From Actinomycetes bacterium (lineage in GTDB: Bacteria > Actinomycetota > Acidimicrobiia > Acidimicrobiales > RAAP-2), in the NCBI GenBank assembly GCA_021806045.1, contig JAJZDI010000009.1, positions 62,001 to 126,000 of the forward strand: a stretch of 64,000 bases of DNA, in the 5' to 3' direction. Shown here piece after piece: positions 1 to 64,000 of this stretch. Numbering within the stretch: the stretch's first letter is position 1; every line of letters begins with the position of its first letter. Under the pieces are notes generated by a model. The model was given only the letters and a program-made list of their open reading frames with translations. It had not been told where the DNA came from and made no database searches. Position numbers and translations under genes: made by a program.

Positions 1-68
1 CGCTGCAGGTGAAGGTGGACAACCTGTGCAGGTTCGCCGACGACGTGATCGCGAAGGTGCGGTCGTGA
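1..68 (+). CDS. 3' end of an unidentified gene (partial)
   Basis: An open frame enters from the left edge and ends at TGA 66-68. Only about 21 C-terminal residues are visible, finishing FADDVIAKVRS. The tail is helical and basic, as in the C-termini of many luciferase-like or acyl-CoA enzymes, but that is too little to name a family. Its stop overlaps the GTG of the next gene in a GTGA junction (65-68). That overlap implies one transcript and is the main reason to believe this is the true end of a gene. Confidence 0.55.
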   Translation, partial: LQVKVDNLCRFADDVIAKVRS

Positions 69-517
69 CCGGGGCCGCGGCGCCCGGCGCGGGGGAGGGC
101 GGCGCCCCGGCGCCCACCGCACGCGACCTGGGAGCGGCCTCCATGGCCGCGGTGGAGGCGAAGGACCGCGACGGGTGGCTGGCCCTGTTCGAGGAGGACG
201 GGATCGTCGAGGACCCGATCGGGCCGTCCCCCTTCGACCCGGAGGGCAGGGGCCACCGGGGGAGGGAGGCCATCGCCGCCTTCTACGACTCGGTCATCGC
301 CACCAGCGAGTCCATCCGCTTCACCATCCGCCAGTCGTTCCTGTGCGGCGACGAGGTGGCGAACGTGGGCGTGATCCGCATCACCTTCCCCGGGGGATCG
401 GCCATCGACGTCGACGTCGTCTCCACCTACCGCCGGGGCCCATCGAGCAAGCTGGCCGCCCTGCGCGCCTACTGGGAGATGGACGCCGTCCGCCCGGTCG
501 CACCCGACGCCGGCTGA
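65..517 (+). CDS. SnoaL/NTF2-like small protein
   Basis: A protein of about 150 residues with a nuclear-transport-factor-2/SnoaL-like fold pattern. A helical segment (AASMAAVEAKDRDGWLALF) leads into EEDGIVEDPIGPSPFDPEGR. An H-x-G-x-E-A-I-x-x-F-Y segment and beta strands ending in a conserved aromatic-rich strand (RAYWEMD) follow. Members are cone-shaped cyclases, isomerases or binding proteins often found beside steroid or polyketide genes; the substrate cannot be read here. GTG 65 is chosen because it overlaps the upstream stop; an ATG at 26 would lie inside the previous gene. The next gene is on the opposite strand and only 15 bp away, so this gene probably ends its operon. Confidence 0.75.
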   Translation: MTGAAAPGAGEGGAPAPTARDLGAASMAAVEAKDRDGWLALFEEDGIVEDPIGPSPFDPEGRGHRGREAIAAFYDSVIATSESIRFTIRQSFLCGDEVANVGVIRITFPGGSAIDVDVVSTYRRGPSSKLAALRAYWEMDAVRPVAPDAG

Positions 518-532
518 GCCCGGGCCGGTGGC

Positions 533-1681
533 CTACCAGCCCTCGAAGCCGTAGCGGCGGTGGGGGCCGAGGACGGCGAACTCGAACATGCCGTAGCCGA
601 CCTTGCCGACGTGGCCCTCGCCGGCCGTGTAGGTGAAGCGGGCCGCGTGCTCGATGAGGCCGAAGGGCGCGTAGGCGGGGTCGGTGGTGTCCATCACCTG
701 ACCCTGGGTGACCAGGTCCCCCTGGTACATGCCGTGGCGCCAGTCCGGCTCCAGCCCGTAGCCGGTGCCCATCATGAGGGGGAAGGGCAGGAGGATCTCG
801 ACCTCGAGCTCGGCCGTCTTCTCGCCGTAGGGACCGAAGTAGGAGAGGGTGGCGCCGGTCACCTCGCGCGTCCCGGGCCGGAAGCGCACCTCGTGCTCGG
901 GGCGACCCAGCCACTCGGGCGGACGTCCTGAGCCGGCCGGGAAGGCCCGGTCGGCGTCCTGCATGATGCGCCGGCCGTCGGGCTCCTCCTGGACGATCGT
1001 CACCAGGGTGTGGTCGTCGAACTGGACGGGCGCGTAGATCCAGAAGAACCCGCTGCCGGTGTCGGTGGAGCGGATGCCGGGAGGCTCGGCCTCGCCGACC
1101 GGCCGCACCCCCCAGGAGCGGTCACGCGTGCCCCACCACCGGTCGGGGGTGAGGGCGACCTCGGCGTCGCCGATGACCAGGGTGCCCGTCCAGGCGCCGG
1201 TCTGGGCGAACCGGGTCGAGTCGAAGGTGACCCGGGAGAACTGCCGGTCGAAGTGGCGGGACTCGAGGAGGGCCTCGGAGAAGGCGTCGAAGGTGGCGTC
1301 GAGCGCCAGGCCCCATTCGTTGGGCTCGAGGACCACCCGGACCTGGCGGAGGCCGGAGCGGACCTCGACGCGGATGGGCCCCACCGCGGTGTCCATCCGG
1401 TCGGCGCCGAGCACCCGCGAGGAGCGGACCACCCGGTGGTCGGTGCCCCGCAGCACGGCCACGAACGCGTCGGCGGTGGACAGGTTCGGGTACTGCCCGA
1501 GGCCGATGACGGCGAACAGCTCGTCGGAGCAGCCGTGGATGTTGAAGTAGTAGCGGTCGTAGAAGTTCCGGTCCGAGGTGCCGACATGGCGCACCGGTTC
1601 CGAGATCTGGTGGACGGGGAAGTCGTCGATGGGGGAGAGGGGCTCGGGATGGCGGTCGGGGGGGAGGGGGAGGCCGGTCAC
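533..1681 (-). CDS. AttH/lipocalin-like conserved protein
   Basis: A 382-residue soluble protein starting at GTG 1681. It is rich in beta strands and has conserved aromatic clusters: RNFYDRYYFNIHG near the N-terminus, then DRWWGTRDRSWGVRP and GSGFFWIYAPVQF in the centre. This pattern resembles the tandem beta-barrel proteins related to AttH and carotenoid 1,2-hydratase that actinobacteria annotate as hypothetical. The WWGxRDRSWGVR motif is the most recognisable part. No signal peptide or transmembrane segment is visible. It is divergent from the aldehyde dehydrogenase at 1768, with an 86-bp gap holding both promoters. The biochemical function is unknown; a lipid, steroid or terpenoid substrate would be only a guess from relatives. 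Confidence 0.7.
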   Translation of the reverse strand: MTGLPLPPDRHPEPLSPIDDFPVHQISEPVRHVGTSDRNFYDRYYFNIHGCSDELFAVIGLGQYPNLSTADAFVAVLRGTDHRVVRSSRVLGADRMDTAVGPIRVEVRSGLRQVRVVLEPNEWGLALDATFDAFSEALLESRHFDRQFSRVTFDSTRFAQTGAWTGTLVIGDAEVALTPDRWWGTRDRSWGVRPVGEAEPPGIRSTDTGSGFFWIYAPVQFDDHTLVTIVQEEPDGRRIMQDADRAFPAGSGRPPEWLGRPEHEVRFRPGTREVTGATLSYFGPYGEKTAELEVEILLPFPLMMGTGYGLEPDWRHGMYQGDLVTQGQVMDTTDPAYAPFGLIEHAARFTYTAGEGHVGKVGYGMFEFAVLGPHRRYGFEGW

Positions 1682-1767
1682 GACGCGGAGCGTAGACGGG
1701 CTTGCCGCACCGCTGCCGGGGTGGGACGATCGCGGGGCTACGTGGCGTACACCAGGGAGGGACCACT

Positions 1768-3225
1768 GTGAAGTCGTACGACCGTCTGTTCATCGGGGGG
1801 GAGTGGGTCGAACCGTCGTCCACCAACGTCATCGAGGTGGTGTCGCCGATGACGGAGGAGGTCGTCGCCACCGTCCCCGAGGCGATGGAGGCCGACGTCG
1901 ACCGGGCGGTGGAGGCGGCCAAGCGCGCCTTCGACGAGGGGCCGTGGCCCCGGATGACGCCGGCCGAGCGGGGGGCGGTGCTGGCCAAGGTGTCCGACGC
2001 GGTGCGCAACGAGATGGGCGACGTGGCCGAGCTCATCTCGGGAGAGATGGGCTCGCCGGTGTCGTGGGCGACGATGGCCCAGGTCCTGGCGCCCACCATG
2101 ATCTTCGACTACTACGCCGGCCTCGGCTCCACCTTCGCCTTCGACGAGTTCAAGGACGGGCTCCTCGGCCCCGTCCTCGTGACGAAGGAGCCGGTGGGTG
2201 TGGTGGCCGCCATCACGCCGTGGAACGTCCCCCTGTTCCTGGCCGCCTCCAAGCTGTCGCCCGCCCTGCTGTCGGGGAGCACCGTGGTCTTCAAGCCCTC
2301 CCCCGAAACGCCCCTCGATGCCAACCGGTTGGCCGAGCTGTTCGCCGACGCCGGCCTGCCGCCCGGGGTGCTCTCGGTGGTGCCTGCCGGACGTGAGGTG
2401 GGCGAGCACCTGGTCAACCACCCGGACGTGAACAAGGTCTCCTTCACCGGTTCCACCGCCGCCGGGAAGAAGATCGGCGCCGCCTGCGGCGCCCAGCTCA
2501 AGCGCTTCAGCCTCGAGCTCGGCGGCAAGTCGGCCGCCGTGCTCCTCGACGACGTGAACCTCGACGAGGCCCTCCCGCTCCTCATGCCCAACGCCATCAT
2601 GAACAACGGTGAGGCCTGCATCTCCCAGACCCGGATCCTCGCCCCCCGCGACCGCTACAGCGAGGTGGTGGAGGCCCTGGTCGAGCAGGTCAAGCTCATG
2701 AAGGTGGGCGACGCGCTCGACCCCGAGACGGTGGTCGGGCCCCTGGTGGCCGAGCGCCAGCGGGACCGCGTCGAGAGCTACATCCGCATCGGCCAGGAGG
2801 AGGGGGCGAAGGTCGCCGTCGGCGGCGGCCGCCCGGCCGGCCTGGACAAGGGGTGGTACGTCGAGCCGACCATCTTCGTCGACGTCGACAACTCGATGCG
2901 CATCGCCCAGGAGGAGATCTTCGGCCCGGTCCTGGCCGTCATCCCCTACGACAGCGACGCCGACGCGGTGCGGATCGCCAACGACTCGAGCTACGGGCTG
3001 TGCGGCTCGGTCTACACGGCCGACGACGATCGCGGCCTGGGCATCGCCCGGCAGGTGCGCACCGGCACCTACATGGTCAACAGCGGCATCCCCATCGACT
3101 TCTCGTCGCCCTTCGGCGGCTACAAGGAGTCGGGCGTGGGGCGGGAGTTCGGCGTGGACGGCCTGGAGCTCTTCCTGGAGAAGAAGACGGTCAACCTGCC
3201 GGCTGGCTACACGCCGAAGCCCTGA
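1768..3225 (+). CDS. aldehyde dehydrogenase family protein
   Basis: NAD(P)-dependent oxidation of an aldehyde to the acid, in the cytoplasm. The 485-residue length is typical. The catalytic pair is visible: Glu250 in FSLELGGKS and the nucleophile Cys284 in MNNGEACISQTR. The cofactor-loop PWN motif is at about 151-153 and FTGSTAAGKK at about 227-236. The EIFGPVLAVIPYD and FGGYKESGVGREFG segments near the C-terminus are also standard. GTG 1768 is preferred over an in-frame ATG at 1702 because GGGAGG at 1755-1760 sits 7 nt upstream and homology begins right after it. Relatives include betaine, geranial and other medium-chain aldehyde dehydrogenases; the substrate is not readable. The MFS gene follows 38 bp downstream and may be co-transcribed. 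Confidence 0.93.
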   Translation: MKSYDRLFIGGEWVEPSSTNVIEVVSPMTEEVVATVPEAMEADVDRAVEAAKRAFDEGPWPRMTPAERGAVLAKVSDAVRNEMGDVAELISGEMGSPVSWATMAQVLAPTMIFDYYAGLGSTFAFDEFKDGLLGPVLVTKEPVGVVAAITPWNVPLFLAASKLSPALLSGSTVVFKPSPETPLDANRLAELFADAGLPPGVLSVVPAGREVGEHLVNHPDVNKVSFTGSTAAGKKIGAACGAQLKRFSLELGGKSAAVLLDDVNLDEALPLLMPNAIMNNGEACISQTRILAPRDRYSEVVEALVEQVKLMKVGDALDPETVVGPLVAERQRDRVESYIRIGQEEGAKVAVGGGRPAGLDKGWYVEPTIFVDVDNSMRIAQEEIFGPVLAVIPYDSDADAVRIANDSSYGLCGSVYTADDDRGLGIARQVRTGTYMVNSGIPIDFSSPFGGYKESGVGREFGVDGLELFLEKKTVNLPAGYTPKP

Positions 3226-3263
3226 GGGCGGCCCGCCAGACGGGCACCACGTCGGCGTGGCCG

Positions 3264-4571
3264 ATGTGGGTGCTCGGGCTGGCCTTCCTCGTCGACGCCC
3301 TCGACCAGAACGTGGTGCGGGGGATCATCCCCCAGCTGAAGTCGGCCTTCCACGTGGGCGACTTCGGCATCGGGATCGTCATGTCGGCGTTCGTCCTGGT
3401 CAACGGCATCGTCACCCTGCCGGCCGGCTACCTCGCCGACCGGTGGACCAGGACCCGCGCCGTGGCCGGGACCATCGCCCTGTGGTCGGTGGCCTCGGCC
3501 GCCGGTGCGCTGGCACCGACGTTCGGCATCCTCGTCCTCCTGCGGGGGACGCTCGGCTTCGGCCAGGCCGTCACCGACCCGTCGACCTCGAGCCTCCTTC
3601 CCGACTACTACGCCCGTGACCGCCGTGGCCGAGCATTCTCCGTCCAACAGTCCCTCTCCTTCGTCGGCACCGGCGTGGGCGTGCTCATCGGCGGCCTCGT
3701 CGGGTCACGCTTCGGGTGGCGCCCGGCGTTCGTGCTCGTCTCGGTCCCCGGCCTGGTGGTGGCGGCCATGTCGACGCGCCTGCGCGAGCCGGTCCGTGGC
3801 GCCGCCGACCGCGTGGTGGCCGGCCAGGCCGACGAGATCGAGTACGCGTCGCGGGGCGAGCGGGTGCCGCTGTTCGCCGAGGGCGTCGCATCCTTCGCCC
3901 GGGACCTGTGGGCCGGTCTGCGGGCCGACGTCGCCACCCTGGTGGCCATCCGGACCATGCGCTACGCGCTGGCCGGCGTGGCCTCGCTCCTGTTCGTGGT
4001 GACGGCGGTGGGCTCGTGGATGACCGAGTTCTACATCCGCAACCTGGGCCTGTCGCAGGCGAAGGCGTCCACCGCCTTCCTCGTGCTCGTCGTCGTGGGC
4101 GGGATCCCGGGCGTGCTGGTCGGGGGGCGCATCGCCGACCGGTTCGTCACGCGCGTGCGTGGCGCCCGGGTGGTCATCCCCGGGCTGGCCATCCTGTGCT
4201 CGACGACCCTCTTCATCGTGTCGATGGCCCGGCTGCCCGTCGGGGCGTGCCTGCCCGTGCAGATCGTCGCGTTCTTCGCCGCCACCGTCGCCATCCCCTC
4301 CCTGCGGGCGGGCCTGGCCGACGCGGTGCCGTCGACCCTGCGGGGGACGGGGTTCAGCGCCTTCAACCTGGCATCGGTCCTCTTCGGCACGGCCGCCGCC
4401 CCCGTCGTCACCTCGTTCGTGTCCGAACAGTTCGGCAGTGACCTACGGACGGCCTTCCTGGTGGTCATCCCCGTCGCCTACGTGGGCGCGTTCCTCCTGC
4501 TGGCGGCGAGGCGGCACCTCGAGGCCGACACCAACCGCCTGATCGCGAGAGTGGTGGCCCTCCAGGAGTGA
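3264..4571 (+). CDS. MFS transporter
   Basis: An inner-membrane permease of about 435 residues with around twelve hydrophobic helices. The N-terminal half carries the loop 2-3 signature as GYLADRWTRTRAVAG, and the second half repeats it as GGRIADRFVTRVRG. Between the halves lies a charged loop (about 185-220) containing EYASRGERVPLF. The start is uncertain. The open frame runs back into the dehydrogenase gene, and ATG 3264 is the first codon after its stop, leaving very few residues before helix 1 and no clear ribosome site. A non-ATG start near 3222 would overlap the upstream stop. Co-orientation with the dehydrogenase suggests uptake or export of a related metabolite. The substrate is unknown. 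Confidence 0.85.
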   Translation: MWVLGLAFLVDALDQNVVRGIIPQLKSAFHVGDFGIGIVMSAFVLVNGIVTLPAGYLADRWTRTRAVAGTIALWSVASAAGALAPTFGILVLLRGTLGFGQAVTDPSTSSLLPDYYARDRRGRAFSVQQSLSFVGTGVGVLIGGLVGSRFGWRPAFVLVSVPGLVVAAMSTRLREPVRGAADRVVAGQADEIEYASRGERVPLFAEGVASFARDLWAGLRADVATLVAIRTMRYALAGVASLLFVVTAVGSWMTEFYIRNLGLSQAKASTAFLVLVVVGGIPGVLVGGRIADRFVTRVRGARVVIPGLAILCSTTLFIVSMARLPVGACLPVQIVAFFAATVAIPSLRAGLADAVPSTLRGTGFSAFNLASVLFGTAAAPVVTSFVSEQFGSDLRTAFLVVIPVAYVGAFLLLAARRHLEADTNRLIARVVALQE

Positions 4572-4658
4572 CCGGCCGCGGGGTGGTCCGAACCGCCGGG
4601 CAACCTCTGCGAGAATGGCCGCGCTCCGCTCCACCCCGCCCCAGGAGGTCCCCGCACC

Positions 4659-6953
4659 ATGAGCCCAGGCGCACACGCCGCCCCCAGGGCCACGCGTGCC
4701 GGCTCGGCGCGGGACCCGGGCGGCACCCGTTCCGGTAGGCGCCGATCGTCCGGCCCGGGCGGCGCCGACGGCGGCCCGGGGGATGCGGGTGCGGTGCGCC
4801 GGGGGCGCCGGGTCGTCTTCGGCTTCATCCCGGCACTCGACGGGCTCCGGGCCCTCGCCGTGGTGGGGGTCATGTGCTACCACGGCGGCGCGTCGTTCCT
4901 CCCCGGTGGCTACCTGACCATCGACGTGTTCTTCGTGCTCTCCGGCTTCCTCATCACGTCGCTCCTGGTGGGGGAGTGGGGCCGGATCGCCACCATCAGG
5001 CTCGGCCAGTTCTGGGCCCGCCGGGCACGGCGCCTGCTGCCCGCTCTCCTCGTCCTGCTCGTCGGGGTCGCCCTCTACGCCCGCCTGCTGGCCACGCCAG
5101 GCGAGTTCGCCAACCTCCGCCTCGACTCGCTGTCCGCGCTGTTCTACGTGGCCAACTGGCACTTCATCCTGGCCGGTTCGAACTACTTCAACCTGACCGC
5201 CCAGCCGTCGCCGCTCGACCACATGTGGTCGCTGTCCATCGAGGAGCAGTTCTACCTGGTGTGGCCGCCGGTCGTCCTCGGGATGCTCGCCCTCGGCCGC
5301 CGGCTCCGACCGAGCCGCCGGCTGTGGCCGCTCCTGGGGGTGGCCGTGGCCGGCGCGCTGGCCTCCGCGGTCGAGATGGGGCTCCTCTACCGTGGGCCGA
5401 ACTCGGTGATGCGGGTCTACGAGGGGACCGACACCCGTGCGCAGGACCTCCTGGTGGGGGCGGCGCTGGCTGTGGCCATGGCCATCTGGGCCCAGCACCG
5501 GCCGGCCGTGCCGGCGAACGCGCCGGGCGAGGCGGGGGGACCCATTCCCTCCGCGGGGGCCGGTGACCTGGTCCCTCCGGGGCGCCGGACCGACGTACGG
5601 CGTGCCCGGACCCGGACCCGGGGGATCCGCCTCATCGAGGCGTGGGAGATCACCCCGCGAGGGGCCCGGGTGGTCCTCCAGGTGGCCGGCTGGGCGGCGG
5701 CGGCCGTGTTCGCCTACGCGTGGTCGCACTTCGGCGAACCGGGGCGCGGTCTGTACCGGGGCGGGTACCTGGTGGTGGCGCTCGGCGTCGCCGTCGTCAT
5801 CTTCGTGTCGGTGACCAACCAGAACGGACCGCTGGCCAGGGCGCTCGGCAACCCCGTCTTCCGCTACATCGGCAAGATCTCCTACGGCGCCTACCTGTGG
5901 CACTTCCCGCTGTTCGCCGCCCTCGACGCCGAGCGCCTCCACATCTACGGGCTGCCGCTCCTGTTGGTCCGGATCCTGGCCACCCTGGGCATCGCATCCG
6001 TCTCCTTCTACGCCGTCGAGGAGCCGCTGCGCCGCAAGCGGTTCCGCTTCCTGTCCGAGTGGCGGGCCTGGGCGGTGACGTCGACGGCCTTCGTGGCGGT
6101 GATGGCGGCGACGGTGGTGGCGACGGTGCCGACGGCGGCCGACGCCGTGGTCGTCTCCAACCGCCCCGTCGGCGCCCAGTACACCGGCCCGCCGGTGCGG
6201 GCGATGATGCTGGGCGACTCGGTGGGTGAGACCCTCGGCTTCGTGCTCACCCAGCAGGAGCAGCCCTACGACGTCAACCTGGAGAACAGCGCCATCCTCG
6301 GGTGCGGCGTGATCATCAGCTCCCTCTACCGGACGACCGGGCACGACTACGGGCCGCCGGTGTCGTGCGACTCGTCGGCACCCGCCTCCCAGCAGTGGCC
6401 GGCCGTGTGGCAGGGGCGCATCAACCGGTTCCGCCCGTCGGTCGTGCTCTTCCAGGCGGGCCGGTGGGAGATCACCGACCAGAAGATCGACGGCCGGTGG
6501 CAGCACATCGGCCAGCCGGCCTTCGACGCCCTGCTCCGCAACGAGCTCACCCGTGCGCTCAAGGTGGCGACCTCGAAGGGCGCCCTGGTGATGGCGCTCA
6601 CCTCGCCGTGCTTCGACTCCGGCGAACAGCCCAACGGCCAGCCGTGGCCGGAGGACTCGCCGGCCCGGGTGGCCCGCTACAACGCCATGCTGGCCCAGGT
6701 GGTGGCCCACTTCCCCCGCCGTGCCGAGGTGTTCCCCCTGGGGGCCGAGATGTGCCCCGGCGGCGTCTACCACACCACCCTGGACGGGGTGGAGATCCGC
6801 AACCCGGCAGACGGCGTGCACATCCCGCCCCTGCCGGCCACCGGCGTCTGGTATGCGTCCCGTGTCTTCCCGGAGGTGGTCCGCCTCGGTCGGCTCCAAC
6901 AGGCGGGGGAGAACATCAACGGAACGCCGGTCACCACCACCACCGCCGGCTGA
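4659..6953 (+). CDS. OafA/OatA-like membrane acyltransferase with SGNH domain
   Basis: A 764-residue two-domain protein that transfers acyl groups to extracytoplasmic sugars. After a low-complexity basic N-terminus (about 1-50), the acyltransferase-3 domain starts with PALDGLRALAVVGVMCYH, which holds the conserved Arg and His. GGYLTIDVFFVLSGFLI and SIEEQFYLVWP follow, spread over about ten helices to around residue 490. The C-terminal SGNH-hydrolase-like domain has GDSVG (Ser near 521) and a late DGVH motif near 720. Those provide the nucleophile and Asp/His of the esterase-like triad. ATG 4659 is preceded by AGGAGG at 4644-4649. Likely targets are peptidoglycan or polysaccharide O-acetylation, by analogy with OatA and OafA. 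The gene stands alone. Confidence 0.9.
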   Translation: MSPGAHAAPRATRAGSARDPGGTRSGRRRSSGPGGADGGPGDAGAVRRGRRVVFGFIPALDGLRALAVVGVMCYHGGASFLPGGYLTIDVFFVLSGFLITSLLVGEWGRIATIRLGQFWARRARRLLPALLVLLVGVALYARLLATPGEFANLRLDSLSALFYVANWHFILAGSNYFNLTAQPSPLDHMWSLSIEEQFYLVWPPVVLGMLALGRRLRPSRRLWPLLGVAVAGALASAVEMGLLYRGPNSVMRVYEGTDTRAQDLLVGAALAVAMAIWAQHRPAVPANAPGEAGGPIPSAGAGDLVPPGRRTDVRRARTRTRGIRLIEAWEITPRGARVVLQVAGWAAAAVFAYAWSHFGEPGRGLYRGGYLVVALGVAVVIFVSVTNQNGPLARALGNPVFRYIGKISYGAYLWHFPLFAALDAERLHIYGLPLLLVRILATLGIASVSFYAVEEPLRRKRFRFLSEWRAWAVTSTAFVAVMAATVVATVPTAADAVVVSNRPVGAQYTGPPVRAMMLGDSVGETLGFVLTQQEQPYDVNLENSAILGCGVIISSLYRTTGHDYGPPVSCDSSAPASQQWPAVWQGRINRFRPSVVLFQAGRWEITDQKIDGRWQHIGQPAFDALLRNELTRALKVATSKGALVMALTSPCFDSGEQPNGQPWPEDSPARVARYNAMLAQVVAHFPRRAEVFPLGAEMCPGGVYHTTLDGVEIRNPADGVHIPPLPATGVWYASRVFPEVVRLGRLQQAGENINGTPVTTTTAG

Positions 6954-7035
6954 GATCGGTGGGCGGTCCGGACGCTGCAGCGGGAGCGACGGTGGGGGCC
7001 GGCCTGCCTCGCACCGGGCCGGCCGGGATCCCGCT

Positions 7036-7482
7036 TCAGCCGGTCGCCTGGGGCGGCGGTGGTGGGGGAGGCGGGATGGTCGTCGGTGGTGATCCGCCCG
7101 GCGCGGCCAGGTTGGTCGCCGAGCACTGGGCGGTCAGCGCGGTGACCAGCTCCTTCTCGGGGACCTCCGACGTCTCGGACAGCGTGGTCATGAGCGCCTG
7201 CCAGCGCCCGTCGGCCGCTGCCGCGTCGGCGGCCAGGGGCAGGGCGACCCGCAGCTCGACGTAGGCCTGGTTGGCGAGGGCGGTGGAGCGTGCCTGGTCG
7301 GTCGTCTGCTGGGACTGCCGGAACAGGTCGAGGGACCGGTTGACGTGGGTGCAGGCGGCCGCCGCGCTGGACGCCCCACCACCGCCGCAGGCGGCGGCCA
7401 GCGTGCCGCCGAGGAGGAGGGCGATGCCGGCACCGGCGGCCCGTGCCGACCGTCGCCGGCGGGCAGTCCGGGCCGGCGTCAT
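7036..7482 (-). CDS. small putative lipoprotein
   Basis: 148 residues. A basic start (ARTARRRRSARA) leads to a hydrophobic stretch and a lipobox-like TLAAAC with Cys32, then a Gly/Ala-rich linker. This predicts export and lipid anchoring. The mature part is helical (LDLFRQSQQTTDQARSTALA) with two further Cys residues, and it ends in a proline run (PPTTIPPPPPPPPQ). No known domain is recognised. The ATG (7480-7482) overlaps the TGA of the gene transcribed before it (7479-7481), so the two are translationally coupled. That coupling and the signal peptide are the reasons to call this frame over longer ones. The function is unknown. Confidence 0.7.
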   Translation of the reverse strand: MTPARTARRRRSARAAGAGIALLLGGTLAAACGGGGASSAAAACTHVNRSLDLFRQSQQTTDQARSTALANQAYVELRVALPLAADAAAADGRWQALMTTLSETSEVPEKELVTALTAQCSATNLAAPGGSPPTTIPPPPPPPPQATG

Positions 7483-8036
7483 CCCAGCCAGGAGCCGGCC
7501 GACTCCAGGAGGTAGGTGCTGACGGCAAGGCAGCGGTCGAAGACGTCGCACAGCATCTCCTCGCCGGCCAGGATGCGGGCGAGGGAGACGGGGGAGCGGG
7601 CCACGATGGTGAGGCGGCGCTCGGCCGCGTCGGTGGCGGACGCGTAGGCGTCGGTGGCGGAGACCTCGAGGGGGAGCTCGATCCCGCCCACGCCGGCCAG
7701 GTCGATGGCCAGGCGGAGGAGGTCGGGACCGTTGGGGAGCGGGGGCAGGGCCCAGGTGAACGTCAGGGGGAAGTGGAACTCGTCGGGCGGGTCCTCGTCC
7801 TCGGGAAGGCCGACGACCGTGTCCTCGAAGGCGAGCAGCGTCCGGGGGTCCACCTCGAGGGCCAGGTGGAGGTCGACGGGTCCCCCGCATCCCTCCTCGG
7901 GGTGGAGGTCCACCTCCCAGACCTGGCGGAGGGAGTAGGTCTCGACGAAATGGCGCTCGTCGTGCACGTGGAACCCGTGGTCGACGGAGTGATCCTTGAG
8001 GTCGGCCACGTACCCGGCCACATCGATGACAGCCAC
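7479..8036 (-). CDS. conserved hypothetical protein
   Basis: 185 residues, soluble and acidic, rich in predicted beta strands (HFVETYSLRQVWEVDLHPEEG, ending near residue 50), with a helical C-terminal part around LARILAGEEMLCDVFDRCLAV. No catalytic motif or membrane segment is evident. It is the first gene of a two-gene leftward operon with the downstream lipoprotein, joined by an ATGA overlap. The start ATG (8034-8036) lies about 80 bp from the divergent phosphatase gene. The pattern resembles uncharacterised actinobacterial proteins; I do not recognise a named domain. Confidence 0.7.
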   Translation of the reverse strand: MAVIDVAGYVADLKDHSVDHGFHVHDERHFVETYSLRQVWEVDLHPEEGCGGPVDLHLALEVDPRTLLAFEDTVVGLPEDEDPPDEFHFPLTFTWALPPLPNGPDLLRLAIDLAGVGGIELPLEVSATDAYASATDAAERRLTIVARSPVSLARILAGEEMLCDVFDRCLAVSTYLLESAGSWLG

Positions 8037-8114
8037 AGTGTGTTGAGCCTACCGCCCGGCCGGTGCCGGTCCGCCAGGTCGGGTGGCGTCCGGGCCGGCG
8101 CAGGGTCGGGGGCT

Positions 8115-8909
8115 ATGGTCGTCCGGATGGACGACGGGGAGCTCCTCTCGGTGCTGAACGAGGCCGCCGACGCCGTGACCCGCACGCTCGCCTCGTTGGA
8201 CGACTGGGGACTGGCCGGGACCCGGGCGGGCCAGTACCACTCGGACCTGGCCGCCGACGCCGCCGCCGTGGCCGTGCTGCGCGACGCCGGGTTGGCCGTG
8301 CTGTCGGAGGAGTCGGGGATCTCCGGTGAGGACGTACCCGGGATGGGGGGTCGCGACGGGCTGACCGTCGTGCTCGACCCGGTGGACGGCTCCACCAACG
8401 CGTCGCGGGGCATCCCCTGGTTCGCCACCAGCCTGTGCGCGGTCGACGGTGACGGCGCCCGTGCCGCGGTTGTGCTCAACCAGGCGTCGGGCGTCCGCTA
8501 CCAGGCCGTCAGGGGCGGTGGGGCCACCCGAGACGGCACGAACCTGGTCACCTCGGGCACCACCCGCCTGGGCGAGGCGATCATCGCCTTCTCCGGCTAT
8601 CCGGCCCGCTACCTCGGGTGGTCGCAGTACCGGGGGCTGGGGGCGGCCGCCCTCGACCTGTGCGCGGTGGCCGACGGGACCCTCGACGGCTATGCGGTGG
8701 TCGGCGGGTCGGCGCTCGGGGCATGGGACTACCTGGGGGGGATGCTGGTGTGCACCGAGGCCGGCGGCACGGTGGGCGATGCGTCGGGACGGGAGCTGGT
8801 CGTGCTCAGCCATGGCGAGCGTCGGACCCCGGTGGCGGGCGCCACCGCCGCGCTGCACCACGCGCTGGTGGAGGCGGTGCGGGATAGCGTGGGCGGTCCG
8901 GGCGCTTAG
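8115..8909 (+). CDS. inositol monophosphatase family protein
   Basis: A Mg2+-dependent, Li+-sensitive-type sugar phosphatase. All signature motifs are present: the metal ligand glutamates in LSEESG, then LDPVDGSTNASRGIPW (the DPxDGTxN motif), and the C-terminal SALGAWDYLGGMLVCTEAGG (the WDxAAG...EAGG motif). Length is 264 residues. ATG 8115 or the internal ATG 8127 could both be the start; neither has a clear ribosome site. Possible substrates are inositol-1-phosphate (mycothiol and phosphoinositide synthesis), histidinol phosphate or PAP. The gene's last codons and its TAG stop (8907-8909) lie inside the tRNA-Val acceptor and D arm. Confidence 0.9.
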   Translation: MVVRMDDGELLSVLNEAADAVTRTLASLDDWGLAGTRAGQYHSDLAADAAAVAVLRDAGLAVLSEESGISGEDVPGMGGRDGLTVVLDPVDGSTNASRGIPWFATSLCAVDGDGARAAVVLNQASGVRYQAVRGGGATRDGTNLVTSGTTRLGEAIIAFSGYPARYLGWSQYRGLGAAALDLCAVADGTLDGYAVVGGSALGAWDYLGGMLVCTEAGGTVGDASGRELVVLSHGERRTPVAGATAALHHALVEAVRDSVGGPGA

Positions 8910-8976
8910 CTCAGGTGGTCAGAGCAGCTGGCTTACAACCAGCAGGTCGGGGGTTCGAGTCCCTCAGCGCCCACCA
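8900..8976 (+). tRNA. tRNA-Val (anticodon TAC), CCA encoded
   Basis: A complete cloverleaf. Acceptor GGGCGCT (8900-8906) pairs with AGCGCCC (8966-8972), and a normal D arm follows. The anticodon stem GCTGG/CCAGC closes the loop CTTACAA with anticodon TAC. The T loop is TTCGAGT. Discriminator A8973 is followed by an encoded CCA (8974-8976). The gene overlaps the end of the upstream phosphatase gene by 10 nt on the same strand. Its 3' end is repeated at 11652-11683, so it looks like the integration site of the island that follows. Confidence 0.96.
8944..8975 (+). repeat. att-like repeat, tRNA copy
   Basis: The variable-loop-to-3'-end segment of tRNA-Val. It matches 11652-11683 at 29 of 32 positions. 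The last 21 bases (8955-8975 and 11663-11683) are identical. Direct repetition of a tRNA 3' end 2,708 bp apart is the usual footprint of tyrosine-integrase insertion into a tRNA gene; no integrase gene is present between the copies. Confidence 0.75.
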
Positions 8977-9023
8977 CTCTTGCTGACGAGGTCAACCGCT
9001 GTGGCGGAGTCGACGTTGTTCGT

Positions 9024-9707
9024 TCAGCGGGCATCGGAAGGCGTTCCGGTCCGTTGACCGGCGGTCAGGGCTTCGCGGACGGTCTTGCTCCGGAACTGCA
9101 CCCTGTCGGCCGCGGCCTGGATCGTGCCGGGGATGTAAGCGACGAGCTGGTTGCGGCGGGGCGCGGCGACGTGAGCGGCGCGGCGTTCGATGCCGCGGAC
9201 GATCTGGTTGACGACGGTCTCGATGGGGATGAGCTTCCACATGCCGGTGTGGTTGTTCCAGATGCGCATCGAGGCGGGCTGGGCCATCACGCCGTCCATC
9301 AGCGAGGTCTTGAAGAACGTGGGGTGAGCGCTGCCGACGGTGACTCCGGTGTGGGCGACCTCGAGTCCCATGGTGTCGCACACGGCCCAGACCCCGGCCT
9401 TGCTGGCCGGGTAGCCGCCTTGAAGGGGGGCGTGGACGAAGGCGGCCAGCGAGGAGACGGCGAGCGGGTGGCCCAGTTCCTTGGTGGCGTGCGGCAGTGC
9501 TGCGGTGAAGGTGCGCCAGACGCCGTTGATGTTGATGTCGACGGCGCGTTCCCACTGGTCGGGGGTCAGGTCGGTCATCGGGACGACGGCCTCACCGATG
9601 CCGGCGTTGGCGATGACGACGTCGAGGCGTCCGAAGTGGGCTGTCGCGGCGGCGGCTGCGCGCACGCTGTCGAGGCCGCGGACGGCGACGCCACGTTCGA
9701 CTGGTTC
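9024..9707 (-). pseudogene. N-terminally truncated short-chain dehydrogenase
   Basis: The frame clearly encodes the middle and end of a classical SDR. FGRLDVVIANAGIG is the strand-4 NAG motif, and VSSLAA holds the catalytic Ser. YPASK is the catalytic Tyr-x3-Lys, and a substrate-loop region follows. The N-terminal Rossmann strand with the cofactor-binding TGxxxGxG motif is missing. Upstream of about 9707 the frame continues open but reads as unrelated low-complexity sequence. About 60 N-terminal residues have been lost, so the product could not bind NAD(P). The break lies next to a transposase-like scrap. It is the first element inside the tRNA-bounded island. Confidence 0.65.
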
Positions 9708-9724
9708 GACTATGAGGAGCTGGG

Positions 9725-9850
9725 ATGATCGGAACGTCGCGCAACGAGGCCCGGGTGGTCGGGATGCGGCGGGAGCATCCGGGGTGGGGGTCGCGCACGA
9801 TCCGCACGTGGGCGCGCCGCCGCAGAGGCCTCGCCCGTCGGTCGACGGGG
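9725..9850 (+). pseudogene. possible IS481-type transposase scrap
   Basis: A short stretch reads EARVVGMRREHPGWGSRTIR in one frame. This resembles the helix-turn-helix segment of IS481-family transposases, which usually have MRREHPxWGxRxIR followed by a left-over helix. Similarity fades after about 35 residues, and neither the DDE domain nor terminal repeats are present. It abuts the point where the SDR gene is broken. The match is recalled from family knowledge and covers little sequence, so it is tentative. Confidence 0.35.
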
Positions 9851-9880
9851 GTGTCACCGCTCAGGTCCGCCGGGCGTCCT

Positions 9881-9950
9881 GTCAGAACCGTACCGATTCC
9901 AGTACGGTAGGGACTTGTCACAACCGTACTGCTACAAGTACGGTTCTGAC
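9881..9950 (+). promoter_or_regulatory. abiE promoter with twin palindromic operators
   Basis: Two palindromes of identical architecture, ACCGTAC-N8-GTACGGT, lie at 9887-9908 and 9923-9944, exactly 36 bp apart. The outermost arms extend to a perfect 13-bp inverted repeat (9881-9893 with 9938-9950). A promoter fits inside: TTGTCA at 9915-9920, an 18-bp spacer, then TACGGT at 9939-9944, which would start transcription at or near GTG 9951. The second operator therefore covers the -10 element. AbiEi antitoxins are known to bind paired inverted repeats and repress their own operon; the autoregulation here is inferred from that. Confidence 0.75.
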
Positions 9951-10502
9951 GTGGCACTGGCTGACACCTACCGACGGCGGTTGCGGGAGATCGCGCTCGA
10001 CCAGTACGGCTATGTCACGACCCGCGACGCGGAAGGGGTCGGAGTGCCGGCGGTCGAGCTCCGCAAGCTCGCCCAGCGCGGCGGTCTCGATCACATCGCT
10101 TACGGCCTCTACCGGTTTGACGATATCCCCCGTACCGGGCGCGACCAGTACATGGAAGCGGTGCTGCGGGTCGGGCCCGGCGCCTACCTGACCCACGATG
10201 CGGCGCTCGCGCTGCACGACCTGGGTTTGGTGAACCCGCGCCGTATCCGGGTCGGGACCCCGAAGCGGGCCCGGCCGTATCTGCCCGATGACGTCGAGGT
10301 CGTCCAGCGACGCCTCGACAAGGCCGAGCTGACCGTCTTCGAGGGAATCCCGACCACCACGGTTCGACGGGCGTTGCTCGACTGCCGTGACCTCGTGATA
10401 CGAGAACGACTGCTCGACGCCGCTCGGGAAGCAGCTCGTCGGGGCCTGCTGCGCCGCGACCAGGCAGACGGCGTGATCAGCGAGATCGGCGGCGCAGCAT
10501 GA
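9951..10502 (+). CDS. abiEi: AbiEi-family antitoxin / transcriptional repressor
   Basis: Antitoxin of a type IV toxin-antitoxin (abortive infection) pair, 183 residues from GTG 9951. The N-terminal winged-helix half includes YGYVTTRDAEGVGVPAVELRKLAQRG, then HIAYGLYRFDDIP and the YLTHDAALALHDLGL segment typical of the family. The C-terminal half has PTTTVRRALLDCRD. A TTG at 9915 is in frame but lies in the operator, so GTG 9951 fits better, probably on a leaderless message. The ATG of the toxin overlaps its stop (10499-10502). It is predicted to counter the toxin without direct binding and to repress through the twin palindromes. Codon use is visibly less GC-biased than in neighbours. Confidence 0.88.
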   Translation: MALADTYRRRLREIALDQYGYVTTRDAEGVGVPAVELRKLAQRGGLDHIAYGLYRFDDIPRTGRDQYMEAVLRVGPGAYLTHDAALALHDLGLVNPRRIRVGTPKRARPYLPDDVEVVQRRLDKAELTVFEGIPTTTVRRALLDCRDLVIRERLLDAAREAARRGLLRRDQADGVISEIGGAA

Positions 10503-11353
10503 GCCCCAAGCGCGAGGACCCGCCGTCGAACCTGCGGTCCCTCGAAGCTCGCATCTCCAACATCGCGAGGGAGCGAGGTCGCCCACTGCGGCGTGTGCAA
10601 CGCGTGATCGCGAACACGGTGGTCGGCCAGATGCTGCCGCCCAGCGTCGTGAAGGGAGGCACCGCGATGAAGCTGCGCGTCGGCGAGGCCGCCAGCCGTT
10701 TCAGTGCAGACCTCGACGCCGCCCGCTCCGCCGAGCTGACCATTGACGACTACCTCGACGCGCTCGCCGCCAGGCTCGCCGAAGGGTGGGGAGGCTTCAC
10801 CGGTGAGCTCGAAGAGCTGGACCCACCCCAACCCGAAGGGGTGCCCGACGACTACATCATGCGACCCTTCGTCATCCGTCTCGCCTACCAGGGCCGGCAC
10901 TGGCTGAGCGTCCCGTTCGAGCTCGGCCACGACGAGATCGGCAGCACCCAACGACACGAGCTTCGCGTCGCTGATGACATCGTCGAGCTGTTCGACATCA
11001 TCGGACTCGACACCCCGGACCCGATCCCTGTGCTGGCGCTCGATCACCAGATCGCCCAGAAGCTCCACGCCTGCACGGCGATCAACGCCAAGACCGGTGG
11101 CAACGAACGTGCCCACGACCTTGTCGACCTCCAGATCCTCGAACAGGAGGAGCACATCGACTACGCCGCGTTGGCCGCCACCGCGCAACGGTTGTTCGCG
11201 GCCAGGCGCGGCCAGCCCTGGCCGCCGACGGTCATCGCGTACGAACGATGGGACACCATCTACGCCGAGGCCGCCGACGGGCTCGACGTCATCGAACACG
11301 TCGACGACGCCGTCGCCTGGGCCAACGACTTCATCGCCCGCACCGCACGTTGA
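10499..11353 (+). CDS. abiEii: AbiEii/AbiGii-type nucleotidyltransferase toxin
   Basis: 284-residue DUF1814-family nucleotidyltransferase toxin. Motif I is KGGTAMKLR (52-60), followed by SRFSADLDA (66-74) with two Asp for metal binding. Later family motifs are IAQKLHACTA and NERAHDLVDLQIL (the K-x-x-D-h-x-D-L type). AbiEii toxins transfer nucleotides and arrest growth, and related MenT toxins modify tRNA acceptor ends, which can stop phage spread. All key residues are present, so the toxin is probably functional. Its start overlaps the antitoxin stop by four bases, ensuring coupled translation. The gene sits in a tRNA-bounded island with lower GC than the flanks, consistent with acquisition. 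Confidence 0.9.
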   Translation: MSPKREDPPSNLRSLEARISNIARERGRPLRRVQRVIANTVVGQMLPPSVVKGGTAMKLRVGEAASRFSADLDAARSAELTIDDYLDALAARLAEGWGGFTGELEELDPPQPEGVPDDYIMRPFVIRLAYQGRHWLSVPFELGHDEIGSTQRHELRVADDIVELFDIIGLDTPDPIPVLALDHQIAQKLHACTAINAKTGGNERAHDLVDLQILEQEEHIDYAALAATAQRLFAARRGQPWPPTVIAYERWDTIYAEAADGLDVIEHVDDAVAWANDFIARTAR

Positions 11354-11634
11354 TGCGCGGGCGATCAGGCCCGGCCCGTTCGCCTCTCGCCGCTATCGCC
11401 GGGGGAGCGGGGGATCACCTGTCCGACACGCAGCGTGACCGGCGTTCGCGCCAATCTTGATCGCCGATGGCGCGACGATGGCGCGAACATGGCGCGAACA
11501 TCTTCCGCCAGCTTCCGCAGAAGGGTCACCGAGGGCTCTCGAGCCGAGCCGGCGACATGCAGCCTGACCTGTAAAATCATGCCCTTTGGCGGCCCTCGGC
11601 GACTCAATCGAGGAAGCGGTGACCGGGCGTGGAT
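11354..11634 (+). other. gene-poor end of the abiE island
   Basis: About 280 bp between the toxin gene and the tRNA-like remnant. No frame looks coding; those open on either strand have no family resemblance or ribosome site. The stretch contains the three 11-bp repeats at 11467-11499 and a comparatively AT-rich patch (TGTAAAATCATG near 11570). It may be what is left of a larger element, but nothing here proves it. Confidence 0.4.
11467..11499 (+). repeat. three tandem 11-bp repeats
   Basis: ATGGCGCGA recurs at 11467, 11478 and 11489, a strict 11-bp period. The full units are ATGGCGCGACG followed by ATGGCGCGAAC twice. One helical turn per copy is the geometry of iteron or arm-type protein sites. 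They lie inside the island end, 125 bp before the tRNA-like remnant. Confidence 0.7.
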
Positions 11635-11683
11635 CTTCCTTCACACGGCAGAGGTCAGAGGCTCGAGTCCCTCAGCGCCCACC
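11625..11683 (+). pseudogene. degenerate tRNA-Val(CAC)-like remnant with att-like repeat
   Basis: From 11635 the sequence reads as the 3' half of a valine tRNA. A 5-bp anticodon stem with one mismatch (CTTCC/GGCAG) closes the loop TTCACAC with anticodon CAC. AGGTC follows, then a T arm with two mismatches (loop CTCGAGT), the 3' acceptor strand AGCGCCC, A and CC. GGGCGT at 11625-11630 could pair with the acceptor, but the D arm is absent, so this cannot be a working tRNA. Bases 11652-11683 repeat the 3' end of tRNA-Val(TAC). It ends four bases before the MarR stop codon. Confidence 0.65.
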
Positions 11684-11686
11684 CCA

Positions 11687-12178
11687 TCACCCCCGGCCGG
11701 GTTCGGCACCGCCCTGGTCTGTTGGGGGGAGCTCGACGAGCCTCGCAAGCCCGGGCAACGCGGCAGCCAGGGCGTCGCGCTCGGCGTCGGTGAGCCCGTC
11801 GAGGTAGCGGTCGAGGACGACGGCCCGGGCCCGGGTGATCCCGTCGAGCACCTCCCGGCCGCGGTCGGTCAGCTCGACCAGGACGGCCCGCCGGTCGGAC
11901 GGGTCGACGGTCCGCACCACCCAGCCCTCTGCCTCCATGGTGTTGACGAGGACGGTGCAGGTCGGCTGGCGGACGCCTTCGATCCCGGCCAGGTCGGTGA
12001 CCCGCTGGGCCCCCCGCTCGCGCAGGGTGTTGAGGACGAGCGCCTGGGTCAGGCTCATCTGGTCGGGGAGGATCGTCCGCCGCAAGAAGCCGTGGAGGCG
12101 GGCGAGCACCTCGCCGAACTCCTCCGCTAGCGCCGAATGCGCCGGGCGGGGAGGACGGGTCGCCGCTGCCGAATGCAT
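11687..12178 (-). CDS. MarR-family transcriptional regulator
   Basis: A winged-helix regulator of 163 residues from ATG 12178. Helices around EEFGEVLARLHGFLRR lead to the recognition region RVTDLAGIEGVRQPTCTVLVNTME. The wing EGWVVRTVDPSDRRAVLVELTDRG carries the DxRxxxxxLT signature, and a dimerisation helix ends the protein. ATG 12202 is also in frame, but starting there would put the palindromic operator inside the gene, so 12178 is preferred. It is divergent from the multidrug exporter at 12236, the classic arrangement for ligand-released repression of an efflux pump. The ligand is unknown. Confidence 0.9.
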   Translation of the reverse strand: MHSAAATRPPRPAHSALAEEFGEVLARLHGFLRRTILPDQMSLTQALVLNTLRERGAQRVTDLAGIEGVRQPTCTVLVNTMEAEGWVVRTVDPSDRRAVLVELTDRGREVLDGITRARAVVLDRYLDGLTDAERDALAAALPGLARLVELPPTDQGGAEPGRG

Positions 12179-12184
12179 AGCGAG

Positions 12185-12194
12185 ACTATATAGT
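12185..12194. promoter_or_regulatory. palindromic operator between marR and exporter
   Basis: The perfect 10-bp palindrome ACTATATAGT stands out in GC-rich surroundings. It contains TATAGT, a good -10 hexamer, on both strands. It is 6 bp from the marR ATG and 41 bp from the exporter ATG. AT-centred palindromes of this kind are typical MarR sites; binding here would shut both promoters. The assignment rests on position and symmetry. Confidence 0.55.
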
Positions 12195-12235
12195 GCTGGC
12201 ATGACCTCCCCGCGACCGACGACGCCCGGCACCTG

Positions 12236-14041
12236 ATGGCGACCACCGAACCCCGCCCCACCGGTGCCGGCCCGGCCGCCGCCACGCCCCGTGGACGGAC
12301 CCACCCGGAGCGCTACAAGTGGATCGCGCTCTCCAACACGACGCTCGGCATCGTCATGGTGACGATCAACCAGTCGATCCTGCTGATCTCGCTCCCCAAC
12401 ATCTTCCGGGGCATCGACCTGCAGCCGCTGGCCCCCGGCAACACCTCCTACTTCCTGTGGATCTTCATGGGCTTCATGCTGGTGACCGCGGTGCTGGTGG
12501 TGAGCCTCGGGCGCGTGGGCGACATGTACGGGCGCGTCCGCATGTACAACCTGGGCTTCGCCATCTTCACCGCGTTCTCGATCCTGCTGTCGGTGACGTG
12601 GATGACGGGGACGGCTGCCGCGCTGTGGATCATCCTGATGCGCGTCGGCCAGGGGGTCGGGGGTGCGTTCCTCTTCGCCAACTCGAGTGCCATCCTGACC
12701 GATGCCTTCCCGGCCGAGGAGCGGGGGAAGGCCATGGGCATCAACGGCATCGCCATGGTCACCGGATCCTTCATCGGCCTCATCCTGGGCGGCGTGCTGG
12801 CTCCGGTCGAGTGGCGCCTGGTCTTCCTCGTCTCCGTGCCCTTCGGGCTGTTCGGGACGGTGTGGGCCTACCTCAAGCTGGAGGACTCGGGGGTGCGGAA
12901 CCACACCCCGATCGACTGGTGGGGCAACCTCACCTTCGCCGTGGGCCTCACCTCGGTCCTCCTCGGCATCGTCTACGGCCTGCTCCCCTACGGCGGCCAC
13001 ACCATGGGGTGGACGAGCCCGTTCGTCCTCGGCACGGTGATCGGGGGCCTGGCCGTCCTCGGCGCGTTCGTGGTCATCGAGCGCCGGGTGGCCCACCCCA
13101 TGTTCAACCTCGAGCTGTTCCGGATCCGGGCGTTCGCGGCCGGTGTGCTGGCGTCGCTGCTCGCCGCGGTGGGCCGGGGCGGCCTGCAGTTCATGCTGAT
13201 CATCTGGCTGCAGGGCATCTGGCTGCCCCAGCACGGCTACAGCTTCGCCGTGACCCCCCTGTGGGCGGGCATCGCCATGATCCCGCTGACCGTCGGGTTC
13301 CTCGTTGCCGGCCCCATCTCGGGGATCCTGGCCGACCGGCACGGCGCCCGGGGGATCGCCACCCTCGGGCTCCTCGGTTCGATCGTGAGCTTCCTCCTCC
13401 TCGAAGCGCTCCCGATGAACTTCAACTACGTCGACTTCGCCCTCATCCTCTTCGTCTTCGCCGTCTCGTCGGGGATGTTCTTCACGCCGAACCAGACGGC
13501 GGTGATGAACAGCCTGCCGCCCGACCAGCGTGGTGCGGGGGCGGGCATGAACGGCACGTTCATGAACTCGGCCCAGGTCCTCTCCATCGGGGTGTTCTTC
13601 TCCGTCGTCACCCTCGGCCTCGTCTCGTCGCTGCCCGGCCACATGGCCGCCGGCCTCATCGCCCAGGGCGTGCCGCAGGCCACCGCGGACAAGATCGCCC
13701 ACCTGCCGCCCATCGGGTCGCTGTTCGCCGCCTTCCTCGGCTTCAACCCCATCCAGACCGAGGTGCCCCACCACGTGCTCGCCGCCCTGCCACCGGGCCG
13801 GGCCGCCTACCTCACCGGCCGCAGCTTCTTCCCCCAGCTCATCTCGTCGTCGTTCCAGAACGGGCTGCGTCTGGCCTTCGACTTCGCCGCCGTGCTGACG
13901 CTCATCGCGGTGGTGGCGTCGTGGATGCGGGGGGGCAAGTACATCCACGCCGAACGCTCGCTGGAGGAGGAGGCGGGCACCGGGATGTACGACGTCGGGG
14001 AGCTGGCGTCGTCCGAGGTCGGGGCGGGCTTCCCGGACTGA
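12236..14041 (+). CDS. DHA2-type MFS multidrug exporter
   Basis: A proton-coupled drug exporter of the EmrB/QacA (14-helix) type, 601 residues, in the cytoplasmic membrane. A basic N-terminus precedes helix 1 (WIALSNTTLGIVMVTINQS, carrying the usual acidic-position variant). Motif A is GRVGDMYGRVRMYN, and motif C-like glycines occur in ITGSFIGLILGGVLA-type sequence near residue 180. A second motif A copy is GILADRHGARGIA. A long extracytoplasmic loop with HMAAGLIAQGVPQATADKI precedes the last helices, as in EmrB relatives. ATG 12236 is the first after the divergent operator. Control by the adjacent MarR protein is likely. Substrates cannot be inferred. Confidence 0.9.
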   Translation: MATTEPRPTGAGPAAATPRGRTHPERYKWIALSNTTLGIVMVTINQSILLISLPNIFRGIDLQPLAPGNTSYFLWIFMGFMLVTAVLVVSLGRVGDMYGRVRMYNLGFAIFTAFSILLSVTWMTGTAAALWIILMRVGQGVGGAFLFANSSAILTDAFPAEERGKAMGINGIAMVTGSFIGLILGGVLAPVEWRLVFLVSVPFGLFGTVWAYLKLEDSGVRNHTPIDWWGNLTFAVGLTSVLLGIVYGLLPYGGHTMGWTSPFVLGTVIGGLAVLGAFVVIERRVAHPMFNLELFRIRAFAAGVLASLLAAVGRGGLQFMLIIWLQGIWLPQHGYSFAVTPLWAGIAMIPLTVGFLVAGPISGILADRHGARGIATLGLLGSIVSFLLLEALPMNFNYVDFALILFVFAVSSGMFFTPNQTAVMNSLPPDQRGAGAGMNGTFMNSAQVLSIGVFFSVVTLGLVSSLPGHMAAGLIAQGVPQATADKIAHLPPIGSLFAAFLGFNPIQTEVPHHVLAALPPGRAAYLTGRSFFPQLISSSFQNGLRLAFDFAAVLTLIAVVASWMRGGKYIHAERSLEEEAGTGMYDVGELASSEVGAGFPD

Positions 14042-14313
14042 CGGCCGACGCCCGGGCCCGATCTCCGTTCGGCCCGGCGGCCCCGCGTCGCAACTCGGGG
14101 CAGCGTCGAACGCCGGTCGGGCGCCACTGCCATGATCCGGGAGCGCGTCACAGCCGCCCGGTAGCGTGATCGGCGATGTTCTACCGGATCAGGCACCCGT
14201 TGCGGCACCGGTGGCTGCCCCGATCGGTCCGCCGTGCCCGTGCCACATGGTGGCGTGCGACACCCCATCGGAGGAGGCGTCGTCGCCGCCGGTGGTGAGT
14301 GGGGGACCCGCCG

Positions 14314-15132
14314 CTACACCCCGAGGCTCGAGGCGGACGCGGCCTCGAACACCCGTGCCGGCAGGATCCGCTTGGCCAGCACCCCGAACCGTTCGCTCGC
14401 CGGACCGACCGACGTCCGCCGGGCCGGCCGGCGGGCCACCAGGGCCCGCTCGACGGCGCGGGCCACGGCGGTGGGGTCGGCTCCGCCCTGCTCGTCGCGC
14501 TCCATCTGGCTGACTGCCTTCTCCCGGGCGGCGCGGTAGGGGTCGTCGTCGCCGGCGCCATGGGCGCTCCCCGTGTCGCCCACCGTCCGCCGGGCGCTGG
14601 TGAACCCGGTGCGGAAGTTGCCGGGCTGGACGAGGGTGACGCCGACGCCGAACGGCTTCACCTCCCAGGCGAGGGCCTCGGCCCACCCCTCCAGGGCGAA
14701 CTTGCTGGCCGAGTAGTAGGCCTGGAAGGGCAGGCCGATCACCCCGCCGATGGAGCTGATGACGACGATGCGCCCGGCCCGCGCACGCAGCGACGGCAGC
14801 GCGGCCGTCACCGTCCGCACCACGCCGAAGAAGTTGGTTTCGAGCTGGGCCCGGGCGTCGCCGATGGGCGTCTGCTCCACGGCCCCGGCCAGTCCCCATC
14901 CGGCGCAGGGGATGACGGCGTCGATGCCGCCGTGCTCCAGGACCACCTGCTCGATGCCGGCGGTCACCGACGAGTCGTCGTCGACGTCCATGGACAGCGA
15001 CGCCCAGCTGGCATCGGCGGCGCCGCGGCGGCTGGCGCCGACGACGGTGTAGCCACGGTCGGCGAGGTGGTCGGCGCACGAACGCCCGATGCCGGACGAC
15101 GCTCCGGTGATCAGCACGACCTTCGACGTCAT
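14314..15132 (-). CDS. short-chain dehydrogenase/reductase
   Basis: Classical SDR, 272 residues, NAD(P)-dependent oxidoreductase. The cofactor motif TGASSGIG is at 9-16. The usual NNAG is replaced by PCAG, and the catalytic residues are in VISSIGG (Ser) and YSASK (Tyr/Lys). The C-terminal extension (about 190-272) holds the variable substrate loop and KAVSQMERDEQ. ATG 15132 lies 13 bp from the last of three 19-bp repeats, each containing AGGAG, although the nearest Shine-Dalgarno-like sequence is GGAGAG just upstream. A 90-bp gap separates it from the DapB-like gene transcribed before it, so they may form one leftward transcript with the SDR at 17153. Substrate unknown. Confidence 0.9.
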   Translation of the reverse strand: MTSKVVLITGASSGIGRSCADHLADRGYTVVGASRRGAADASWASLSMDVDDDSSVTAGIEQVVLEHGGIDAVIPCAGWGLAGAVEQTPIGDARAQLETNFFGVVRTVTAALPSLRARAGRIVVISSIGGVIGLPFQAYYSASKFALEGWAEALAWEVKPFGVGVTLVQPGNFRTGFTSARRTVGDTGSAHGAGDDDPYRAAREKAVSQMERDEQGGADPTAVARAVERALVARRPARRTSVGPASERFGVLAKRILPARVFEAASASSLGV

Positions 15133-15145
15133 GGACGCTCTCCTT

Positions 15146-15202
15146 CTTCTCCTGTCGGGCCCGGCTTCTCCTGTCGGGCCCGGCTTCTCCTGTCGGGCCC
15201 GG
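15146..15202. repeat. three tandem 19-bp repeats
   Basis: The unit CTTCTCCTGTCGGGCCCGG occurs three times without a gap (15146-15164, 15165-15183, 15184-15202). On the coding strand of the downstream SDR each copy contains AGGAG, and the unit contains the palindrome GGGCCC. Identity between copies implies recent slippage or selection. Confidence 0.95.
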
Positions 15203-15222
15203 CCGTCCTCCGCGGGTCCCGT

Positions 15223-16305
15223 TCAGCGTCCCGGCCCGGCGGGCGCGTTCCCGAATCCCGCCCCGCTGCGGATGAGGGGGAGGTCGGCCATGGTGCGCAC
15301 GCCGGCCGGCGCCTCGCACACCGCCGGGATGGCGTTGACCGCCTGCATGGCGGTGGCAATGCTCGCCGCCCGCACGTGCTCGCTGATGGGCAGGTCCCGC
15401 TGGTAGGACATGAGGCTCAGGACGTGGGCCCGGAGGGAGGGCTCGCCCTCGATGGTGAGGGTCCAACCGTCCAACGGCGCCGGCCAGTGCGCCGGGTACT
15501 CGCCCCCAACCGTCCACAGGGTCTCGATCTCGACCAGGGTGCGCCCCTCCCGGACCCCCCGCCAGTGCCACCGCTGGCCGGCCACCGTGCCGGCGGCCAG
15601 GCGGATCCCGAAGATGTCGTGGTCCCGCTGGGCGGTGACCAGCTCGACATCCGTGGTGATCCCGTCCAGTCCGGCGCCGAGCGCCTCGCCGAGCAGCGCC
15701 ACCTCCTCTTTAAAGATCCCGCTGTTGAAGCGGAGGAACTCGCTCGCCTCCTCGGTGACCTCCTCGGGCGGGCGCCCGAAGCGCATGTTGTCGAAGGTGA
15801 TGTGGGTGCTCTCGTAGAACGACCAGTCGGCCCGCTCCTGGAGGGTGACCTGCTCGATGCTCCGGGACATGCCCGACAGTGCCAGCGGCAGCACGCCGCT
15901 CAGGTTCCCCGGGTTCAACCCGGTGCCGTGCACCGACGTCCCACCCTCGGCGCAGGCCGCCTCCAGCCGGGCCAGGTCGGCGGGGGGGAGGGACCGGGGG
16001 TGGAAGAGGAAGGCGGTCGTCACCACGTTGGCTCCGCTGGCCAGGATCCGGCACACCTCGTCGAGCGAGGTGAGTCGTGGGAAGTAGCAGACGCAGTCGG
16101 CTCCGAGGGCGAGGATGGCCTCGACATCGCCGGTGGCGGCAACGCCCACCGGGTCACGGCCGGCGAGCACGCCGACGTCGACCCCCTCCTTCTCCTCGCT
16201 GTAGACCTTGGCCCCGACGAGCTCGAGATCGGGGCGGTCGAGGACGGCCCGGATGGCCTCGACCCCCTGGTTGCCCGTGGCCCACTGCACGACCCGGTAC
16301 GCCAC
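15223..16305 (-). CDS. DapB-like NAD(P)-dependent dehydrogenase
   Basis: 360 residues from GTG 16305. The N-terminal Rossmann domain begins YRVVQWATGNQGVEAIRAVL, where the usual GxxGxxG becomes TGNQG. It continues LELVGAKVYSEEKEGVDVG and a GADCVCYFPR strand, as in dihydrodipicolinate reductase N-terminal domains. The C-terminal domain (TGLNPGNLSGVLPLALSG onwards) resembles 2,4-diaminopentanoate dehydrogenase-type proteins. It is longer than true DapB (about 250), and the DapB catalytic motif is not seen, so lysine synthesis is unlikely. It follows the SDR stop by 14 bp and is probably in the same operon. The substrate is unknown; an amine or carbonyl intermediate is plausible. Confidence 0.8.
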   Translation of the reverse strand: MAYRVVQWATGNQGVEAIRAVLDRPDLELVGAKVYSEEKEGVDVGVLAGRDPVGVAATGDVEAILALGADCVCYFPRLTSLDEVCRILASGANVVTTAFLFHPRSLPPADLARLEAACAEGGTSVHGTGLNPGNLSGVLPLALSGMSRSIEQVTLQERADWSFYESTHITFDNMRFGRPPEEVTEEASEFLRFNSGIFKEEVALLGEALGAGLDGITTDVELVTAQRDHDIFGIRLAAGTVAGQRWHWRGVREGRTLVEIETLWTVGGEYPAHWPAPLDGWTLTIEGEPSLRAHVLSLMSYQRDLPISEHVRAASIATAMQAVNAIPAVCEAPAGVRTMADLPLIRSGAGFGNAPAGPGR

Positions 16306-16319
16306 GTCCGACCCCGCCG

Positions 16320-17153
16320 TCAGTGGAGGCGCCGGATGGAGGTGGCGGCCACCTTGCGCACCAGCGGCCGGGGGGTGAGGCGGATGGTCGACACGGAGAT
16401 CTTGTTGTAGATGCCGGGGACGACCACGTCGTCGCCGCGCCGGAACCCCGCCCACCCGGCGGCGGCCACCTCGGGTGCGCTCTGCCATGCCGGGCCGCTC
16501 AGCCCCTGCGTCCTCACCCCGGCCCGCTCCTGGAACCCGGTCCGCGTGTAGCCGGGGCACAGTGCGGTGATGCGCACGCCGCTGCCGGTGACCTCCTCGC
16601 GGATGGCTTCGGTGAGGCTCAGCACGTAGGCCTTGGTCGCCGAGTAGTTGGCCATGCCGGGTCCCGGAAGGAACGACGCCAGCGAGGCCACGTTCAGGAT
16701 CCCGCCCCGGCGGCGGTGGAGCATGCCGGGGAGGGCGGCCCGGGTCAGCCGCATGAGGGCCATGATGTTGAGGGTGATCTCGCCGGCCAGGCCGTCGGGT
16801 GAGAGCTCGGCGAAGGCGCCCACCGAGCCGTACCCGGCGTTGTTGACGAGCACGTCGACGACAGGGGAGCCGGTGGCGGTGAGCCGGTCGGCGACGGCGC
16901 CGATCCCGGCGTCGGTCTGCAGGTCGGCCGTCAGCACCTCGACGCCGGCACCCGCTCGCTCCAACTCGGCCGCCAGATGGTCGAGCCGGTCGCGGGACCG
17001 GGCGACGAGGACGAGGTCGTGGCCGTCGAGCGCCGCCTGGCGGGCCAGCTCCTCGCCGATCCCGCCGGAGGCGCCGGTCACCAGGGCCACGGGACGGCCG
17101 GCGCCGGGCCCGGCCGTGGGGGAGCCGTCGGGGGGGTGGGATGCGGTGGTCAT
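16320..17153 (-). CDS. short-chain dehydrogenase/reductase
   Basis: 277 residues from ATG 17153. The TGASGGIGEELARQAAL cofactor motif is followed by VDVLVNNAGYG and NVASLAS (catalytic Ser). YSATK (Tyr/Lys) and LCPGYTRTGFQERAG complete the core. The last 40 residues (TIRLTPRPLVRKVAATSI) match the basic C-terminal tail of DltE/YqjQ-like SDRs. A longer upstream open frame exists, but homology begins after a Pro/Gly-rich leader starting at this ATG. It is the first gene of a leftward operon with the DapB-like gene. The 198-bp divergent space before the secreted protein gene carries two direct repeats. Confidence 0.9.
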   Translation of the reverse strand: MTTASHPPDGSPTAGPGAGRPVALVTGASGGIGEELARQAALDGHDLVLVARSRDRLDHLAAELERAGAGVEVLTADLQTDAGIGAVADRLTATGSPVVDVLVNNAGYGSVGAFAELSPDGLAGEITLNIMALMRLTRAALPGMLHRRRGGILNVASLASFLPGPGMANYSATKAYVLSLTEAIREEVTGSGVRITALCPGYTRTGFQERAGVRTQGLSGPAWQSAPEVAAAGWAGFRRGDDVVVPGIYNKISVSTIRLTPRPLVRKVAATSIRRLH

Positions 17154-17203
17154 GGTGGTGGACGCTACCGCCGACCTCGGACGGGTCGCACGTGGCCGGA
17201 AAT

Positions 17204-17237
17204 GTGACCTTTGCCGCCGGAGGCGGTGACCTTCGCC
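17204..17237. promoter_or_regulatory. 12-bp direct repeats in a divergent promoter region
   Basis: GTGACCTTTGCC (17204-17215) and GTGACCTTCGCC (17226-17237) differ at one base and are spaced 22 bp, about two helical turns. They lie between the divergent SDR operon and the secreted repeat-protein gene. A regulator binding one face of the DNA would fit; none is assigned. Confidence 0.4.
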
Positions 17238-17351
17238 CCGTAGAACGGGCTCCATCCCAGGTCTTCAATCAATTCCGTGACACAGCTGTACGGACGTGAC
17301 CGGTGGGAGGGCGGGGAGGTCGCCGGGGGTGGGCGGCGGGGAACGCAGCGC

Positions 17352-18959
17352 ATGCCGCGCTTCGCCGTTGTCGGGGCCGCCGTGGCTGTCGCCGTCGGCG
17401 TGCTCGCCGGGGCCGGATGGACGGGAGCTGCCGAGTCCGGCGTCTCGGCCACCATGAACGGGGTCCCCCTGGTGGGGAGCGAGCCCCGGGTGCCGGGCTG
17501 CGCCGTCCAGCTCACCGTGAACGGCGTGGGACAGGGGACGCACGACGTGGCCGTGGTGGTGGCGGCCATGGAGCCGTCGGGGACGGGCAACGTCGTCGAC
17601 GTCGACGCGGCCACCGAGACGGGCTCGCTGTCGGTGGGCCCCTACGACCTCACATCGGTGGTGACCGAGATGGGGCTGCGGGCGGCGGGCAACGGCTACC
17701 ACCTGCGGGCGATCATCACCGTCGACTCGGTGCAGGCCATGTCCAAGCCGTTCTGGCTGGCATGCGGCCGGCCGCAGCACCCCGGCAGCGCCGCACGGGT
17801 GACGTTCGCGGTGTCGTGGCGTCACCTGGGCGGCACGGTGACGTCGACACCACCGGCGGGGATGGCGGCGGCCTACACCCTCACCGCCACCAGCAGCCAC
17901 GGAACGGCCACCTGCACCTACTCGAACGGGGCCACCGCACTCACGTGCGCGTACCCGGTGCCCGAAGAGGGAAGCGATGCGCCGCCGAGCCTCCAGGTGT
18001 CGGGGATGGGCTCGTACGTGGTGAGCGAGGTGGGCGTGCCCCAGGGGTGGGCACCCGACCCGACGACGGTAGGGGTGTTCGCTGCCAACCCGTCGCTCCC
18101 TGGTGCCGGCACCGGTGGCGGTGACGAGGGCATGCTTCGTGCCGCGGCAACCGCCAAGGCGTCCTCCACCGTGCTGCACACGGTGGTGAACGTCGAGCAG
18201 CCGGTGGCGCCCGGTTACCGGCTGGCCTTCGCCGGCGGTGCGGTCGTCTCCCTGGGGAGCGCACTGGGCTCCGGTTCGATGGCCGGTTCGCCACTCAACG
18301 CCCCGATCGTGGGCGTGGTGAGCGGTCCGACGAGTGACGCCTACTGGCTGGTGGCGGCCGACGGCGGCGTCTTCACCTTCGGTCGTGCCGACTTCGTCGG
18401 GTCACTGGCCACCGTGACGTTGAACGCCCCGGTGGTGGGGATGGCCTCCACCCCCGACGGTGGCGGCTACTGGCTGGCTGCGGCCGACGGCGGCGTGTTC
18501 GCCTTCGGGAATGCGCCCTACCGCGGCTCGATGGGCGGCACCCACCTGAACGCCCCCGTGGTCGGCATGGCCACCACGCCCGACGGCGGCGGCTACTGGC
18601 TGGTGGCCTCGGACGGCGGCATCTTCGCCTTCGGCGACGCCGTCTACCGCGGCTCGATGGGCGGCAGCCACCTGAACGCCCCCGTGGTCGGCATGGCCTC
18701 CACCCCCGACGGTGGCGGCTACTGGCTGGTGGCCTCGGACGGCGGCATCTTCGCCTTCGGCGACGCCGTCTACCGCGGCTCGATGGGGGGCACGGCGGCG
18801 ACGTCACCGATCGTCGGCATGGCGGCGACACGTACGGGGGGCGGCTACCTGCTCACCGACGATCGCGGCAGGGTCACCACGTTCGGCGATGCCAGCGCCT
18901 ACCGGGGATTGGGTGTGGGCGCGCTGACGGGCCGGGTCATCGGCATCGGAGCCAGGTGA
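17352..18959 (+). CDS. secreted protein with six C-terminal 42-residue repeats
   Basis: 535 residues. The signal peptide MPRFAVVGAAVAVAVGVLAG starts at ATG 17352. An in-frame GTG at 17277 would add 25 residues before the hydrophobic core and has no ribosome site. The middle (about 30-280) is beta-rich, with Cys pairs and no recognised domain. From about residue 286 come six units of about 42 residues with the consensus GGGYWLVASDGGxFAFGDAxxRGSMGGxxLNAPVVGMAxTPD. The first and last units are diverged. Periodic WL/DGG/FG strands suggest beta-propeller blades exposed at the cell surface. A paralogous repeat domain occurs in the next gene. The role may be adhesion or polymer binding; this is inference. 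Confidence 0.85.
   Translation: MPRFAVVGAAVAVAVGVLAGAGWTGAAESGVSATMNGVPLVGSEPRVPGCAVQLTVNGVGQGTHDVAVVVAAMEPSGTGNVVDVDAATETGSLSVGPYDLTSVVTEMGLRAAGNGYHLRAIITVDSVQAMSKPFWLACGRPQHPGSAARVTFAVSWRHLGGTVTSTPPAGMAAAYTLTATSSHGTATCTYSNGATALTCAYPVPEEGSDAPPSLQVSGMGSYVVSEVGVPQGWAPDPTTVGVFAANPSLPGAGTGGGDEGMLRAAATAKASSTVLHTVVNVEQPVAPGYRLAFAGGAVVSLGSALGSGSMAGSPLNAPIVGVVSGPTSDAYWLVAADGGVFTFGRADFVGSLATVTLNAPVVGMASTPDGGGYWLAAADGGVFAFGNAPYRGSMGGTHLNAPVVGMATTPDGGGYWLVASDGGIFAFGDAVYRGSMGGSHLNAPVVGMASTPDGGGYWLVASDGGIFAFGDAVYRGSMGGTAATSPIVGMAATRTGGGYLLTDDRGRVTTFGDASAYRGLGVGALTGRVIGIGAR
18585..18836 (+). repeat. two near-identical 126-bp repeats
   Basis: Repeat units 4 and 5 of the protein (18585-18710 and 18711-18836) are almost identical at the DNA level over their first two thirds, including synonymous positions. 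That points to recent duplication or gene conversion within the array. Confidence 0.8.
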
Positions 18960-19044
18960 CAGGTGACGGGCCGGTGTATGCCGGGAACGTGTACGTGCTG
19001 ATGAGCGCAGTGGGGCGAGAGCCACAGGGACGAGGAGTGGAGCG

Positions 19045-21516
19045 ATGAGGTACGGGACGATCTCGAGAGCGGTGGTCTCACTGGGTGCCAGCGGTGCCCT
19101 GGCGGTCGGCATGCTGGTGATGGCGCCTGCGACCCCCGCGGGAGCGGACATCGTCGGTCCCGCCACGGTGCGGATCAGTGCCCAGAGCGGCACCGACGGC
19201 GGCCGGGAGCAGTCGGCCATGAGCGCGGACGGGCGCTACACGGTGTTCGTGGGGCGGAGCTCGGCGTGGTGGGGCGTCTATCTCTACGACGCCCAGACCG
19301 GCGCCACCACCCGCCTCACCACCGGCAACGACATGAACCCGGCGATCAGCCCGGATGGGCGCTACGTGGCCTACACCCGCTACGGCTCCAACCGCGGCGT
19401 CTACCTCCTCGACCGGGCGACGGGGGCTACCACCCTGGAGAGCGTGGCCACCGGCGGCGCGCCGGCCACCGGCGGTGGCGGGAGCGACTTCGCATCGATC
19501 AGTTCGGGTGGGCGCTACGTCGCCTTCCAGTCGATGGCCACGAACCTGGGCGGACCGACGGCCAGCGGCGGTCCCAACAAGATCTACGTCCACGACAACG
19601 TCACCGGCACGACGACCATGGTGTCGCTGACGTCGGCGGGCGGTGCGCCCAACGGCAACGCCACCTTCCCCCGCATCACGCCGAACGGCCGCTACGTGGC
19701 GTTCGTCTCCGACGCCTCCAACCTGCTGCCGGCCACGGCGGCGGCGCGCCCGGTTCCGGCTGCCTCCGGTGGCGGCGACACCGGCGGCGAGACCTCGGTC
19801 ACCCAGATCTACGTGCGTGACCTGGTTGCCGGGACGACGACGGTGGCCAGCGTCAGCTCGACCGGCGAGGTGGGCAACGGCGCCAGCGGCGCCACCTACG
19901 GCCCGTCCATCTCCGACAACGGGAGGCTGGTCGCCTTCGAGTCGGACGCCACCAACCTGGTGGCCGATGACACCAACGGCGTCACCGACGCCTTCGTCCA
20001 CAACATGGCGACCGGGACCACGACCCGGGTGAGCGTGACGGCGGACGGCGCCCAGGCGACACCATCGCCCCTCCCCGAAGGGGTGACCGACACCACGACT
20101 CCGCTGGTCGCCGGCGGCGGGCCGCAGATCAGCGGGAACGGGTCGACGGTGGCCTTCGAGTCGGAGGCACCGCTGACCAGCGACGACGTGAACGGCGTCA
20201 TGGACGTCTACACGTACGACATGGCGAACGGGTCCATCGAGCGGATCAGCGTCCCTGCGCCAGGCGGGACGGAGGCCACCGGCACGCGGGTGGAAGGCGG
20301 GGGCTCCGCCGCCGGCACCAGGGTGGCCCAGGTGAACGGGATCGACGCCTCGATCGACGTCGACGGTCGGTATGTCTCGTTCACCTCCGACGGTGATCTG
20401 GCCGACGACCGGCCGCTGCCGACCGAGACCACCGAGGCCTCCTACGAACCGGCCATCTTCGTCCGCACCCGCAACGTCCCGACGGTGACCGGCGTCACCC
20501 CCTCGTCGCTCGGCCAGGCCCGTTGGGGCCAGGTCGTGACGATCACCGGGACCAACTTCACGCCGGGGTACGCGCCGGGCGACCTCACCGTCAACCTGGG
20601 ACAGGGAGTCACGGCGACCGGCGTCACCTGGGTGTCGTCGACCGAGCTGCGTGCCACCGTCAACGTGGCGTGGAACGCCGATCTCGGCAACCGGGTCGTC
20701 GGCGTGCGGAACCCCGGGACCGACGTGGGCAGCCTGACGTCGGCGTTCTCGGTGACCGGGCGGGGTACGGGCTACCGCCTGGCCGGATCGGACGGCGGCG
20801 TGTTCAACTTCGGTGACGACTCCCATCGAGGCTCGATGGGTGGCACCCACCTCAACGCCCCGGTGGTGGGCATGGCTGACAGCGCCACCGGCGACGGCTA
20901 CTGGATGGTGGCCTCCGACGGCGGCGTGTTCGCCTTCGGCGACGCCACCTTCCGCGGCTCGATGGGCGGCACCCACCTCAACGCCCCGGTGGTCGGCATG
21001 GCGGCCACCCCCGACGGCGGCGGCTACTGGCTGGTCGCCTCCGACGGCGGCGTGTTCTCGTTCGGTGACGCCGTCTTCCGCGGCTCTGCCGGCGCCACCC
21101 ACCTCAACGCCCCGGTTGTGGGCATGGCGGCCACCCCCGACGGCGGCGGCTACTGGTTGGTCGCCTCCGACGGCGGCGTGTTCTCGTTCGGCGACGCCGT
21201 CTTCCGCGGCTCTGCCGGCGCCACCCACCTCAACGCCCCGGTGGTCGGCATGGCGGCCAGCCCGAGCAGCGGCGGCTACTGGTTGGTCGCCTCCGACGGC
21301 GGCGTGTTCGCCTTCGGCGACGCCACCTTCCGCGGCTCGCTCGGTGCCACCCGGCCCGGCACGCCCGTGGTCGGCATCGCAGCCGTCCCGTCGGGCGGCG
21401 GCTACTGGATCACCACGTCAGCAGGAGACATCGTCTCGTTCGGGTCGGCCGGCTATCACGGCGGGATGGACGGTCTCCACCTCAACGGCCCGGTGGTGGC
21501 CATGACCGCAGACTGA
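19045..21516 (+). CDS. secreted TolB-like / IPT / six-repeat protein
   Basis: 823 residues. The signal peptide MRYGTISRAVVSLGASGALA runs to an APATPAGAD cleavage region. Residues about 40-470 contain repeated PD40/WD40-like strands (SADGRYTVFVGR, SPDGRYVAYTR, TPNGRYVAFVSD, SDNGRLVAFESD), a TolB-like propeller. Residues about 478-571 form an IPT/TIG Ig-like domain (PTVTGVTPSSLG, VTITGTNFTPG). Residues 573-823 are exactly six 42-residue units of the GGGYWLVASDGG type. ATG 19045 follows GAGGAGTGGAGCG. The gene starts 86 bp after the related gene, so they are probably co-expressed. Likely an extracellular or wall-associated binding protein; no catalytic site is visible. Confidence 0.88.
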   Translation: MRYGTISRAVVSLGASGALAVGMLVMAPATPAGADIVGPATVRISAQSGTDGGREQSAMSADGRYTVFVGRSSAWWGVYLYDAQTGATTRLTTGNDMNPAISPDGRYVAYTRYGSNRGVYLLDRATGATTLESVATGGAPATGGGGSDFASISSGGRYVAFQSMATNLGGPTASGGPNKIYVHDNVTGTTTMVSLTSAGGAPNGNATFPRITPNGRYVAFVSDASNLLPATAAARPVPAASGGGDTGGETSVTQIYVRDLVAGTTTVASVSSTGEVGNGASGATYGPSISDNGRLVAFESDATNLVADDTNGVTDAFVHNMATGTTTRVSVTADGAQATPSPLPEGVTDTTTPLVAGGGPQISGNGSTVAFESEAPLTSDDVNGVMDVYTYDMANGSIERISVPAPGGTEATGTRVEGGGSAAGTRVAQVNGIDASIDVDGRYVSFTSDGDLADDRPLPTETTEASYEPAIFVRTRNVPTVTGVTPSSLGQARWGQVVTITGTNFTPGYAPGDLTVNLGQGVTATGVTWVSSTELRATVNVAWNADLGNRVVGVRNPGTDVGSLTSAFSVTGRGTGYRLAGSDGGVFNFGDDSHRGSMGGTHLNAPVVGMADSATGDGYWMVASDGGVFAFGDATFRGSMGGTHLNAPVVGMAATPDGGGYWLVASDGGVFSFGDAVFRGSAGATHLNAPVVGMAATPDGGGYWLVASDGGVFSFGDAVFRGSAGATHLNAPVVGMAASPSSGGYWLVASDGGVFAFGDATFRGSLGATRPGTPVVGIAAVPSGGGYWITTSAGDIVSFGSAGYHGGMDGLHLNGPVVAMTAD
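21016..21267 (+). repeat. two near-identical 126-bp repeats
   Basis: Units 3 and 4 of the C-terminal array (21016-21141, 21142-21267) are nearly identical DNA, differing at only a few positions, mostly synonymous. They mirror the near-identical pair in the neighbouring gene and indicate ongoing expansion of the array. Confidence 0.85.
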
Positions 21517-21570
21517 CCGGCGACGGAGGCTCCTCTGCCCTGCTGCTCGGCGGCTGCCCTGCTGCCCTCC

Positions 21571-21602
21571 TGCCCGGCTGCCCGGCTGCCCGGCTGCCCG
21601 GC
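21571..21602. repeat. four tandem copies of TGCCCGGC
   Basis: An 8-bp unit is repeated four times between the repeat-protein gene and the DUF3565 gene, preceded by looser TGCCCTCC/TGCCCTGC variants. It is a simple slippage repeat, with no spacer structure. Confidence 0.9.
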
Positions 21603-21623
21603 TGGCGGACCTACGCTGGGAAC

Positions 21624-21926
21624 GTGGAGTCCGTCGTGGTCGCCTTCCATGCCGACAGCGAGGGAGAGTGGGTGGCCGAGCTCTCATGCGGTCACGAGCG
21701 CCACGTGCGGCACCGACCTCCGTTCAAGCCCCGATCGTGGGTGCTGGAGGCGGCCGGCCGGGCCGGGCGGATCGGCACGCCCCTCGCCTGCCACCTGTGC
21801 GGCGACGCCGGCGATGCGGGGGACGTGGGCGGCGATCCTGCCTGCTGGGCCGGGCTGCTCTGCCCCTCGTGCGGGGCCGTCCTCGACGGCACCGGTCATC
21901 GGGAAGGATGTCCGCAGGCGGAGTGA
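21624..21926 (+). CDS. DUF3565-family small protein
   Basis: 100 residues from GTG 21624. The N-terminal 55 residues carry the DUF3565 pattern: FHADSEGEWVAELSCGHERH, VRHRPPFKPRSWV and then a GR-x-G-x-x-L-x-C-x-x-C segment. The C-terminal extension is absent from the shortest family members. It adds a second CPSCGAVLDGTGHREGC cluster. The Cys/His spacing suggests one or two zinc sites. No function is known for the family. It is convergent with the acidic protein gene on the other strand. Confidence 0.8.
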   Translation: MESVVVAFHADSEGEWVAELSCGHERHVRHRPPFKPRSWVLEAAGRAGRIGTPLACHLCGDAGDAGDVGGDPACWAGLLCPSCGAVLDGTGHREGCPQAE

Positions 21927-21993
21927 CCGCTGCCGTCCCGTCCCCGGACGGGTGCCAGCCGGCATGTCCGGGCCTCCTCCGACCCGGTGCGCG

Positions 21994-22296
21994 TCAGGCC
22001 GGCTCCTCCTCATTCCCCTCAGCCGTCGATGTGCCCGGGCGGGGGCCCCCGACGCCGTCGGGGTCGTCCATGCCCCCCGAGAGCGTGGCGATCATCTCCG
22101 GGTCGTCGAGCTCGACGCCGACCTCCTCCAGCTCGAGCTCGTCCACCACGGTCGACGGCTCCAGGTCCGTGTCGAGCTGTGATGCCTCTGCCAGCTCGGG
22201 ATCGAGGCGCTCCTGCTCCGACGCGGCCTCGTCGGCCTGCTCGAAGACCTCGGTGCCCAGGGGCTCGTCAGGAGACCAGGTGTCCGCGTCGCGCAT
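21994..22296 (-). CDS. small acidic hypothetical protein
   Basis: 100 residues, strongly acidic, with about a quarter Asp/Glu (for example DELELEEVGVELDDPE) and no Cys or membrane segment. Predicted to be largely disordered. It is supported as a gene by a strong ribosome site (GAGGAGGT) about six bases before ATG 22296 and by its biased composition. A much longer open frame exists in the same register but has no support upstream. I do not recognise a family. Its location, divergent from the histidine kinase, may hint at shared control. Confidence 0.6.
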   Translation of the reverse strand: MRDADTWSPDEPLGTEVFEQADEAASEQERLDPELAEASQLDTDLEPSTVVDELELEEVGVELDDPEMIATLSGGMDDPDGVGGPRPGTSTAEGNEEEPA

Positions 22297-22451
22297 CGCG
22301 CCACCTCCTCGTGGTCGGTCGCTCACTGCACTCCCATCGTATGCCTCCTCCCCCGGGCACGGCCTCGGAGCAGCGGCTCCGACGCGGGTGGAGGGCCGGT
22401 GCCCAGCACCCGATCTGGCTATGGTGAAGGCGAATGCGTGAACGGCGAGAC

Positions 22452-22477
22452 GGTGGAAACCCACCACAGGTGGGGAG
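22452..22477 (+). promoter_or_regulatory. alternative-hairpin leader that can hide the kinase ribosome site
   Basis: Two mutually exclusive RNA hairpins share one arm. GGTGG (22452-22456) pairs with CCACC (22461-22465). Alternatively CCCACC (22460-22465) pairs with GGTGGG (22469-22474) around a 3-nt loop, which covers most of the Shine-Dalgarno GGGGAG (22472-22477) of the kinase ATG at 22484. Together with GTGAACGGCG at 22438-22447, the segment resembles the 5' part of ZTP (pfl) riboswitches. The conserved 3' GCCTGGGC element is not found. Function is inferred from pairing only. Confidence 0.35.
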
Positions 22478-22483
22478 CGACCG

Positions 22484-23566
22484 ATGACCGACCAGGCGTC
22501 AGCACCAATCCAGGCCCCCGTCACACCGGGACGGTTCGGTGTGGGGGTGCTCCGACCCGACGCCACCGTGCTGGCCGCCGATCCGACCTTCCTGCGCATC
22601 GTGGGCGTCGCCGACGACGGGGCCGCCGGGTCGGCGTCGATGGCCGAGGGTGCCGACCCGGCGGACACGCCGCGGCTCCTGGCCGCGGTGGCCGCGGCCG
22701 GGGGACCGGTGCGGGTGGCCTTCCGGGTGGTCGCTCCCGGCGGCGGCCCGGTGGAGGCGATCCTGCTCCCCGTGCCCAAGTTGGGGGTAGTGGTCGCTGC
22801 CGTGCGCGACTCGTCGGGCGAGGGGCCTCCCGCGGACCGGTCGCAGGCGGCCGGCACCGCCGCCGCCGCCGCCGCTGTCGCCGCCACCGGTGAGGGGGAT
22901 GACGTGCTGCAGCGGGTGAGCCACGACCTGCGCACCCCGCTGCAATCGGTGCTGGGCCTGGCCGACCTGCTCGACGAGGAGGCCAGCGCCGAGGACCGCC
23001 ACGAATGGGTCACCCGCATCCGCCGGGCCGGCGAGCACATGATCGACCTGGTCGACGGCATCCTCGACGCAGCCAGATCGGCTCAGGGCCAGAAGGCCTC
23101 GGTCCCCATCCCGGTGGACGACGTCCTGGACGAGGCGCTGGCCATCCTCGAGCCCGTGGCCGCGACGCGTTCGGTCGTGCTCGTGCGCGGGGCCCGGTGG
23201 GGCGGGCACGCCCCTGCCGATCCGGTGCGGCTCCGCCAGGTGCTGGTGAACCTCATCGACAACGCCATCAAGTACAACCGGGTGGGCGGATCGGTGTCGG
23301 TCTGGTGGGCCGAGCACGACACGCGCGTACGCCTCTCGGTGGCCGACACGGGGATCGGCATCCCCCCGGATCGGCGCCACGAGATCTTCGAGCCCTTCGT
23401 GCGGGTGGCGGACGACGTCGCCGGGATCCCGGGATCGGGGCTCGGACTGTCGACCGTGCGGGCCGTCGTGGAGGCGATGGGCGGGACCATCGGCGTCGAC
23501 AGCACGGTGGGGGTGGGGTCGACGTTCTGGGTGGAGCTCCCGCTCCCGGCCGGCACGGCACTCTGA
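22484..23566 (+). CDS. soluble sensor histidine kinase
   Basis: 360 residues with no membrane segment. An N-terminal PAS-like region (GVGVLRPDATVLAADPTFLRIVG) runs to about 110. An Ala-rich linker leads to the DHp helix with His147 in RVSHDLRTPLQ. The ATPase domain has the N box VNLIDNAIKYN, G1 DTGIGIP, F box EIFEPFVR and G2 GSGLGLSTVR. All catalytic motifs are intact. It autophosphorylates on His and passes the phosphate to a response regulator, but no regulator gene is nearby, so it is an orphan kinase. ATG 22484 has GGGGAG six bases upstream, within the switch-like leader. The signal is unknown and probably cytoplasmic. Confidence 0.92.
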   Translation: MTDQASAPIQAPVTPGRFGVGVLRPDATVLAADPTFLRIVGVADDGAAGSASMAEGADPADTPRLLAAVAAAGGPVRVAFRVVAPGGGPVEAILLPVPKLGVVVAAVRDSSGEGPPADRSQAAGTAAAAAAVAATGEGDDVLQRVSHDLRTPLQSVLGLADLLDEEASAEDRHEWVTRIRRAGEHMIDLVDGILDAARSAQGQKASVPIPVDDVLDEALAILEPVAATRSVVLVRGARWGGHAPADPVRLRQVLVNLIDNAIKYNRVGGSVSVWWAEHDTRVRLSVADTGIGIPPDRRHEIFEPFVRVADDVAGIPGSGLGLSTVRAVVEAMGGTIGVDSTVGVGSTFWVELPLPAGTAL

Positions 23567-23746
23567 CGGGGCGGCCGGCACCCGTTCCGTCCCCTCGGGC
23601 GCCTCGTGGCCGGGCCGGCGTGGGGGCCCCATCGACCCCGCCCACCACCAGCCGGAAGGGTGGGCCTGACTTCATCTGGGCGTAAGCATCGGGCAGTATG
23701 GTCGAGTCGAGTTCGGCGTCCGCCGACCGTCACGGAGCCACGCCCC

Positions 23747-24979
23747 TTGTCCTTCATCACGACCAGCACCCCGCGGCACCGGATCTCCTCCGAGGAACGC
23801 AAGGAGCGATCCGGCGGTACGCCGAACTACCGGCGGCGTCGCATCCTGGTTGCCATCGGCTCCGTGTTCCTGGTCCTCGCCCTCATCATCGGACCGTCGC
23901 TGGTCAGCGCCCTCACCAACCCGTCGCTCGGATCCGGGCTGAACGCCCGGTTCGCGGAGTGGGCCCGCACCCATGGTGCCAACGGCTTCGTGAACTGGGC
24001 GGAGAACATCTGGTACTCGCACCACGCGCCCCCGGTCGGCGGCAAGCCCGCAGCCGGCGCGCTGCGCGTGCCGACCAAGACGAGGGCGTCGGCGGATCCT
24101 GCCGCCGCCACGGTGCCGGTGCACCTACCGGCACCCGCCCCGATCCAACCGCTGGCGACACCGGCCCTTCCGGGTGAAGGTCAGTGGACCCCGGTCGGTC
24201 GCCTCGTCGGCGGGATCCCTGCCATGTACGAGACCAGGCTCCGCCCCGATCCCATCCACACCAGCCTGGTGGTGGGCGTGGCGTGGATGGACACGAAGCT
24301 GCTCCGAGCCACCCTGTACTCGGGGAGCTTCATCCCCGGCGGCGGCCCCTACCGCTACACCGCCCCCATCGGCCCGAACGCGGCAACCAGCCTGGTGGCT
24401 GCGTTCAACGCCGGCTTCCAGCTCTCCGCGTCGAACGGCGGCTACTACACCGACGGCCGCCTCATCGCCCCCCTGCGCAACGGCGCCGCCTCCTTCGTCG
24501 TCTACGCCAACGGCTCGTGCACGGTGGGGGCGTGGGGCCAGAACGTCACCATGACGCCCAACGTCGTGTCCGTGCGGCAGAACCTGGACCTCCTCGTCAA
24601 CAACGGCCAGCCGGTTCCCGGCCTCAACGCCAACGACACCACCCAGTGGGGTGCGACCCTGGGCGACCAGGTGTACGTGTGGCGATCCGGTCTGGGCGTC
24701 ACCGCCAACGGTGCCCTCGTCTACGTGGGCGGTCCCGGCCTCAACATCACCACCCTGGCTGACCTGTTGGTCCGTGCCGGCGCCGTCCGGGCGATGGAGA
24801 TGGACATCAACACGGACTGGGTCAATCTCACGACCTACGACCCGTCGACGCCGAACGGCGCGGCGACGCCGGCCAACGGGACGATGATGCTCCCCAATAT
24901 GACCGGCGGCACGTCCCGCTACTTCGCGACGTGGTGGTCGCGGGACTTCATCACGATGTCCGCCCGCCCCGTCGGCTGA
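23747..24979 (+). CDS. phosphodiester glycosidase family protein (NAGPA-like)
   Basis: About 410 residues. TTG 23747 is the best start (CGGAG at 23732-23736). A GTG at 23606 in frame would add sequence that looks non-coding. A basic segment (NYRRRRIL) precedes one transmembrane anchor (VAIGSVFLVLALIIGPSLVSAL), so the protein is exported and tethered. After a Pro/Ala linker, the domain from about residue 140 has the family's features: AAFNAGFQLSASNGGYYTDGR, then GQNVTMTPNVVSVRQNLDLLVNNG and AVRAMEMDINTDWV. Relatives remove N-acetylglucosamine from phosphodiesters of glycans, such as wall polymers; the substrate here is unknown. Its end overlaps the convergent acyltransferase gene by 29 bp. Confidence 0.85.
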   Translation: MSFITTSTPRHRISSEERKERSGGTPNYRRRRILVAIGSVFLVLALIIGPSLVSALTNPSLGSGLNARFAEWARTHGANGFVNWAENIWYSHHAPPVGGKPAAGALRVPTKTRASADPAAATVPVHLPAPAPIQPLATPALPGEGQWTPVGRLVGGIPAMYETRLRPDPIHTSLVVGVAWMDTKLLRATLYSGSFIPGGGPYRYTAPIGPNAATSLVAAFNAGFQLSASNGGYYTDGRLIAPLRNGAASFVVYANGSCTVGAWGQNVTMTPNVVSVRQNLDLLVNNGQPVPGLNANDTTQWGATLGDQVYVWRSGLGVTANGALVYVGGPGLNITTLADLLVRAGAVRAMEMDINTDWVNLTTYDPSTPNGAATPANGTMMLPNMTGGTSRYFATWWSRDFITMSARPVG

Positions 24980-26384
24980 CGGGGACGGCCGCCACCAGCT
25001 CGTCGAGCGCGGCGTTGAGCGATGCCGCGAGCAGGCCCGGCCGGCGGAGCGCATCGGCGAACGACAGCACGGAGAAGACCAGGTCCCCTGCGTAGCTCCA
25101 GATCATGACGTTCAGGCCGACACCGTTGGACGGTGGCCCGCTCAGGTAGAGCTCGTCGACGGCGGCGGTGTCGAAGGACCACCGCTCCTCGGGGCCGCGG
25201 ATGTTGGACACCAGCACGTTCACCTCGGGTCGGCGCCGTCCCTCGACCATGGCGCGGTGGAGGGAACGGACGGCGGGGCGGGCGACGAACGGGGGGACGT
25301 ACTCGAGCCATTCGGGCATGAGGTCGCCCCGGCCCACGGCGAAGAGCTCCTTCGCCGCACGTGTGGTGGCGCTGATGGCGAGGAGGCGCTCCCACGGGTC
25401 GGCGACGTCGGTGGCGAGCGAGGTCGTGAGCGCGGAGAAGCGGTTGCCCCATTGGCGGGGCGGTGCACCGGGCGGTTCGAAGGCGACAGGGACGCTGGCG
25501 GTGAGGGGCCGCTCGGGGAGGGCGTCCTCCTCGCTGAGGTAGCGCCGCAGGGCGCCGCCGACCACGGCCAGCGCCACGTCGTTCACGCTCACGCCTCCCG
25601 CCTCCTTCACCAGGCGGACCTGGTCGAGGGGCAGCCGGGCCCGCGCGTAGCTCCGGGCGACGGTGAAGGCGTCGTTGAGGACGCATTCGGGCGTGTCGTC
25701 GGGCACGTCCGGCACCGCTCCGGGTGCGGCATGCCTTGCCGTCCGTGCGGCACGGACCCCGTGCCAGGTGGCGGCAGCCAGGGCCGGCAGGTGGCGGAGG
25801 TGGCGGGCCTGGTCGGCGAGCGCGCCGGCCACCAGCGCGCCGCCCGAGGGGACCGGTTCGCCGTGCCACGGCTCAGCCGGCGGTGACGGCTCGTGGCCCA
25901 CGCCCGTGCACAGCCGGGAGAAGGTGGTGAGCGCGCCGACCCCGTCGGCCATGCAGTGGTTGTAACGGACGATGATCGCCTGGCGGCCGTCGGCGAGCCC
26001 GTCCACCAGCACCACCTGCCACAGCGGATGGCGGCGGTCCAGGGGGTGCTCGCCGAGTGCGGCGAACAGCCTGTCGAGCTCGGTCGGTCCCCCGGGCTCG
26101 GGGAGGGCCACGTGGCGCAGGTGATCGCCGACGTCGAATTCGGGGTCCTCGACGTAGACGGGCTGACCGAGGCCGAACGGCACGGGCACGACCCGCCACC
26201 GGAAGGACGGGAGCTCGCCGAGCCGGCGCGAGACGTGCCGTCTGAGGTCGTCCGGGGTCAGCGGCACCGGCGTGCCGTCGGGAGCGGTGGCCGGTCGCAG
26301 CAGGATCAGCCCCTGGGTGTTCATCGGCTGGACGGGCAGCTCCATGTGGAGGAACCCGACATCCTCGCCTGCCAGCCGCCGCAT
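24951..26384 (-). CDS. wax ester synthase/diacylglycerol acyltransferase (WS/DGAT)
   Basis: 477 residues, acyl-CoA:alcohol or diacylglycerol acyltransferase for storage lipid, membrane-associated. The N-terminus MRRLAGEDVGFLHMELPVQPM is typical. The family active-site motif HHxxxDG appears as NHCMADG, with the second, catalytic His kept and the first replaced by Asn. Later motifs are LTASVPVAFEPPG, QWGNRFSALTTSLA, VNVLVSNIRGPEE and PPSNGVGLNVMIWSYAG, all conserved. ATG 26384 gives the full family length. A second WS/DGAT gene lies just upstream on the same strand (104-bp gap). Asn substitution is known in some active members, so activity remains likely. Confidence 0.92.
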   Translation of the reverse strand: MRRLAGEDVGFLHMELPVQPMNTQGLILLRPATAPDGTPVPLTPDDLRRHVSRRLGELPSFRWRVVPVPFGLGQPVYVEDPEFDVGDHLRHVALPEPGGPTELDRLFAALGEHPLDRRHPLWQVVLVDGLADGRQAIIVRYNHCMADGVGALTTFSRLCTGVGHEPSPPAEPWHGEPVPSGGALVAGALADQARHLRHLPALAAATWHGVRAARTARHAAPGAVPDVPDDTPECVLNDAFTVARSYARARLPLDQVRLVKEAGGVSVNDVALAVVGGALRRYLSEEDALPERPLTASVPVAFEPPGAPPRQWGNRFSALTTSLATDVADPWERLLAISATTRAAKELFAVGRGDLMPEWLEYVPPFVARPAVRSLHRAMVEGRRRPEVNVLVSNIRGPEERWSFDTAAVDELYLSGPPSNGVGLNVMIWSYAGDLVFSVLSFADALRRPGLLAASLNAALDELVAAVPVSRRGGRTS

Positions 26385-26488
26385 GCGTCCCCCCTTGCTC
26401 GGCTCGTACGTGTCGGGATGGACCGATGGTACTGCCGCACCGGTGGGATGGTGGGGGCCGGGGGCGGAGGTCAGGCCTGCCGCGAAGG

Positions 26489-27877
26489 TCAGGGAGCGGG
26501 CGGCGGCGTGCCGGCGGCCAGGCGGTCGAGCTCGGCCCGCACGCCGTCGAGCAGGGCGGCCGGATGGGGGAGCGCGTCCGGGTGGGCGAGGACGGCGAGG
26601 TCGACGCGGTCGCCCACCGACGTGGCCGTGATGTTCACCCCGGCGCCGTCGAAGGTGGGTCCTGACTGGTGGACGGCGCCGATGCGGGCCGGACCGATCC
26701 TCAGGTCGCCCGCCGGCCCCCGGACGTTGGACACGAGGACGTTGTAGTCGGCCCGGTCGGGTTGCGCCCGCCGCCGGCGTGCCCACATGCGCATGGCAGG
26801 CTCGGCGATGGCGGGGACGGCGAGCTCGAGCCAGCGTGCCGGCAACGACGGGTCTCCGGCACGCAGCTGGGCGAGCGCCTCGGTTGTGACCTCCGAGATG
26901 CGCCGGCAGCGGGCGGCAGGATCCGGCTCGTCGGTGGCGAGCGTGGTGGTCACCGTGGTCACCCGGTTGCCGGCGACCCTCGAGTGGGTGTCGGGAGGGT
27001 CGAGGGAGACGGGGATGCTTGCGGTGAGGGGGCGGTCGGGCAGCAGACCGTCCGGTCCGAGGACCCGCCGCAGCCCGCCGCCCACTGCGGCGAGCAGGAC
27101 GTCGTTGAGCGAGGTGCCGGTGGCGTCTCGGGCGTCGGTGAAGCGGGCACGCTCGACGGTCGCCCGCGACGTGACCCTCCGGGCGTCGAAGCCCCGGTTG
27201 ACGGCGCACGGGGGTGTGTCGTCGCGCCCGGGCACGGCGACCGCGGCCGTGGCGCGGCGCCGGTCGATGGCCCGCAGGGCCCGGCTGGTGTCGACGATCA
27301 GGCGGGGAAGGCCGGCGATGACCCGCGCCAGGGCAGCGAGGGCAGCGACGACACGGGTGGCTGCTGTCGATCGGGCCGGCTCCTCGTGGGCGTCGGTCGC
27401 GGTCGGGGGCACCGGGCCGAACAGGCGCTCGAGCACCGTCCGCAGTGCCACGCCGTCGACGAGGGCATGGTGCACGAGGAGGATCACCGCTTGGCGGCCG
27501 CCGTCGAGCCCGTGCACCAGGACGAGCCGCCACAGGGGGTGGCGGCGGTCCAGCCGCCGGGCGGCGAGCGACGCTGCCAGCTCGTCGAGCTGGGCCGCGC
27601 CCCCCGGCACCGGGAGGGTGACCTCGCGGACGTGGTGACCGAGGTCGAAGACGTCGTCCGCTTCGGCGACGGGATGACCGATGCCGAAGGGCACCGTGCG
27701 GAGGACCTGGCGCAGCCAGGGCACGAGGTGGAGGCGCCCGGCCACGTGCGCGGTGAGCGCCGGCAGGGTGACCGGCGGGCCGTCGAGGGAGAACACGGCG
27801 AGCACGGTGGAGGGCTGGCTGGCGCTCTCGGCATAGAGGAAGCCGCCGTCCACGCCGGTGATGGGGACGGGCCTCAC
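26489..27877 (-). CDS. wax ester synthase/diacylglycerol acyltransferase (WS/DGAT), second copy
   Basis: 462 residues. The intact active-site motif HHALVDG is followed by GTSLNDVLLAAVGGGLRR. The segments LTASIPVSLDPPD, AGNRVTTVTTTLAT and YNVLVSNVRGP are also conserved, with a C-terminal FDGAGVNITATSVGDRVDL. It is likely to make triacylglycerol or wax ester from acyl-CoA. The short Pro/Ala C-terminus lies 104 bp before the second WS/DGAT gene transcribed in the same direction. The two proteins are clearly different, so this is an old rather than recent duplication. Multiple WS/DGAT genes per genome are normal in lipid-storing actinobacteria. Confidence 0.92.
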   Translation of the reverse strand: MRPVPITGVDGGFLYAESASQPSTVLAVFSLDGPPVTLPALTAHVAGRLHLVPWLRQVLRTVPFGIGHPVAEADDVFDLGHHVREVTLPVPGGAAQLDELAASLAARRLDRRHPLWRLVLVHGLDGGRQAVILLVHHALVDGVALRTVLERLFGPVPPTATDAHEEPARSTAATRVVAALAALARVIAGLPRLIVDTSRALRAIDRRRATAAVAVPGRDDTPPCAVNRGFDARRVTSRATVERARFTDARDATGTSLNDVLLAAVGGGLRRVLGPDGLLPDRPLTASIPVSLDPPDTHSRVAGNRVTTVTTTLATDEPDPAARCRRISEVTTEALAQLRAGDPSLPARWLELAVPAIAEPAMRMWARRRRAQPDRADYNVLVSNVRGPAGDLRIGPARIGAVHQSGPTFDGAGVNITATSVGDRVDLAVLAHPDALPHPAALLDGVRAELDRLAAGTPPPAP

Positions 27878-28052
27878 GGGGCGATCACCGCCACCGGCCC
27901 GGCTCGGGGTTCCCCCTGGTCATGGGGGAAGACTAGGGCGGCACCAGCGCCGCCGCCCGGCGGGCCTCATCACCGACGTCACACCCGGGGAGCACACTGC
28001 GGCATCGACCGACGAGGTCCCATGTCCCGAGTCCATGCCCCGAGGAGGCACC

Positions 28053-28268
28053 GTGCCGAACGACCGCTCCTTCACCATCGACTGCGCCGAGTGCGTCCAC
28101 CGCCACACACCGGTGTGCGATGACTGCATCGTCACGTTCGTCGTCGACCGGTCGCCCGACGACGCCCTGGTCATCGACGCGGCGGAGGCACGTGCCGTGC
28201 GGCTGTTGGCTGACGCCGGCCTCGTGCCCCGGGTCCGGCATCGGCCGGCCGGCCGCAGGGCGGGGTGA
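28053..28268 (+). CDS. small CxxC protein (zinc-ribbon-like)
   Basis: 71 residues from GTG 28053, with GAGGAGG at 28042-28048 upstream. Cys residues sit in C-A-E-C and C-D-D-C pairs 8 residues apart, a likely zinc or iron site. A conserved ITFVVDRSPDD-like strand (IVTFVVDR here) and a helical EARAVRLLADAGLVPR segment follow. Similar small proteins of unknown function occur in actinobacteria near queG or dksA-like genes. It lies just ahead of queG, with a gap of about 60 bp. Confidence 0.7.
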   Translation: MPNDRSFTIDCAECVHRHTPVCDDCIVTFVVDRSPDDALVIDAAEARAVRLLADAGLVPRVRHRPAGRRAG

Positions 28269-28326
28269 GCGCCCCGCCCTGGGTGCGCCTGCGCGTCACC
28301 GACCCGAGGCCGTGCCACCATGGGGC

Positions 28327-29523
28327 GTGGTCCCTGCCCCAGTCGCTGCCGCCCGCCGTTCGCGCCCGGCACGTAGTGGTGGCTCACGCCCGGTAGGCAC
28401 CGACGAGCTGTGCACCGCGGCGCGAGGTGCCGGGCTGGCCGCCCTCGGTGTCGCCGACGCCGGCCCGTTCGAGGACACGCGCCGGGATCTGATCGAGCGC
28501 CGGGCCGCCGGCCTGAGCGGGTCCATGCAGTTCACCTTCCGCAACCCGGAGCGAGCCACCGACCCGGGTCGCATCGTTCCCGGTGCCCGATCCCTGGTCG
28601 TCGGTGCCCTCACCTACCCGCACCCTGGCCCGGACCCTTGTCGGGACCCGGCCCCACCAGGTCCGGGCCGGCGCGGTCGGCCCGAAGGCCGCGTCGGGGC
28701 GGTGGCCGCCGGTGACCACTACGGCGACCTGCGGCGCGCGCTCGGAGCGGTGGCGGAGCTCCTGAGCACCGCCGGGTGGCGGGCGGTGGTCGTGGCCGAC
28801 GAGAACTCGCTCGTCGACCGGGCAGCGGCCCGGCGGGCCGGGCTCGGGTGGTTCGGCCGCAACTCCCTCCTCCTCGTGCGGGGTGCCGGTTCATGGTGCG
28901 TCCTCGGCTCGGTGGTGACCGACGCCCCCCTCCCACAGGGACCGCTCCTGATGCCCGGCTCCGCCGGGCGTCGGCCGGTGCCGCTGCCCGAGCCGCACGC
29001 CGCAGGCTGCGGCCGATGCGCCCGCTGCCTCGACGCCTGCCCGACGGGCGCTCTGGTGGCGCCGGGCGTGCTCGATGCCCGCCGGTGCCTGGCATGGGTG
29101 CTCCAAGCGCCGGGGCCGATCCCCGAAGCGCTGCGCCGGCCGGTCGGCAACCGGATCTACGGGTGTGACGACTGCCAGACGTCGTGCCCGGTGAACCTGA
29201 CCGTCGACCGACACCGCCACCGCCACGAGGCGACGCCCACCGGGCCGGCCGCCGTCGACCTGATCGCCGTGCTGGAGGCCACCGACGGCGAGCTCCTGGA
29301 CCGCTTCGGGCGGTGGTACCTGCCGGGCCGCGACCCGTCGGTCCTCCGCCGAAACGCCCTGGTCGCCCTGGGCAACAGCGGGGTCGGAACGCCGCCCGTC
29401 CGGGCCGTCCTGGCCCGGTATGCGGCAGCCGACGACGGCGTGCTGGCGGAGCACGCCCGGTGGGCGGCGGAGCGGCTCGACGAGCTGGCCGCACCGACCG
29501 AGCCGGGAGGTCGCCCCGGGTGA
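28327..29523 (+). CDS. queG: epoxyqueuosine reductase QueG
   Basis: The cobalamin- and iron-sulfur-dependent last step of queuosine synthesis: epoxyqueuosine to queuosine in tRNA. 398 residues from GTG 28327, the last possible start before homology. It has the DUF1730 domain (AGDHYGDLRRALGAVAELL; VADENSLVDRAAARRAGLGW). A ferredoxin-like pair of [4Fe-4S] motifs follows: CGRCARCLDACP, and later CDDCQTSCP. A C-terminal HEAT-type tail ends the protein. A proline/arginine-rich insertion near 100-120 (DPAPPGPGRRGRPEG) is unusual. The stop overlaps the start of the mannosyltransferase (GTGA), so they are co-translated. B12 use matches the B12-dependent ribonucleotide reductase in this window. Confidence 0.93.
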   Translation: MVPAPVAAARRSRPARSGGSRPVGTDELCTAARGAGLAALGVADAGPFEDTRRDLIERRAAGLSGSMQFTFRNPERATDPGRIVPGARSLVVGALTYPHPGPDPCRDPAPPGPGRRGRPEGRVGAVAAGDHYGDLRRALGAVAELLSTAGWRAVVVADENSLVDRAAARRAGLGWFGRNSLLLVRGAGSWCVLGSVVTDAPLPQGPLLMPGSAGRRPVPLPEPHAAGCGRCARCLDACPTGALVAPGVLDARRCLAWVLQAPGPIPEALRRPVGNRIYGCDDCQTSCPVNLTVDRHRHRHEATPTGPAAVDLIAVLEATDGELLDRFGRWYLPGRDPSVLRRNALVALGNSGVGTPPVRAVLARYAAADDGVLAEHARWAAERLDELAAPTEPGGRPG

Positions 29524-30662
29524 CCCACCTGCTGGTGACCAACGACTTCCCGCCGAAGGTGGGGGGGATCCAGGCCTACCTGTGGGAGCTGTGGCGGCGC
29601 CTCGACCCCGACACCTACGTGGTGCTGACCGCCTCGTCGGACCCGGGTGCCGCCGCCTTCGACGCCGAACAGGCGGCACGGGGTATCCGGATCGAGCGGT
29701 TGGGGTCGCGGGTCCTGCTCCCGACGCCCGCGACGGTGCGGGCCGTGCGTGAGGCGGCCTCGCGCCACCGTGCCGGCCTGGTCGTCCTCGACCCCGCCTT
29801 CCCGCTCGGCCTCATCGGGCCCCGCCTCGGCCTCCCGTTCGCGGTGGTCCTCCACGGGGCCGAGGTGACCGTCCCCGGCCGCCTGCCCGGTACCCGGGCC
29901 GCCCTGGCCGCCACCTTGCGACGGAGCGCCCTCGCCATCTCGGCCGGGAGCTACCCGGCGGCCGAGGCCCGCCGGGCCCTGCGGGATCGGGGGATGCCAC
30001 CGGTGGCGGACGTGCCGCCCGGCGTCGACCTCGACCGCTTCCACCCGGCGACCACCATCGAGCGGGAGGAGGTCCGCCGGGGCCTCGGGCTGGATCCCGA
30101 CGCCCCCCTGGTGGTGAGCGTCAGCCGCCTGGTGCCCCGCAAGGGCATGGACGTGCTGGTCGACGCGGCAGCGCGCCTGGCCGACCGGGTGCCCGGGATC
30201 ACCGTGGCCATCGCCGGCCGCGGTCGGGACCGGGAACGCCTTGCCGCCCGGGTGGCGGAGCTCGGCGCACCCGTCCGCCTCCTGGGGTCGGTCTCCGACG
30301 AGGAGCTCCCCCGGCTGGTGGCGGCGGCCGACGTCTTCGTCATGGCCTGCCGGAACCGGTGGCTCGGCCTCGAACAGGAGGGGTTCGGCATCGTCTTCCT
30401 CGAAGCGGCCGCCGCCGGGGTCGCCCAGATTGCGGGCGACTCGGGAGGGGCGACCGACGCGGTGGTCGACGGCGTCACCGGGGTGGTCCTCTCCCGCCCG
30501 ACCGATGTGGGCGCCCTGGCCTCGGCGATCGGGGACCTGCTGGCCGACCCGGATCGGCGGGCCCGCCTGGGAGCGGCGGCGAGGGAGCGGGCGGCGGCAT
30601 CCTTCGACTACGACCTGCTCGCACCTAGGCTGGGCGCGGCATTGGCGCTCGTGGGAGGCTGA
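29520..30662 (+). CDS. pimB: GT4 glycosyltransferase, PimB'-like mannosyltransferase
   Basis: 380 residues from GTG 29520. The GT-B N-terminus THLLVTNDFPPKVGGIQAYL is the hallmark of PimB', which adds the second mannose to phosphatidylinositol mannoside using GDP-mannose. The donor-binding half has VVSVSRLVPRKGMDVLVDAAA and an E-x7-E motif in EGFGIVFLEAAAAG, then GDSGGATDAVVDG. It acts at the cytoplasmic face of the membrane. In mycobacteria and corynebacteria the gene lies close to a TB16.3-like gene; the same pairing is seen here with the START-domain gene 90 bp downstream. GDP-mannose and lipid specificity are inferred from that similarity, so other GT4 roles remain possible. Confidence 0.8.
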   Translation: MTHLLVTNDFPPKVGGIQAYLWELWRRLDPDTYVVLTASSDPGAAAFDAEQAARGIRIERLGSRVLLPTPATVRAVREAASRHRAGLVVLDPAFPLGLIGPRLGLPFAVVLHGAEVTVPGRLPGTRAALAATLRRSALAISAGSYPAAEARRALRDRGMPPVADVPPGVDLDRFHPATTIEREEVRRGLGLDPDAPLVVSVSRLVPRKGMDVLVDAAARLADRVPGITVAIAGRGRDRERLAARVAELGAPVRLLGSVSDEELPRLVAAADVFVMACRNRWLGLEQEGFGIVFLEAAAAGVAQIAGDSGGATDAVVDGVTGVVLSRPTDVGALASAIGDLLADPDRRARLGAAARERAAASFDYDLLAPRLGAALALVGG

Positions 30663-30752
30663 CGTCGTGGCAGGCTGACCCGGTGCCCGTCGGGCGCGCC
30701 GTGCCCGCAGCGCGCCGCTGTTGGAACCTGCATCGGACGAGGAGGACACAAC

Positions 30753-31193
30753 GTGGCGGACCATGCCACCGAACAGATGGTCGTGGCGGCGACACCCGAA
30801 CGCTGCTTCGAGGTCTGCAGCGACATCGACGCCTACCCGGAGTGGGCGGCCGACATCAAGGAGGTGACCGTCCACGAGCGAGACGGCGCGGGGCGGCCGC
30901 TGGTGGTGACGTTCCGTGCCGCCGCCTTCGGTCGCAGCACCAGCTACACCCTGTCCTACGACTACTCGCAGGCCCCACGGATCCTGTCGTGGGTGGAGAC
31001 GACCGGGGACATCACGTCGAAGCTCGACGGCAGCTACGAATTCGAGGAGATGGGCGAGGGCAAGACCCGGGTCACCTACAACCTCGACGTCGAGATGAAG
31101 GTCCCGTTGCCGGGCTTCATCAAGATGCGGGCACAGAGCCGGATCATGGCCATCGCCCTGCGTGACCTGCGGGCCCGGGTCGAGGGGTCGTGA
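30753..31193 (+). CDS. SRPBCC/START-like protein (TB16.3-type)
   Basis: 146 residues from GTG 30753, preceded by GAGGAGG. The fold is a START-like hydrophobic cavity. The segment ATPERCFEVCSDIDAYPEWAADIKEVTV is typical of the coenzyme Q-binding/polyketide-cyclase branch and of mycobacterial TB16.3 (Rv2185c). Strands (TSYTLSYDY, SWVETTGDI, GSYEFEEM) and a long C-terminal helix follow. It probably binds a lipid or isoprenoid. The neighbourhood with the PimB'-like gene is conserved in mycobacteria, suggesting a shared role in envelope lipid metabolism. Confidence 0.85.
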   Translation: MADHATEQMVVAATPERCFEVCSDIDAYPEWAADIKEVTVHERDGAGRPLVVTFRAAAFGRSTSYTLSYDYSQAPRILSWVETTGDITSKLDGSYEFEEMGEGKTRVTYNLDVEMKVPLPGFIKMRAQSRIMAIALRDLRARVEGS

Positions 31194-31246
31194 CCGTGAC
31201 GGCGGGCGCCCCGGGCACGGTGCACCGGCCGTGACCGCCTGAGGTC

Positions 31247-31948
31247 GTGAAGGTCGGGATCACCCTCCCGCAGTTCAGCGACGACCCGGCAGGCGCCATC
31301 GCAGCCGCCCGGCGGGCCGAGTCGGCCGGCCTCGACGGGGTCTTCTGCTTCGACCACCTGTGGCCCATGGGGCAGCCGGGCCGGCCAGCGCTCTCCCCCG
31401 GCCCGTTGCTGGGCGCGCTGGCGGCAGCGACCGGGACCATCCACGTGGGCACCCTGGTGGCACGCATCGGCCTCCTTCCCGACGACGTCCTGGTGGCCAC
31501 GCTGGCGTCCGTCGACCGCATCTCGGACGGCCGGCTGATCGCCGGCCTCGGCACGGGCGACCACCTGAGCCGGGCCGAGAACGAGGCGTTCGGGGTGCCC
31601 TTCGACGCCGCCGCCGAGCGGCGTTCGCGGATGGGCGCGGTGGCCCGCGCCCTCGAGGACCGGGGGATCCCCGTCTGGGTGGGCGGGGGTCGGGCGGCGA
31701 CCGTCGAGGTCGCCCGGGCCGCGGGCGCGGCCGTCAACCTGTGGGACGCGGCGCCCGGGGACGTCGCGTCCCTGGTCGCCACGGGCGTGGAGGTGACCTG
31801 GGGAGGGCCGGTGGCCGGGAACGCCGACGCCATCGCGGAGCGCCTCGGGTCGATCCGTGCCGCCGGGGCGACGTGGGCCGTGTGCGGCTGGCCCGAGTCG
31901 ATCGAGGCGGTGGCCGAGGCGTCCGGCGGCCTGGCGGAGGGGCGGTAA
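31247..31948 (+). CDS. luciferase-like (probably F420-dependent) oxidoreductase
   Basis: 233 residues from GTG 31247. A TIM-barrel LLM protein: MKVGITLPQFSDDPAGAIAA, then ESAGLDGVFCFDHLW, TGTIHVGTLVARI, and DRISDGRLIAGLGTGD with the conserved flavin-contact region. PVWVGGGRAATVEVARAAGAAVNLWD is the typical C-terminal half. It is at the short end of the family (usual 280-340). Most actinobacterial members use coenzyme F420 rather than FMN; this is family knowledge, not visible here. It lies 9 bp upstream of the aminotransferase and is likely to be co-transcribed with it. Confidence 0.88.
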   Translation: MKVGITLPQFSDDPAGAIAAARRAESAGLDGVFCFDHLWPMGQPGRPALSPGPLLGALAAATGTIHVGTLVARIGLLPDDVLVATLASVDRISDGRLIAGLGTGDHLSRAENEAFGVPFDAAAERRSRMGAVARALEDRGIPVWVGGGRAATVEVARAAGAAVNLWDAAPGDVASLVATGVEVTWGGPVAGNADAIAERLGSIRAAGATWAVCGWPESIEAVAEASGGLAEGR

Positions 31949-31957
31949 CCTCTGCCC

Positions 31958-33160
31958 ATGGATTTCCGCCGCATCAACGGGCTGCCGCCCTACGTGTTCG
32001 CCACCATCAACGAACTCAAACTGGCAGCCCGGCGAGCAGGCAGGGACGTCATCGACCTGGGGTTCGGCAACCCGGACCTGCCCTCACCTGACGTGGCGGT
32101 GGAGAAGCTGGCCGAAGCGGCCCGCAACCCGCGCAACCACCGGTACTCGGCCAGCCGGGGCATCCCGAAGATCCGCCAGGCCATCGCCGACCTGTACCTG
32201 CGGAAGTTCGGCGTGGCCATCGACCCCGACACCGAGGTGGTGACGACCATCGGGGCGAAGGAGGGCCTGTCCCACCTGATGTGGGTGCTGGTCGGCCCGG
32301 GCGACACCGCCCTCGTGCCCTCGCCGTCGTATCCGATCCACATCTACGCCCCGCTCTTCGCCGGGGCCGACGTTCGCCACATCCGGCTGGGGGCCTCCCA
32401 GGAGGGTGACGCGGGCGAGCCGGGCGAGGCCTTCTTCGACAACCTGATGGAGGCGTGGGAGTCGGCGTGGCCCAAGCCGCGGGTGGTGGTCCTGTCGTTC
32501 CCCCACAACCCGACGACCGAGTGCGTCGACCTGGCGTGGATGACCCGCCTCGTCGAGTTCGCCCGTGAGCGCGACATCGTGCTCGTCCACGACTTCGCCT
32601 ATGCGGACATCGCCTTCGACGGCTACCGGCCGCCGTCGATCCTGGAGGTCCCCGGGGCGAAGGACGTCGCCGTGGAGCTCTACACCATGACGAAGTCGTT
32701 CTCGATGGCCGGCTGGCGGGTGGGGTTCATGGTGGGCAACGCCGAGATCGTCCAGGCCCTCACCAAGCTGAAGAGCTACCTCGACTACGGCACGTTCCAG
32801 CCGATCCAGATCGCCGCGATCGTGGCCATGAACGAGAACCCCGACTACCCGAAGGTCATCAACGAGGCCTACCAGTCGCGGCGCGACGCCCTGTGCGAGG
32901 GCCTGTCCCGGATCGGGTGGGAGGTCACGCCCCCCCGGGGGACCATGTTCGTGTGGGCGCCCATCCCCGAGCCCTACCGGGAGATGGGCTCGCTCGAGTT
33001 CGCCAAGTTCCTGGTGAGCGAGGCCGACGTCGCCACCTCGCCGGGTGTCGGGTTCGGTCCGGGGGGCGACGGGTTCGTCCGGTTCGCCCTCATCGAGAAC
33101 GAGCAGCGCATCGGCCAGGGCATCCGTAGCCTGCGTAAGGCCCTCACCCGGCTGGGCTGA
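31958..33160 (+). CDS. PLP-dependent aminotransferase, AlaC-like
   Basis: 400 residues, class I fold. The N-terminus [18 protein letters not shown] and [11 protein letters not shown] match alanine/valine-type aminotransferases (AlaC/YfdZ). [20 protein letters not shown] follows, and the PLP lysine is in [16 protein letters not shown]. It transfers an amino group between alanine or related amino acids and 2-oxoglutarate. The ATG has only a 9-bp gap to the preceding gene. The C-terminus with [24 protein letters not shown] is complete. Alternative roles in lysine or methionine synthesis (DapC-like) are possible but the RRINGLP start favours AlaC. Confidence 0.9.
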
Positions 33161-33193
33161 CCGGCCCGGCCTGGGCCCCGGGACCGGCGGCCG

Positions 33194-33832
33194 TCACGCC
33201 GGGGTGCGTTCAGAGCGCGGGTCGGCCTCGTCGACCAGGAGGCCCCGCCGGCAGAACGAGATGGCCGCCTCGGCGGCGCGGTCGGCAGCGGCACCGGCAT
33301 CGGGCCCGTCACCGGCCTGGAGCACCACGGCCCGGGCCAGCGCGTCGGTCACCCCGAGGATGGCCACGGCCAGGAGCTCGGGGTCCTCCCGCCTGAGCAG
33401 CCCGGCGGCGATCCCGGCCCGGATGTGGGGGAGGGTGTCGGCCACCATCTGCTGCTCGCCCCGGCGGACCAGGGGGGCGAAACGCTCGTCGGTGCGCGCC
33501 TGCTCGAGCAGGGCGAAGAGGTGGCGGTTGTCCGCCAGCCAGTGCATGGACGCCCGGATGCCGGCGTCGATGCGCCGGGCGGGGTCGTGCTCGTCGGCGA
33601 CGGCGTCCCGCTGGACGGCCCGCAGGCTGCGCTGGGCGTCGACCAGGATCTGGCGGTAGCAGTCGTCCTTGGAGTCGAAGTACCAGTAGAAGACGCCCTT
33701 GCCCACCCCCAGGTCGTCCACGATGGCCGCCACCGACGTGGGGTGGTAGCCGTCGGTGGCGAAGTGCCGGGCCGCGGTGTCGAGCAGGGCGCGCCGGCGC
33801 TCGGCACCCCGTGGCGTCAATCGGCGGGACAT
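33194..33832 (-). CDS. TetR-family transcriptional regulator
   Basis: 212 residues. The N-terminal helix-turn-helix is standard: ALLDTAARHFATDGYHPTSV, then AAIVDDLGVGKGVFYWYFDSK with the GVFYxYFxSKDDL-like signature. A helical ligand-binding half (about 60-212) follows. It is convergent with the aminotransferase and is transcribed leftward after the acetoacetate-decarboxylase-like gene (48-bp gap), so it may regulate that gene. Its ligand is not readable, although the neighbourhood is fatty-acid and lipid related. Confidence 0.9.
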   Translation of the reverse strand: MSRRLTPRGAERRRALLDTAARHFATDGYHPTSVAAIVDDLGVGKGVFYWYFDSKDDCYRQILVDAQRSLRAVQRDAVADEHDPARRIDAGIRASMHWLADNRHLFALLEQARTDERFAPLVRRGEQQMVADTLPHIRAGIAAGLLRREDPELLAVAILGVTDALARAVVLQAGDGPDAGAAADRAAEAAISFCRRGLLVDEADPRSERTPA

Positions 33833-33880
33833 GGCGCGACCGACGCTACGGTCGCCACCCGATCGGGGTCAACGACCGGG

Positions 33881-34738
33881 TCACGCCGCCGGACCGCCGG
33901 GTGGGGCCACGACCTCGGCCGCCCCGAACGATGCCCACAGCCCGCCGGCGCCGGTGGTGGCGACCGCCCGGCGGGGGAGGCCGAGCGAGCGCAGCTCGTC
34001 GGCCATCGGGTGGTCGCCCAGGACGACGTGGGTCCCACCGGGCCGCCCCGACGCTGCCGACTGGCGCATGGACCACGCCGTGCGCCGCAGGACGCCGTCG
34101 CGGAACGAATAGGTGGGCGGGGCCGTGTCGGGCAGGCGCAGGGGGCCGGAGGGGTCCATGGAGAGTGAGAGCACGTGCACGCCGTCGTCGACCAGCCGCA
34201 CGGCTGCGGTCCCGGCGCGGCCGGACGGGCCCCGGCGCTCCTCGTCGATGTCGACGGTGGTGACCCACTTGGGGAAGCCCCACACGTCCCGGCCGGCGGC
34301 GCACGTGAACTCCCCGTCGACGGGGAGCCGGTGGATGTAGGCGCACACGTCGCCCCGGGCCAGTTCGGCCAGGCGGCCCGCCGTCCCGGCCGGTGCTGCG
34401 CCGTGGGGACGGACGGCGAAGCTGACGGCGACCTCGTTGTAGGCGTCGAGGTCGGTGTCGTCGTAGCGGCAGACGGCGAGGGTGAGGAGGGCTCGGCCGG
34501 GCACCGGTCCGGTGACCTGCAGGCCGGTCGGGTCCACGATGCGCTGGGCGGCGTCGAGGGGCACGAGGAAGTGCGTAGACCACTGGGTCGCCCGGCGGAC
34601 CTCGACCGGCAGCGCCACGGTGCGACCGAGCACGGTCCACGGTCCGGGCGTACCCCCGGCCACCGTGGCCCGACCACCGGTAGTGGAGCTGGTGCCACCG
34701 GTGGTGTCGTGGCGCCGGCCGTTCGCGTGGGTCGTCAT
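33881..34738 (-). CDS. acetoacetate decarboxylase-like protein
   Basis: 285 residues. After a Thr/Gly-rich leader, the core has VEVRRATQWSTHFLVPLDAAQ, LLTLAVCRYDDTDLDAYNEV and VWGFPKWVTTVDID. Lys in GFPKW is where acetoacetate decarboxylases put their Schiff-base lysine. The C-terminal half (HVLSLSMDPSGPL, TYSFRDGVLRRTAW) matches actinobacterial members annotated ADC family. True acetoacetate activity is uncertain, since relatives act on other beta-keto or unknown substrates. It may be co-transcribed with the TetR gene. It is divergent from plsC with a 44-bp gap. Confidence 0.8.
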   Translation of the reverse strand: MTTHANGRRHDTTGGTSSTTGGRATVAGGTPGPWTVLGRTVALPVEVRRATQWSTHFLVPLDAAQRIVDPTGLQVTGPVPGRALLTLAVCRYDDTDLDAYNEVAVSFAVRPHGAAPAGTAGRLAELARGDVCAYIHRLPVDGEFTCAAGRDVWGFPKWVTTVDIDEERRGPSGRAGTAAVRLVDDGVHVLSLSMDPSGPLRLPDTAPPTYSFRDGVLRRTAWSMRQSAASGRPGGTHVVLGDHPMADELRSLGLPRRAVATTGAGGLWASFGAAEVVAPPGGPAA

Positions 34739-34782
34739 CAGAGGCAGTAGAGCACACGAGGGCAGGCACGGTACCGTGGGGT

Positions 34783-35550
34783 GTGGCCTACTGGATCCTC
34801 AAGGTCATCCTCACCCCGTTCCTGTACCTGTTCTGGAGGGTACGGGTGGAGGGCCGCGAGCACATCCCCACAAGTGGGCCGGCCATCCTGGCCGCCAACC
34901 ACCAGTCCTTCTGCGACTCCTTCTTCCTCCCCCTCGTGGTTCCCCGCAGGGTCACCTACGTGGCCAAGGCCGAGTACTTCGACTCGTGGCGGACGGCCTG
35001 GTTCTTCCGGGCCGCCGGCCAGATTCCCCTCCGGCGTGACGGTGGCGACGCCTCCCAGCGGGCCCTCGACACGGCGAAGGACGTCCTCGACGCCGGCGGG
35101 CTGCTCGGGATCTATCCGGAGGGGACGAGGGCTCCCGACCACCGCCTCCACAAGGGCCACACCGGCGTGTGCCGGCTGGCCACCGCCTGCAGCGTGCCGG
35201 TGGTGCCGGTGGGCCTGGTGGGCACCCGCCGGGTCCAGCCGCCGGGCAGCCGGGTGATGCGCCCGTTCCACACCGTGACCGTCCGCTTCGGGCCGCCCCT
35301 CGACCTGTGCGTCGACAGCGACGACCCCGCCGCCCTCCGCCGGGGCACCGACGAGCTCATGGCAGCCATCGCCAGACTGTCGGGCCAGGAGTACGTGCAC
35401 GAGTACGCACGCCGCTCGTCGAGGCCCGACGTCGCCGAGGACGAGGGGGACGGCACCGACCTCGTCGAGTTCCGGCCGCCACGGCCCATCCGCCTGGACC
35501 AGGTCGTCACGGAGCGGAAACACCACGTTCACACCGACCCCTTAGCATGA
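34783..35550 (+). CDS. 1-acyl-sn-glycerol-3-phosphate acyltransferase (PlsC family)
   Basis: Adds the second acyl chain to make phosphatidic acid, at the cytoplasmic membrane. 255 residues from GTG 34783. The catalytic HX4D motif is in NHQSFCD (His40, Asp45). Motif 3 IYPEGTRAPD lies near residue 110 and VVPVGLVGTRRVQPPG further on. An N-terminal hydrophobic stretch (ILKVILTPFLYLFW) probably anchors it. The C-terminal 40 residues are charged and unlike the core family. The next gene starts 5 bp downstream, suggesting co-expression. Paired with nearby glpK and WS/DGAT genes it fits glycerolipid synthesis. Confidence 0.92.
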   Translation: MAYWILKVILTPFLYLFWRVRVEGREHIPTSGPAILAANHQSFCDSFFLPLVVPRRVTYVAKAEYFDSWRTAWFFRAAGQIPLRRDGGDASQRALDTAKDVLDAGGLLGIYPEGTRAPDHRLHKGHTGVCRLATACSVPVVPVGLVGTRRVQPPGSRVMRPFHTVTVRFGPPLDLCVDSDDPAALRRGTDELMAAIARLSGQEYVHEYARRSSRPDVAEDEGDGTDLVEFRPPRPIRLDQVVTERKHHVHTDPLA

Positions 35551-35554
35551 TCGC

Positions 35555-36226
35555 ATGGAGCGGCTGCTGATCCGGGTCCGCCTTCCTGATCGGCCAGGGG
35601 CGCTCGGTGCCGTCGCCAGCCGGATCGGCGCGGTGGGCGGTTCGGTCACCTCCATCGACGTCCTCGAGTCCGGCGGCGGTGACGTGATCGACGAGCTCGG
35701 CGTGGAGATCGACTCCGGCAGCCATGCCGACCTGCTGCGGTCCGAGATCCTCGAGGTGGACGGCGTCGAGGTCGAGTCGATGGAGACGGTGGCCGGCTCG
35801 GTGCCCGACCGGAACGCCGAGGCCCTGGAACTGGCCATCTCGCTGTTCCACCAGCGCACCCCGGCTGCCGTGATCGACCACCTGGTGGCGCAGGTGCGTG
35901 CCAGCCTGTCCGCCCGCTACGCGGTCGTCCTCGATCCCCGGGGACCGTGGCCCGACGCTGCCGCCGGCGACCTGCCCGACGAGACGTGGCTGGCCGACGC
36001 GGCGGTGCGGGTGGCCCAGTCGGCACCGAGGGACGCGACGAGCCCGCCGGCCACCGACCTCGTCCCCGGCGCGGCGGTGGCACGACTGCCCCGGGCCGGC
36101 CTGGTCCTGCTGGTGGGGCGGGAGTCGCCCGTACTGCGTCGACGCGAGTACCAGCGGGTGGCCGTCATGGCCGAGCTGGCCGATCACCGCTGGGAGGAAC
36201 TGGCCACCAGGGCGGCGGCGGGCTGA
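35555..36226 (+). CDS. ACT-domain protein
   Basis: 223 residues. The first 75 residues are a clear ACT domain: RVRLPDRPGALGAVASRIGAVGG, then SIDVLESGGGDVIDELGVEID. The remainder is helical with weak conservation, containing VAVMAELADHRWEELATRA. ACT domains bind small molecules and regulate amino acid enzymes. No catalytic domain is attached, so this is a stand-alone regulator of unknown ligand. It follows plsC by 5 bp, and its stop is 136 bp from the convergent glycerol kinase end. Confidence 0.8.
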   Translation: MERLLIRVRLPDRPGALGAVASRIGAVGGSVTSIDVLESGGGDVIDELGVEIDSGSHADLLRSEILEVDGVEVESMETVAGSVPDRNAEALELAISLFHQRTPAAVIDHLVAQVRASLSARYAVVLDPRGPWPDAAAGDLPDETWLADAAVRVAQSAPRDATSPPATDLVPGAAVARLPRAGLVLLVGRESPVLRRREYQRVAVMAELADHRWEELATRAAAG

Positions 36227-36241
36227 GGGCCTGCGGGCGGT

Positions 36242-36256
36242 ACCCCGTCCGGGGGT
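36242..36256. terminator. possible bidirectional terminator
   Basis: ACCCC-GTCCG-GGGGT forms a 5-bp GC hairpin between the convergent ACT-protein and glycerol-kinase genes. There is no T-tract, as is common in GC-rich actinobacteria. It is weakly supported. Confidence 0.25.
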
Positions 36257-36361
36257 CAGGCGCGTGCCGTGCCCGGACCGGCCCCGAGCGGTGGGGACGG
36301 GGTGAACATGACGGGGCGGCGGGGTCCAGGTGGCCAGGCCGGGGCGGTCAGTACCGGGCGG

Positions 36362-37882
36362 TCAGCTGTGGGCCCAGCCGCCGGCCCGCTCCACGGCCCG
36401 GGCCCAGGCGGCATGTCCGGCATCCGCCAGCGTCCGGTCGCCTGACGGGGAGAACGACGCCTCCTCGTGCCACAGGTCGGCCAGATCGCCGGTCGAGCCC
36501 CACACCCCCTCGGCCAGGCCGGCCAGGGCGGCGGCGCCCCACGCGGTCGACTCCACCGAGCTCGGGCGCGACACCTCGACCCTCGACTGGTCGGCCTGGA
36601 GGGCGAGGAGCAGGTCCATGGCGGCCGCCCCCCCGTCCACCCGCAGGCGGGTCACGGGGGACCCGGAGGCGGCCACGGCGTCGAGGACGTCACGTACCTG
36701 GTAGGCGAGGGCCTCGACCACGGCCCGGGCCACGTGTGCCCGTCCCGTCCCCCGGCTGAGCCCGGAGATGAGGCCGCGGGCGGCCGGGTCGAAGTGGGGG
36801 CTGCCCAGGCCGGCGAAGGCGGGCACCACGACCACGCCGTCGCTGCTGTCGACCGAGGCAGCGAGCGCCCCCATCTCGGCGGACTCGCCGATCAGCCCCA
36901 ACCCGTCACGGAGCCACTGGATGGCCGCTCCGGAGACGAACACCGAGCCTTCGCGTGCGTAGGCGACGGGTGCGTCCCCGCCGTGGTCGCCGAGATCCCA
37001 GGCGATGGTGGTGACCAGGCCGGGGGCGGGGGGTGGGCACTCGGGGCCGGCGTTGACCAGCACGAAGCTGCCGGTGCCGTAGGTCACCTTGGCCATGCCG
37101 GGCTCGAAGCAGGCCTGGCCCACGAGGGCGGCGTGCTGGTCACCGGCCATCCCGCTGATGGGCACGCCGGTGAGGGGGGAGCCGGGAGCGAGCACCCCCG
37201 GTGCGACCGTGCCGAACGTTCCGCACGAGGGGCGCACGTCGGCCAGGGCCCGCATCGGCACCCCGAAGGCACCGCACAGCTCCTCGGACCAGCGGCGCAG
37301 GCGGATGTCGTAGAGGGAGGTGCGTGACGCGTTGGTGGCATCGGTGGCGAGCACCCCGCCGGCCGGCCCGCCCGTCAGGTGCCACAGCACCCAGGTGTCG
37401 ACGGTGGCGAGGGCCAGGTCGGGGCCGTCCTCGACGCCACCCTGGTCGAGCAGCCAGTGCATCTTGGTGGCGGAGAAGTAGGGGTCGAGCACCAGACCGG
37501 TGCGGTCACGCACCACCGGGAGCAGGCCCGCCTCCTCGAGGGCGAGGCAGGCGTCGGCGGTGCGCCGGTCCTGCCAGACGATGGCTCGGTGGAGGGGCTG
37601 GCCCGACGAGCGGTCCCAGGCCACCACCGTCTCACGCTGGTTGGTGATGCCGATGGCCGCCACCTCGGCGGACGGGTCGAGCCGCCCTGCCACCTCGTCG
37701 AGGGTGGCCATCACCCCGGCCCGGATCTCGTCGGGATCGTGCTCCACCCAGCCCGGACGGGGGAAGTGCTGGGTCAGCTCCCGGTAGGCGAGGTCGACCA
37801 CCGCGCCATGCTGGTCGACGACGAGCGACCTGATGCCGGTGGTGCCGGCGTCGACGGCGACGATGCAGGTGGAGGCGGGCAC
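36362..37882 (-). CDS. glpK: glycerol kinase
   Basis: ATP + glycerol to glycerol-3-phosphate. 506 residues, the standard length. VAVDAGTTGIRSLVVD is the phosphate-1 motif of the FGGY family. LTQHFPRPGWVEHDP, ITNQRETVVAWDRSSGQPLHRA and IVWQDRRTADAC follow. DPYFSATKMHWLLD is the glycerol-binding motif, and ISGMAGDQHAALVGQ and GLSRGTGRAHVARAVVEALA complete the second domain. ATG 37882 fits the family start. It feeds glycerolipid synthesis together with plsC and WS/DGAT genes. No glpF or glpD is adjacent. Confidence 0.93.
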   Translation of the reverse strand: MPASTCIVAVDAGTTGIRSLVVDQHGAVVDLAYRELTQHFPRPGWVEHDPDEIRAGVMATLDEVAGRLDPSAEVAAIGITNQRETVVAWDRSSGQPLHRAIVWQDRRTADACLALEEAGLLPVVRDRTGLVLDPYFSATKMHWLLDQGGVEDGPDLALATVDTWVLWHLTGGPAGGVLATDATNASRTSLYDIRLRRWSEELCGAFGVPMRALADVRPSCGTFGTVAPGVLAPGSPLTGVPISGMAGDQHAALVGQACFEPGMAKVTYGTGSFVLVNAGPECPPPAPGLVTTIAWDLGDHGGDAPVAYAREGSVFVSGAAIQWLRDGLGLIGESAEMGALAASVDSSDGVVVVPAFAGLGSPHFDPAARGLISGLSRGTGRAHVARAVVEALAYQVRDVLDAVAASGSPVTRLRVDGGAAAMDLLLALQADQSRVEVSRPSSVESTAWGAAALAGLAEGVWGSTGDLADLWHEEASFSPSGDRTLADAGHAAWARAVERAGGWAHS

Positions 37883-38062
37883 GCTGGGATGCTAGCCATG
37901 GGGGTGGCGGGGGACCGAACCGCTCGGGACCGCCGGGTCGGGCTCGCCGGGTCGGGACCGCCGGGAAGGTGCTCGCGCCCAGCAATGATCCGCAATTCTT
38001 CGCGAACCACCGGTGACCTGGGGCGGAGCCGGTCGTCCGGCGCCGGAATCGGCGCGAAGGCG

Positions 38063-38092
38063 TTGACAGGCATGTAATTACGCTGCTGTAAT
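38063..38092 (+). promoter_or_regulatory. sigma-70-type promoter of nrdJ
   Basis: TTGACA at 38063-38068 is a perfect -35. After an 18-bp spacer TGTAAT (38087-38092) matches the -10 consensus at five of six bases. Transcription would begin near 38099, leaving a leader of about 215 nt before the ATG. An 8-bp palindrome GTAATTAC (38074-38081) sits in the spacer. The region is unusually AT-rich for this window. Confidence 0.65.
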
Positions 38093-38122
38093 GATCCCAC
38101 TATCTCGTACCTCGGGGAGGGC

Positions 38123-38144
38123 AAAACACAAGATATTGTGTTTT
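38123..38144. promoter_or_regulatory. NrdR box upstream of nrdJ
   Basis: A perfect 22-bp palindrome, AAAACACAA-GATA-TTGTGTTTT, whose core ACACAAGATATTGTGT closely matches the NrdR-box consensus (acaCwAtATaTwGtgt). It lies about 25 bp downstream of the predicted start of transcription, which would allow roadblock repression by ATP/dATP-bound NrdR. NrdR usually binds a pair of boxes; a second full match is not seen. Confidence 0.8.
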
Positions 38145-38313
38145 GGTACGGAATCTCCTGTTCGGCGGACCGTGTCCGGCGGGCACGGCGCCAGGCACCG
38201 GCGGAGAGACTCGGGGGGAGAGGGAGCGCAGCAACGGCGGCGCCGGGGCACCCGGAAGGGTGGCCGACACCGACAGTCACGACACGAGCCACCACACGAA
38301 AGAGGTGCATCCC

Positions 38314-41205
38314 ATGGCCATCGCCCCCCAGCGGACCGGCATCGGCATCGGCCGCCACTTCACCGGCCAGGGCATCGACCCCTACGACACGGTGACATGG
38401 GAGCGGCGCGACGCACGGATCACCAACTACCGCACCGGGGAGGTGGCGTTCGAGCAGCTGGGGGTGGAGGTGCCCTCGACCTGGAGCCTCAACGCCACCA
38501 ACATCCTGGCCCAGAAGTACTTCCGGGGCACCCCCGGTACGCCGGAGCGTGAGTGGTCCCTGAAGCAGGTGGCCGACCGGGTGGTGGACACGGTGACCGC
38601 CTGGGGGATGAAGGACGGCTACTTCCTCGACGACGAGGAGGCCGAGTCGTTCCGGGCCGAGCTCAAGTACCTCATCATCCACCAGAAGGCGGCGTTCAAC
38701 TCGCCCGTGTGGTTCAACATCGGCGTGGCCGGCGTCCCCCAGCAGGGATCGGCGTGCTTCATCCTCGCCGTGGAGGACTCGATGGACTCCATCCTCAACT
38801 GGTACACGGAGGAGGGCGTGATCTTCAAGGGCGGCTCCGGTGCCGGTGTCAACCTGTCGCGCATCCGCTCCTCCCACGAGCTGCTGAAGGGCGGGGGGAC
38901 CGCGTCGGGCCCGGTGAGCTTCATGCGGGGGGCTGACGCGTCGGCCGGCACCATCAAGTCGGGGGGCAAGACCCGCCGCGCCGCCAAGATGGTCATCCTC
39001 GACGCCGACCACCCGGACATCGAGGACTTCATCTGGTGCAAGGCCATCGAGGAGCGCAAGGCCCGCGTGCTGCGCGACGCCGGCTTCGACATGGACCTCG
39101 ACGGCAAGGACTCGGTCAGCCTGCAGTACCAGAACGCCAACAACTCGGTGCGGGTCACCGACGAGTTCATGGCCGCGGTGGTGGCCGGCGACGACTGGGA
39201 GCTGACCGCCCGCGCCGACGGCTCGCCCGTCCGCACCGTGCCGGCCCAGGACCTCTTCCGCCAGATCGCCCACGCCGCCTGGGAGTGCGCCGACCCCGGC
39301 ATGCAGTTCGACACCACCATCAACCGGTGGAACACGGCCCGCAACACGGGCCGGATCAACGGCTCCAACCCGTGCAGCGAGTACATGCACCTCGACAACT
39401 CGGCCTGCAACCTGGCCAGCCTGAACCTGCTCAGCTACCTGGGCGCCGACGGCAGCTTCGACGTCGACGGCTTCAAGGCGTCCGTCGAGGTCGTCTTCAC
39501 CGCCCAGGAGATCATCGTGGGCAACGCCGACTACCCGACCGAGAAGATCGGCGAGAACTCCCGCCGGTTCCGGGAGCTGGGTATCGGCTACGCCAACCTG
39601 GGCGCGCTCCTCATGGCCCAGGGCCTCCCCTACGACTCGGACGGGGGGCGGGCGTGGGCCGGGGCCATCACCGCCCTCATGACGGGTCACGCGTATGCCA
39701 CCTCGGCCCGCACCGCGGCCCGCATGGGGCCCTTCGCCGGCTACCACGAGAACACCGAGCCCATGCTCGAGGTGCTGCGCATGCACCGCGACGCGGTGGC
39801 CGAGGTCGACGAGGAGCTGGTGCCGACCGAGCTGCTGTCCGCCGCCCAGGAGGCGTGGGACTCGGCCGTGGAACTGGGCGAGCAGTACGGGGTGCGGAAC
39901 TCGCAGGCCAGCGTGCTCGCCCCCACGGGGACCATCGGGCTGCTCATGGACTGTGACACCACCGGGGTCGAGCCCGACCTGGGCCTGGTCAAGACGAAGA
40001 AGCTGGTCGGCGGGGGGACGATGTCGATCGTCAACCAGACCGTGCCCCGTGCACTCGCCCGCCTCGGCTACTCGCCCGAGCAGGTGGAGGACATCGTCGC
40101 CTACATCAACGAGCACATGTCGATCATCGGCGCCCCCCACGTGTCCGCCGACCACCTCCCCGTCTTCGCCTGCTCCATGGGCGACAACACCATCCACTAC
40201 CTGGGGCACGTGCGGATGATGGCGGCGGTCCAGCCGTTCATCTCCGGCGCCATCTCGAAGACGGTCAACCTCCCCGAGGACGTGACCGTCGAGGACGTCG
40301 AGCAGCTCCACATCGACGCCTGGCGGATGGGGATCAAGGCCATCGCCATCTACCGCGACAACTGCAAGGTGGCCCAGCCGCTGTCGACCACGAAGAAGGA
40401 GACCGAGGCACTGGGCGGTGACGCCTCGCCGGCGGGCTCCGAGGCCGAGGCCCACGACCGGGAGCTGGCCGGCCGGATCGCCGAGCTCGAGGCGGCCCTG
40501 GCCGCGGCGGGTAAGGCGGAGACGGTGCTGGTGGGCGCGGTCCGTGAGCGCCTGCCCCGCCGCCGCCGGTCGTCGACGTTCGCCTTCCGGGTGGCCGACT
40601 GCGAGGGCTACGTCACCGTCGGCGAGTACGAGGACGGGCGTCCGGGCGAGGTGTTCATGAAGGTCTCGAAGCAGGGCTCGACCCTGGCCGGGATCATGGA
40701 CGCCTTCTCCATCTCATTGAGCCTGGGCCTGCAGCACGGGGTGCCGCTGTCGACCTACGTCCGCAAGTACGCCAACATGCGGTTCGAGCCGGCCGGCATC
40801 ACCGACGATGCCGACCTCCGCATCGCCACCAGCCTGGTCGACTACATCTTCCGGCGCCTTGCCCTCGACTACCTGACGGTCGAGGAGCGGGCCGAGCTCG
40901 GGGTGCTCTCCACCGCCGAGCGGATGCAGCCGACCCTGCCGGGGGTGGAGGAGACGGCCACGGAGTCGACGGGGATCGTGGAGCAGGGCGTCGTGGCCGG
41001 CGAGGCCCCGAAGCTGGAGGACACCGGTTCGGTCCCGGCCCAGCCGGCCGGCGCCGCAGCGGGTGCGGGGACGGCGGCTCCGGCTCCCATCGCCCGGGCC
41101 GAGCAGCGCGACGCTCCCTACTGCTACCAGTGCGGCAACGTGATGCAGCGGTCGGGGTCGTGCTACGTGTGCTCGTCCTGCGGAACGACCAGCGGCTGCT
41201 CGTAA
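38314..41205 (+). CDS. nrdJ: vitamin B12-dependent class II ribonucleotide reductase
   Basis: Reduces ribonucleotides to deoxyribonucleotides using adenosylcobalamin, independent of oxygen. 963 residues from ATG 38314 with AGAGGT seven bases upstream. Motifs: TWSLNATNILAQKYF at the start, WFNIGVAGVPQQGSACFILAVEDSMDSI with the first active-site Cys, and FKGGSGAGVNLSRIRSS. NGSNPCSEYMHLDNSACNLAS has the Asn-Pro-Cys-Ser-Glu catalytic block. APTGTIGLLMDCDTTGVEPD follows. An Ala/Glu-rich linker (about 780-800 and 920-950) precedes the Cys-rich C-terminus CYQCGNVMQRSGSCYVCSSCG, which binds zinc or shuttles electrons from thioredoxin. Likely controlled by NrdR through the upstream box. Confidence 0.96.
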   Translation: MAIAPQRTGIGIGRHFTGQGIDPYDTVTWERRDARITNYRTGEVAFEQLGVEVPSTWSLNATNILAQKYFRGTPGTPEREWSLKQVADRVVDTVTAWGMKDGYFLDDEEAESFRAELKYLIIHQKAAFNSPVWFNIGVAGVPQQGSACFILAVEDSMDSILNWYTEEGVIFKGGSGAGVNLSRIRSSHELLKGGGTASGPVSFMRGADASAGTIKSGGKTRRAAKMVILDADHPDIEDFIWCKAIEERKARVLRDAGFDMDLDGKDSVSLQYQNANNSVRVTDEFMAAVVAGDDWELTARADGSPVRTVPAQDLFRQIAHAAWECADPGMQFDTTINRWNTARNTGRINGSNPCSEYMHLDNSACNLASLNLLSYLGADGSFDVDGFKASVEVVFTAQEIIVGNADYPTEKIGENSRRFRELGIGYANLGALLMAQGLPYDSDGGRAWAGAITALMTGHAYATSARTAARMGPFAGYHENTEPMLEVLRMHRDAVAEVDEELVPTELLSAAQEAWDSAVELGEQYGVRNSQASVLAPTGTIGLLMDCDTTGVEPDLGLVKTKKLVGGGTMSIVNQTVPRALARLGYSPEQVEDIVAYINEHMSIIGAPHVSADHLPVFACSMGDNTIHYLGHVRMMAAVQPFISGAISKTVNLPEDVTVEDVEQLHIDAWRMGIKAIAIYRDNCKVAQPLSTTKKETEALGGDASPAGSEAEAHDRELAGRIAELEAALAAAGKAETVLVGAVRERLPRRRRSSTFAFRVADCEGYVTVGEYEDGRPGEVFMKVSKQGSTLAGIMDAFSISLSLGLQHGVPLSTYVRKYANMRFEPAGITDDADLRIATSLVDYIFRRLALDYLTVEERAELGVLSTAERMQPTLPGVEETATESTGIVEQGVVAGEAPKLEDTGSVPAQPAGAAAGAGTAAPAPIARAEQRDAPYCYQCGNVMQRSGSCYVCSSCGTTSGCS

Positions 41206-41245
41206 GAGGTGCGCTGAACGAGGCGGTGGCGGGGGGCGTGCATGA

Positions 41246-42301
41246 TCACGGCGCCCCCCTCCCCGTCGCCGACGGCGCCAGCGGGGGAGCGAAGTACTGG
41301 ACGACGGCGTCGACGATCCCCTGGGCCATCACCGACTGCCCGGTGGTGCTCGCCGCGATCGACGCCTCGAACGGATCGGTCAGGTAGAGAGGCTCGATCA
41401 CCGCTCCCGGCATGCGGCTGGGGGACGTGAAGTAGCCGGCCTCGGCCGGGCCGAGCAGGAGGAGGTGGGGGTAGGCGGCGGCCTTGGCCGCCAGACCGCT
41501 GGTGGTCGGATCGCCCGACACCGAGCCCTCCGAGGTGTCGGGCACGACCCCGTCGTCGGGGATGCCCCACCCCCGGGCGTTCATCGCACCCAGCACGTCG
41601 TCCTGCAGCAGGGTGGCGAGCCGTTGGTTGGCGGCGGCGAACGGCCGGGCCGTGTCGTAGGTGGTGACGCTCCCTGCCTCCGACAGCGAGCCCCCGGCAT
41701 CCATGTAGATGCCGACGAGGGCGGCAGCGTGCGCGTCGTTGGCGCACTGGTCGCGGGCGGCGACGTCGTCGTGCACGCCCCTGACGGAGAGGAGGGACCC
41801 GTCGGTGTCGGCCGCTTTGAGCCGGAGCACCGTGGTGTCGGCCGTCCTCGACACCACGACGGCGAACCCCCGGGCACGCAACCCGCTGGCCGCGTCGAGC
41901 TCGACGTGCAGGTTGACGGCGGACTCGCCGATCTGCCTGCCGGACTCGGTGGTGCCGACGCCCCCCGGATCGGGACCACCGTGCCCGGCGTCGAGGAAGA
42001 CGGTCAGGTGCCGATCACCCATGGTCGGTGGCAGGAGCACGCACGCCCCGGGGGCGAAGAGGGAAGCGTCGACCGGTCCCGCTCCTGCCGCCATGGCCGG
42101 CCCGAACAGGTGGTCCCAGGCGGTAACGGCGCCGACGGCGAGGGCTGCCACCAGCGCGACGGCCACGGGAAGGCGCCGCGCCGCCCGCCTCCGCCGCCTC
42201 GCCCGGCTGGGCGGTCGTCGACGGGGTCGATCGGCTCGGGTGGGCACGCCCCAGGATCGCACCGGCCGGCCGCCGGGCGGTGGCATCCTGCGTGGCAACA
42301 T
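41246..42301 (-). CDS. N-acetylmuramoyl-L-alanine amidase (amidase_3), altered metal site
   Basis: 351 residues. A long basic leader (about 1-42) precedes a signal-anchor helix (LPVAVALVAALAVGAVTAW), so the catalytic domain is outside. The domain opens with VFLDAGHGGPDPGG (His, zinc ligand 1) and GESAVNL (Glu, ligand 2). At the third site the family SIHAN becomes GIYMDAG, so the usual His is Tyr. The last catalytic Glu region is AVIEPLYLTDPFEASIA. ATG 42301 or 42286 could both start the gene. It would cleave the stem peptide from muramic acid, unless the changed ligand makes it inactive or a binding protein. Confidence 0.85.
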   Translation of the reverse strand: MLPRRMPPPGGRPVRSWGVPTRADRPRRRPPSRARRRRRAARRLPVAVALVAALAVGAVTAWDHLFGPAMAAGAGPVDASLFAPGACVLLPPTMGDRHLTVFLDAGHGGPDPGGVGTTESGRQIGESAVNLHVELDAASGLRARGFAVVVSRTADTTVLRLKAADTDGSLLSVRGVHDDVAARDQCANDAHAAALVGIYMDAGGSLSEAGSVTTYDTARPFAAANQRLATLLQDDVLGAMNARGWGIPDDGVVPDTSEGSVSGDPTTSGLAAKAAAYPHLLLLGPAEAGYFTSPSRMPGAVIEPLYLTDPFEASIAASTTGQSVMAQGIVDAVVQYFAPPLAPSATGRGAP

Positions 42302-42442
42302 CCGGACGGGTGACCGGTCGGGGAGTGCGGCGGAACGGCAGTCGGCACAACGACGGTGCCGAGCGTGTCATCAACGCCACGTTCAGCGTTCCCAGGTACA
42401 CTTCGCCATCTTCGTGCTGGATGTGGACTCTGGGGAGGTCTG

Positions 42443-43495
42443 ATGGCGGTTCGATCGTGGCAGCGGCGCACCTCGCTCACCCTGTTGTTCGCCGGGGTGT
42501 GCGTGGTGGGGGCAGCGTGTGGCGGCGGTTCGGGGACCAGCTCGGCGGGATCGTCGTCGGCGACGACATCGGCGACATCGGGATCGCAGGCATCGTCGGC
42601 CACCGTCGACGGCCTCAATCAGGCCAAGCTCGGTGGACTGCAGAACTACACGTTCACCTCGGCGAACGACGCCGGCAGCGTGTCGATGACCTGGACGGGC
42701 AAGGTCCACAGTCCCACCGACTGGGAGGTGCAGACCAACGAACCGGCGGTGACGATCTACGACGTGAACGGCCAGGGAACGTCGGTCGCTGTCGGCCAGG
42801 TCGAGCCGACCCAATTCAAGACGCCCCAGGGCAACAACCACCTGTTCGGCGAGCCGGCAGTCGCTGCGTCGCTCTTCGGCTACACGCACGTGGCCGGCAT
42901 CAAGATCACGAAGGGAGCCCCCTGTACGGTGGCCGGCGCCTCCGGGGTGACCTTCCACGTGCAGTCGCCAAATGCCTCGATCGTGAACGAAGTGGCCACC
43001 GCATGCGTGGACTCGTCGACGGGCGCCCTGCTCTCCTACTCGACCGGCGTGACGGGCGGCTCGGCTGCCAATGCGACCGGCTTGTCCGGTCACGGCATCA
43101 CGTTCACCGTCACTTCGATCGGCGGTGTGCCCCAGATCTCGGCCCCGTCCGCGTCCGCGTCGTCGACCATCCCGACCCCGAGCGTCCCGGCGTCTCCGTC
43201 CTCGACCGGCGTCCCCGCCGGGTTCCCCTCCCAGGTCCCGGCGCCTCCGGGGAGCTACACCATCGCCCAACAGCTCAGTTCGAACAAGTGGCTGATCCAG
43301 GCTGACGAGACCAGCGCCAGCGCGGCGGACGACTACGCGAAGACCCTGAAGTCGGCCGGCTTCACCGAGACCTCGTCGACCAACAGTGCCGCCGGCATCG
43401 AATTGGTGTTCGGCATGGGGGCGATCAACGTCCTCGTCCAGCAGATGTCGCTCCCGGGCCAGGGTCCGGTCCTCGAGGTCACGGTAGGGTCCTGA
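42443..43495 (+). CDS. putative lipoprotein of unknown function
   Basis: 350 residues from ATG 42443, with GGGGAGG just upstream. Basic n-region SWQRRTSL, hydrophobic core and lipobox GAAC (Cys near 26) predict lipid anchoring outside the membrane. A Ser/Thr/Gly-rich linker follows. The mature region resembles LppX/LprG-like folds only loosely, with beta strands and two Cys (KGAPCTV, ATACVDS). A second Pro/Ser linker near 255-280 separates a C-terminal domain of about 75 residues (SYTIAQQLSSNKWLIQADETS). No catalytic motif is seen. Function unknown. Confidence 0.8.
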   Translation: MAVRSWQRRTSLTLLFAGVCVVGAACGGGSGTSSAGSSSATTSATSGSQASSATVDGLNQAKLGGLQNYTFTSANDAGSVSMTWTGKVHSPTDWEVQTNEPAVTIYDVNGQGTSVAVGQVEPTQFKTPQGNNHLFGEPAVAASLFGYTHVAGIKITKGAPCTVAGASGVTFHVQSPNASIVNEVATACVDSSTGALLSYSTGVTGGSAANATGLSGHGITFTVTSIGGVPQISAPSASASSTIPTPSVPASPSSTGVPAGFPSQVPAPPGSYTIAQQLSSNKWLIQADETSASAADDYAKTLKSAGFTETSSTNSAAGIELVFGMGAINVLVQQMSLPGQGPVLEVTVGS

Positions 43496-43516
43496 CCGAC
43501 CGCCAGGCAGGGAGCC

Positions 43517-44751
43517 TCAACCGAGGCGCTGCCAGGTGGTCCCGTCGGACGTCGACCGGCCTCCGGCGCCAGCACCCCGGCCCGAGAGGGCGACAGGACG
43601 TCGAACGACGTGAACGGTGATTCGTCGAAACGCGGCCCGCTCACCTGGCTCCAGGTGGCGCCCCCGTCGGTGCTCTCGGTGAGATCGACGGCTGTCGCCA
43701 GCCACAGCAGGTCGGGACCGCCCGCCTGGAGCGTCGCCGGTTTTGCCCGGGGGAGCGCCCCCGCCACCAGCGGGGCTCCCAGGTCGGTGAGGGCCGCCAC
43801 CACCGTCCAGTGCAGACCGCCGTCCGTCGTGGCCAGCAACGACTTGGTCGAGCTCCCGGCGGCCGCGCCGCCGATGCATAGCATCCACCAACGCTGGCCG
43901 ATTCCGGTGAGGAAGGGGGTGCCGTCCTGGTGCGCGCACCACCCAACGGGTCCGGCCGGTACCTGATCCACGGCCCAGTGATCTCCGGCATCGGTCGTGA
44001 CCACCAGCTCGTCGAAGGCGCTGGCGCCCGCCCCTCCGGGGACGTCCGGAAGGTGGAGGGTCACCACTGCCGTCGTCGGTGAAGTGACGGCCATCGCCGG
44101 TCGGGCCCGTACCTCGCCGACCGGGAAGGGTGTGCGGTGCCAGCTACCGCCGGGGTCAGGCGCGGTCTCGACGATCGGGGTGCACACCAGGGACCCGGGG
44201 GTGGTCGGCGGGCGCGACAGCACCCAGACGGTGGAGGCGGCCAGGGAGAGCTGGACGACCGGCGCGGGAACGGGCTGGCCCGCCCAGTGCTGCCCACCGT
44301 CCGTCGTCGCCTCCAGGCGTCCGTTCCCGATCGCGATCCACACCCGCTGGGTCGACGCGGCGACCACCTGCATGGGCTGGTCGGGTGCAACGGACCCGGG
44401 GACCGCCGTCCCCACGACACGTCAGTGGCTGCCGCCGTCGTCGCTGACGGCCATCCGCACCGTTCCTTGGCCGTCCGGTGGTGGCGCACACGCCCGGCTG
44501 GGGGAGGTCAGCGCCACCCCCGCCTGGGGCGAGACGAAGTGCACGGCGGTCAGGCATGCCGGAGCGACCGTGGTCGCGCTCGCAGGCGACGCGTTGGCCG
44601 GTGCGTCCGTCGACGTGCCACCCGGTCGGGAGCTCGAGGTCGAGTGCGTGCAGCCGGTCGCCAGTGCGGCGGCCACGGCCAGGGCTGCCACCGCCGGTCC
44701 GTACCCGTGCCGCCGCCTCCCGTGGATCCGCCAGCGATCGCCATCCGCCAT
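43517..44751 (-). pseudogene. broken Asp-box (BNR/Ycf48-like) lipoprotein gene
   Basis: Read as one gene it begins at ATG 44751 with a signal peptide and lipobox (ALATGC). It continues through VHFVSPQAGVAL and repeated Asp-boxes (SDDGGSHW, TTDGGQHW, TTDAGDHW, TTDGGLHW, STDGGATW, TSDGTTW), a beta-propeller of the sialidase/photosystem-assembly type. Two lesions interrupt it. An in-frame TGA (44422-44424) sits exactly where the first Asp-box needs Trp (TGG). Near 43560-43575 the reading frame must shift by one base so that TSDGTTWQRLG and its stop at 43517 follow. Either the gene is dead or the assembly has errors here. Confidence 0.7.
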
Positions 44752-44810
44752 GGAGCCGACGCTACCGAGGAGGATGGCTCGGCGCCACGAGTGGCCGTTC
44801 TCCGGGCCGG

Positions 44811-46508
44811 TCAGCGGGGTGCGATCCCCGACGCCACCGGAAGCGACACGTGGACGCTGCTGAAGGTGATCGATCCTCCCAGGCGGGGCCGGGCGTAGGC
44901 GACGGTGGTCGCCACCAGCTGGAGGGTGAGACGCGCCCCCGGGTGCAGGGCGGCCACCACGATCTCGAGGGGAACGGTGGTGGTGTGGGCGGCGCCGTCG
45001 AGGGTGACGTCGATGGGGGTGATCTGGTTGCCGAGCACCATGCCCGTGGCGTCGTCGACCACCTGGGCGAACACCCGCTCCGGCGCGGCACCCGGCGGCA
45101 CCGTGCCCCGGTAGGTGATCGTCAGGTCCGGGGAACCGACGACGAGAGCCGAGCGGCTGCCGGTGGTGATGGGCACGTCCACCGCGTTCGACGCCTCGGC
45201 CGGTGTGACCGGAGCGGCGAAACCGGCCAGCGGGTCGGTGACGCCTGCGGGGACGTGGGCCGGGCCTGATCCACCGGCGGCGGTCAGGGCGAGGGTCCCG
45301 TGCCCCGTCGCGGTGAGCGGGGAGGCGGTGGGGACCGGGTAGCCGGCCGCCTGGTAGGACGCGCCGTTCTGGTCGACGAACTGGAAGGTGGGGCCGGTGT
45401 CGACGCCCGGCTGGCCCTTCAGGTAACGGTCGAGCCAGGCGATGGTGTCGGTGGTGATGACCTGCTGGTCGCCGGGCGGGGTGAGGCAGGCGCCGTGCCC
45501 GCCGCAGAACCAGATCATGTGGGTTGGCACCCCACGGGAACGGAGGGCCTGGTAGTTGGCCACCCCTTCGTCGAGGGTGAAGAGGTTGTCGACGGTGCCC
45601 TGGATGATGAGGGTGGGGGCGGTGATCTTGGACACGAGGGCGCCGGGGCCGGCGTCGGTGAACCAGTTGACCTCGGCCGGCGACAGCGTCCCCGAGCCGA
45701 TGGCATTGTCGGCGGCGACGATGTGGGGATCGAGGTGCATGCGCGCACCGGCCTCCACCAGGAGCCCGGCCCACCCCGCCTTGATGGTGTCCGCCTTGTA
45801 GAGGCTGGTGGCCAGCGAGTGCCAGGCGATGGTGGGGACGATGGCGTCGATGCGGCAGTCGACGGCCGCCGCGGTGAACTGGATGCCGCCGCCGTAGGAG
45901 GCGCCCACCATGCCGACGGCCGGATCGTCGGGGCCGTTCAGCGCTACGCCGGGAAGGGTGGCCACCCAGTTGATGAGCTGCTCGACGTCGCGGGCCTCGT
46001 AGGCGGCGCTGTCGAGCTCGGCCGTGCCGGTGGAGGGGGGGAAGCCGCGGGGGTCCCACGTCAACACGTTGAAGCCGGCCCGGTTGAGCTGGCCGATGGT
46101 GAGCCCGCCGAACAGTGCGGCCGAGGTGAGGCTGGTGTCGGCCGTCTCGCCCCACCCCGGGCCCATCAGGACGGTGGGTGCCTTCGGCGAACCGCCCGGT
46201 GTCGCCGGGAACCAGTAGGCGCGCAGCTGGGTGCCGTCGAACGACGTGACCGTCCACGCCGAGGGCGCGCCGGTGACGGGCACGGCGCGCACGGGGGTGG
46301 CGGGGGGCGTGGGGTGGCAGGCGGGGCGGTGGTAGGCGGTGCCGGCCGACGAGGTGGTCGCCGTGCCCGACGCGCTCCCCGACGTGGTCGAGCACGCGGC
46401 GGTGGTCGCCAGGGCCAGCGCCCCGAGGGCACCCAGGGCGGTGCGCCACCGCGGTGGTGGGGTCCCCTGGCCCGGGCGTCGCCCGCGGTCGGCACGGATC
46501 GGGTGCAT
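44811..46508 (-). CDS. secreted CocE/X-Pro dipeptidyl-peptidase-like hydrolase (lipoprotein)
   Basis: 565 residues from ATG 46508. A basic n-region, hydrophobic core and TTAAC lipobox predict a lipoprotein. The alpha/beta-hydrolase domain has FDGTQLRAYWFPAT, GWGETADTSLT, FNVLTWDPRGFPPSTG and the nucleophile GASYGGG (Ser). The acid is in QGTVDNLFT and the His in CGGHGACL. A C-terminal beta-sandwich (about 440-565) is the typical extra domain of CocE/PepX proteins. Likely an esterase or aminoacyl-peptide hydrolase; specificity is not readable. It is on the same strand as the broken Asp-box gene, which begins 60 bp downstream. Confidence 0.88.
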   Translation of the reverse strand: MHPIRADRGRRPGQGTPPPRWRTALGALGALALATTAACSTTSGSASGTATTSSAGTAYHRPACHPTPPATPVRAVPVTGAPSAWTVTSFDGTQLRAYWFPATPGGSPKAPTVLMGPGWGETADTSLTSAALFGGLTIGQLNRAGFNVLTWDPRGFPPSTGTAELDSAAYEARDVEQLINWVATLPGVALNGPDDPAVGMVGASYGGGIQFTAAAVDCRIDAIVPTIAWHSLATSLYKADTIKAGWAGLLVEAGARMHLDPHIVAADNAIGSGTLSPAEVNWFTDAGPGALVSKITAPTLIIQGTVDNLFTLDEGVANYQALRSRGVPTHMIWFCGGHGACLTPPGDQQVITTDTIAWLDRYLKGQPGVDTGPTFQFVDQNGASYQAAGYPVPTASPLTATGHGTLALTAAGGSGPAHVPAGVTDPLAGFAAPVTPAEASNAVDVPITTGSRSALVVGSPDLTITYRGTVPPGAAPERVFAQVVDDATGMVLGNQITPIDVTLDGAAHTTTVPLEIVVAALHPGARLTLQLVATTVAYARPRLGGSITFSSVHVSLPVASGIAPR

Positions 46509-46637
46509 GGTCCCCCCAGTCGGTCGGCAGGTGGCGAGCACCCCCTGGGCCCCGCGCGTCTCAGGGTACCCGGGGTGGCCGGGTGCGCCCGGACGGCGCC
46601 CCCGCCGGCCCCGCGCCCGTCCCCCGGTCCGCCCCGG

Positions 46638-47207
46638 TCAGGGACGGCGACCGGAGAGATCGAGGAGACGGGTCTGGAGGGGGGCCGACTCGTCCACGTC
46701 GCCACTCGGACCGGCCCCGAAGAAGCCGGTCTGCCCGATGAAGGGCGCCATGGGTTGGAGGGATTCCCACACCACCTCCACCAGTTCGGGGTCGAGGTCC
46801 TCGTCGGCACCGATGGCACGGGCCAGGTCCCACGCATGGAGCGTGTAGTCGCCGATCCGGAACCCGAGGAGCTGGGCGCCGGGGATCTCGCCGGCGATGT
46901 GGTGGCAGGTCCGCTCCATCGCCCCCGGTACGGCGAACGTCGCCGCCAAGTCGTCGGCACCCTGGCCGAAGGCGGCGACGGGGTCGTCGCCGATGTCCTC
47001 GGCTTGGACCTCGGCCAGTGCGTCCTCCCACGCCTGGCCGTCGAGGAGGCGGGTGGCGATCAGGTCACCCCGCACGACATGGTCGACGAGCTCCCGCACC
47101 GTCCACCCCTCGCAGGGGGTGGAACGTTCCCAGTCGGCGTCACCCACCAGCCGGAGGCGGCGTTCGAACTCGGCGCGGGCGGTGGCGAAGGTGTCGAGCG
47201 GTTGCAT
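46638..47207 (-). CDS. DinB/mycothiol-dependent maleylpyruvate isomerase-like protein
   Basis: 189 residues of the TIGR03086/DinB superfamily. The helical N-terminus FATARAEFERRLRLVGDADW is followed by STPCEGWTVRELVDHVVRGD, where the His of ELVDHVV is the first metal ligand. Other ligands are in RTCHHIAGEIPG and GDYTLHAWDLARAIG. Members bind zinc and often use mycothiol; the substrate here is unknown. ATG 47207 fits the family start. It is divergent from the acyl-CoA synthetase, whose ATG is 262 bp away. Confidence 0.85.
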   Translation of the reverse strand: MQPLDTFATARAEFERRLRLVGDADWERSTPCEGWTVRELVDHVVRGDLIATRLLDGQAWEDALAEVQAEDIGDDPVAAFGQGADDLAATFAVPGAMERTCHHIAGEIPGAQLLGFRIGDYTLHAWDLARAIGADEDLDPELVEVVWESLQPMAPFIGQTGFFGAGPSGDVDESAPLQTRLLDLSGRRP

Positions 47208-47469
47208 GTGGGCAGGCTATCCCTGCCCCTCGCAGTCCGCAGTCCGCAGTCCGCGGCCCGCTGCCCGGGCTCCGGGAGCGGGCGACCGGCACGGCAGGCG
47301 CCGGGGACACGGCCGACACCGGGGGCACCGGGTCGGTCCCGTGCTCTCGAGCCACGTGCACCGCCTGGCGTCCGTCTGCCATGATCACCTCTGGGTCATC
47401 CCGGAAGCGGTGTGCCTCGTGCACGCGGCGGGCATGTGGCCCGGAGACGAGCGCAAGGGGGGTCGACCC

Positions 47470-49020
47470 ATGAAGGTGCCGCTGACCATCGGGGATTTCC
47501 TGGAGCGGGCTGCCGACGTCTACGGCGATCGCCCGGCCGTCCTCGACGAGCCGGACACGCCGGGCAGCTTCGGGCGCATCACCTACGGCGAGCTCCACCA
47601 CCGGGCCCGGGCCATGGCCGTGGCCTTCGACGACCTCGGTGTCGGCGTCGGCGAGCGGGTGGCCATCGTCAGCCCCAACGCGTCGCGCTTCCTGGCGTCG
47701 TACTTCGGGGTGAGCGGCTTCGGGCGGATCCTGGTGCCGATCAACTACCGCCTGACGGCCGACGAGATCGCCTTCATCGTCGAGCACTCGGGCACCTCCG
47801 TGCTCCTCTACGACCCCGACATGGACGAGCAGGTGTCGGGGATCGAGGTGCCGCACCGGTTCCGGCTGGACGGCGTGGAGGACGCCGCCCTGTTCGACCC
47901 GGAGGTGGGCGCCAGCCGGAGCCCGGCCGGCTGGGAGGCGGACGAGGACGCCACCTGCACCATCAACTACACGTCGGGGACGACCGCCCGCCCGAAGGGT
48001 GTCCAGCTGACCCACCGGAACTGCTGGCTGAACGCGGTGTCGTTCGGATGGCACACCGGGCTGTCCGACCGCGACACGCTGCTGCACACCCTCCCGATGT
48101 TCCACGCCAATGGATGGGGCATGCCCTACGCGGCAACCGCCATCGGTGCCCGCCACGTGGTCCAGCGCAAGATCGACGGCGAGGAGATCCTGTCCCGTAT
48201 CGAGCGGGAGGGGGTCACGATCATGTGCGCCGCCCCTGCGGTGGTGGCCACCGCTCTCGAGGCCGGCGTGGCCCGCCGCGAGCGGGGCGAGGAGGTCCCA
48301 GGACGCGACCAGGTCCGCATCGTGGTGGCCGGTGCGCCGCCGCCCTCGCGGGTGATCGAGCGGGTGGAGGAGGAGCTCGGCTGGGAGTTCATCCAGCTCT
48401 ACGGGCTGACCGAGACGTCGCCGTTGCTCACCTTCAACCGTGCGCCGGAGGAGTGGGACGACCTGCCGGTCTCCGAGCGGGCCACCCGGCTCAGCCGGGC
48501 CGGCGTGCCGGCCATCGGGGTGCGCGTCCGGATCAGCGAGGTGGGCGAGGTCCTGGCCCGTTCCAACCACGTGCTCGACGGCTACTGGCACCAGCCCGAC
48601 GCCACCGCCGAGGCGCTGGAGGGAGGCTGGTTCCACACAGGCGACGGCGGCTACATGGAAGGTCCCTACGTGGTCATCTCCGACCGGAAGAAGGACGTCA
48701 TCATCACCGGAGGGGAGAACGTGTCCTCCATCGAGGTGGAGGACGTGCTCTACAAGCACCCGGCGGTGGCCGAGGTGGCGGTGATCGGCGTCCCCGACGA
48801 GAAGTGGGGCGAGGCGGTCATGGCTCTGGTGGTGACGCGCGACGGGACGTCCGTCACCGAAGAAGAGCTCATCGAGCACTGCCGGAGCCTCATGGCCCAC
48901 TTCAAGGCGCCCCGGCGGGTCGAGTTCCGCGACAGCCTGGTGCGCACGGCGACCGGCAAGCTCCAGAAGTACAAGCTCCGTCAGGAGTTCTGGTCCGGCA
49001 GGGAGCGCCAGGTCAACTGA
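47470..49020 (+). CDS. acyl-CoA synthetase (AMP-forming)
   Basis: 516 residues, ATP + carboxylic acid + CoA to acyl-CoA. Signature P-loop YTSGTTARPKGVQLTH, motif LYGLTETSPLL, then DGGWFHTGDGGYMEGPYVVISDRKKD-type sequence. The catalytic hinge IITGGENVSS and the C-terminal Lys in TATGKLQKYKLR complete the family features. A full-length ANL protein of the medium- or long-chain FadD type. ATG 47470 follows a GGGGGTCGACCC leader. The 262 bp upstream hold no gene, only three copies of CAGTCCG near 47230-47250. The acyl chain preference is not readable. Confidence 0.92.
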   Translation: MKVPLTIGDFLERAADVYGDRPAVLDEPDTPGSFGRITYGELHHRARAMAVAFDDLGVGVGERVAIVSPNASRFLASYFGVSGFGRILVPINYRLTADEIAFIVEHSGTSVLLYDPDMDEQVSGIEVPHRFRLDGVEDAALFDPEVGASRSPAGWEADEDATCTINYTSGTTARPKGVQLTHRNCWLNAVSFGWHTGLSDRDTLLHTLPMFHANGWGMPYAATAIGARHVVQRKIDGEEILSRIEREGVTIMCAAPAVVATALEAGVARRERGEEVPGRDQVRIVVAGAPPPSRVIERVEEELGWEFIQLYGLTETSPLLTFNRAPEEWDDLPVSERATRLSRAGVPAIGVRVRISEVGEVLARSNHVLDGYWHQPDATAEALEGGWFHTGDGGYMEGPYVVISDRKKDVIITGGENVSSIEVEDVLYKHPAVAEVAVIGVPDEKWGEAVMALVVTRDGTSVTEEELIEHCRSLMAHFKAPRRVEFRDSLVRTATGKLQKYKLRQEFWSGRERQVN

Positions 49021-49032
49021 GCCCGATAGCCG

Positions 49033-49057
49033 GGCGGCATGGGCGTGCCCAGCCGCC
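49033..49057. terminator. GC hairpin between convergent genes
   Basis: GGCGGC...GCCGCC, with TGGGC/GCCCA continuing the pairing inward, forms a strong hairpin. It sits between the convergent acyl-CoA synthetase and molybdoenzyme genes, right after the synthetase stop. No T-tract is present, which is usual for high-GC actinobacterial terminators. Confidence 0.5.
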
Positions 49058-49087
49058 GGCCCGCCGGCCACCGCGCCTGCACCGCGC

Positions 49088-51859
49088 TCAGGGCGCGCTG
49101 CGTGCCGGCTCGATGTCGACGTTCAGGCAGCGGTCGGCCGGTACCGGTTGCCACTCGGTGGGCGCGTAGGCCAGGTGCCCATAGCCGCCGGCCAGCCCCA
49201 GCCACTTGACCAGTCCCGGCTCCACCTCATTGGGGCCGGCCCCTCCCTCGAACATGAACCCCTCGAACCCGTTGTAGACGGTGAGGGCACCGGGTCGCTG
49301 GGCCGGGCTGGTGCGGGCGTGGACGACGAACTCGCCCACGTCGTTCCAGACCCGCACCGGTGCGTCGTCGTCGATGCCCAGCTCGGCGGCGTCGTCCTCG
49401 TTCACGAGGATGAAGGGCTTGCCCCGGTGTGTCTGGAGGAGCACCGGGTTGGTGGTGTTCATCGAGTGGATGCTCCACCGGTTGTGCCCGCCCGACAGGC
49501 GGAAGCGGTGGTCGCCCCCCATGGGAGGCGGATCCTTGTGGGCCGGCAGGTCTTCGCCGGCCTGGACGAACCACGGGTGGTCGAGGAGGAACTGGGCCCG
49601 CCTGGTCAGCGTCGGGTACGGCAGCCCCCGCTCCACGTGGTCCCGCAGGGGGGCGTGGGTCTCGCCCTCGGGGAAGGGTGACGCCTGGCCCTGGGCCATG
49701 CCCATGAAGCCCCAGTCCCGGTAGCGCACCCAGCCGTCACGGCGGAGGGTGTCGAGGGTGGTGTCGGGGGGCAGGTTGCCGGTGTGGACCGAGTCGCGCA
49801 CCATCTCGTCGGCCAGGTCCTCGTCGGTGACCATGGTCCCCCCCAGCGTGTAGCGGTCCCACAGGTCGGCGTAGCGGTGCTCCATGCCCATGGCGTCGGT
49901 GAAGGACTCGAGGCCCCGTGCCGCGGCACGGTCGGCGATGACCGTGCACAGCTCGCCCAGCATGTCCCACTCGGTGCGTGACTCGCCGGCCGGGGGGACG
50001 GCCCGGTCGCTGTAGGAGAGCATCATCGTCCACGGGGTGGGCATGCCGAACCCGGGCTTCTCGTAGTGATGGGCGGCGGGCAGCACCAGGTCGGCGTAGC
50101 GGGCCGTCTGGGACATGCGGACGTCGCACACCACGACCTTCGACAGCTGGGGCCACAGGTGCTCGAGGAGGACGTTCATCCCGCCCCGGGTGCGCCGGAG
50201 CGTGTTCCCGGCGATCTCGAGCAGGACCCGGGGCGGCTTGTCGGGCCCGGGAGCCGCCGCCGGACCCCACCACCCGGCGGCGATGGCCTCGTCCAGCAGC
50301 TCCCCGAACGGCTTGGGCATGGCCGGGTCGTTGACAGTGGGGTCGTCCCACCGCTCGCGGAAGCCTGCGTGCCAGTACCAGAAGAAGGCGGGGGGGACCA
50401 TGCCGAGCGACTGGCCGACCGACCGCCACAGGGCGGCGCTGGCCAGCGTGCCGGTGAGGGTGGGGTCGGCCGACCGCATCGCCTCGGTCATGGCCTCGAG
50501 GCCCCCCATGAACGCCTCCGTCCCGGCGATCCCCGGCTCGTCCTTGCCCATGGCCAGGGTCTGGCCGTCGAACATGCCGACGGCCCAGGCACCGCCCCCG
50601 GCGCCCTTGCGTCCCCAGTTCCCCGTCAGCCCGAACAGGAGGAGGATCGACCGGGCGATGAGGTCGCCGTGGTAGTACTTCGCCATCCCCGCGTTGGTCA
50701 CCAGGCGGGTCCGCCCGCCGGCCACCCAGCGCGCCACCGTCCGGATGGTGTCGGGGTGGGCGCCGCAGGTGTCGGCGACCGCCTCGGGCGTGTAGCGCTG
50801 GTCGAGGACCCGCCGGACCCGTGCCAGCAGCGGCTCGACCTCGATCGACGCACCGTCGTGGGTGGTCACGGTGAAGGTTCCCTCGAGGGCGGGCTCGAAG
50901 TCGAGGTCGAGGCTGGTCGGGTCGGCGATGACCGGCCCGCGGCCGGGGTGGGCGTGGTAGAAGCGCTCGGCGCTGCCGCCGGTCACGTCCGCCTCGCGCA
51001 GGAACCGGCCGTCGTCGCAGCGCACGAGGAGCGACAGGTCGGTCTGGGCCCGCACGAAGTCGAGGTCGGCCAGCCCCTCGTCCAGCACCACCTGGCACAT
51101 GGCCAGCGCCAGCGCGGCGTCGGTCCCGTGGGCCACCGGGACGTGGAGGTCGGCGTGGACGTGGCTGGGGCTCACGTCGGGGGCCAGCAGGACGACGCGG
51201 GCGCCCCGGTAGCGGGCCTCGGTGATGTAGTGGAACGAGGGGATCCCCGTGTAGGCCGGGTTGGCGTGCCAGATGAGGATGCAGTCCGAGTGGAAGGTGT
51301 CGTCCACCGACGGCGTGACGTAGAACTTGCCGAACACCTGGTGGAGACCGGCCCAGAAGTCGTTGATGGACCCGTTGACGTCGAGGTTGGTGCCTCCGAT
51401 CAGGCGGACGAAGCGGGCAGCGGGGACGAGGGCGGCCAGCTCCGGCGACCCCTCGTGGACGACCGACTCCGGGCCCACCTCCTCGATGGCGTCGAGGATG
51501 GCGTCGGCCACCTCGCCCAACGCCTCGTCCCAGGTGATCTCCTCCCACGACCCCGATCCCCGCTCGCCCACCCGCCGGAGGGGGTGGAGCAGCCGGTCGG
51601 GGGCGAGCATCTGCTGGCTCCAGGCCAGGCCCTTCTGGCACACCATGGGGTTGGCGTCGGGGACGCCGTCCTCCACCGGCGGCAGGTCGCCCGGCGACTC
51701 CTCCCGGACCACGACACCGTCGCGCACGTAGGCCACCAGCGGGCACCCGGTGGGGAGGCAGTCGACGCAGTGCGACACCCGGGCGACGTGGTCCCACGGT
51801 CCGGCGATGCGCGCCCGGTAGTGGTCCTCCGTCGCCATCTGGGTGGTGGTCGGATCCAT
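49088..51859 (-). CDS. molybdopterin oxidoreductase, NarG/type II DMSO reductase-like
   Basis: 923 residues from ATG 51859. An N-terminal [4Fe-4S] site is built from His30, Cys34, Cys39 and Cys74 (HCVDCLPTGC...MVCQKG). Asp167 in INDFWAG aligns with the molybdenum-ligand Asp of NarG/EbdA-type enzymes. The LIGG, ADLHVP and EARYRGARVV segments also match that clade. The MGD-binding C-terminal domain runs from GGHNRWSIHSMNTT to the end. No twin-arginine signal is present, so it is probably cytoplasmic. No beta, gamma or chaperone subunit genes lie nearby. Candidate activities are hydroxylation or reduction of steroid-, aromatic- or oxyanion-type substrates, all inference. Confidence 0.85.
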   Translation of the reverse strand: MDPTTTQMATEDHYRARIAGPWDHVARVSHCVDCLPTGCPLVAYVRDGVVVREESPGDLPPVEDGVPDANPMVCQKGLAWSQQMLAPDRLLHPLRRVGERGSGSWEEITWDEALGEVADAILDAIEEVGPESVVHEGSPELAALVPAARFVRLIGGTNLDVNGSINDFWAGLHQVFGKFYVTPSVDDTFHSDCILIWHANPAYTGIPSFHYITEARYRGARVVLLAPDVSPSHVHADLHVPVAHGTDAALALAMCQVVLDEGLADLDFVRAQTDLSLLVRCDDGRFLREADVTGGSAERFYHAHPGRGPVIADPTSLDLDFEPALEGTFTVTTHDGASIEVEPLLARVRRVLDQRYTPEAVADTCGAHPDTIRTVARWVAGGRTRLVTNAGMAKYYHGDLIARSILLLFGLTGNWGRKGAGGGAWAVGMFDGQTLAMGKDEPGIAGTEAFMGGLEAMTEAMRSADPTLTGTLASAALWRSVGQSLGMVPPAFFWYWHAGFRERWDDPTVNDPAMPKPFGELLDEAIAAGWWGPAAAPGPDKPPRVLLEIAGNTLRRTRGGMNVLLEHLWPQLSKVVVCDVRMSQTARYADLVLPAAHHYEKPGFGMPTPWTMMLSYSDRAVPPAGESRTEWDMLGELCTVIADRAAARGLESFTDAMGMEHRYADLWDRYTLGGTMVTDEDLADEMVRDSVHTGNLPPDTTLDTLRRDGWVRYRDWGFMGMAQGQASPFPEGETHAPLRDHVERGLPYPTLTRRAQFLLDHPWFVQAGEDLPAHKDPPPMGGDHRFRLSGGHNRWSIHSMNTTNPVLLQTHRGKPFILVNEDDAAELGIDDDAPVRVWNDVGEFVVHARTSPAQRPGALTVYNGFEGFMFEGGAGPNEVEPGLVKWLGLAGGYGHLAYAPTEWQPVPADRCLNVDIEPARSAP

Positions 51860-52083
51860 GGCGTGCCCTCCCTGCCCTGCGCCGGTGCCCAACGGTAGAC
51901 CTGGCGACAGCATGTCCGCCCACCCGGACCGGGACCACCTCCCTGGCATCGGGCGGGGTGGAGGTGGGCGGTGCGCCGGACACGCCCGGGCGGGGAGTGG
52001 TTAGCCTGGGGGACGACGGGTCGCACTCGCCGCCACCAGGGCCCGAGCCCGATCCGAGCGAACCCGCATCGAGGGAGGGTCCC

Positions 52084-53688
52084 ATGGCAACGGACAGCGA
52101 CACCAACACCGCCACCTCGTCACTCAGGAGCCTGCCCGACCAGCGCTTCGACCGGGCCCGCCTCGACGCCCTGGCCGAGCGGGCCGTCGCCGCCGGGGAG
52201 CGGGAGCCACTCGTCGTCGAGGCTCCCTTCACCGGCCAGCCCATCGGATCGGTGCCCCGTGGCACGGCCGAGGACGTGGCTCTGGCCTTCGAGGGCGCCC
52301 GGGCGGCACAGCGTGCCTGGGCGGAGACGCCCATCTCGGACCGGGCCGCCGTTTTCATGCGCCTGCACGACCTGGTGCTCGACCGCCAGGAGGAGATCCT
52401 CGACCTCATCCAGCTGGAGAGCGGCAAGGCCCGCCGCCACGCGTTCGAGGAGGTCCTCGACGTTGCCCTGTGCAGCCGCTACTACGCGCACACCGCGGCA
52501 CACGCGCTCCGGCCCACCCGCCGCCAGGGCGCCATCCCCGGCCTGACCGAGACGTGGGAGCACCACCACCCCAAGGGCGTGGTGGGGATCATCTCGCCGT
52601 GGAACTACCCGCTGACCCTCGGCATCAGCGACGCCATCCCCGCCCTCCTGGCCGGCAACGCGGTGGTGACCAAGCCCGACCAGCGCACGCCGTACTCGGC
52701 GCTGTGGGCGGCCGACCTGCTGGCCGAGGCGGGCCTGCCCGAGGGCGTGCTCCAGGTGGTGACCGGTGCGGGGTCGGAGCTGGGGACGCCCATCGTCGAG
52801 GCGTCGGACTTCGTGATGTTCACCGGCTCCACCGCCGTGGGCCGCACCGTCGCCGTCCAGGCGGCGAAGCGCCTCATCGACTACTCGATGGAGCTGGGGG
52901 GCAAGAACGCCCTCCTGGTGCTGGCGGACGCCGATCTGAAGAAGGCGGTCCCCGGTGCCATCCGGGCGTCGTTCTCGAACACGGGCCAGCTGTGCATCTC
53001 CATGGAGCGCATCTACGTCGCCGCCCCCATCTGGGACCGGTTCGTCGACCGGTTCGTCGCCGAGACCAAGGCGCTCGTCCTGTCGGCCGGGTTCGACTAC
53101 GAGGGCGACATCGGTTCGCTCGCCTCGGCCAACCAGCTGGCGACGGTGGAGAAGCACGTCGACGACGCCGTCGGGCACGGCGCCACCGTCCTGGCCGGCG
53201 GCAAGGCCCGGCCGGACATCGGCCCCTACTTCTACGAGCCGACCGTGCTGGCCGACGTGGCCGACGGGATGATCCTGTGCCGCAGCGAGACGTTCGGTCC
53301 CGTCGTCTCCCTCTACCGGGTGGAGACGGAGGAGGAGGCGATCGAGCGGGCCAACGACAGCGAGTACGGGCTGAACTTCAGCGTGTGGACGTCGGACACC
53401 GGGCGCGGCCAGCGGGTGGCCGCCCGCCTGCAGGCGGGCACGGTGAACGTGAACGAGGGCTACGCCGCCGCGTGGGCGTCGATGGACGCGCCCATGGGCG
53501 GGTTCAAGGAGTCGGGCGTCGGTCGCCGCCACGGCGAGCACGGGATCCTCAAGTACACCGAGCCCCAGACCATCTCGGTGCAGCGGGGCATGCCGATCGC
53601 GCCGCCCCCGTACCTGTCGGCGGCCCGCTACGCCCAGATGATGAACCGGGCCCTCCGGCTCCTGCGGCGGGTCCCTGGGATCAAATGA
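52084..53688 (+). CDS. succinate-semialdehyde dehydrogenase-like aldehyde dehydrogenase
   Basis: 534 residues from ATG 52084, preceded by GAGGGAGGG. The catalytic pair is Glu270 (MELGGKNALL) and Cys304 (NTGQLCISMERI). PWNYPL at 172-177 and FTGSTAVGR also match. The GQLCISMERIYV variant and the length of about 530 with an N-terminal extension resemble actinobacterial GabD2-type succinate-semialdehyde dehydrogenases, which feed 4-aminobutyrate carbon into the TCA cycle. Divergent from the molybdoenzyme with a 224-bp gap. Another aldehyde substrate is possible. Confidence 0.9.
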   Translation: MATDSDTNTATSSLRSLPDQRFDRARLDALAERAVAAGEREPLVVEAPFTGQPIGSVPRGTAEDVALAFEGARAAQRAWAETPISDRAAVFMRLHDLVLDRQEEILDLIQLESGKARRHAFEEVLDVALCSRYYAHTAAHALRPTRRQGAIPGLTETWEHHHPKGVVGIISPWNYPLTLGISDAIPALLAGNAVVTKPDQRTPYSALWAADLLAEAGLPEGVLQVVTGAGSELGTPIVEASDFVMFTGSTAVGRTVAVQAAKRLIDYSMELGGKNALLVLADADLKKAVPGAIRASFSNTGQLCISMERIYVAAPIWDRFVDRFVAETKALVLSAGFDYEGDIGSLASANQLATVEKHVDDAVGHGATVLAGGKARPDIGPYFYEPTVLADVADGMILCRSETFGPVVSLYRVETEEEAIERANDSEYGLNFSVWTSDTGRGQRVAARLQAGTVNVNEGYAAAWASMDAPMGGFKESGVGRRHGEHGILKYTEPQTISVQRGMPIAPPPYLSAARYAQMMNRALRLLRRVPGIK

Positions 53689-53758
53689 GCGCCCGTCACG
53701 TCGGTCGGGCCGCAGCCTGCGGCCGCGCCGGCTAACCGGGCCGGACGGGGGCAGGGGG

Positions 53759-54088
53759 GTGGCCGTCTACGTCGACGACTGGCGCCAGCGGGCCCGGCTG
53801 GGCCCGATCACCAGTCGCTGGTCGCACCTCATCGCCGACGGGGAGGACGAGCTGCACCGGTTCGCCGAGCGGCTGGGCCTGCGGCGCGCCTGGTTCCAGT
53901 TCGATCACCGGCACCCGCACCGGGGCCATTACGACGTCCCCGAGCACGTGCGGCGCCGGGCCATCGAGCTCGGCGCCCAGGCCGTCACCTGGCGGGAGCT
54001 GGGTGCGCTGCTGCGGGCGCGGCGGGCGCTGCCACCCGCCCCGGCCGGGCTGGAGGCCGGAGGGGCGGCCGGCGCCACCGTGCCGTGA
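53759..54088 (+). CDS. DUF4031 domain protein
   Basis: 109 residues from GTG 53759. The DUF4031 core is clear: VYVDDWRQRARLGPITSRWSHL, then ELHRFAERLGLRR and FDHRHPHRGHYDVPEHVRRRAIELGA. His/Asp-rich stretches may bind metal. The C-terminal 25 residues are Pro/Ala-rich. Its stop overlaps the start of the thiolase-like gene (GTGA, 54085-54088), so the two are coupled. Function unknown. Confidence 0.8.
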   Translation: MAVYVDDWRQRARLGPITSRWSHLIADGEDELHRFAERLGLRRAWFQFDHRHPHRGHYDVPEHVRRRAIELGAQAVTWRELGALLRARRALPPAPAGLEAGGAAGATVP

Positions 54089-55572
54089 CGGGGGCCATCG
54101 ATCCGCGGACCCCGGTGCTCGTCGGCGTGGGGACCGCCGCCGGCTCGGGCGCCGAGGAGGCGTCCGACCTGATGGCGGCGGCCGTGCTGGCAGCGGCGGC
54201 GGATGCCGGCGTTCCCGGCCTCGCGTCCCGCGCCGACCGGATCGGCGTGCCCCAGGGGACGTGGTCCTACCCGGATCCGGCCCGCCTGGTGGCTGCCGCA
54301 GTGGGCGCACGCGGTGCCCGCACCTGCCTGGTCGAGGTGGGTGTCCCCCAACAGGCGCTGGTCAACCAGGCGCTGGCCTCCATCGTGGCCGGACGGTCCG
54401 ACGTGGCCGTGGTGGTGGGCGGCGAGGCCAAGGCTCGGGCCGACGCGGCCCGGAGGGCGGGGAGCGACGCGCCGGAGACGGCCCAGCCGGGCGCCGTCCC
54501 CGATGCCGTCGTCCGTCGGCCCGGCCCGGTGGTGGACGCGGTCGAGGTGGCGACGGGCCTGTGGGAGCCGGTGGTCCAGTACGCCATGATCGACAGTGCG
54601 CTGCGGGCGGCCGAGGAGCAGACCGTCGGCGCCCATCGCGCCGGTATCGCCCGGCTGTGGGAGCGCTTCAACCAGGTGGCGGCGGCGAACCCGGCGGCCG
54701 CGTTCGGCACGCGGCGGACGGCCGGGGAGATCGACACCCCGGGGCCGGGCAACCGGCTCCTCGCCTTCCCCTACAACAAGTGGCACGCCACCCAGTGGGG
54801 GGTGGACCAGGCGGCCGCCCTCCTCCTGTGCGCGGCGGAGGTGGCGGAGGATGCCGGCGTCTCCCGCGACCGGTGGGTCTTCCCGCTCGTGGCGCTGGAA
54901 TCGAGCCATGCCGTGTCGCTCCTGCGCCGGGCCCAACCGTGGCGGTGGCCGGCCATGGAGGTGCTGGGTCGGGCAACGGCCGCCCACCTGGGGCGACCGG
55001 TGGCAGAGGTGGAGGTGGCGGAGGTCTACAGCTGCTTCCCGGCGGCGGTGCGGGTCCAGCAGCGTGCGCTGGGCCTCGATCCGGACGGGACCCCGACGGT
55101 CACGGGGGGCATGACCTTCGCCGGTGGCCCCTTCAACAACTTCACCTACCAGGCCCTGGCCGCCGTGGTGGCCCGGCTGCGGGCCGATCCCGGTTCGCTC
55201 GGGATGGTCACCACGGTGAGCGGGCTGCTGACCAAGCCGGGGATCGGCGTGTGGGGCACCCACCCGCCGGGCGCGCCGCCCCTGGTCGCCGACCTCGCCG
55301 CGACGGCCGAGCTGGCCACGGATGTCGTCCCCGCCTTCGACGCGCTGGATGCCTACAGCGGCCCGGGTGTGGTGGTGGCGTACACCGTCACACCCTCACC
55401 GGGGGCACCTCCGCCGGCGGGGCCGGGGCGCACCGTGGTCCTGGCCGATACGCCTGGCGGCATGCGGGCGGTGGCCACGTGCGAGGAGCAGGCGCTGGCC
55501 GAGCGGGCGATGGCCGAGGAGCTGGTGGGGGTCCCGGTCCACCTGGAGCAGGGCTCGTTCCGCCTGGCGTGA
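54085..55572 (+). CDS. thiolase-like protein (SCP-x / acetyl-CoA acetyltransferase type)
   Basis: 495 residues from GTG 54085. A thiolase fold: DPRTPVLVGVGTAAGSG at the start, VNQALASIVAGRSDVAVVVGGE in the first half, and VEVAEVYSCFPAAVRVQQRALG and GGMTFAGGPFNNFTYQAL in the second. The usual active-site Cys block near residue 90 reads EVGVPQQALVNQA, with no Cys there. The late GVWGTHP holds a conserved His. The extra C-terminal domain (about 400-495) is like that of actinobacterial acetyl-CoA acetyltransferases that act on lipid or steroid side chains. The missing Cys casts doubt on classical thiolysis. Coupled to the DUF4031 gene. Confidence 0.8.
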   Translation: MTGAIDPRTPVLVGVGTAAGSGAEEASDLMAAAVLAAAADAGVPGLASRADRIGVPQGTWSYPDPARLVAAAVGARGARTCLVEVGVPQQALVNQALASIVAGRSDVAVVVGGEAKARADAARRAGSDAPETAQPGAVPDAVVRRPGPVVDAVEVATGLWEPVVQYAMIDSALRAAEEQTVGAHRAGIARLWERFNQVAAANPAAAFGTRRTAGEIDTPGPGNRLLAFPYNKWHATQWGVDQAAALLLCAAEVAEDAGVSRDRWVFPLVALESSHAVSLLRRAQPWRWPAMEVLGRATAAHLGRPVAEVEVAEVYSCFPAAVRVQQRALGLDPDGTPTVTGGMTFAGGPFNNFTYQALAAVVARLRADPGSLGMVTTVSGLLTKPGIGVWGTHPPGAPPLVADLAATAELATDVVPAFDALDAYSGPGVVVAYTVTPSPGAPPPAGPGRTVVLADTPGGMRAVATCEEQALAERAMAEELVGVPVHLEQGSFRLA

Positions 55573-55621
55573 GCGGGGCGGGCGGACACGCCCCGGGGGC
55601 CTCCGGCGGCCCCCTCGCCGG

Positions 55622-56338
55622 TCAGATGGCGCAGCTCCCAGCCTCGCAGGCCTCACCGCCGTCGGTATCCGCCCCACCGGCGGGAGCGTCCTCGGCTGCG
55701 GGCCTGCCGTCGGCCCACGCCTGGTCGAGCACCCGGAGGATGGTGTCGGCCGGCTGGGCCCCGGAGATCCCCCAGCGGCCGTCGACCACGAAGAAGGGGA
55801 CGCCCGTGATCCCGAGCTCGGTGGCCCGACGCTCGTCGGCGCGAACGTCCTCTGCGAATGCGTCGCCGTCGAGCACCGACCGGACCTCGGCCTCGTCCAG
55901 GCCGACATCGCCGGACAGGTGGGCCAGCACCTCAGGGTCGCCGATGGCGGCACCCTCGGTGAAGTAGGCGGCGAGGAAGCGCTCCTTGGCCACGCCGGCC
56001 AGGTCGTGGGTGGCCGCCAGGTGGATGAGGCGGTGGGCGTCGAAGCTGTTGCCCATCTGCACCCGGTCGAGCCGGTACGGGAGGCCCACCTGAGCGGCCA
56101 GTGATGTGAGCCGGGCGTTGCCGGCGGCCGCCTGCTCCGGGGTCATCCCGTACTTGCGGGCGATCAGCTCCTGGAGCGACCCCTCGACGCGGCGGGGGGC
56201 ACGGGGATCGAGCTCGAAGCTCCGCCACTCGACGGTGATCTCGTCCGCGTGCGCGAACCCGGCGAGCGCCGCCTCGAGGTGCCGCTTGCCCAGGTAGCAC
56301 CAGGGGCACACCACGTCCGACCAGACCTCCACCAGCAT
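55622..56338 (-). CDS. DsbA-family oxidoreductase (FrnE-like)
   Basis: 238 residues from ATG 56338. A thioredoxin-fold DsbA protein: VEVWSDVVCPWCYLGKRHLEAA with the CPWC active site, an inserted helical domain, and GITGVPFFVVDGRWGISGAQ with the cis-Pro loop. The C-terminal CEAGSC pair is also seen in FrnE proteins. No signal peptide, so it acts in the cytoplasm. A longer open frame exists upstream, but homology starts here. It may catalyse disulfide exchange or 2-hydroxychromene-type isomerisation. Convergent with the thiolase-like gene. Confidence 0.9.
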   Translation of the reverse strand: MLVEVWSDVVCPWCYLGKRHLEAALAGFAHADEITVEWRSFELDPRAPRRVEGSLQELIARKYGMTPEQAAAGNARLTSLAAQVGLPYRLDRVQMGNSFDAHRLIHLAATHDLAGVAKERFLAAYFTEGAAIGDPEVLAHLSGDVGLDEAEVRSVLDGDAFAEDVRADERRATELGITGVPFFVVDGRWGISGAQPADTILRVLDQAWADGRPAAEDAPAGGADTDGGEACEAGSCAI

Positions 56339-56507
56339 GCGTGCTCCTCTCTGTCGCCGTACCGCGTCGCTTCCCTGTCGTGCACCACCCCGCTCCCGGC
56401 AGGACCAACGCACGAAGGCGGCGTGCGATTCCCCCCGCCCCCGCCCCCTGCCGCTCCCCGGCGGGGTCGCGCTTGCGGCGGGAGATGCCGTCGCCTAGAA
56501 GCTTCCC

Positions 56508-56645
56508 ATGATCATCGAGGTGGCCGACATCCGCGTGCGTCCGGGCGCCGGGCCCGAGTTCGGCGACTGGCGTGCTGCCATCGGCGGCTACTTCGCATCC
56601 GATCCGCTCGTCGAGCACTTCACCGTGGTGGCGGCGCCACGATGA
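56508..56645 (+). CDS. internally deleted antibiotic-biosynthesis-monooxygenase (ABM) protein
   Basis: 45 residues. The first 18 (MIIEVADIRVRPGAGPEF) match the N-terminal strand of ABM-domain proteins. The following GDWRAAIGGYFASDPLVEHF matches their C-terminal helix and strand. The 50 or so residues between, which form most of the fold, are absent, without a frameshift. It is too short to fold as a normal ABM barrel. It ends in an ATGA overlap with the next SDR gene, so it may survive as a translational leader. ABM proteins normally run about 95-100 residues. Confidence 0.6.
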   Translation: MIIEVADIRVRPGAGPEFGDWRAAIGGYFASDPLVEHFTVVAAPR

Positions 56646-57436
56646 CGCTCCTGCCCGGGCGTCGGGCACTGGTGACGGGCGCCGGCTCGGGTATCGGCAG
56701 GGCGACCTGCGAGCGGTTGGCCGGCGAGGGCGCCGCTGTTGTCGCGCTGGACGTCGATGCAGACGCCGCTCGTGCGGTGGCCGGGGACGTCGGCGGTATC
56801 GCACTGGTGGCCGACGTGGCCGACCCGGCCGCGCTCGAGGCGGCCCTGCGGGCGGGCATGGAGGCCCTGGGCGGGATCGACATCCTGGTCAACAACGCCG
56901 GCGTGGGCGCGGTCAGGGCATTCGACCGCTACGGGGACGAGGAGTACGGGCGGATCGTCGACACCAGCATGCGGGCCACCTACGTGGCCACATCGGTGGT
57001 GGGACCGGCCATGGTCGCCGCCGGATCGGGCGCCGTCTGCAACGTCGCCTCGGTGAGCGGCATCCGGCCGACCCGGGGTGAGGCGCCCTACTCGGCGGCC
57101 AAGGCGGCCGTCATCGCTCTCACCGCGTCGGCCGCGCTGGAGTACGGCCCGGCCGTGCGGGTCAACTGCGTGTCACCTGGCGTGATCGACACCCCGCTGA
57201 CTGCGCCGCTGCTGGCGTCCGACGGCGTGCGGGCCGCCATCGAGGCGGGGACGCCGCTCCGGCGGGTGGGGACGGCCGGAGAGGTCGCCACCGCCATCGC
57301 CTTCCTGTGCTCGGACCTGGCCTCGTACGTGACGGGGGTGAACCTGCCGGTGGACGGGGGCAGCCTGGTGCCGAGCGCCCAGGTCGACGGCGTGCTGGCC
57401 GGCATCGTCGCCTGGGAGCGCCGGCCACGTCCGTGA
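56642..57436 (+). CDS. short-chain dehydrogenase/reductase
   Basis: 264 residues. TGAGSGIGRATCERLAGEG (cofactor motif), LVNNAGVGAVRAFD, NVASVSGI (catalytic Ser) and YSAAK (Tyr/Lys) are all present. The end YVTGVNLPVDGGSLVP is the usual SDR C-terminal motif. A classical 3-oxoacyl-ACP reductase- or glucose-dehydrogenase-like enzyme with unknown substrate. ATG 56642 overlaps the stop of the mini-ABM gene by four bases. A longer frame reads upstream without support. The next gene follows 43 bp downstream. Confidence 0.92.
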   Translation: MTLLPGRRALVTGAGSGIGRATCERLAGEGAAVVALDVDADAARAVAGDVGGIALVADVADPAALEAALRAGMEALGGIDILVNNAGVGAVRAFDRYGDEEYGRIVDTSMRATYVATSVVGPAMVAAGSGAVCNVASVSGIRPTRGEAPYSAAKAAVIALTASAALEYGPAVRVNCVSPGVIDTPLTAPLLASDGVRAAIEAGTPLRRVGTAGEVATAIAFLCSDLASYVTGVNLPVDGGSLVPSAQVDGVLAGIVAWERRPRP

Positions 57437-57479
57437 GCGGTCCCCGGACGGCGGCCGGGGCGTGGGTAGGCTCGTTGCG

Positions 57480-58436
57480 GTGAGCGAGACCCAGCCCCCG
57501 GCGCAGGGCCCGTACCCGCCGCCGCAGAGCCCCACCGAGCCATCGCCGGTGCCGCCAGGGCCACCTCCCGACGTGTCGGGCCCGCCAGCGGGCGGCTACC
57601 CGCCCCCTGGTTCCTACCCGCCGCCCGGGGGTGCCTACCCGCCGCCAGCGGGCGGCTACCCGCCCCCTGGCTCCTACCCGCCGCCCGGGGGTGCCTACCC
57701 GCCCCCGGGCTCCTACCCGCCCCCGGGCTCTTACCCGCCCCTCGGCTACCCGGGCTCCGGCTACGGGCCGGAGCGGACGAGCGGCATGGCCATCGCCTCC
57801 CTGGTGCTGGCCGTGCTGTGGATCGGTGGGCTCGGCTCGCTCCTCGGGCTGATCTTCGGGATCGTGGCGCTGAACAAGATCTCGAAGGCCCAGGGTCGGC
57901 TGGGCGGCAAGGGGATCTCCATCGCCGGCACCGTCATCGGAGCGCTCGGGGTCCTCGCCACCGCAGCACTGATCGCCGTGAGCGTGGTGGTGGTGCAGAA
58001 CGTGGATCGCCACCTGACGGTTCCGCTGGGATCGGTCGTGCAGCTCAACTCGAGCCTGAACGGCGGTCTGTCGTCGATCGTGGCCACCTCCGTCCAGGTC
58101 GTGCCCTCCGCCCCGTTCGTCCCCGGCCCAGGGCTGGGCCAGCAGTACGTGGCTGCCTACGTCCGGGCGTGCGGCGCGTCGGCCTCCGGGTCGAGCATCC
58201 TGCTCCGTTCCAGCCTGAGCCTGCACTCGTCCGACGGCTCGACCACCTCACCCGCGCTGGTCGACGCCCGCACACCCGCCATCAGCGGATCCGCCACCGT
58301 GCCGTCCAACGGCTGCATCCAGGGGTGGGTGACCTTCTCCACCCCGGCGGGGACCACGCCCACCAGCATTGAGTTCTCGTGGTTCTTCCTGGCCCACGTG
58401 ACGTGGACGATCCCGGCCGGGAGTACGTCGGGCTGA
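57480..58436 (+). CDS. DUF4190-type membrane protein with Pro/Gly/Tyr repeat N-terminus
   Basis: About 318 residues from GTG 57480. The N-terminal 95 residues are low-complexity repeats of PPPGSYPPPGGAYPPP, typical of cytoplasmic tails. The DUF4190 domain follows with two helices: SGMAIASLVLAVLWIGGLGS, and SIAGTVIGALGVLATAALIA, joined by the IFGIVALNKISKAQ turn. An outside domain of about 150 residues ends the protein, with a paired Cys. Start choice is uncertain (GTG 57462 and TTG 57475 are in frame). The function of DUF4190 proteins is unknown. Confidence 0.8.
   Translation: MSETQPPAQGPYPPPQSPTEPSPVPPGPPPDVSGPPAGGYPPPGSYPPPGGAYPPPAGGYPPPGSYPPPGGAYPPPGSYPPPGSYPPLGYPGSGYGPERTSGMAIASLVLAVLWIGGLGSLLGLIFGIVALNKISKAQGRLGGKGISIAGTVIGALGVLATAALIAVSVVVVQNVDRHLTVPLGSVVQLNSSLNGGLSSIVATSVQVVPSAPFVPGPGLGQQYVAAYVRACGASASGSSILLRSSLSLHSSDGSTTSPALVDARTPAISGSATVPSNGCIQGWVTFSTPAGTTPTSIEFSWFFLAHVTWTIPAGSTSG
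57582..57703 (+). repeat. 60-bp tandem duplication in the Pro/Gly/Tyr tail
   Basis: Bases 57582-57641 and 57642-57701 are identical except one position (TTC versus CTC near 57611/57671). Shorter CCGGGCTCCTACCCGCCC units continue after it. Encoding 20 residues per copy, it is a recent in-frame slippage product. Confidence 0.9.
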
Positions 58437-58489
58437 TCGCCGGGCGCCACTGGCCCCTGCAGCCCGCCGGCGGGGGCCGGGCACGTCCG

Positions 58490-58508
58490 CTGACCGGCCG
58501 GCGGTCAG
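58490..58508. terminator. hairpin between convergent genes
   Basis: CTGACCG-GCCGG-CGGTCAG gives a 7-bp stem and 5-base loop, between the DUF4190 gene and the convergent DCC gene. A second copy of GGCGGTCAGCCGCC follows. No T-tract. Confidence 0.4.
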
Positions 58509-58518
58509 CCGCCGGCGG

Positions 58519-58926
58519 TCAGCCGCCGCCGGTGGTGGTGCAGCGGGTGCTGCCGGGCAGGAGGTGGCGCCACCGGGCCACCGCTGCGTACAGGGGGATG
58601 GCCAGCCAGGCGATGGGCGGGACGGCGATGGCCCGCCCGGCCAGCCGGGGCCATCCGACAGCCGCCTGGAGGGCGTCGGCCACGGCCAGGTGACCTCCGC
58701 GGCGCGTGCCGTCCGGGTGGACCACCCAGGCGGCGGCGTCGGTGTCGGCCCGGGTGAGCCCGAGCTCGCCGAGGGCGCCATCGTCCAGCCGGTTGGCGGC
58801 GACGGGGACCACGGCCGTACCGGCCCGAGCGGTGATCCACCGGGCGGCGCGGGTGCAGATGCCGCAGTCGCCGTCGTAGAGGAGCAGGAGGGGACCGGTC
58901 GACGTGGCCCGCGGGCACGCGGTCAC
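58519..58926 (-). CDS. DCC-family (DUF393) thiol-disulfide protein
   Basis: 135 residues from GTG 58926. LLLLYDGDCGICTRAARWI carries the DxxCxxC motif (DGDCGIC) that names the family, on a thioredoxin-like fold. GGHLAVADALQAAVGWP and a partly hydrophobic C-terminus (AIAVPPIAWLAIPLYAAVARWR) follow. It probably does disulfide exchange; partners are unknown. Its start overlaps the stop of the DNA glycosylase by four bases (GTGA), so the pair is one translational unit. Confidence 0.85.
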   Translation of the reverse strand: MTACPRATSTGPLLLLYDGDCGICTRAARWITARAGTAVVPVAANRLDDGALGELGLTRADTDAAAWVVHPDGTRRGGHLAVADALQAAVGWPRLAGRAIAVPPIAWLAIPLYAAVARWRHLLPGSTRCTTTGGG

Positions 58927-59774
58927 GGCGCCAGCGCCCCAGTGGCCAGCGCCCCAGTGGCCAGCGCCCCGGTGGCCAGCGCCCCGGTGGCCAGCGCCCC
59001 GGCGGCCAGCTCGGATGCGGCGCGCAGGTGGCCGGCAAGTTCCTCCGGGCGGGCATGGGCGTTGGCCCCGCTGGTCGACGGCATGACGTACACGGGTCGG
59101 CCCGCGATCCCACCAGGCTGGGGTCCCGGACGGGCGCCCGGGTCGACGGCGGCACGCCACCCGGCGAGCCCGACGAAGCACACGGCGGTGGGCACCAACC
59201 ACGCCACCAGACGTTCGAGCCGGGCGATGCCGGACGCGTACTCACCGGCGGTGAGCTCGGAGGCCGAGCGGGTCGTCCGCTTGACCAGGTCGGTCATGCC
59301 CACGCCATCGGCGTCGAGGGCATGCCACGGGTCACGGTCGGCCGTGACGACGCCGGCGGCCAGCGCCGCGCTCCAGAAGCGGTTGGCCGGGTGGGCGAAG
59401 CCGACACCCGTGCTGGCTGCCAGGGGGCTCGGGTTGAGACCGCAGACGAGGAGCCGCATGGCTGGCGCCACCGTGTCGGCCAGGGAGTGCGCCCGGATGG
59501 CCCGGATGGCCCCACCCGGGAGTGGGTCGCCGACGGGCACGAACCCGGCTCCGACGACCACGTCACCGAGGGGGACGGGCGCCGAGGGCCCGAGGTCGGG
59601 CACGTCGACCTCGGCACCGACGGCCAGGCGGGCATGGAGCTCGGCCAACCGGCGGGGGAGTCCGGTGAAGTCGTGGGAGCCCACCTGGACCGGGACCTGG
59701 GCGGGGACGGGGGGCGACGAGGGCTCTCCGGTGGTCGGGCCGCCGTGGCCCGGTGCCCTGATCGTGGCGTCCAT
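58923..59774 (-). CDS. mug: Mug-type G:T/U mismatch-specific DNA glycosylase with repeat tail
   Basis: 283 residues. LLVCGLNPSPLAASTGVGFA holds the motif A GLNPS (112-116), and NRFWSAALAAGV and GMTDLVKRTTRSA are typical. VMPSTSGANAH (from 230) is motif B. These are the features of the MUG/TDG branch of uracil-DNA glycosylases, which excise U or T opposite G, or ethenocytosine. The N-terminal 100 residues are longer than E. coli Mug (168 residues). From about 258 to the end the protein is GALAT repeated, encoded by five 15-bp units. The tail abuts the start of the next gene, which is coupled by overlap. Confidence 0.85.
   Translation of the reverse strand: MDATIRAPGHGGPTTGEPSSPPVPAQVPVQVGSHDFTGLPRRLAELHARLAVGAEVDVPDLGPSAPVPLGDVVVGAGFVPVGDPLPGGAIRAIRAHSLADTVAPAMRLLVCGLNPSPLAASTGVGFAHPANRFWSAALAAGVVTADRDPWHALDADGVGMTDLVKRTTRSASELTAGEYASGIARLERLVAWLVPTAVCFVGLAGWRAAVDPGARPGPQPGGIAGRPVYVMPSTSGANAHARPEELAGHLRAASELAAGALATGALATGALATGALATGALAP
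58930..59004 (-). repeat. five 15-bp tandem repeats ending the mug gene
   Basis: GCCAGCGCCCCAGTG or a one- or two-base variant occurs five times in register (58930, 58945, 58960, 58975, 58990). Each encodes the pentapeptide TGALA in the gene's reading frame. It is a minisatellite, and its copy number is likely to vary between strains. Confidence 0.95.
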
Positions 59775-59836
59775 CGCACCTCGACGTTAGCGGCGGCCGC
59801 CGGCACCGGTCCCTGGCCGTCGCCTACCGTGCGAGC

Positions 59837-60712
59837 ATGCGCCTGATCACCTTCACCCATGGCAACGAGCGCCGCACCGGTGTGGTGGTGGCGGACGAGG
59901 TAGTCGATCTGACCGACCCGTCGGTCGGGCTCCCTGCCGATCTGGCTTCCCTCCTCGCTGCAGGGCCGGGGGCGATGGAGGCGGCGCGGAACGCTCCGGG
60001 AGGCCCGGCGCGACGGTTCGCCCTCGAGGCCGTGAAGCTGGAGGCGCCCGTACCCCGGCCGCCGTCGTTCCTCGCCATCGCCCGCAACTACCGGGCCCAC
60101 GCCGCCGAGCTGGGGTCCGAGCCCCCGGCGGAGCAGCAGTGGTTCTCCAAGCAGCCGACGTGCGTCATCGGGACCGGCGCGCCGATCTGGGTCCCGCGGG
60201 TGTCGGACCAGGTGGACTACGAGGGCGAGCTGGCCATGGTGATCGGTACCAGGTGCCGCCATGTGCCGGTCGAGCGGGCCCTCGAGGTGGTGGCCGGGTT
60301 CACCGTCGTGAACGACGTGAGCGTGCGCGACTGGCAGTGGCGCTCGCCGACCATGATGCTCGGGAAGGGGTTCGACACCCACGGGCCGATGGGCCCGTGG
60401 GTGGTCACGGGGGACGAGCTGGGCGATCCCCAGGATCTGACCCTCACGACGCGGGTCAACGGCGAGGTGCGCCAGCACGCGTCGACGGCCGACATGGTGC
60501 ACGGGTGCGCGGCGATGATCGCCCACCTGTCCGAGGCGTTCACGCTGGTGCCGGGGATGGTGCTGTCCACCGGCACGCCGGCGGGTGTGGCCATGGGGGA
60601 GGCCCAGCCCCGCTGGTTGCGTGCCGGCGATCGTGTCGAGGTCGAGATCGAGGGGATCGGCGTGCTCGAGAACCCGGTCGTCGGCGAGCCGCCGGGAGCG
60701 ATGGCGCCGTGA
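59837..60712 (+). CDS. fumarylacetoacetate hydrolase family protein
   Basis: 291 residues. The FAH fold: FLAIARNYRAHAAELG, then DYEGELAMVIGTRCRHV with metal-ligand Glu residues. VAGFTVVNDVSVRDWQWRS, GKGFDTHGPMGPW (metal-ligand Asp) and STGTPAGVAMG are canonical. Members hydrolyse or decarboxylate beta-diketo acids, such as acylpyruvate or 2-hydroxyhepta-2,4-diene-1,7-dioate. The partner genes nearby give no pathway. Its stop overlaps the ArfB start by GTGA at 60709. Confidence 0.92.
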   Translation: MRLITFTHGNERRTGVVVADEVVDLTDPSVGLPADLASLLAAGPGAMEAARNAPGGPARRFALEAVKLEAPVPRPPSFLAIARNYRAHAAELGSEPPAEQQWFSKQPTCVIGTGAPIWVPRVSDQVDYEGELAMVIGTRCRHVPVERALEVVAGFTVVNDVSVRDWQWRSPTMMLGKGFDTHGPMGPWVVTGDELGDPQDLTLTTRVNGEVRQHASTADMVHGCAAMIAHLSEAFTLVPGMVLSTGTPAGVAMGEAQPRWLRAGDRVEVEIEGIGVLENPVVGEPPGAMAP

Positions 60713-61134
60713 CGGGCGACGGGGCGGACGTCGTCCGGGTCACGCCCACGCTCTCCATCCCCCGGGCCGAGCTCAGGTTCCGCTTCGGTCCGTCGGGCGG
60801 GCCGGGCGGACAGCACGCCAACCGTGCCTCGACCCGGGTCGAGCTCCGTTTCGACGTGGCGACGTCGCCCAGTCTCGGTCCCCGCCAGCGAGCACGGCTG
60901 GTCGAGCGGGTGGGGCCGGAGGTGCGCGTGGTGGTCGACGAGGAGCGGTCCCAGGCCCGGAACCGGGCCATCGCGGTGGAGCGGCTGGCCGAGCGCTTGG
61001 CCGGCGGGCTGCGGGTCGAGCGACCCCGGCGCCCAACCGTGCCCGGGCGGGCGGCGAAGGAACGGCGGCTGACCGAGAAGCGCCTCCGGTCCGAGCGCAA
61101 GCGGGAGCGCCGGGCCGGGCCGGACGAGGGCTGA
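60709..61134 (+). CDS. arfB: ArfB/ICT1-type peptidyl-tRNA hydrolase (ribosome rescue)
   Basis: 141 residues from GTG 60709. The release-factor catalytic motif GGQ is in SGGPGGQHANRASTRVELRF. The C-terminal tail is highly basic (RRPTVPGRAAKERRLTEKRLRSERKRERR), the region that enters the empty mRNA channel of stalled ribosomes. Together these identify ArfB, which frees peptides from ribosomes lacking a stop codon. It is coupled to the FAH gene by overlap, with no obvious functional link. Confidence 0.9.
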   Translation: MTGDGADVVRVTPTLSIPRAELRFRFGPSGGPGGQHANRASTRVELRFDVATSPSLGPRQRARLVERVGPEVRVVVDEERSQARNRAIAVERLAERLAGGLRVERPRRPTVPGRAAKERRLTEKRLRSERKRERRAGPDEG

Positions 61135-61142
61135 GCGGGCGG

Positions 61143-62012
61143 TCAGCCGGCTCGACGCCGGGGGCGCCGTGCCGCCCAGGCACGGTCCAGGAAGGCCGAG
61201 ATCTCACCGGTCAGGCGCTCCGGGCGGAAGCGGAGCTCGAGCACCGACGTCGCCTCGACCAGGGTGGCGTCGGGAAGGCGGCGGGACAGCTGCTCGGCGT
61301 CGGCGAAGGGGTGGACCCGGTCGACGCGGTGGCCGATGACCAGCGCCGGCATGGTCATGGCCCGGCGTTCGGCCACCGTGGGGGCGATGGGCCCGGCCAG
61401 GATCCCGTGCAGGACGGCGGCGGTCTCGACCGGGTCGTTGGCCAGCGAGTTGATCACGCTGTCGAGGGGGCCGATGCCGGAGCGTGGCAGGCGGCGTACG
61501 AGCTGGGCCGCCACCCGGACGGCGGAGCGGGCGAAGTGCACGGCCAGCAGCATGGGCACGAACGTCACGGCTGCGGCAGGTACGGCCCATTCGAGTACGG
61601 GCATCTCGACGACGAGGCCCTGGACCCGTTCGGGTGCCCGGGCTGCCACCATCAGGCCCACGTTCGCCCCCAGCGACACACCGCCGACGACGGCCCGGTC
61701 GATGTCAAGGTGGTCGAGCAGGGCCACGACGTGGCCCGCGTAGCTGTCCATGCGGTGGGCGGAGGCCTGGCGGGGTTTGGCCGAGCGACCGTGGCCGGGG
61801 AGGTCGAGGAGGACGACGCGGTTGCCGGCGGCGGCCAGGTCGACGGCCAAGCGGCGGTTCATGTTGGCGTCGAGGAGGATCCCGTGGAGGAACACCAGGA
61901 CCCGGTCACCCGTGCCGTGGACCTCGTAGGCGAGCTCGGTGTCGCCGTCGACGAACGTACCCACTTCGTAGGGGGGCGCCGCAGCCGGCCCCCTCAGACC
62001 CCGTTCACTCAT
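61143..62012 (-). CDS. alpha/beta hydrolase
   Basis: 289 residues from ATG 62012. ELAYEVHGTGDRVLVFLHGIL with the oxyanion HG, then LLDLPGHGRSAKP and VVGGVSLGANVGL. The nucleophile elbow is GVSLG. The acid and His lie in the C-terminal third (VIGHRVDRVHPF; the usual GxxD reads GHRVD). A hydrophobic cap segment spans about 145-190. Broad esterase, lactonase or haloperoxidase-like activity possible. It overlaps the end of the nitrilase-family gene by 8 bp and so shares its operon. Confidence 0.88.
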   Translation of the reverse strand: MSERGLRGPAAAPPYEVGTFVDGDTELAYEVHGTGDRVLVFLHGILLDANMNRRLAVDLAAAGNRVVLLDLPGHGRSAKPRQASAHRMDSYAGHVVALLDHLDIDRAVVGGVSLGANVGLMVAARAPERVQGLVVEMPVLEWAVPAAAVTFVPMLLAVHFARSAVRVAAQLVRRLPRSGIGPLDSVINSLANDPVETAAVLHGILAGPIAPTVAERRAMTMPALVIGHRVDRVHPFADAEQLSRRLPDATLVEATSVLELRFRPERLTGEISAFLDRAWAARRPRRRAG

Positions 62013-62835
62013 CACTCCTACGGTAGACGGCCGGACGGCGGGCTGTGAGCACCGGTAGCGACGTCCGTGCCTCGGCCGGCACGGATGCGTCGAGGTCGGC
62101 GGCGATGAAGCCGGCACCGGGCCCAGCCTCGGCCAGGACCCGGCCCCACGGGTCGACGATCATCGAGTGGCCGTGGCAGGCCGGCATGCCAGGAGGGAGC
62201 CGGCCCTCCTGGTCGGCGGCCACGACGAAGCACTGGGCGTCGATGGCCCGGGCCCGCACCAGCGTCTCCCAGTGGGCCGGCCCCGTGACCGCCGTGAACG
62301 CGGACGGCACGGCCACCACACCGGCGCCTCGGAGGGCCAAGGCCAGGAACAGCTCGGGGAAGCGCAGGTCGAAGCAGATGGCCAGCCCCAGGTGCCACTG
62401 GGCGCCTCCGACCGTGCCCAGGGCGACGGTGGTGACCTCCTCGCCCGGCTCGGTGGCATCCGACTCTCGCACGCCGGCCACCGGGGCGTCGAAGAGGTGG
62501 ACCTTGCGGTAGGCGGCCGCCAGCCGGCCGTCGGGACCGGCCACGACGCACGTGTTGGCCGGCCGCGCCCTGTCGGGGATGCGTTCGGGGAACGTGCCGG
62601 CGACCAGCCAGATCCCGTGGCTCCGGGCGAGCCCGGACGCCCACGTGGCGAAGGTGCCCTCCAGCGGCTCGGCCGCCGCCGCCAGCACCTCCGGTCCGCC
62701 GGCCACGGCGACGTGCTCGGGGAGGACGACCAGGTCGGCGCCATCGGCGGCGGCAGCGCCGACGAGCTCGGCTGCGTGGTCGAGGTTGGCGTTCCTGTCG
62801 GCGGTGGCTCGGAGCTGGACGGCGGCGGCGCGCAC
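62005..62835 (-). CDS. carbon-nitrogen hydrolase (nitrilase superfamily)
   Basis: 276 residues from GTG 62835; GTG 62862 is also possible but adds residues outside the homologous region. The catalytic triad is visible: Glu in LVVLPEHV, Lys in AYRKVHLFD, Cys in AICFDLRFPELF. WETLVRARAIDAQCFVVAADQ and HGHSMIVDPWGRVLAEAG are typical of the Nit1/Nit2 (omega-amidase and deaminated glutathione amidase) branch. It cleaves C-N bonds of amides. It is the first gene of a two-gene leftward operon with the hydrolase and is divergent from the hydrolase at the window edge. Confidence 0.92.
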   Translation of the reverse strand: MRAAAVQLRATADRNANLDHAAELVGAAAADGADLVVLPEHVAVAGGPEVLAAAAEPLEGTFATWASGLARSHGIWLVAGTFPERIPDRARPANTCVVAGPDGRLAAAYRKVHLFDAPVAGVRESDATEPGEEVTTVALGTVGGAQWHLGLAICFDLRFPELFLALALRGAGVVAVPSAFTAVTGPAHWETLVRARAIDAQCFVVAADQEGRLPPGMPACHGHSMIVDPWGRVLAEAGPGAGFIAADLDASVPAEARTSLPVLTARRPAVYRRSDE

Positions 62836-62913
62836 CCTCCCAGGGTAGGGGACGTCCGGCACCGGGGACCGTCCAGGACTGGACCGTTGCCCTCTGGTCG
62901 ACCACACTGCGGC

Positions 62914-64000
62914 GTGGCCTTCGACGACTCGCCCATCGTCCGGAACGCGACCCCGATCGAGGGGTTCCGGGACGCGGAGTTCGACTACCAGCTGGTGCGG
63001 GCGCTCGGCGTCGCCGCCTATGGGGGGTCCACCGTGGGGGAGTGCCTGGCGGCGGCGGCGGAGATCGCCGACGGCAGCCCGCGGAGCTGGTCCCGGGCGT
63101 TCGGGACGCTGGCCGGACGGGTGGAGGAGGAGGGGCGGGCGTGCCTGGCCGGCGGCCACCACGTCAGCGGGCGGGACCACCTGCTCCGGGCGTCCACCTA
63201 CTACCGGACGGCCGAGTACTACACGCCGGGCGCCGACGGCGCCCACTTCGGGGACCGGTCGCGGGCATGCTTCGTCGACGCGGCGGCGCACGTCGTCCCG
63301 CCCGTAGAGGTGGTGGAGATCCCCTTCGAGACAGGTGCGCTGCCCGGCTACCTGGTGGCGTCGGGTGCGTCCGGGGCTCCCACCCTGGTGGCGATGGGCG
63401 GGTTCGATTCGAGCGCCGAGGAGCTCTACTTCCACTACGCCGTGCCCGGTGCCGAGCGGGGGTGGAACGTCCTCGTGGTCGACGGCCCCGGCCAGCCGGG
63501 GTGTCTGCGACGGTATCCCGACCTCACCTTCCGCCCCGACTACGAGGAGCCCGTCGGCGCCGTGCTCGACCACCTGGCCGGCCGGGACGGGATCGACCGT
63601 GACCGGATCGCCCTGGTCGGGCAGAGCTTCGGCGGCTACTTCGCCGCCCGGGCCGCAGCTGCCCACCCGGTGGCCGCCCTGGTCGTCGATCCGCCGGTGG
63701 TCGACCTGCGGCGCTACATGGAGGCCTGGGTCGGACCGGAGGTCTTCCACATGGCCAACGACGTCCGCCCGGAGGATGTCGCCGGCGTCCCCGAGGACCT
63801 GATGCCCCGGCAGATGCAGTGGGGCATCGAAGCCATCTGCCGGCGGTTCGGCGTGGCGTCGTTCCACGGGTGGCGCGACGCGCTCAGTGCCTACGTGCTG
63901 GGCGACGCCGCCTCACGGATCGCCTGTCCCGTGCTCGCCCTGGTGGGGGAGCGGGAGGGGCCCGAGCCCCTGGCGCAGTTCCAGGCGTTCGTGGACGCGC
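62914..64000 (+). CDS. alpha/beta hydrolase (partial, runs off right edge)
   Basis: At least 362 residues from GTG 62914, still open at the window end. N-terminal region ATPIEGFRDAEFDYQLVRALG; helical segment RDHLLRASTYYRTAEYY. The hydrolase core has VEIPFETGALPGYLVASG, MGGFDSSAEELYF, VLVVDGPGQPGCL and the elbow GQSFGGYFAAR with nucleophile Ser. This layout, an N-terminal helical domain then the hydrolase, matches the dihydropseudooxynicotine-hydrolase/DUF1100-like branch. The His of the triad is probably beyond the edge. Substrate unknown. Confidence 0.85.
   Translation, partial: MAFDDSPIVRNATPIEGFRDAEFDYQLVRALGVAAYGGSTVGECLAAAAEIADGSPRSWSRAFGTLAGRVEEEGRACLAGGHHVSGRDHLLRASTYYRTAEYYTPGADGAHFGDRSRACFVDAAAHVVPPVEVVEIPFETGALPGYLVASGASGAPTLVAMGGFDSSAEELYFHYAVPGAERGWNVLVVDGPGQPGCLRRYPDLTFRPDYEEPVGAVLDHLAGRDGIDRDRIALVGQSFGGYFAARAAAAHPVAALVVDPPVVDLRRYMEAWVGPEVFHMANDVRPEDVAGVPEDLMPRQMQWGIEAICRRFGVASFHGWRDALSAYVLGDAASRIACPVLALVGEREGPEPLAQFQAFVDA

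Follow-up and report, generated by a model that had tools for sequence, protein, structure and literature searches.

Twin palindromes at the start codon of an actinobacterial abiE operon: putative AbiEi operators over a predicted leaderless promoter

Described AbiEi operators and the abiE locus

The AbiEi antitoxin of S. agalactiae binds TGTTGCTTTTA-N27-TAAAAGCAACA, two inverted repeats that are the half-sites of one palindrome, and transcription of abiE in this organism starts 26 bp upstream of the ATG (PMC3985639). This binding was first reported, in 2014, to be non-cooperative (PMC3985639) and is later given as positively cooperative (as stated in PMC7319586). In M. tuberculosis, Rv2827c recognizes two pairs of repeats, which are bound with negative cooperativity (PMC7319586). 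Leaderless toxin-antitoxin genes are already known: of the 37 M. tuberculosis toxin-antitoxin pairs that have a primary start, 32 are leaderless and show a TANNNT -10 but no -35 motif (PMC3898074).

The locus described here lies in a 64-kb window, the whole stretch of DNA that was analysed, and by its domains, fold and gene order it is a predicted type IV abiE toxin-antitoxin operon (Table 1). AbiEi scored 30.5 bits against PF13338 (AbiEi_4, N-terminal winged-helix domain; cut-off 25) and AbiEii scored 61.5 bits against PF08843 (cut-off 22.5), while neither protein was matched in NCBIfam. The abiEii gene overlaps abiEi by 4 bp, in an operon-like arrangement. A model of AbiEi, based on an alignment of 19 homologues, had a mean pLDDT of 91.6, and the solved structures closest to it were 6y8q, AbiEi of S. 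agalactiae, with Z 12.3 across 171 residues, and 1zel, M. tuberculosis Rv2827c, with Z 7.7. The Z score of 1zel is close to those of many unrelated winged-helix proteins; however, the alignments of those are confined to about residues 1-61, and that of 1zel extends over 175. One of the abiEi homologues (L017:3001-3533) has an interrupted frame, with a stop in the translation and an open frame of 40 amino acids.

Like S. agalactiae abiE (PMC3985639; 6y8q), the locus combines a bicistronic AbiEi-AbiEii operon, an inverted-repeat pair over the core promoter, which here is a predicted one, and a matching antitoxin fold. Autorepression by AbiEi was shown in S. agalactiae, and by analogy the same regulation is predicted here. 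However, the S. agalactiae operator is a 49-bp palindrome with 11-bp arms separated by N27 (23-bp repeats 3 bp apart), present in one copy and with an RBS, whereas the units described here are 34 bp long, with 13-bp arms and an 8-bp centre, are present in two copies and are apparently leaderless. Because the arm and centre geometry is unlike that of S. agalactiae, we regard the present arrangement as a variant of this kind of operator and not as the same operator type. The locus also resembles M. tuberculosis Rv2827c-Rv2826c (PMC7319586; 1zel) in having two inverted-repeat pairs upstream of an AbiEi-family antitoxin, and negative autoregulation by Rv2827c has been shown in E. coli (PMC7319586). 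There, in contrast, the repeats are 23 bp long with 13-bp and 4-bp gaps, the distance between the pairs, calculated from the published repeat and gap lengths, is ~63 bp compared to 36 bp here, and the antitoxin, with its reported negative cooperativity, is larger than AbiEi of the window. The candidate TANNNT -10 and the predicted start at the start codon are like those of the leaderless M. tuberculosis toxin-antitoxin transcripts (PMC3898074); that work is a genome-wide mapping and, in the text consulted here, describes no operator palindrome fused to an abiE start codon. A search of mostly open-access literature turned up no account in which an AbiEi palindrome is joined to the start codon of a leaderless gene.

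Table 1 Features of the abiE operon and its putative control region (positions in the window).
Feature	Position	Strand	Evidence
abiEi, AbiE antitoxin and probable autorepressor, GTG start, 183 aa	9951..10502	+	PF13338; PADLOC AbiEi 1.7e-63; model matches 6y8q
abiEii, predicted AbiE toxin (nucleotidyltransferase family, DUF1814)	10499..11353	+	PF08843; PADLOC AbiEii 4.7e-99
Distal operator (putative), 34-bp palindrome GTCAGAACCGTAC-CGATTCCA-GTACGGTAGGGAC	9881..9914	.	10/13 arm pairs; matrix from other clades 33.6 bits, rank 2 in 64-kb window
Proximal operator (putative), 34-bp palindrome GTCACAACCGTAC-TGCTACAA-GTACGGTTCTGAC	9917..9950	.	12/13 arm pairs; 34.9 bits, rank 1 in window
Candidate -35, TTGTCA	9915..9920	+	5/6 to TTGACA by inspection; weakly conserved in relatives; low confidence
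Candidate -10, TACGGT, TANNNT type, predicted transcription start 9951	9939..9944	+	right arm of proximal operator

A palindromic unit linked to abiEi

Read from the window sequence, ACCGTAC-N8-GTACGGT occurs exactly at 9887-9908 and 9923-9944, and the outer arms GTCAGAACCGTAC (9881-9893) and GTACGGTTCTGAC (9938-9950) form a perfect 13-bp inverted repeat. Both the pair of equally spaced palindromes offset by 36 bp and the perfect outer repeat agree with what a preliminary description of this DNA had claimed. Its 7-N8-7 palindromes are present as well, but each extends further: the homologues carry a longer palindrome, and thus the unit in the window is 34 bp with 13-bp arms, i.e. 9881-9914 and 9917-9950. 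For example, the unit of Aeromicrobium flavum (L018) is GTCACAACTATACCGTTTTCGGTATAGTTGTGAC, 34 bp placed directly before the ATG. The two units of the window nearly abut, with 2 bp between them, and together they make up the interval 9881-9950 that had been delimited before. The proximal one is flush with the start codon, and the same placement is seen in L005, L013-L016, L018 and others.

In the 3.1-Mb genome of the organism itself the exact pattern has two sites, both at the abiE operon, and the genomes of 100 relatives hold one further site (G037 C2:2741-2762), which lies 98 bp upstream of an abiEi match (C2:2839). Because many relatives with a diverged AbiEi lack the exact pattern, this search indicates an association with abiEi and not presence at every abiE. 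Inverted repeats of the 7-N8-7 form are common if any sequence is allowed, with 22 in the window; a pair of the same sequence and spacing no more than 100 bp apart was found once in the window and in none of 20 local shuffles.

The preliminary description had proposed an alignment of the regions upstream of homologous abiEi genes, and in this comparison a palindrome stands upstream in all 23 genome_contigs homologues (37-93% identity), each with at least 9 of the 13 arm pairs. These homologues come from a genome collection separate from the 100 relatives' genomes. A symmetric matrix made from 25 sites of other clades gave the two units the scores listed in Table 1, with the next position in the window at -1.1 bits, and a matrix of Propionibacteriales-type sites only gave 29.9 and 29.8 bits, with the next at 1.6. 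Both matrices ranked 9917 first and 9881 second, and the next position trailed them by ~28 bits or more. The sites in the matrices were chosen by palindrome strength and position, which makes the matrices independent of the window without making them blind. The third-ranked match, a weak one at 38120-38153 (1.6 bits with the Propionibacteriales matrix), surrounds an AAAACAC-N8-GTGTTTT inverted repeat.

The TAC...GTA core is invariant in all 32 sites of the matrix comparison. The outer arms vary between clades yet remain complementary: 206 of 264 variable-position pairs were complementary, compared to a mean of 130.6 and a maximum of 159 in shuffles, which ignore relatedness. The palindrome accompanies abiEi in many actinobacterial families, and more distant AbiEi genes with other palindromes (L062, L075 and L080) likewise have a palindrome at the start codon. 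In IMG/VR viral contigs and phage records we found no relatives at the sensitivity used. Given the co-occurrence with abiEi, the position upstream of the gene in 23 of 23 homologues and the scores of the independent matrix, the palindromes are very probably AbiEi operators.

The DNA common to the window and L005 spans 9878-11686 and begins three bases before the first palindrome, so that the operators travel with both genes. The 3' end (8944-8975) of a tRNA-Val gene (8900-8976) recurs with 91% identity over 32 bases at 11652-11683, where the abiE block ends on the right, so that abiE may be part of an island of ~2.7 kb that was inserted at tRNA-Val. The L005 block also ends in a similar tRNA-like stretch. 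A short-chain dehydrogenase ORF on the minus strand (9024-9857) matches its Pfam profile only from position 66 on, and its N-terminus seems to have been lost or replaced beside the abiE block. A short ORF at 9725-9910 looks by eye like the start of an IS481-type transposase; a Pfam search with it gave no match.

Promoter, start codon and leader

The preliminary description had placed a likely leaderless TTGTCA-N18-TACGGT promoter at this site, and these elements are indeed present, with six bases between TACGGT and GTG 9951. The candidate -35 is made up of flanking sequence and the outer left arm of the proximal palindrome, and the candidate -10 is part of its inner right arm. A sigma-70 consensus scan scored no promoter at the site, because TACGGT matches TATAAT at only three of six positions; it does fit the actinobacterial TANNNT. 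Of 33 promoter-proximal sites, 30 have this motif in their right arm, several of them as TATAGT. However, TANNNT coincides with the operator core and is mirrored in the left arm too in 29 of the 33 sites, so its conservation alone is no proof of a promoter. The better -10 match is in the right arm in 11 cases and in the left in 3 (p = 0.057, not significant and not corrected for relatedness), and as promoter evidence this strand asymmetry is suggestive only.

In most relatives that have the site, the palindrome either abuts the start codon or stops one base short of it, and its right arm contains a TANNNT -10. It ends 0-1 base before the ATG or GTG in L005, L011, L013-L016, L018-L020, L022-L027, L059, L061, L072 and L074, and in the same way before annotated starts on plasmids L082 and L083, whose hosts are Collinsella and M. 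branderi. The distance from TANNNT to the start codon is six bases in the window and six or seven in many of the relatives, and the sequence has no Shine-Dalgarno-like stretch directly before GTG 9951. Furthermore, L005 (93% identical) has an ATG at the position of the window's GTG. This comparison supports GTG 9951 as the start codon of abiEi, in agreement with the earlier suggestion that the architecture points to this codon. An alternative start at TTG 9915 (195 amino acids) was rejected, as it overlaps both operators and the homologue alignment begins at 9951. Transcription itself appears to start at GTG 9951, which would give a leaderless mRNA.

A leader of 13-23 bases separates the palindrome from the start codon in L006-L010, L012, L017, L031 and L069, several of which have a GGAGG-like stretch. 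On a tree of 32 antitoxins, 12 of the sequences have a leader, including L006-L008, which are 76-78% identical, and changes between leader and leaderless number at least three by well-supported branches and five on the best tree; in this tree L017 and L061 are short, L060 and L070 are long-branched, and L030, L060 and L070 received their leader labels by eye. The layout of the proposed promoter is as described and a leaderless start would fit it, whereas its -35 is weakly conserved and a leader is present in these 12 of 32 sequences.

The second copy and the alternative explanations

The 36-bp spacing is common only to the window and L005. Other abiEi upstream regions with two palindromes have them 55 bp (L006), 52 bp (L008, where the proximal one is weak) or 63 bp (L031) apart, and in other AbiEi groups there are pairs at ~48-56 bp (L039, L063, L064, L065, L068, L075 and L080), several of them weak by palindrome score. 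A shared helical phase of the twins was considered and rejected: with 10.5 bp to the turn, spacings of 36, 52, 55 and 63 bp correspond to 3.43, 4.95, 5.24 and 6.00 turns and have no common phase. That neither spacing nor phase is conserved argues against one fixed geometry of cooperation. The architecture had been said to parallel known cooperative AbiEi autoregulation, a parallel that is not supported in this form: the published cooperativity is between half-sites of one palindrome, and the double operator is closer to that of Rv2827c, where cooperativity is negative. Cooperativity of half-sites within one palindrome is now told apart from interaction between two palindromes, which the earlier account had merged.

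The analysis itself shows the sequences, their exclusive link to abiEi, the conservation of their placement and symmetry and, from the homologues, the start codon; that AbiEi binds here, where transcription begins, that the promoter is repressed and what the distal site may contribute are inferred. We consider it likely, with good confidence, that the region controls a type IV abiE operon through AbiEi-bound palindromes lying over the core promoter, with transcription starting without a leader at the GTG and autorepression of the operon. The N-terminal winged helix of AbiEi would bind the half-sites of the 34-bp palindrome, which would cover the core promoter with its left end at the -35 side, the -10 in its right arm and its last base at -1. 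RNA polymerase would start at the GTG start codon to give a leaderless abiEi-abiEii mRNA, and once there is enough AbiEi, the same DNA would be covered and the polymerase blocked. The near-abutting second copy 36 bp upstream would add binding capacity and should strengthen or tune repression. Against this explanation stand the poor fit of TACGGT to the sigma-70 consensus, the leaders in 12 of 32 site-bearing sequences and a geometry unlike that of the studied AbiEi operator.

The palindromes could instead be AbiEi operators of a gene that is not leaderless, with a start further upstream and the GTG read without a Shine-Dalgarno sequence or after an unrecognised leader. The relatives with 13-23-base leaders, several of them GGAGG-like, and the S. 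agalactiae start 26 bp upstream of the ATG (PMC3985639) would fit such an arrangement, but the sequence directly before GTG 9951 is free of Shine-Dalgarno-like stretches and the six or seven bases between TANNNT and the start codon recur in many relatives, so that we regard it as unlikely. It is very improbable that the palindromes bind a different host repressor and stand at abiE by coincidence, since the exact pattern occurs only at abiEi in the 100 relatives' genomes, the palindrome goes with abiEi through many actinobacterial families, and AbiEi has a winged helix and studied homologues that autorepress. The arms are long enough to pair as RNA hairpins, as in an attenuator or terminator. 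However, the repeats would be untranscribed if the start is 9951, a scan gave no terminator-like site, and G-T mismatches in the arms (13) are no commoner than A-C mismatches (15), which points to DNA symmetry rather than RNA pairing; we give hairpins hardly any weight.

Beyond the window, we think it reasonably probable that a compact module is common to abiE operons of Actinomycetota: a single 34-bp palindrome would be both core promoter and operator and would end at a leaderless start codon. The module would persist through gains and losses of a short leader and through the appearance of an auxiliary upstream copy 36 to 63 bp away. This provides a testable operator model for actinobacterial AbiEi, with half-sites around a TAC/GTA core in a 34-bp palindrome at a fixed position relative to the start codon, and the model can be used to correct start codons and to locate additional abiE operons. 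Leader, operator copy number and spacing differ between closely related operons, so the effects of these differences on repression can be compared directly.

Follow-up and report, generated by a model that had tools for sequence, protein, structure and literature searches.

A few periplasmic enzymes of anaerobes are known to hydroxylate C–H bonds without oxygen. The 64,000-nucleotide stretch of actinobacterial DNA analyzed here (the window) encodes, on its minus strand at 49088–51859, a molybdopterin catalytic subunit (alpha3, P0001; 923 aa, start ATG at 51859) that profiles, a match to 2ivf_A and phylogenetic trees mark as resembling ethylbenzene dehydrogenase and steroid C25 dehydrogenase (EBDH/S25DH-like). 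This gene stands by itself, as a reading made from the sequence only had already remarked: profile searches for beta, gamma and delta subunits, and for the proteins X and M1 discussed below, produced no match in the window or in two further parts of the same contig (C4:22001–62000 and 113481–133480). The locus raises the question of what such a subunit works with and where its electrons go. In our most likely reading it belongs to a cytoplasmic, alpha-sharing hydroxylase system with an eroded heme exit. More specifically, we assign a probability of about 0.6 to alpha3 being one of four interchangeable alphas of a cytoplasmic EBDH/S25DH-like molybdenum hydroxylase that uses one shared beta and a heme-independent exit.

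Family placement and integrity of alpha3

The best solved match of alpha3 was by far EbdA (2ivf_A), which aligned over the full length with an E-value of 1e-200. Against profiles, alpha3 scored 773.9 bits for the type II alpha (TIGR03479) and 694.5 bits for the EbdA equivalog (NF042978), both below the respective cut-offs of 984.75 and 2000, while the scores for the narG equivalog, Fdh-alpha and NasC were 192.3, 164.4 and 97.8 bits (cut-offs 1084.15, 666.25, and 1100, respectively). In a FastTree phylogeny of 138 rows, alpha3 and EbdA fell into a 98-row group (SH-like support 100) apart from NarG, ClrA and the Haloferax type II enzyme, and the closest relatives of alpha3 formed a clade of 13 rows. 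This tree excludes ORFs of <780 aa or <400 bits as well as same-place copies (L103, L002, L003, L129, L023, L014, L106, L108, and L085), the dropping of L085 having also removed one further alpha. An IQ-TREE quick tree of 53 rows placed alpha3 in a 38-row group that includes EbdA (SH-aLRT 100); within it, a 34-row group (SH-aLRT 100), which we refer to as the Tat-less clade, contains all four alphas of the genome. EbdA is a long branch, so its exact place is unsure.

Membership of alpha3 among the NarG proteins was rejected on the narG score and the trees, and membership among the formate dehydrogenases or assimilatory nitrate reductases on the scores and the trees. At the level of sequence, its placement on the EBDH/S25DH side of the type II family is firm. 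The sequence-only reading was therefore right to propose the type II branch, and the placement that it had named as fatal to this proposal, inside the formate dehydrogenase/assimilatory nitrate reductase clade, was not what we found (164 and 98 bits for Fdh-alpha and NasC versus 774 bits for the type II alpha); its NarG-like label, on the other hand, has to be replaced by EBDH/S25DH-like.

Alignment to EbdA, ClrA and NarG identified the four ligands of the FS0 cluster as H30, C34, and C39 (in HCVDCLPTGC, 51743–51772, minus strand) and C74 (51638–51640, minus strand). The molybdenum ligand is D167 (51359–51361, minus strand), the equivalent of EbdA D223, so that both the His-Cys site and the Asp ligand expected from first inspection are present. 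K394 (50678–50680, minus strand) aligns with EbdA K450, which we take to be an active-site residue of EbdA. Both D167 and K394 are invariant in all four alphas of the genome. These features, together with the full-length match, liken alpha3 to EbdABC of Aromatoleum (2ivf), whereas EbdA H192 and W87 show no conservation in alpha3. A ribosome-binding-like GGGAGG was read directly 5' of the start codon (51866–51872, minus strand). An ortholog in the MAG FK5.bin72 is 89% identical to alpha3, and the dN/dS between the two is 0.14; alpha3 is intact and under purifying selection. The observation is not a matter of chance, given the full-length match to 2ivf_A, the 89% identical ortholog and the low dN/dS.

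Candidate partner subunits elsewhere in the genome

The genome, assembled as 43 contigs, encodes four EBDH-like alphas, of which alpha1 (at the end of contig C2 and on C13), alpha2 (C43), and alpha4 (C4, 5 kb before the window) are 52, 49, and 47% identical to alpha3, respectively. It has a single EBDH-type beta (TIGR03478, 386 bits) and a single gamma, both on C13, which puts the alpha–gamma–beta locus on a contig other than that of alpha3. A gene for a PF02613 chaperone (delta) lies directly before alpha2. The beta gene is interrupted by the end of C13; its intact ortholog in the relative L034 aligns to 2ivf_B (E 5.7e-123) with 335 residues alignable, including the cysteine motifs, which identifies the C13 gene as a beta of the four-Fe-S-cluster kind. 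In both L034 and L059 the order alpha1–gamma–beta–delta–alpha2 is found on a single contig, and by analogy this favors, without proving, adjacency of C13 and C43 in the genome of alpha3. Further beta matches, all of them weak, and a second PF02613 match were detected on C41 and C33. We take the molybdopterin and beta-like genes of C41 for NarG/NarH-like, judging from their lengths and weak scores. A molybdate/tungstate-type ABC transporter with a WtpA-like binding protein (L025:12966–15877, C2) is situated upstream of alpha1, with MoeA further up.

The description of alpha3 as an orphan consequently holds for its surroundings and not for the genome, in which genes for beta, gamma, and delta are all present. 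The sequence-only reading had called the electron path unknown. As far as FS4 the shared beta is the obvious candidate, and the question narrows to the exit after FS4, because the gamma is without the heme-ligand lysine.

Heme b ligands of the gamma subunits

The heme b of the EBDH gamma is described as being ligated by a Met and a Lys (PMC8840923). In the gamma of the genome studied here, the Met is kept and the Lys is replaced by Gly. Of the gammas with a neighboring alpha on the 53-row tree, 16 have that alpha inside the Tat-less clade and 11 outside it (the latter including EbdC and the Haloferax gamma). The Lys has been lost from 15 of the 16 and from none of the 11, and Ile or Leu takes the place of the Met in 8 of the former and none of the latter, although these counts are not independent of kinship. 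The lost Lys corresponds to Gly or Ala in 12 cases, His in two, and Arg in one; only L044 retains it. The Gly/Ala gammas all pair with alphas of a 25-row subgroup that contains the four alphas of the genome. The complete gamma alignment contained EbdC and 36 other sequences, including one duplicate from the same contig: of the 36, 19 keep the Lys, 14 have Gly or Ala (duplicate included), two have His, and one has Arg. A Fisher test on the gammas used 17 inside and 13 outside, as it added gammas whose alpha is absent from the 53-row tree. Loss of the heme is read here from two ligand positions.

This branch, with its missing Tat signals and eroded gamma heme ligands, looks new as judged from the sequences. 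A literature search covering titles and the starts of abstracts, with subscription papers thinly represented, turned up no description that we recognized as a cytoplasmic or heme-less EBDH branch. The eroded heme site poses a clear and testable question, namely by which route the electrons exit.

A candidate electron route

We propose that the Mo-bis-PGD center, with D167 as a ligand, would take a hydride from a C–H bond of a hydrophobic substrate and add a water-derived hydroxyl group, and that electrons would pass from FS0 in the alpha to FS1–FS4 of the single shared C13 beta, on which alpha3 would dock. Heme b would probably then be bypassed, because the Lys axial ligand is missing from the gamma beside the shared beta, and the electrons would most likely leave at the membrane or via a flavoprotein. 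We infer that in cytoplasmic hydroxylases of this plug-in type the membrane, in place of cytochrome c, receives the electrons. NarGHI, which has a cytoplasm-facing topology with membrane electron exchange, may provide a functional analogy. It resembles the alpha3 system in superfamily, FS0 and Asp ligand, but the narG score of alpha3 is far from its cut-off (192 versus 1084 bits) and no NarI-like subunit was found in the core cluster of the alpha3 system.

The candidates for an exit are encoded after alpha2, in the order X (~470 aa), M1, M2, and a fourth gene that gives a weak AMP-binding match. This X–M1–M2 arrangement occurs in the genome itself and in relatives from both Actinomycetota and Chloroflexota. 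X reached 21.3 bits at best against Pfam nitroreductase profiles, below the threshold of 23.5 bits. Its structural model is poor (pLDDT 45), with a best Foldseek E-value of 7e-3, yet its best alignments in VIA-align were to FMN nitroreductases (Z 12.2 over 143 residues); we regard the structural match as a weak to moderate hint that X may be nitroreductase-like. M1 and M2 are related four-helix membrane proteins; a His close to the N-terminus is conserved in M1, and a His-Pro in M2. M1 matched CopD with 38.2 bits, over the cut-off of 32.1, and its model, a good one (pLDDT 84), matched only generic four-helix bundles in the structure comparison. Across 296 sampled genomes of the class, X was present in all nine genomes with a strong alpha match and in two of the 287 without one. 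Neighborhood and co-occurrence lead us to propose X, M1, and M2 as the electron acceptors; since they follow alpha2 and not alpha3, they could serve alpha2 alone. The wider idea of a cytoplasmic, heme-free plug-in platform, in which one beta(-gamma) accepts many alphas and an outlet of X and a CopD-like pair replaces heme b and cytochrome c, is one that we advance tentatively and consider rather doubtful. The core cluster ends with a conserved gene starting MPKTIATTPSWYWP, which has only a short AMP-binding match (L017:5767–7119 and ten other loci).

Gene context and direction of the reaction

An acyl-CoA synthetase gene (AMP-binding; 47470–49020, plus strand; PF00501, 243 bits) is convergent with alpha3, with 67 bases between the two, and also adjoins the alpha3 ortholog in the FK5.bin72 relative (L026). 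We treat this as an association, not a proven partnership. Divergent from alpha3, and regarded as a neighbor only, is a succinic-semialdehyde-type aldehyde dehydrogenase gene (52084–53688, plus strand; NF006916, 806.5 bits, cut-off 521), and thiolase-like and SDR genes are found further along. In five alpha3 relatives (L028, L029/L137, L030, L136, and L138) the contig also encodes a member of the acetoacetate-decarboxylase family, and members of the clade repeatedly have acyl-CoA dehydrogenase and Zn alcohol dehydrogenase genes in their vicinity. This context fits the catabolism of a hydrophobic compound via an alcohol, an aldehyde, and a CoA ester, which we offer as a candidate substrate class and no closer assignment.

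The same context bears on the direction of the reaction. A cytoplasmic complex might instead run reductively (as a reductase or dehydroxylase); low-potential donors in the cytoplasm and a gamma without heme would both be in keeping with that direction. The loss of the Met/Lys heme site is consistent with this, as the high potential of that site in EBDH is described as fitting cytochrome c as the acceptor (PMC8840923). Furthermore, a nitroreductase-like X could be a flavin donor, and members of the family are described in a review as operating in both directions (PMC10100899). However, the neighbors in relatives (acyl-CoA synthetase, acyl-CoA dehydrogenase, Zn alcohol dehydrogenase, and thiolase) look catabolic and the closest characterized enzyme is an oxidizing hydroxylase, and we consider the reductive direction unlikely.

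Probable sharing of beta among alphas

In the hydroxylase reading alpha3 would use a beta encoded at a distance. In all 13 genomes compared (that of alpha3 and 12 relatives) alphas outnumber betas, with 101 alphas (matches to at least 600 of the 913 model positions) versus 22 betas (matches of at least 300 bits). The expansion is extreme in the 6.5 Mb genome to which L033 belongs (G299), which has 27 type II catalytic subunits, many of them matching the model at full length from position 1, and four betas as electron modules. In the class sample, 13 of the 296 genomes had an alpha3 match, which was strong in nine, and betas of at least 300 bits occurred in exactly these nine (Fisher p = 2e-17, relatedness ignored). 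Alpha sharing of beta-gamma is in itself not new: in Sterolibacterium, alpha1, alpha2, and alpha3 are each described as active with one beta3gamma3 (PMC6016249). S25DH1-4 and S26DH1 of Sterolibacterium denitrificans are accounted for there as type II alpha paralogs sharing fewer beta-gamma subunits and a dedicated chaperone (PMC6016249), and the genome of alpha3 likewise has four alphas, one beta, one gamma, and a chaperone gene beside alpha2.

It could be argued that alpha3 has no need of a beta and acts as a single-subunit enzyme, such as a hydratase or a transhydroxylase-like protein with no net electron transfer. In favor of this, no beta is near alpha3 in the window, and a same-strand beta within 4.5 kb is found for 16, but lacking for 11, of the 27 Tat-less-clade alphas whose flanks extend 4.5 kb or more in each direction. 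However, alpha3 retains all four FS0 ligands, a strong beta is present in all nine class genomes with a strong alpha, and one member of the alpha3 clade (L033) is beta-coupled, with the beta directly upstream and overlapping the alpha frame, and without a gamma. In addition, conservation is symmetric between beta-coupled and orphan alphas: 0.956 of the conserved columns of the former are kept in the latter and 0.959 in the reverse direction, although both lie below the 0.983 of random splits, so the comparison carries little weight. We consequently hold a single-subunit enzyme to be quite improbable and the sharing of the single beta by alpha3 to be likely. In L139 the alpha3 ortholog is ~0.8 kb from a gamma–beta–delta–alpha cluster on the opposite strand, and three beta-coupled alphas with full flanks (L048, L086, and L033) have no gamma nearby.

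Absence of an export signal

The sequence-only reading had also noted that no export signal is visible, and we agree: no Tat-like stretch was found in alpha3 or in the in-frame extension 5' of ATG 51859. The absence is not due to a missing pathway, because the genome has a TatC gene. With a script that reads up to 110 residues upstream of the start, we found a credible Tat signal in none of the 86 readable N-termini of the Tat-less clade (90 members in the 138-row tree), compared with 24 of 41 readable N-termini outside it. The one flag raised within the clade, in L121, was an Arg/His run without a signal core and was judged spurious, and L072|12751 was judged a miss of the script. A Sec signal of gamma was tried as a marker of location and dropped, as gammas mostly lack one even beside Tat-bearing alphas. 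A second Tat-less group outside the clade (L040, L078, L065, and L083) keeps both heme ligands, so Tat loss and heme-ligand loss are not strictly coupled. We consider a cytoplasmic location of alpha3 likely.

This sets the alpha3 system apart from its known relatives. EbdA, S25dA, and CmdA are all listed as periplasmic in a review table (PMC10100899), EBDH is described as periplasmic with Met/Lys-ligated heme b in gamma (PMC8840923), and S25DH and S26DH, compared here by description, have Tat signals as well as heme b (PMC7411048, PMC6016249), whereas the alpha3 system has no Tat signal and has lost the Lys. That alpha3 is nevertheless a standard exported, heme-containing S25DH/EBDH-type enzyme, its Tat signal missing merely through a wrong start and its heme held by other residues, would agree with the Met kept in its gamma and with the beta-gamma sharing of Sterolibacterium (PMC6016249), but is very improbable given the lack of any Tat-like stretch upstream in frame, the result for all 86 readable clade members, the TatC gene of the genome, and the Gly/Ala in place of Lys across the gammas of the cluster.

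Other genes near the alphas

The genome of alpha3 encodes a heme-copper (terminal) oxidase, and some kilobases downstream of alpha2 is a cytochrome P450 gene (L017:9437–10726, C43), which may put hydroxylases with and without a need for oxygen side by side. If a cytoplasmic version of oxygen-independent hydroxylation does exist in actinobacteria that have a terminal oxidase gene and a P450, annotations of orphan molybdopterin oxidoreductases may hide much oxidation of hydrocarbons and terpenoids.

Approximately 2 kb from alpha4 is a PF01636 phosphotransferase gene (L014:17646–19175, C4) that recalls the 25-hydroxysteroid kinase, for which similarity to putative actinobacterial phosphotransferases is described (PMC8449060); the two are set side by side by description, and we make no steroid claim from this gene. 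CrtO/CrtI-like FAD oxidoreductases occur beside alpha3 orthologs in two relatives (L027:1–6798, with three copies, and L031:935–2698). Contig C4 also has a very long ORF (L014:7981–12033) with repeated units that appear Ig-like by eye, possibly encoding a surface protein.
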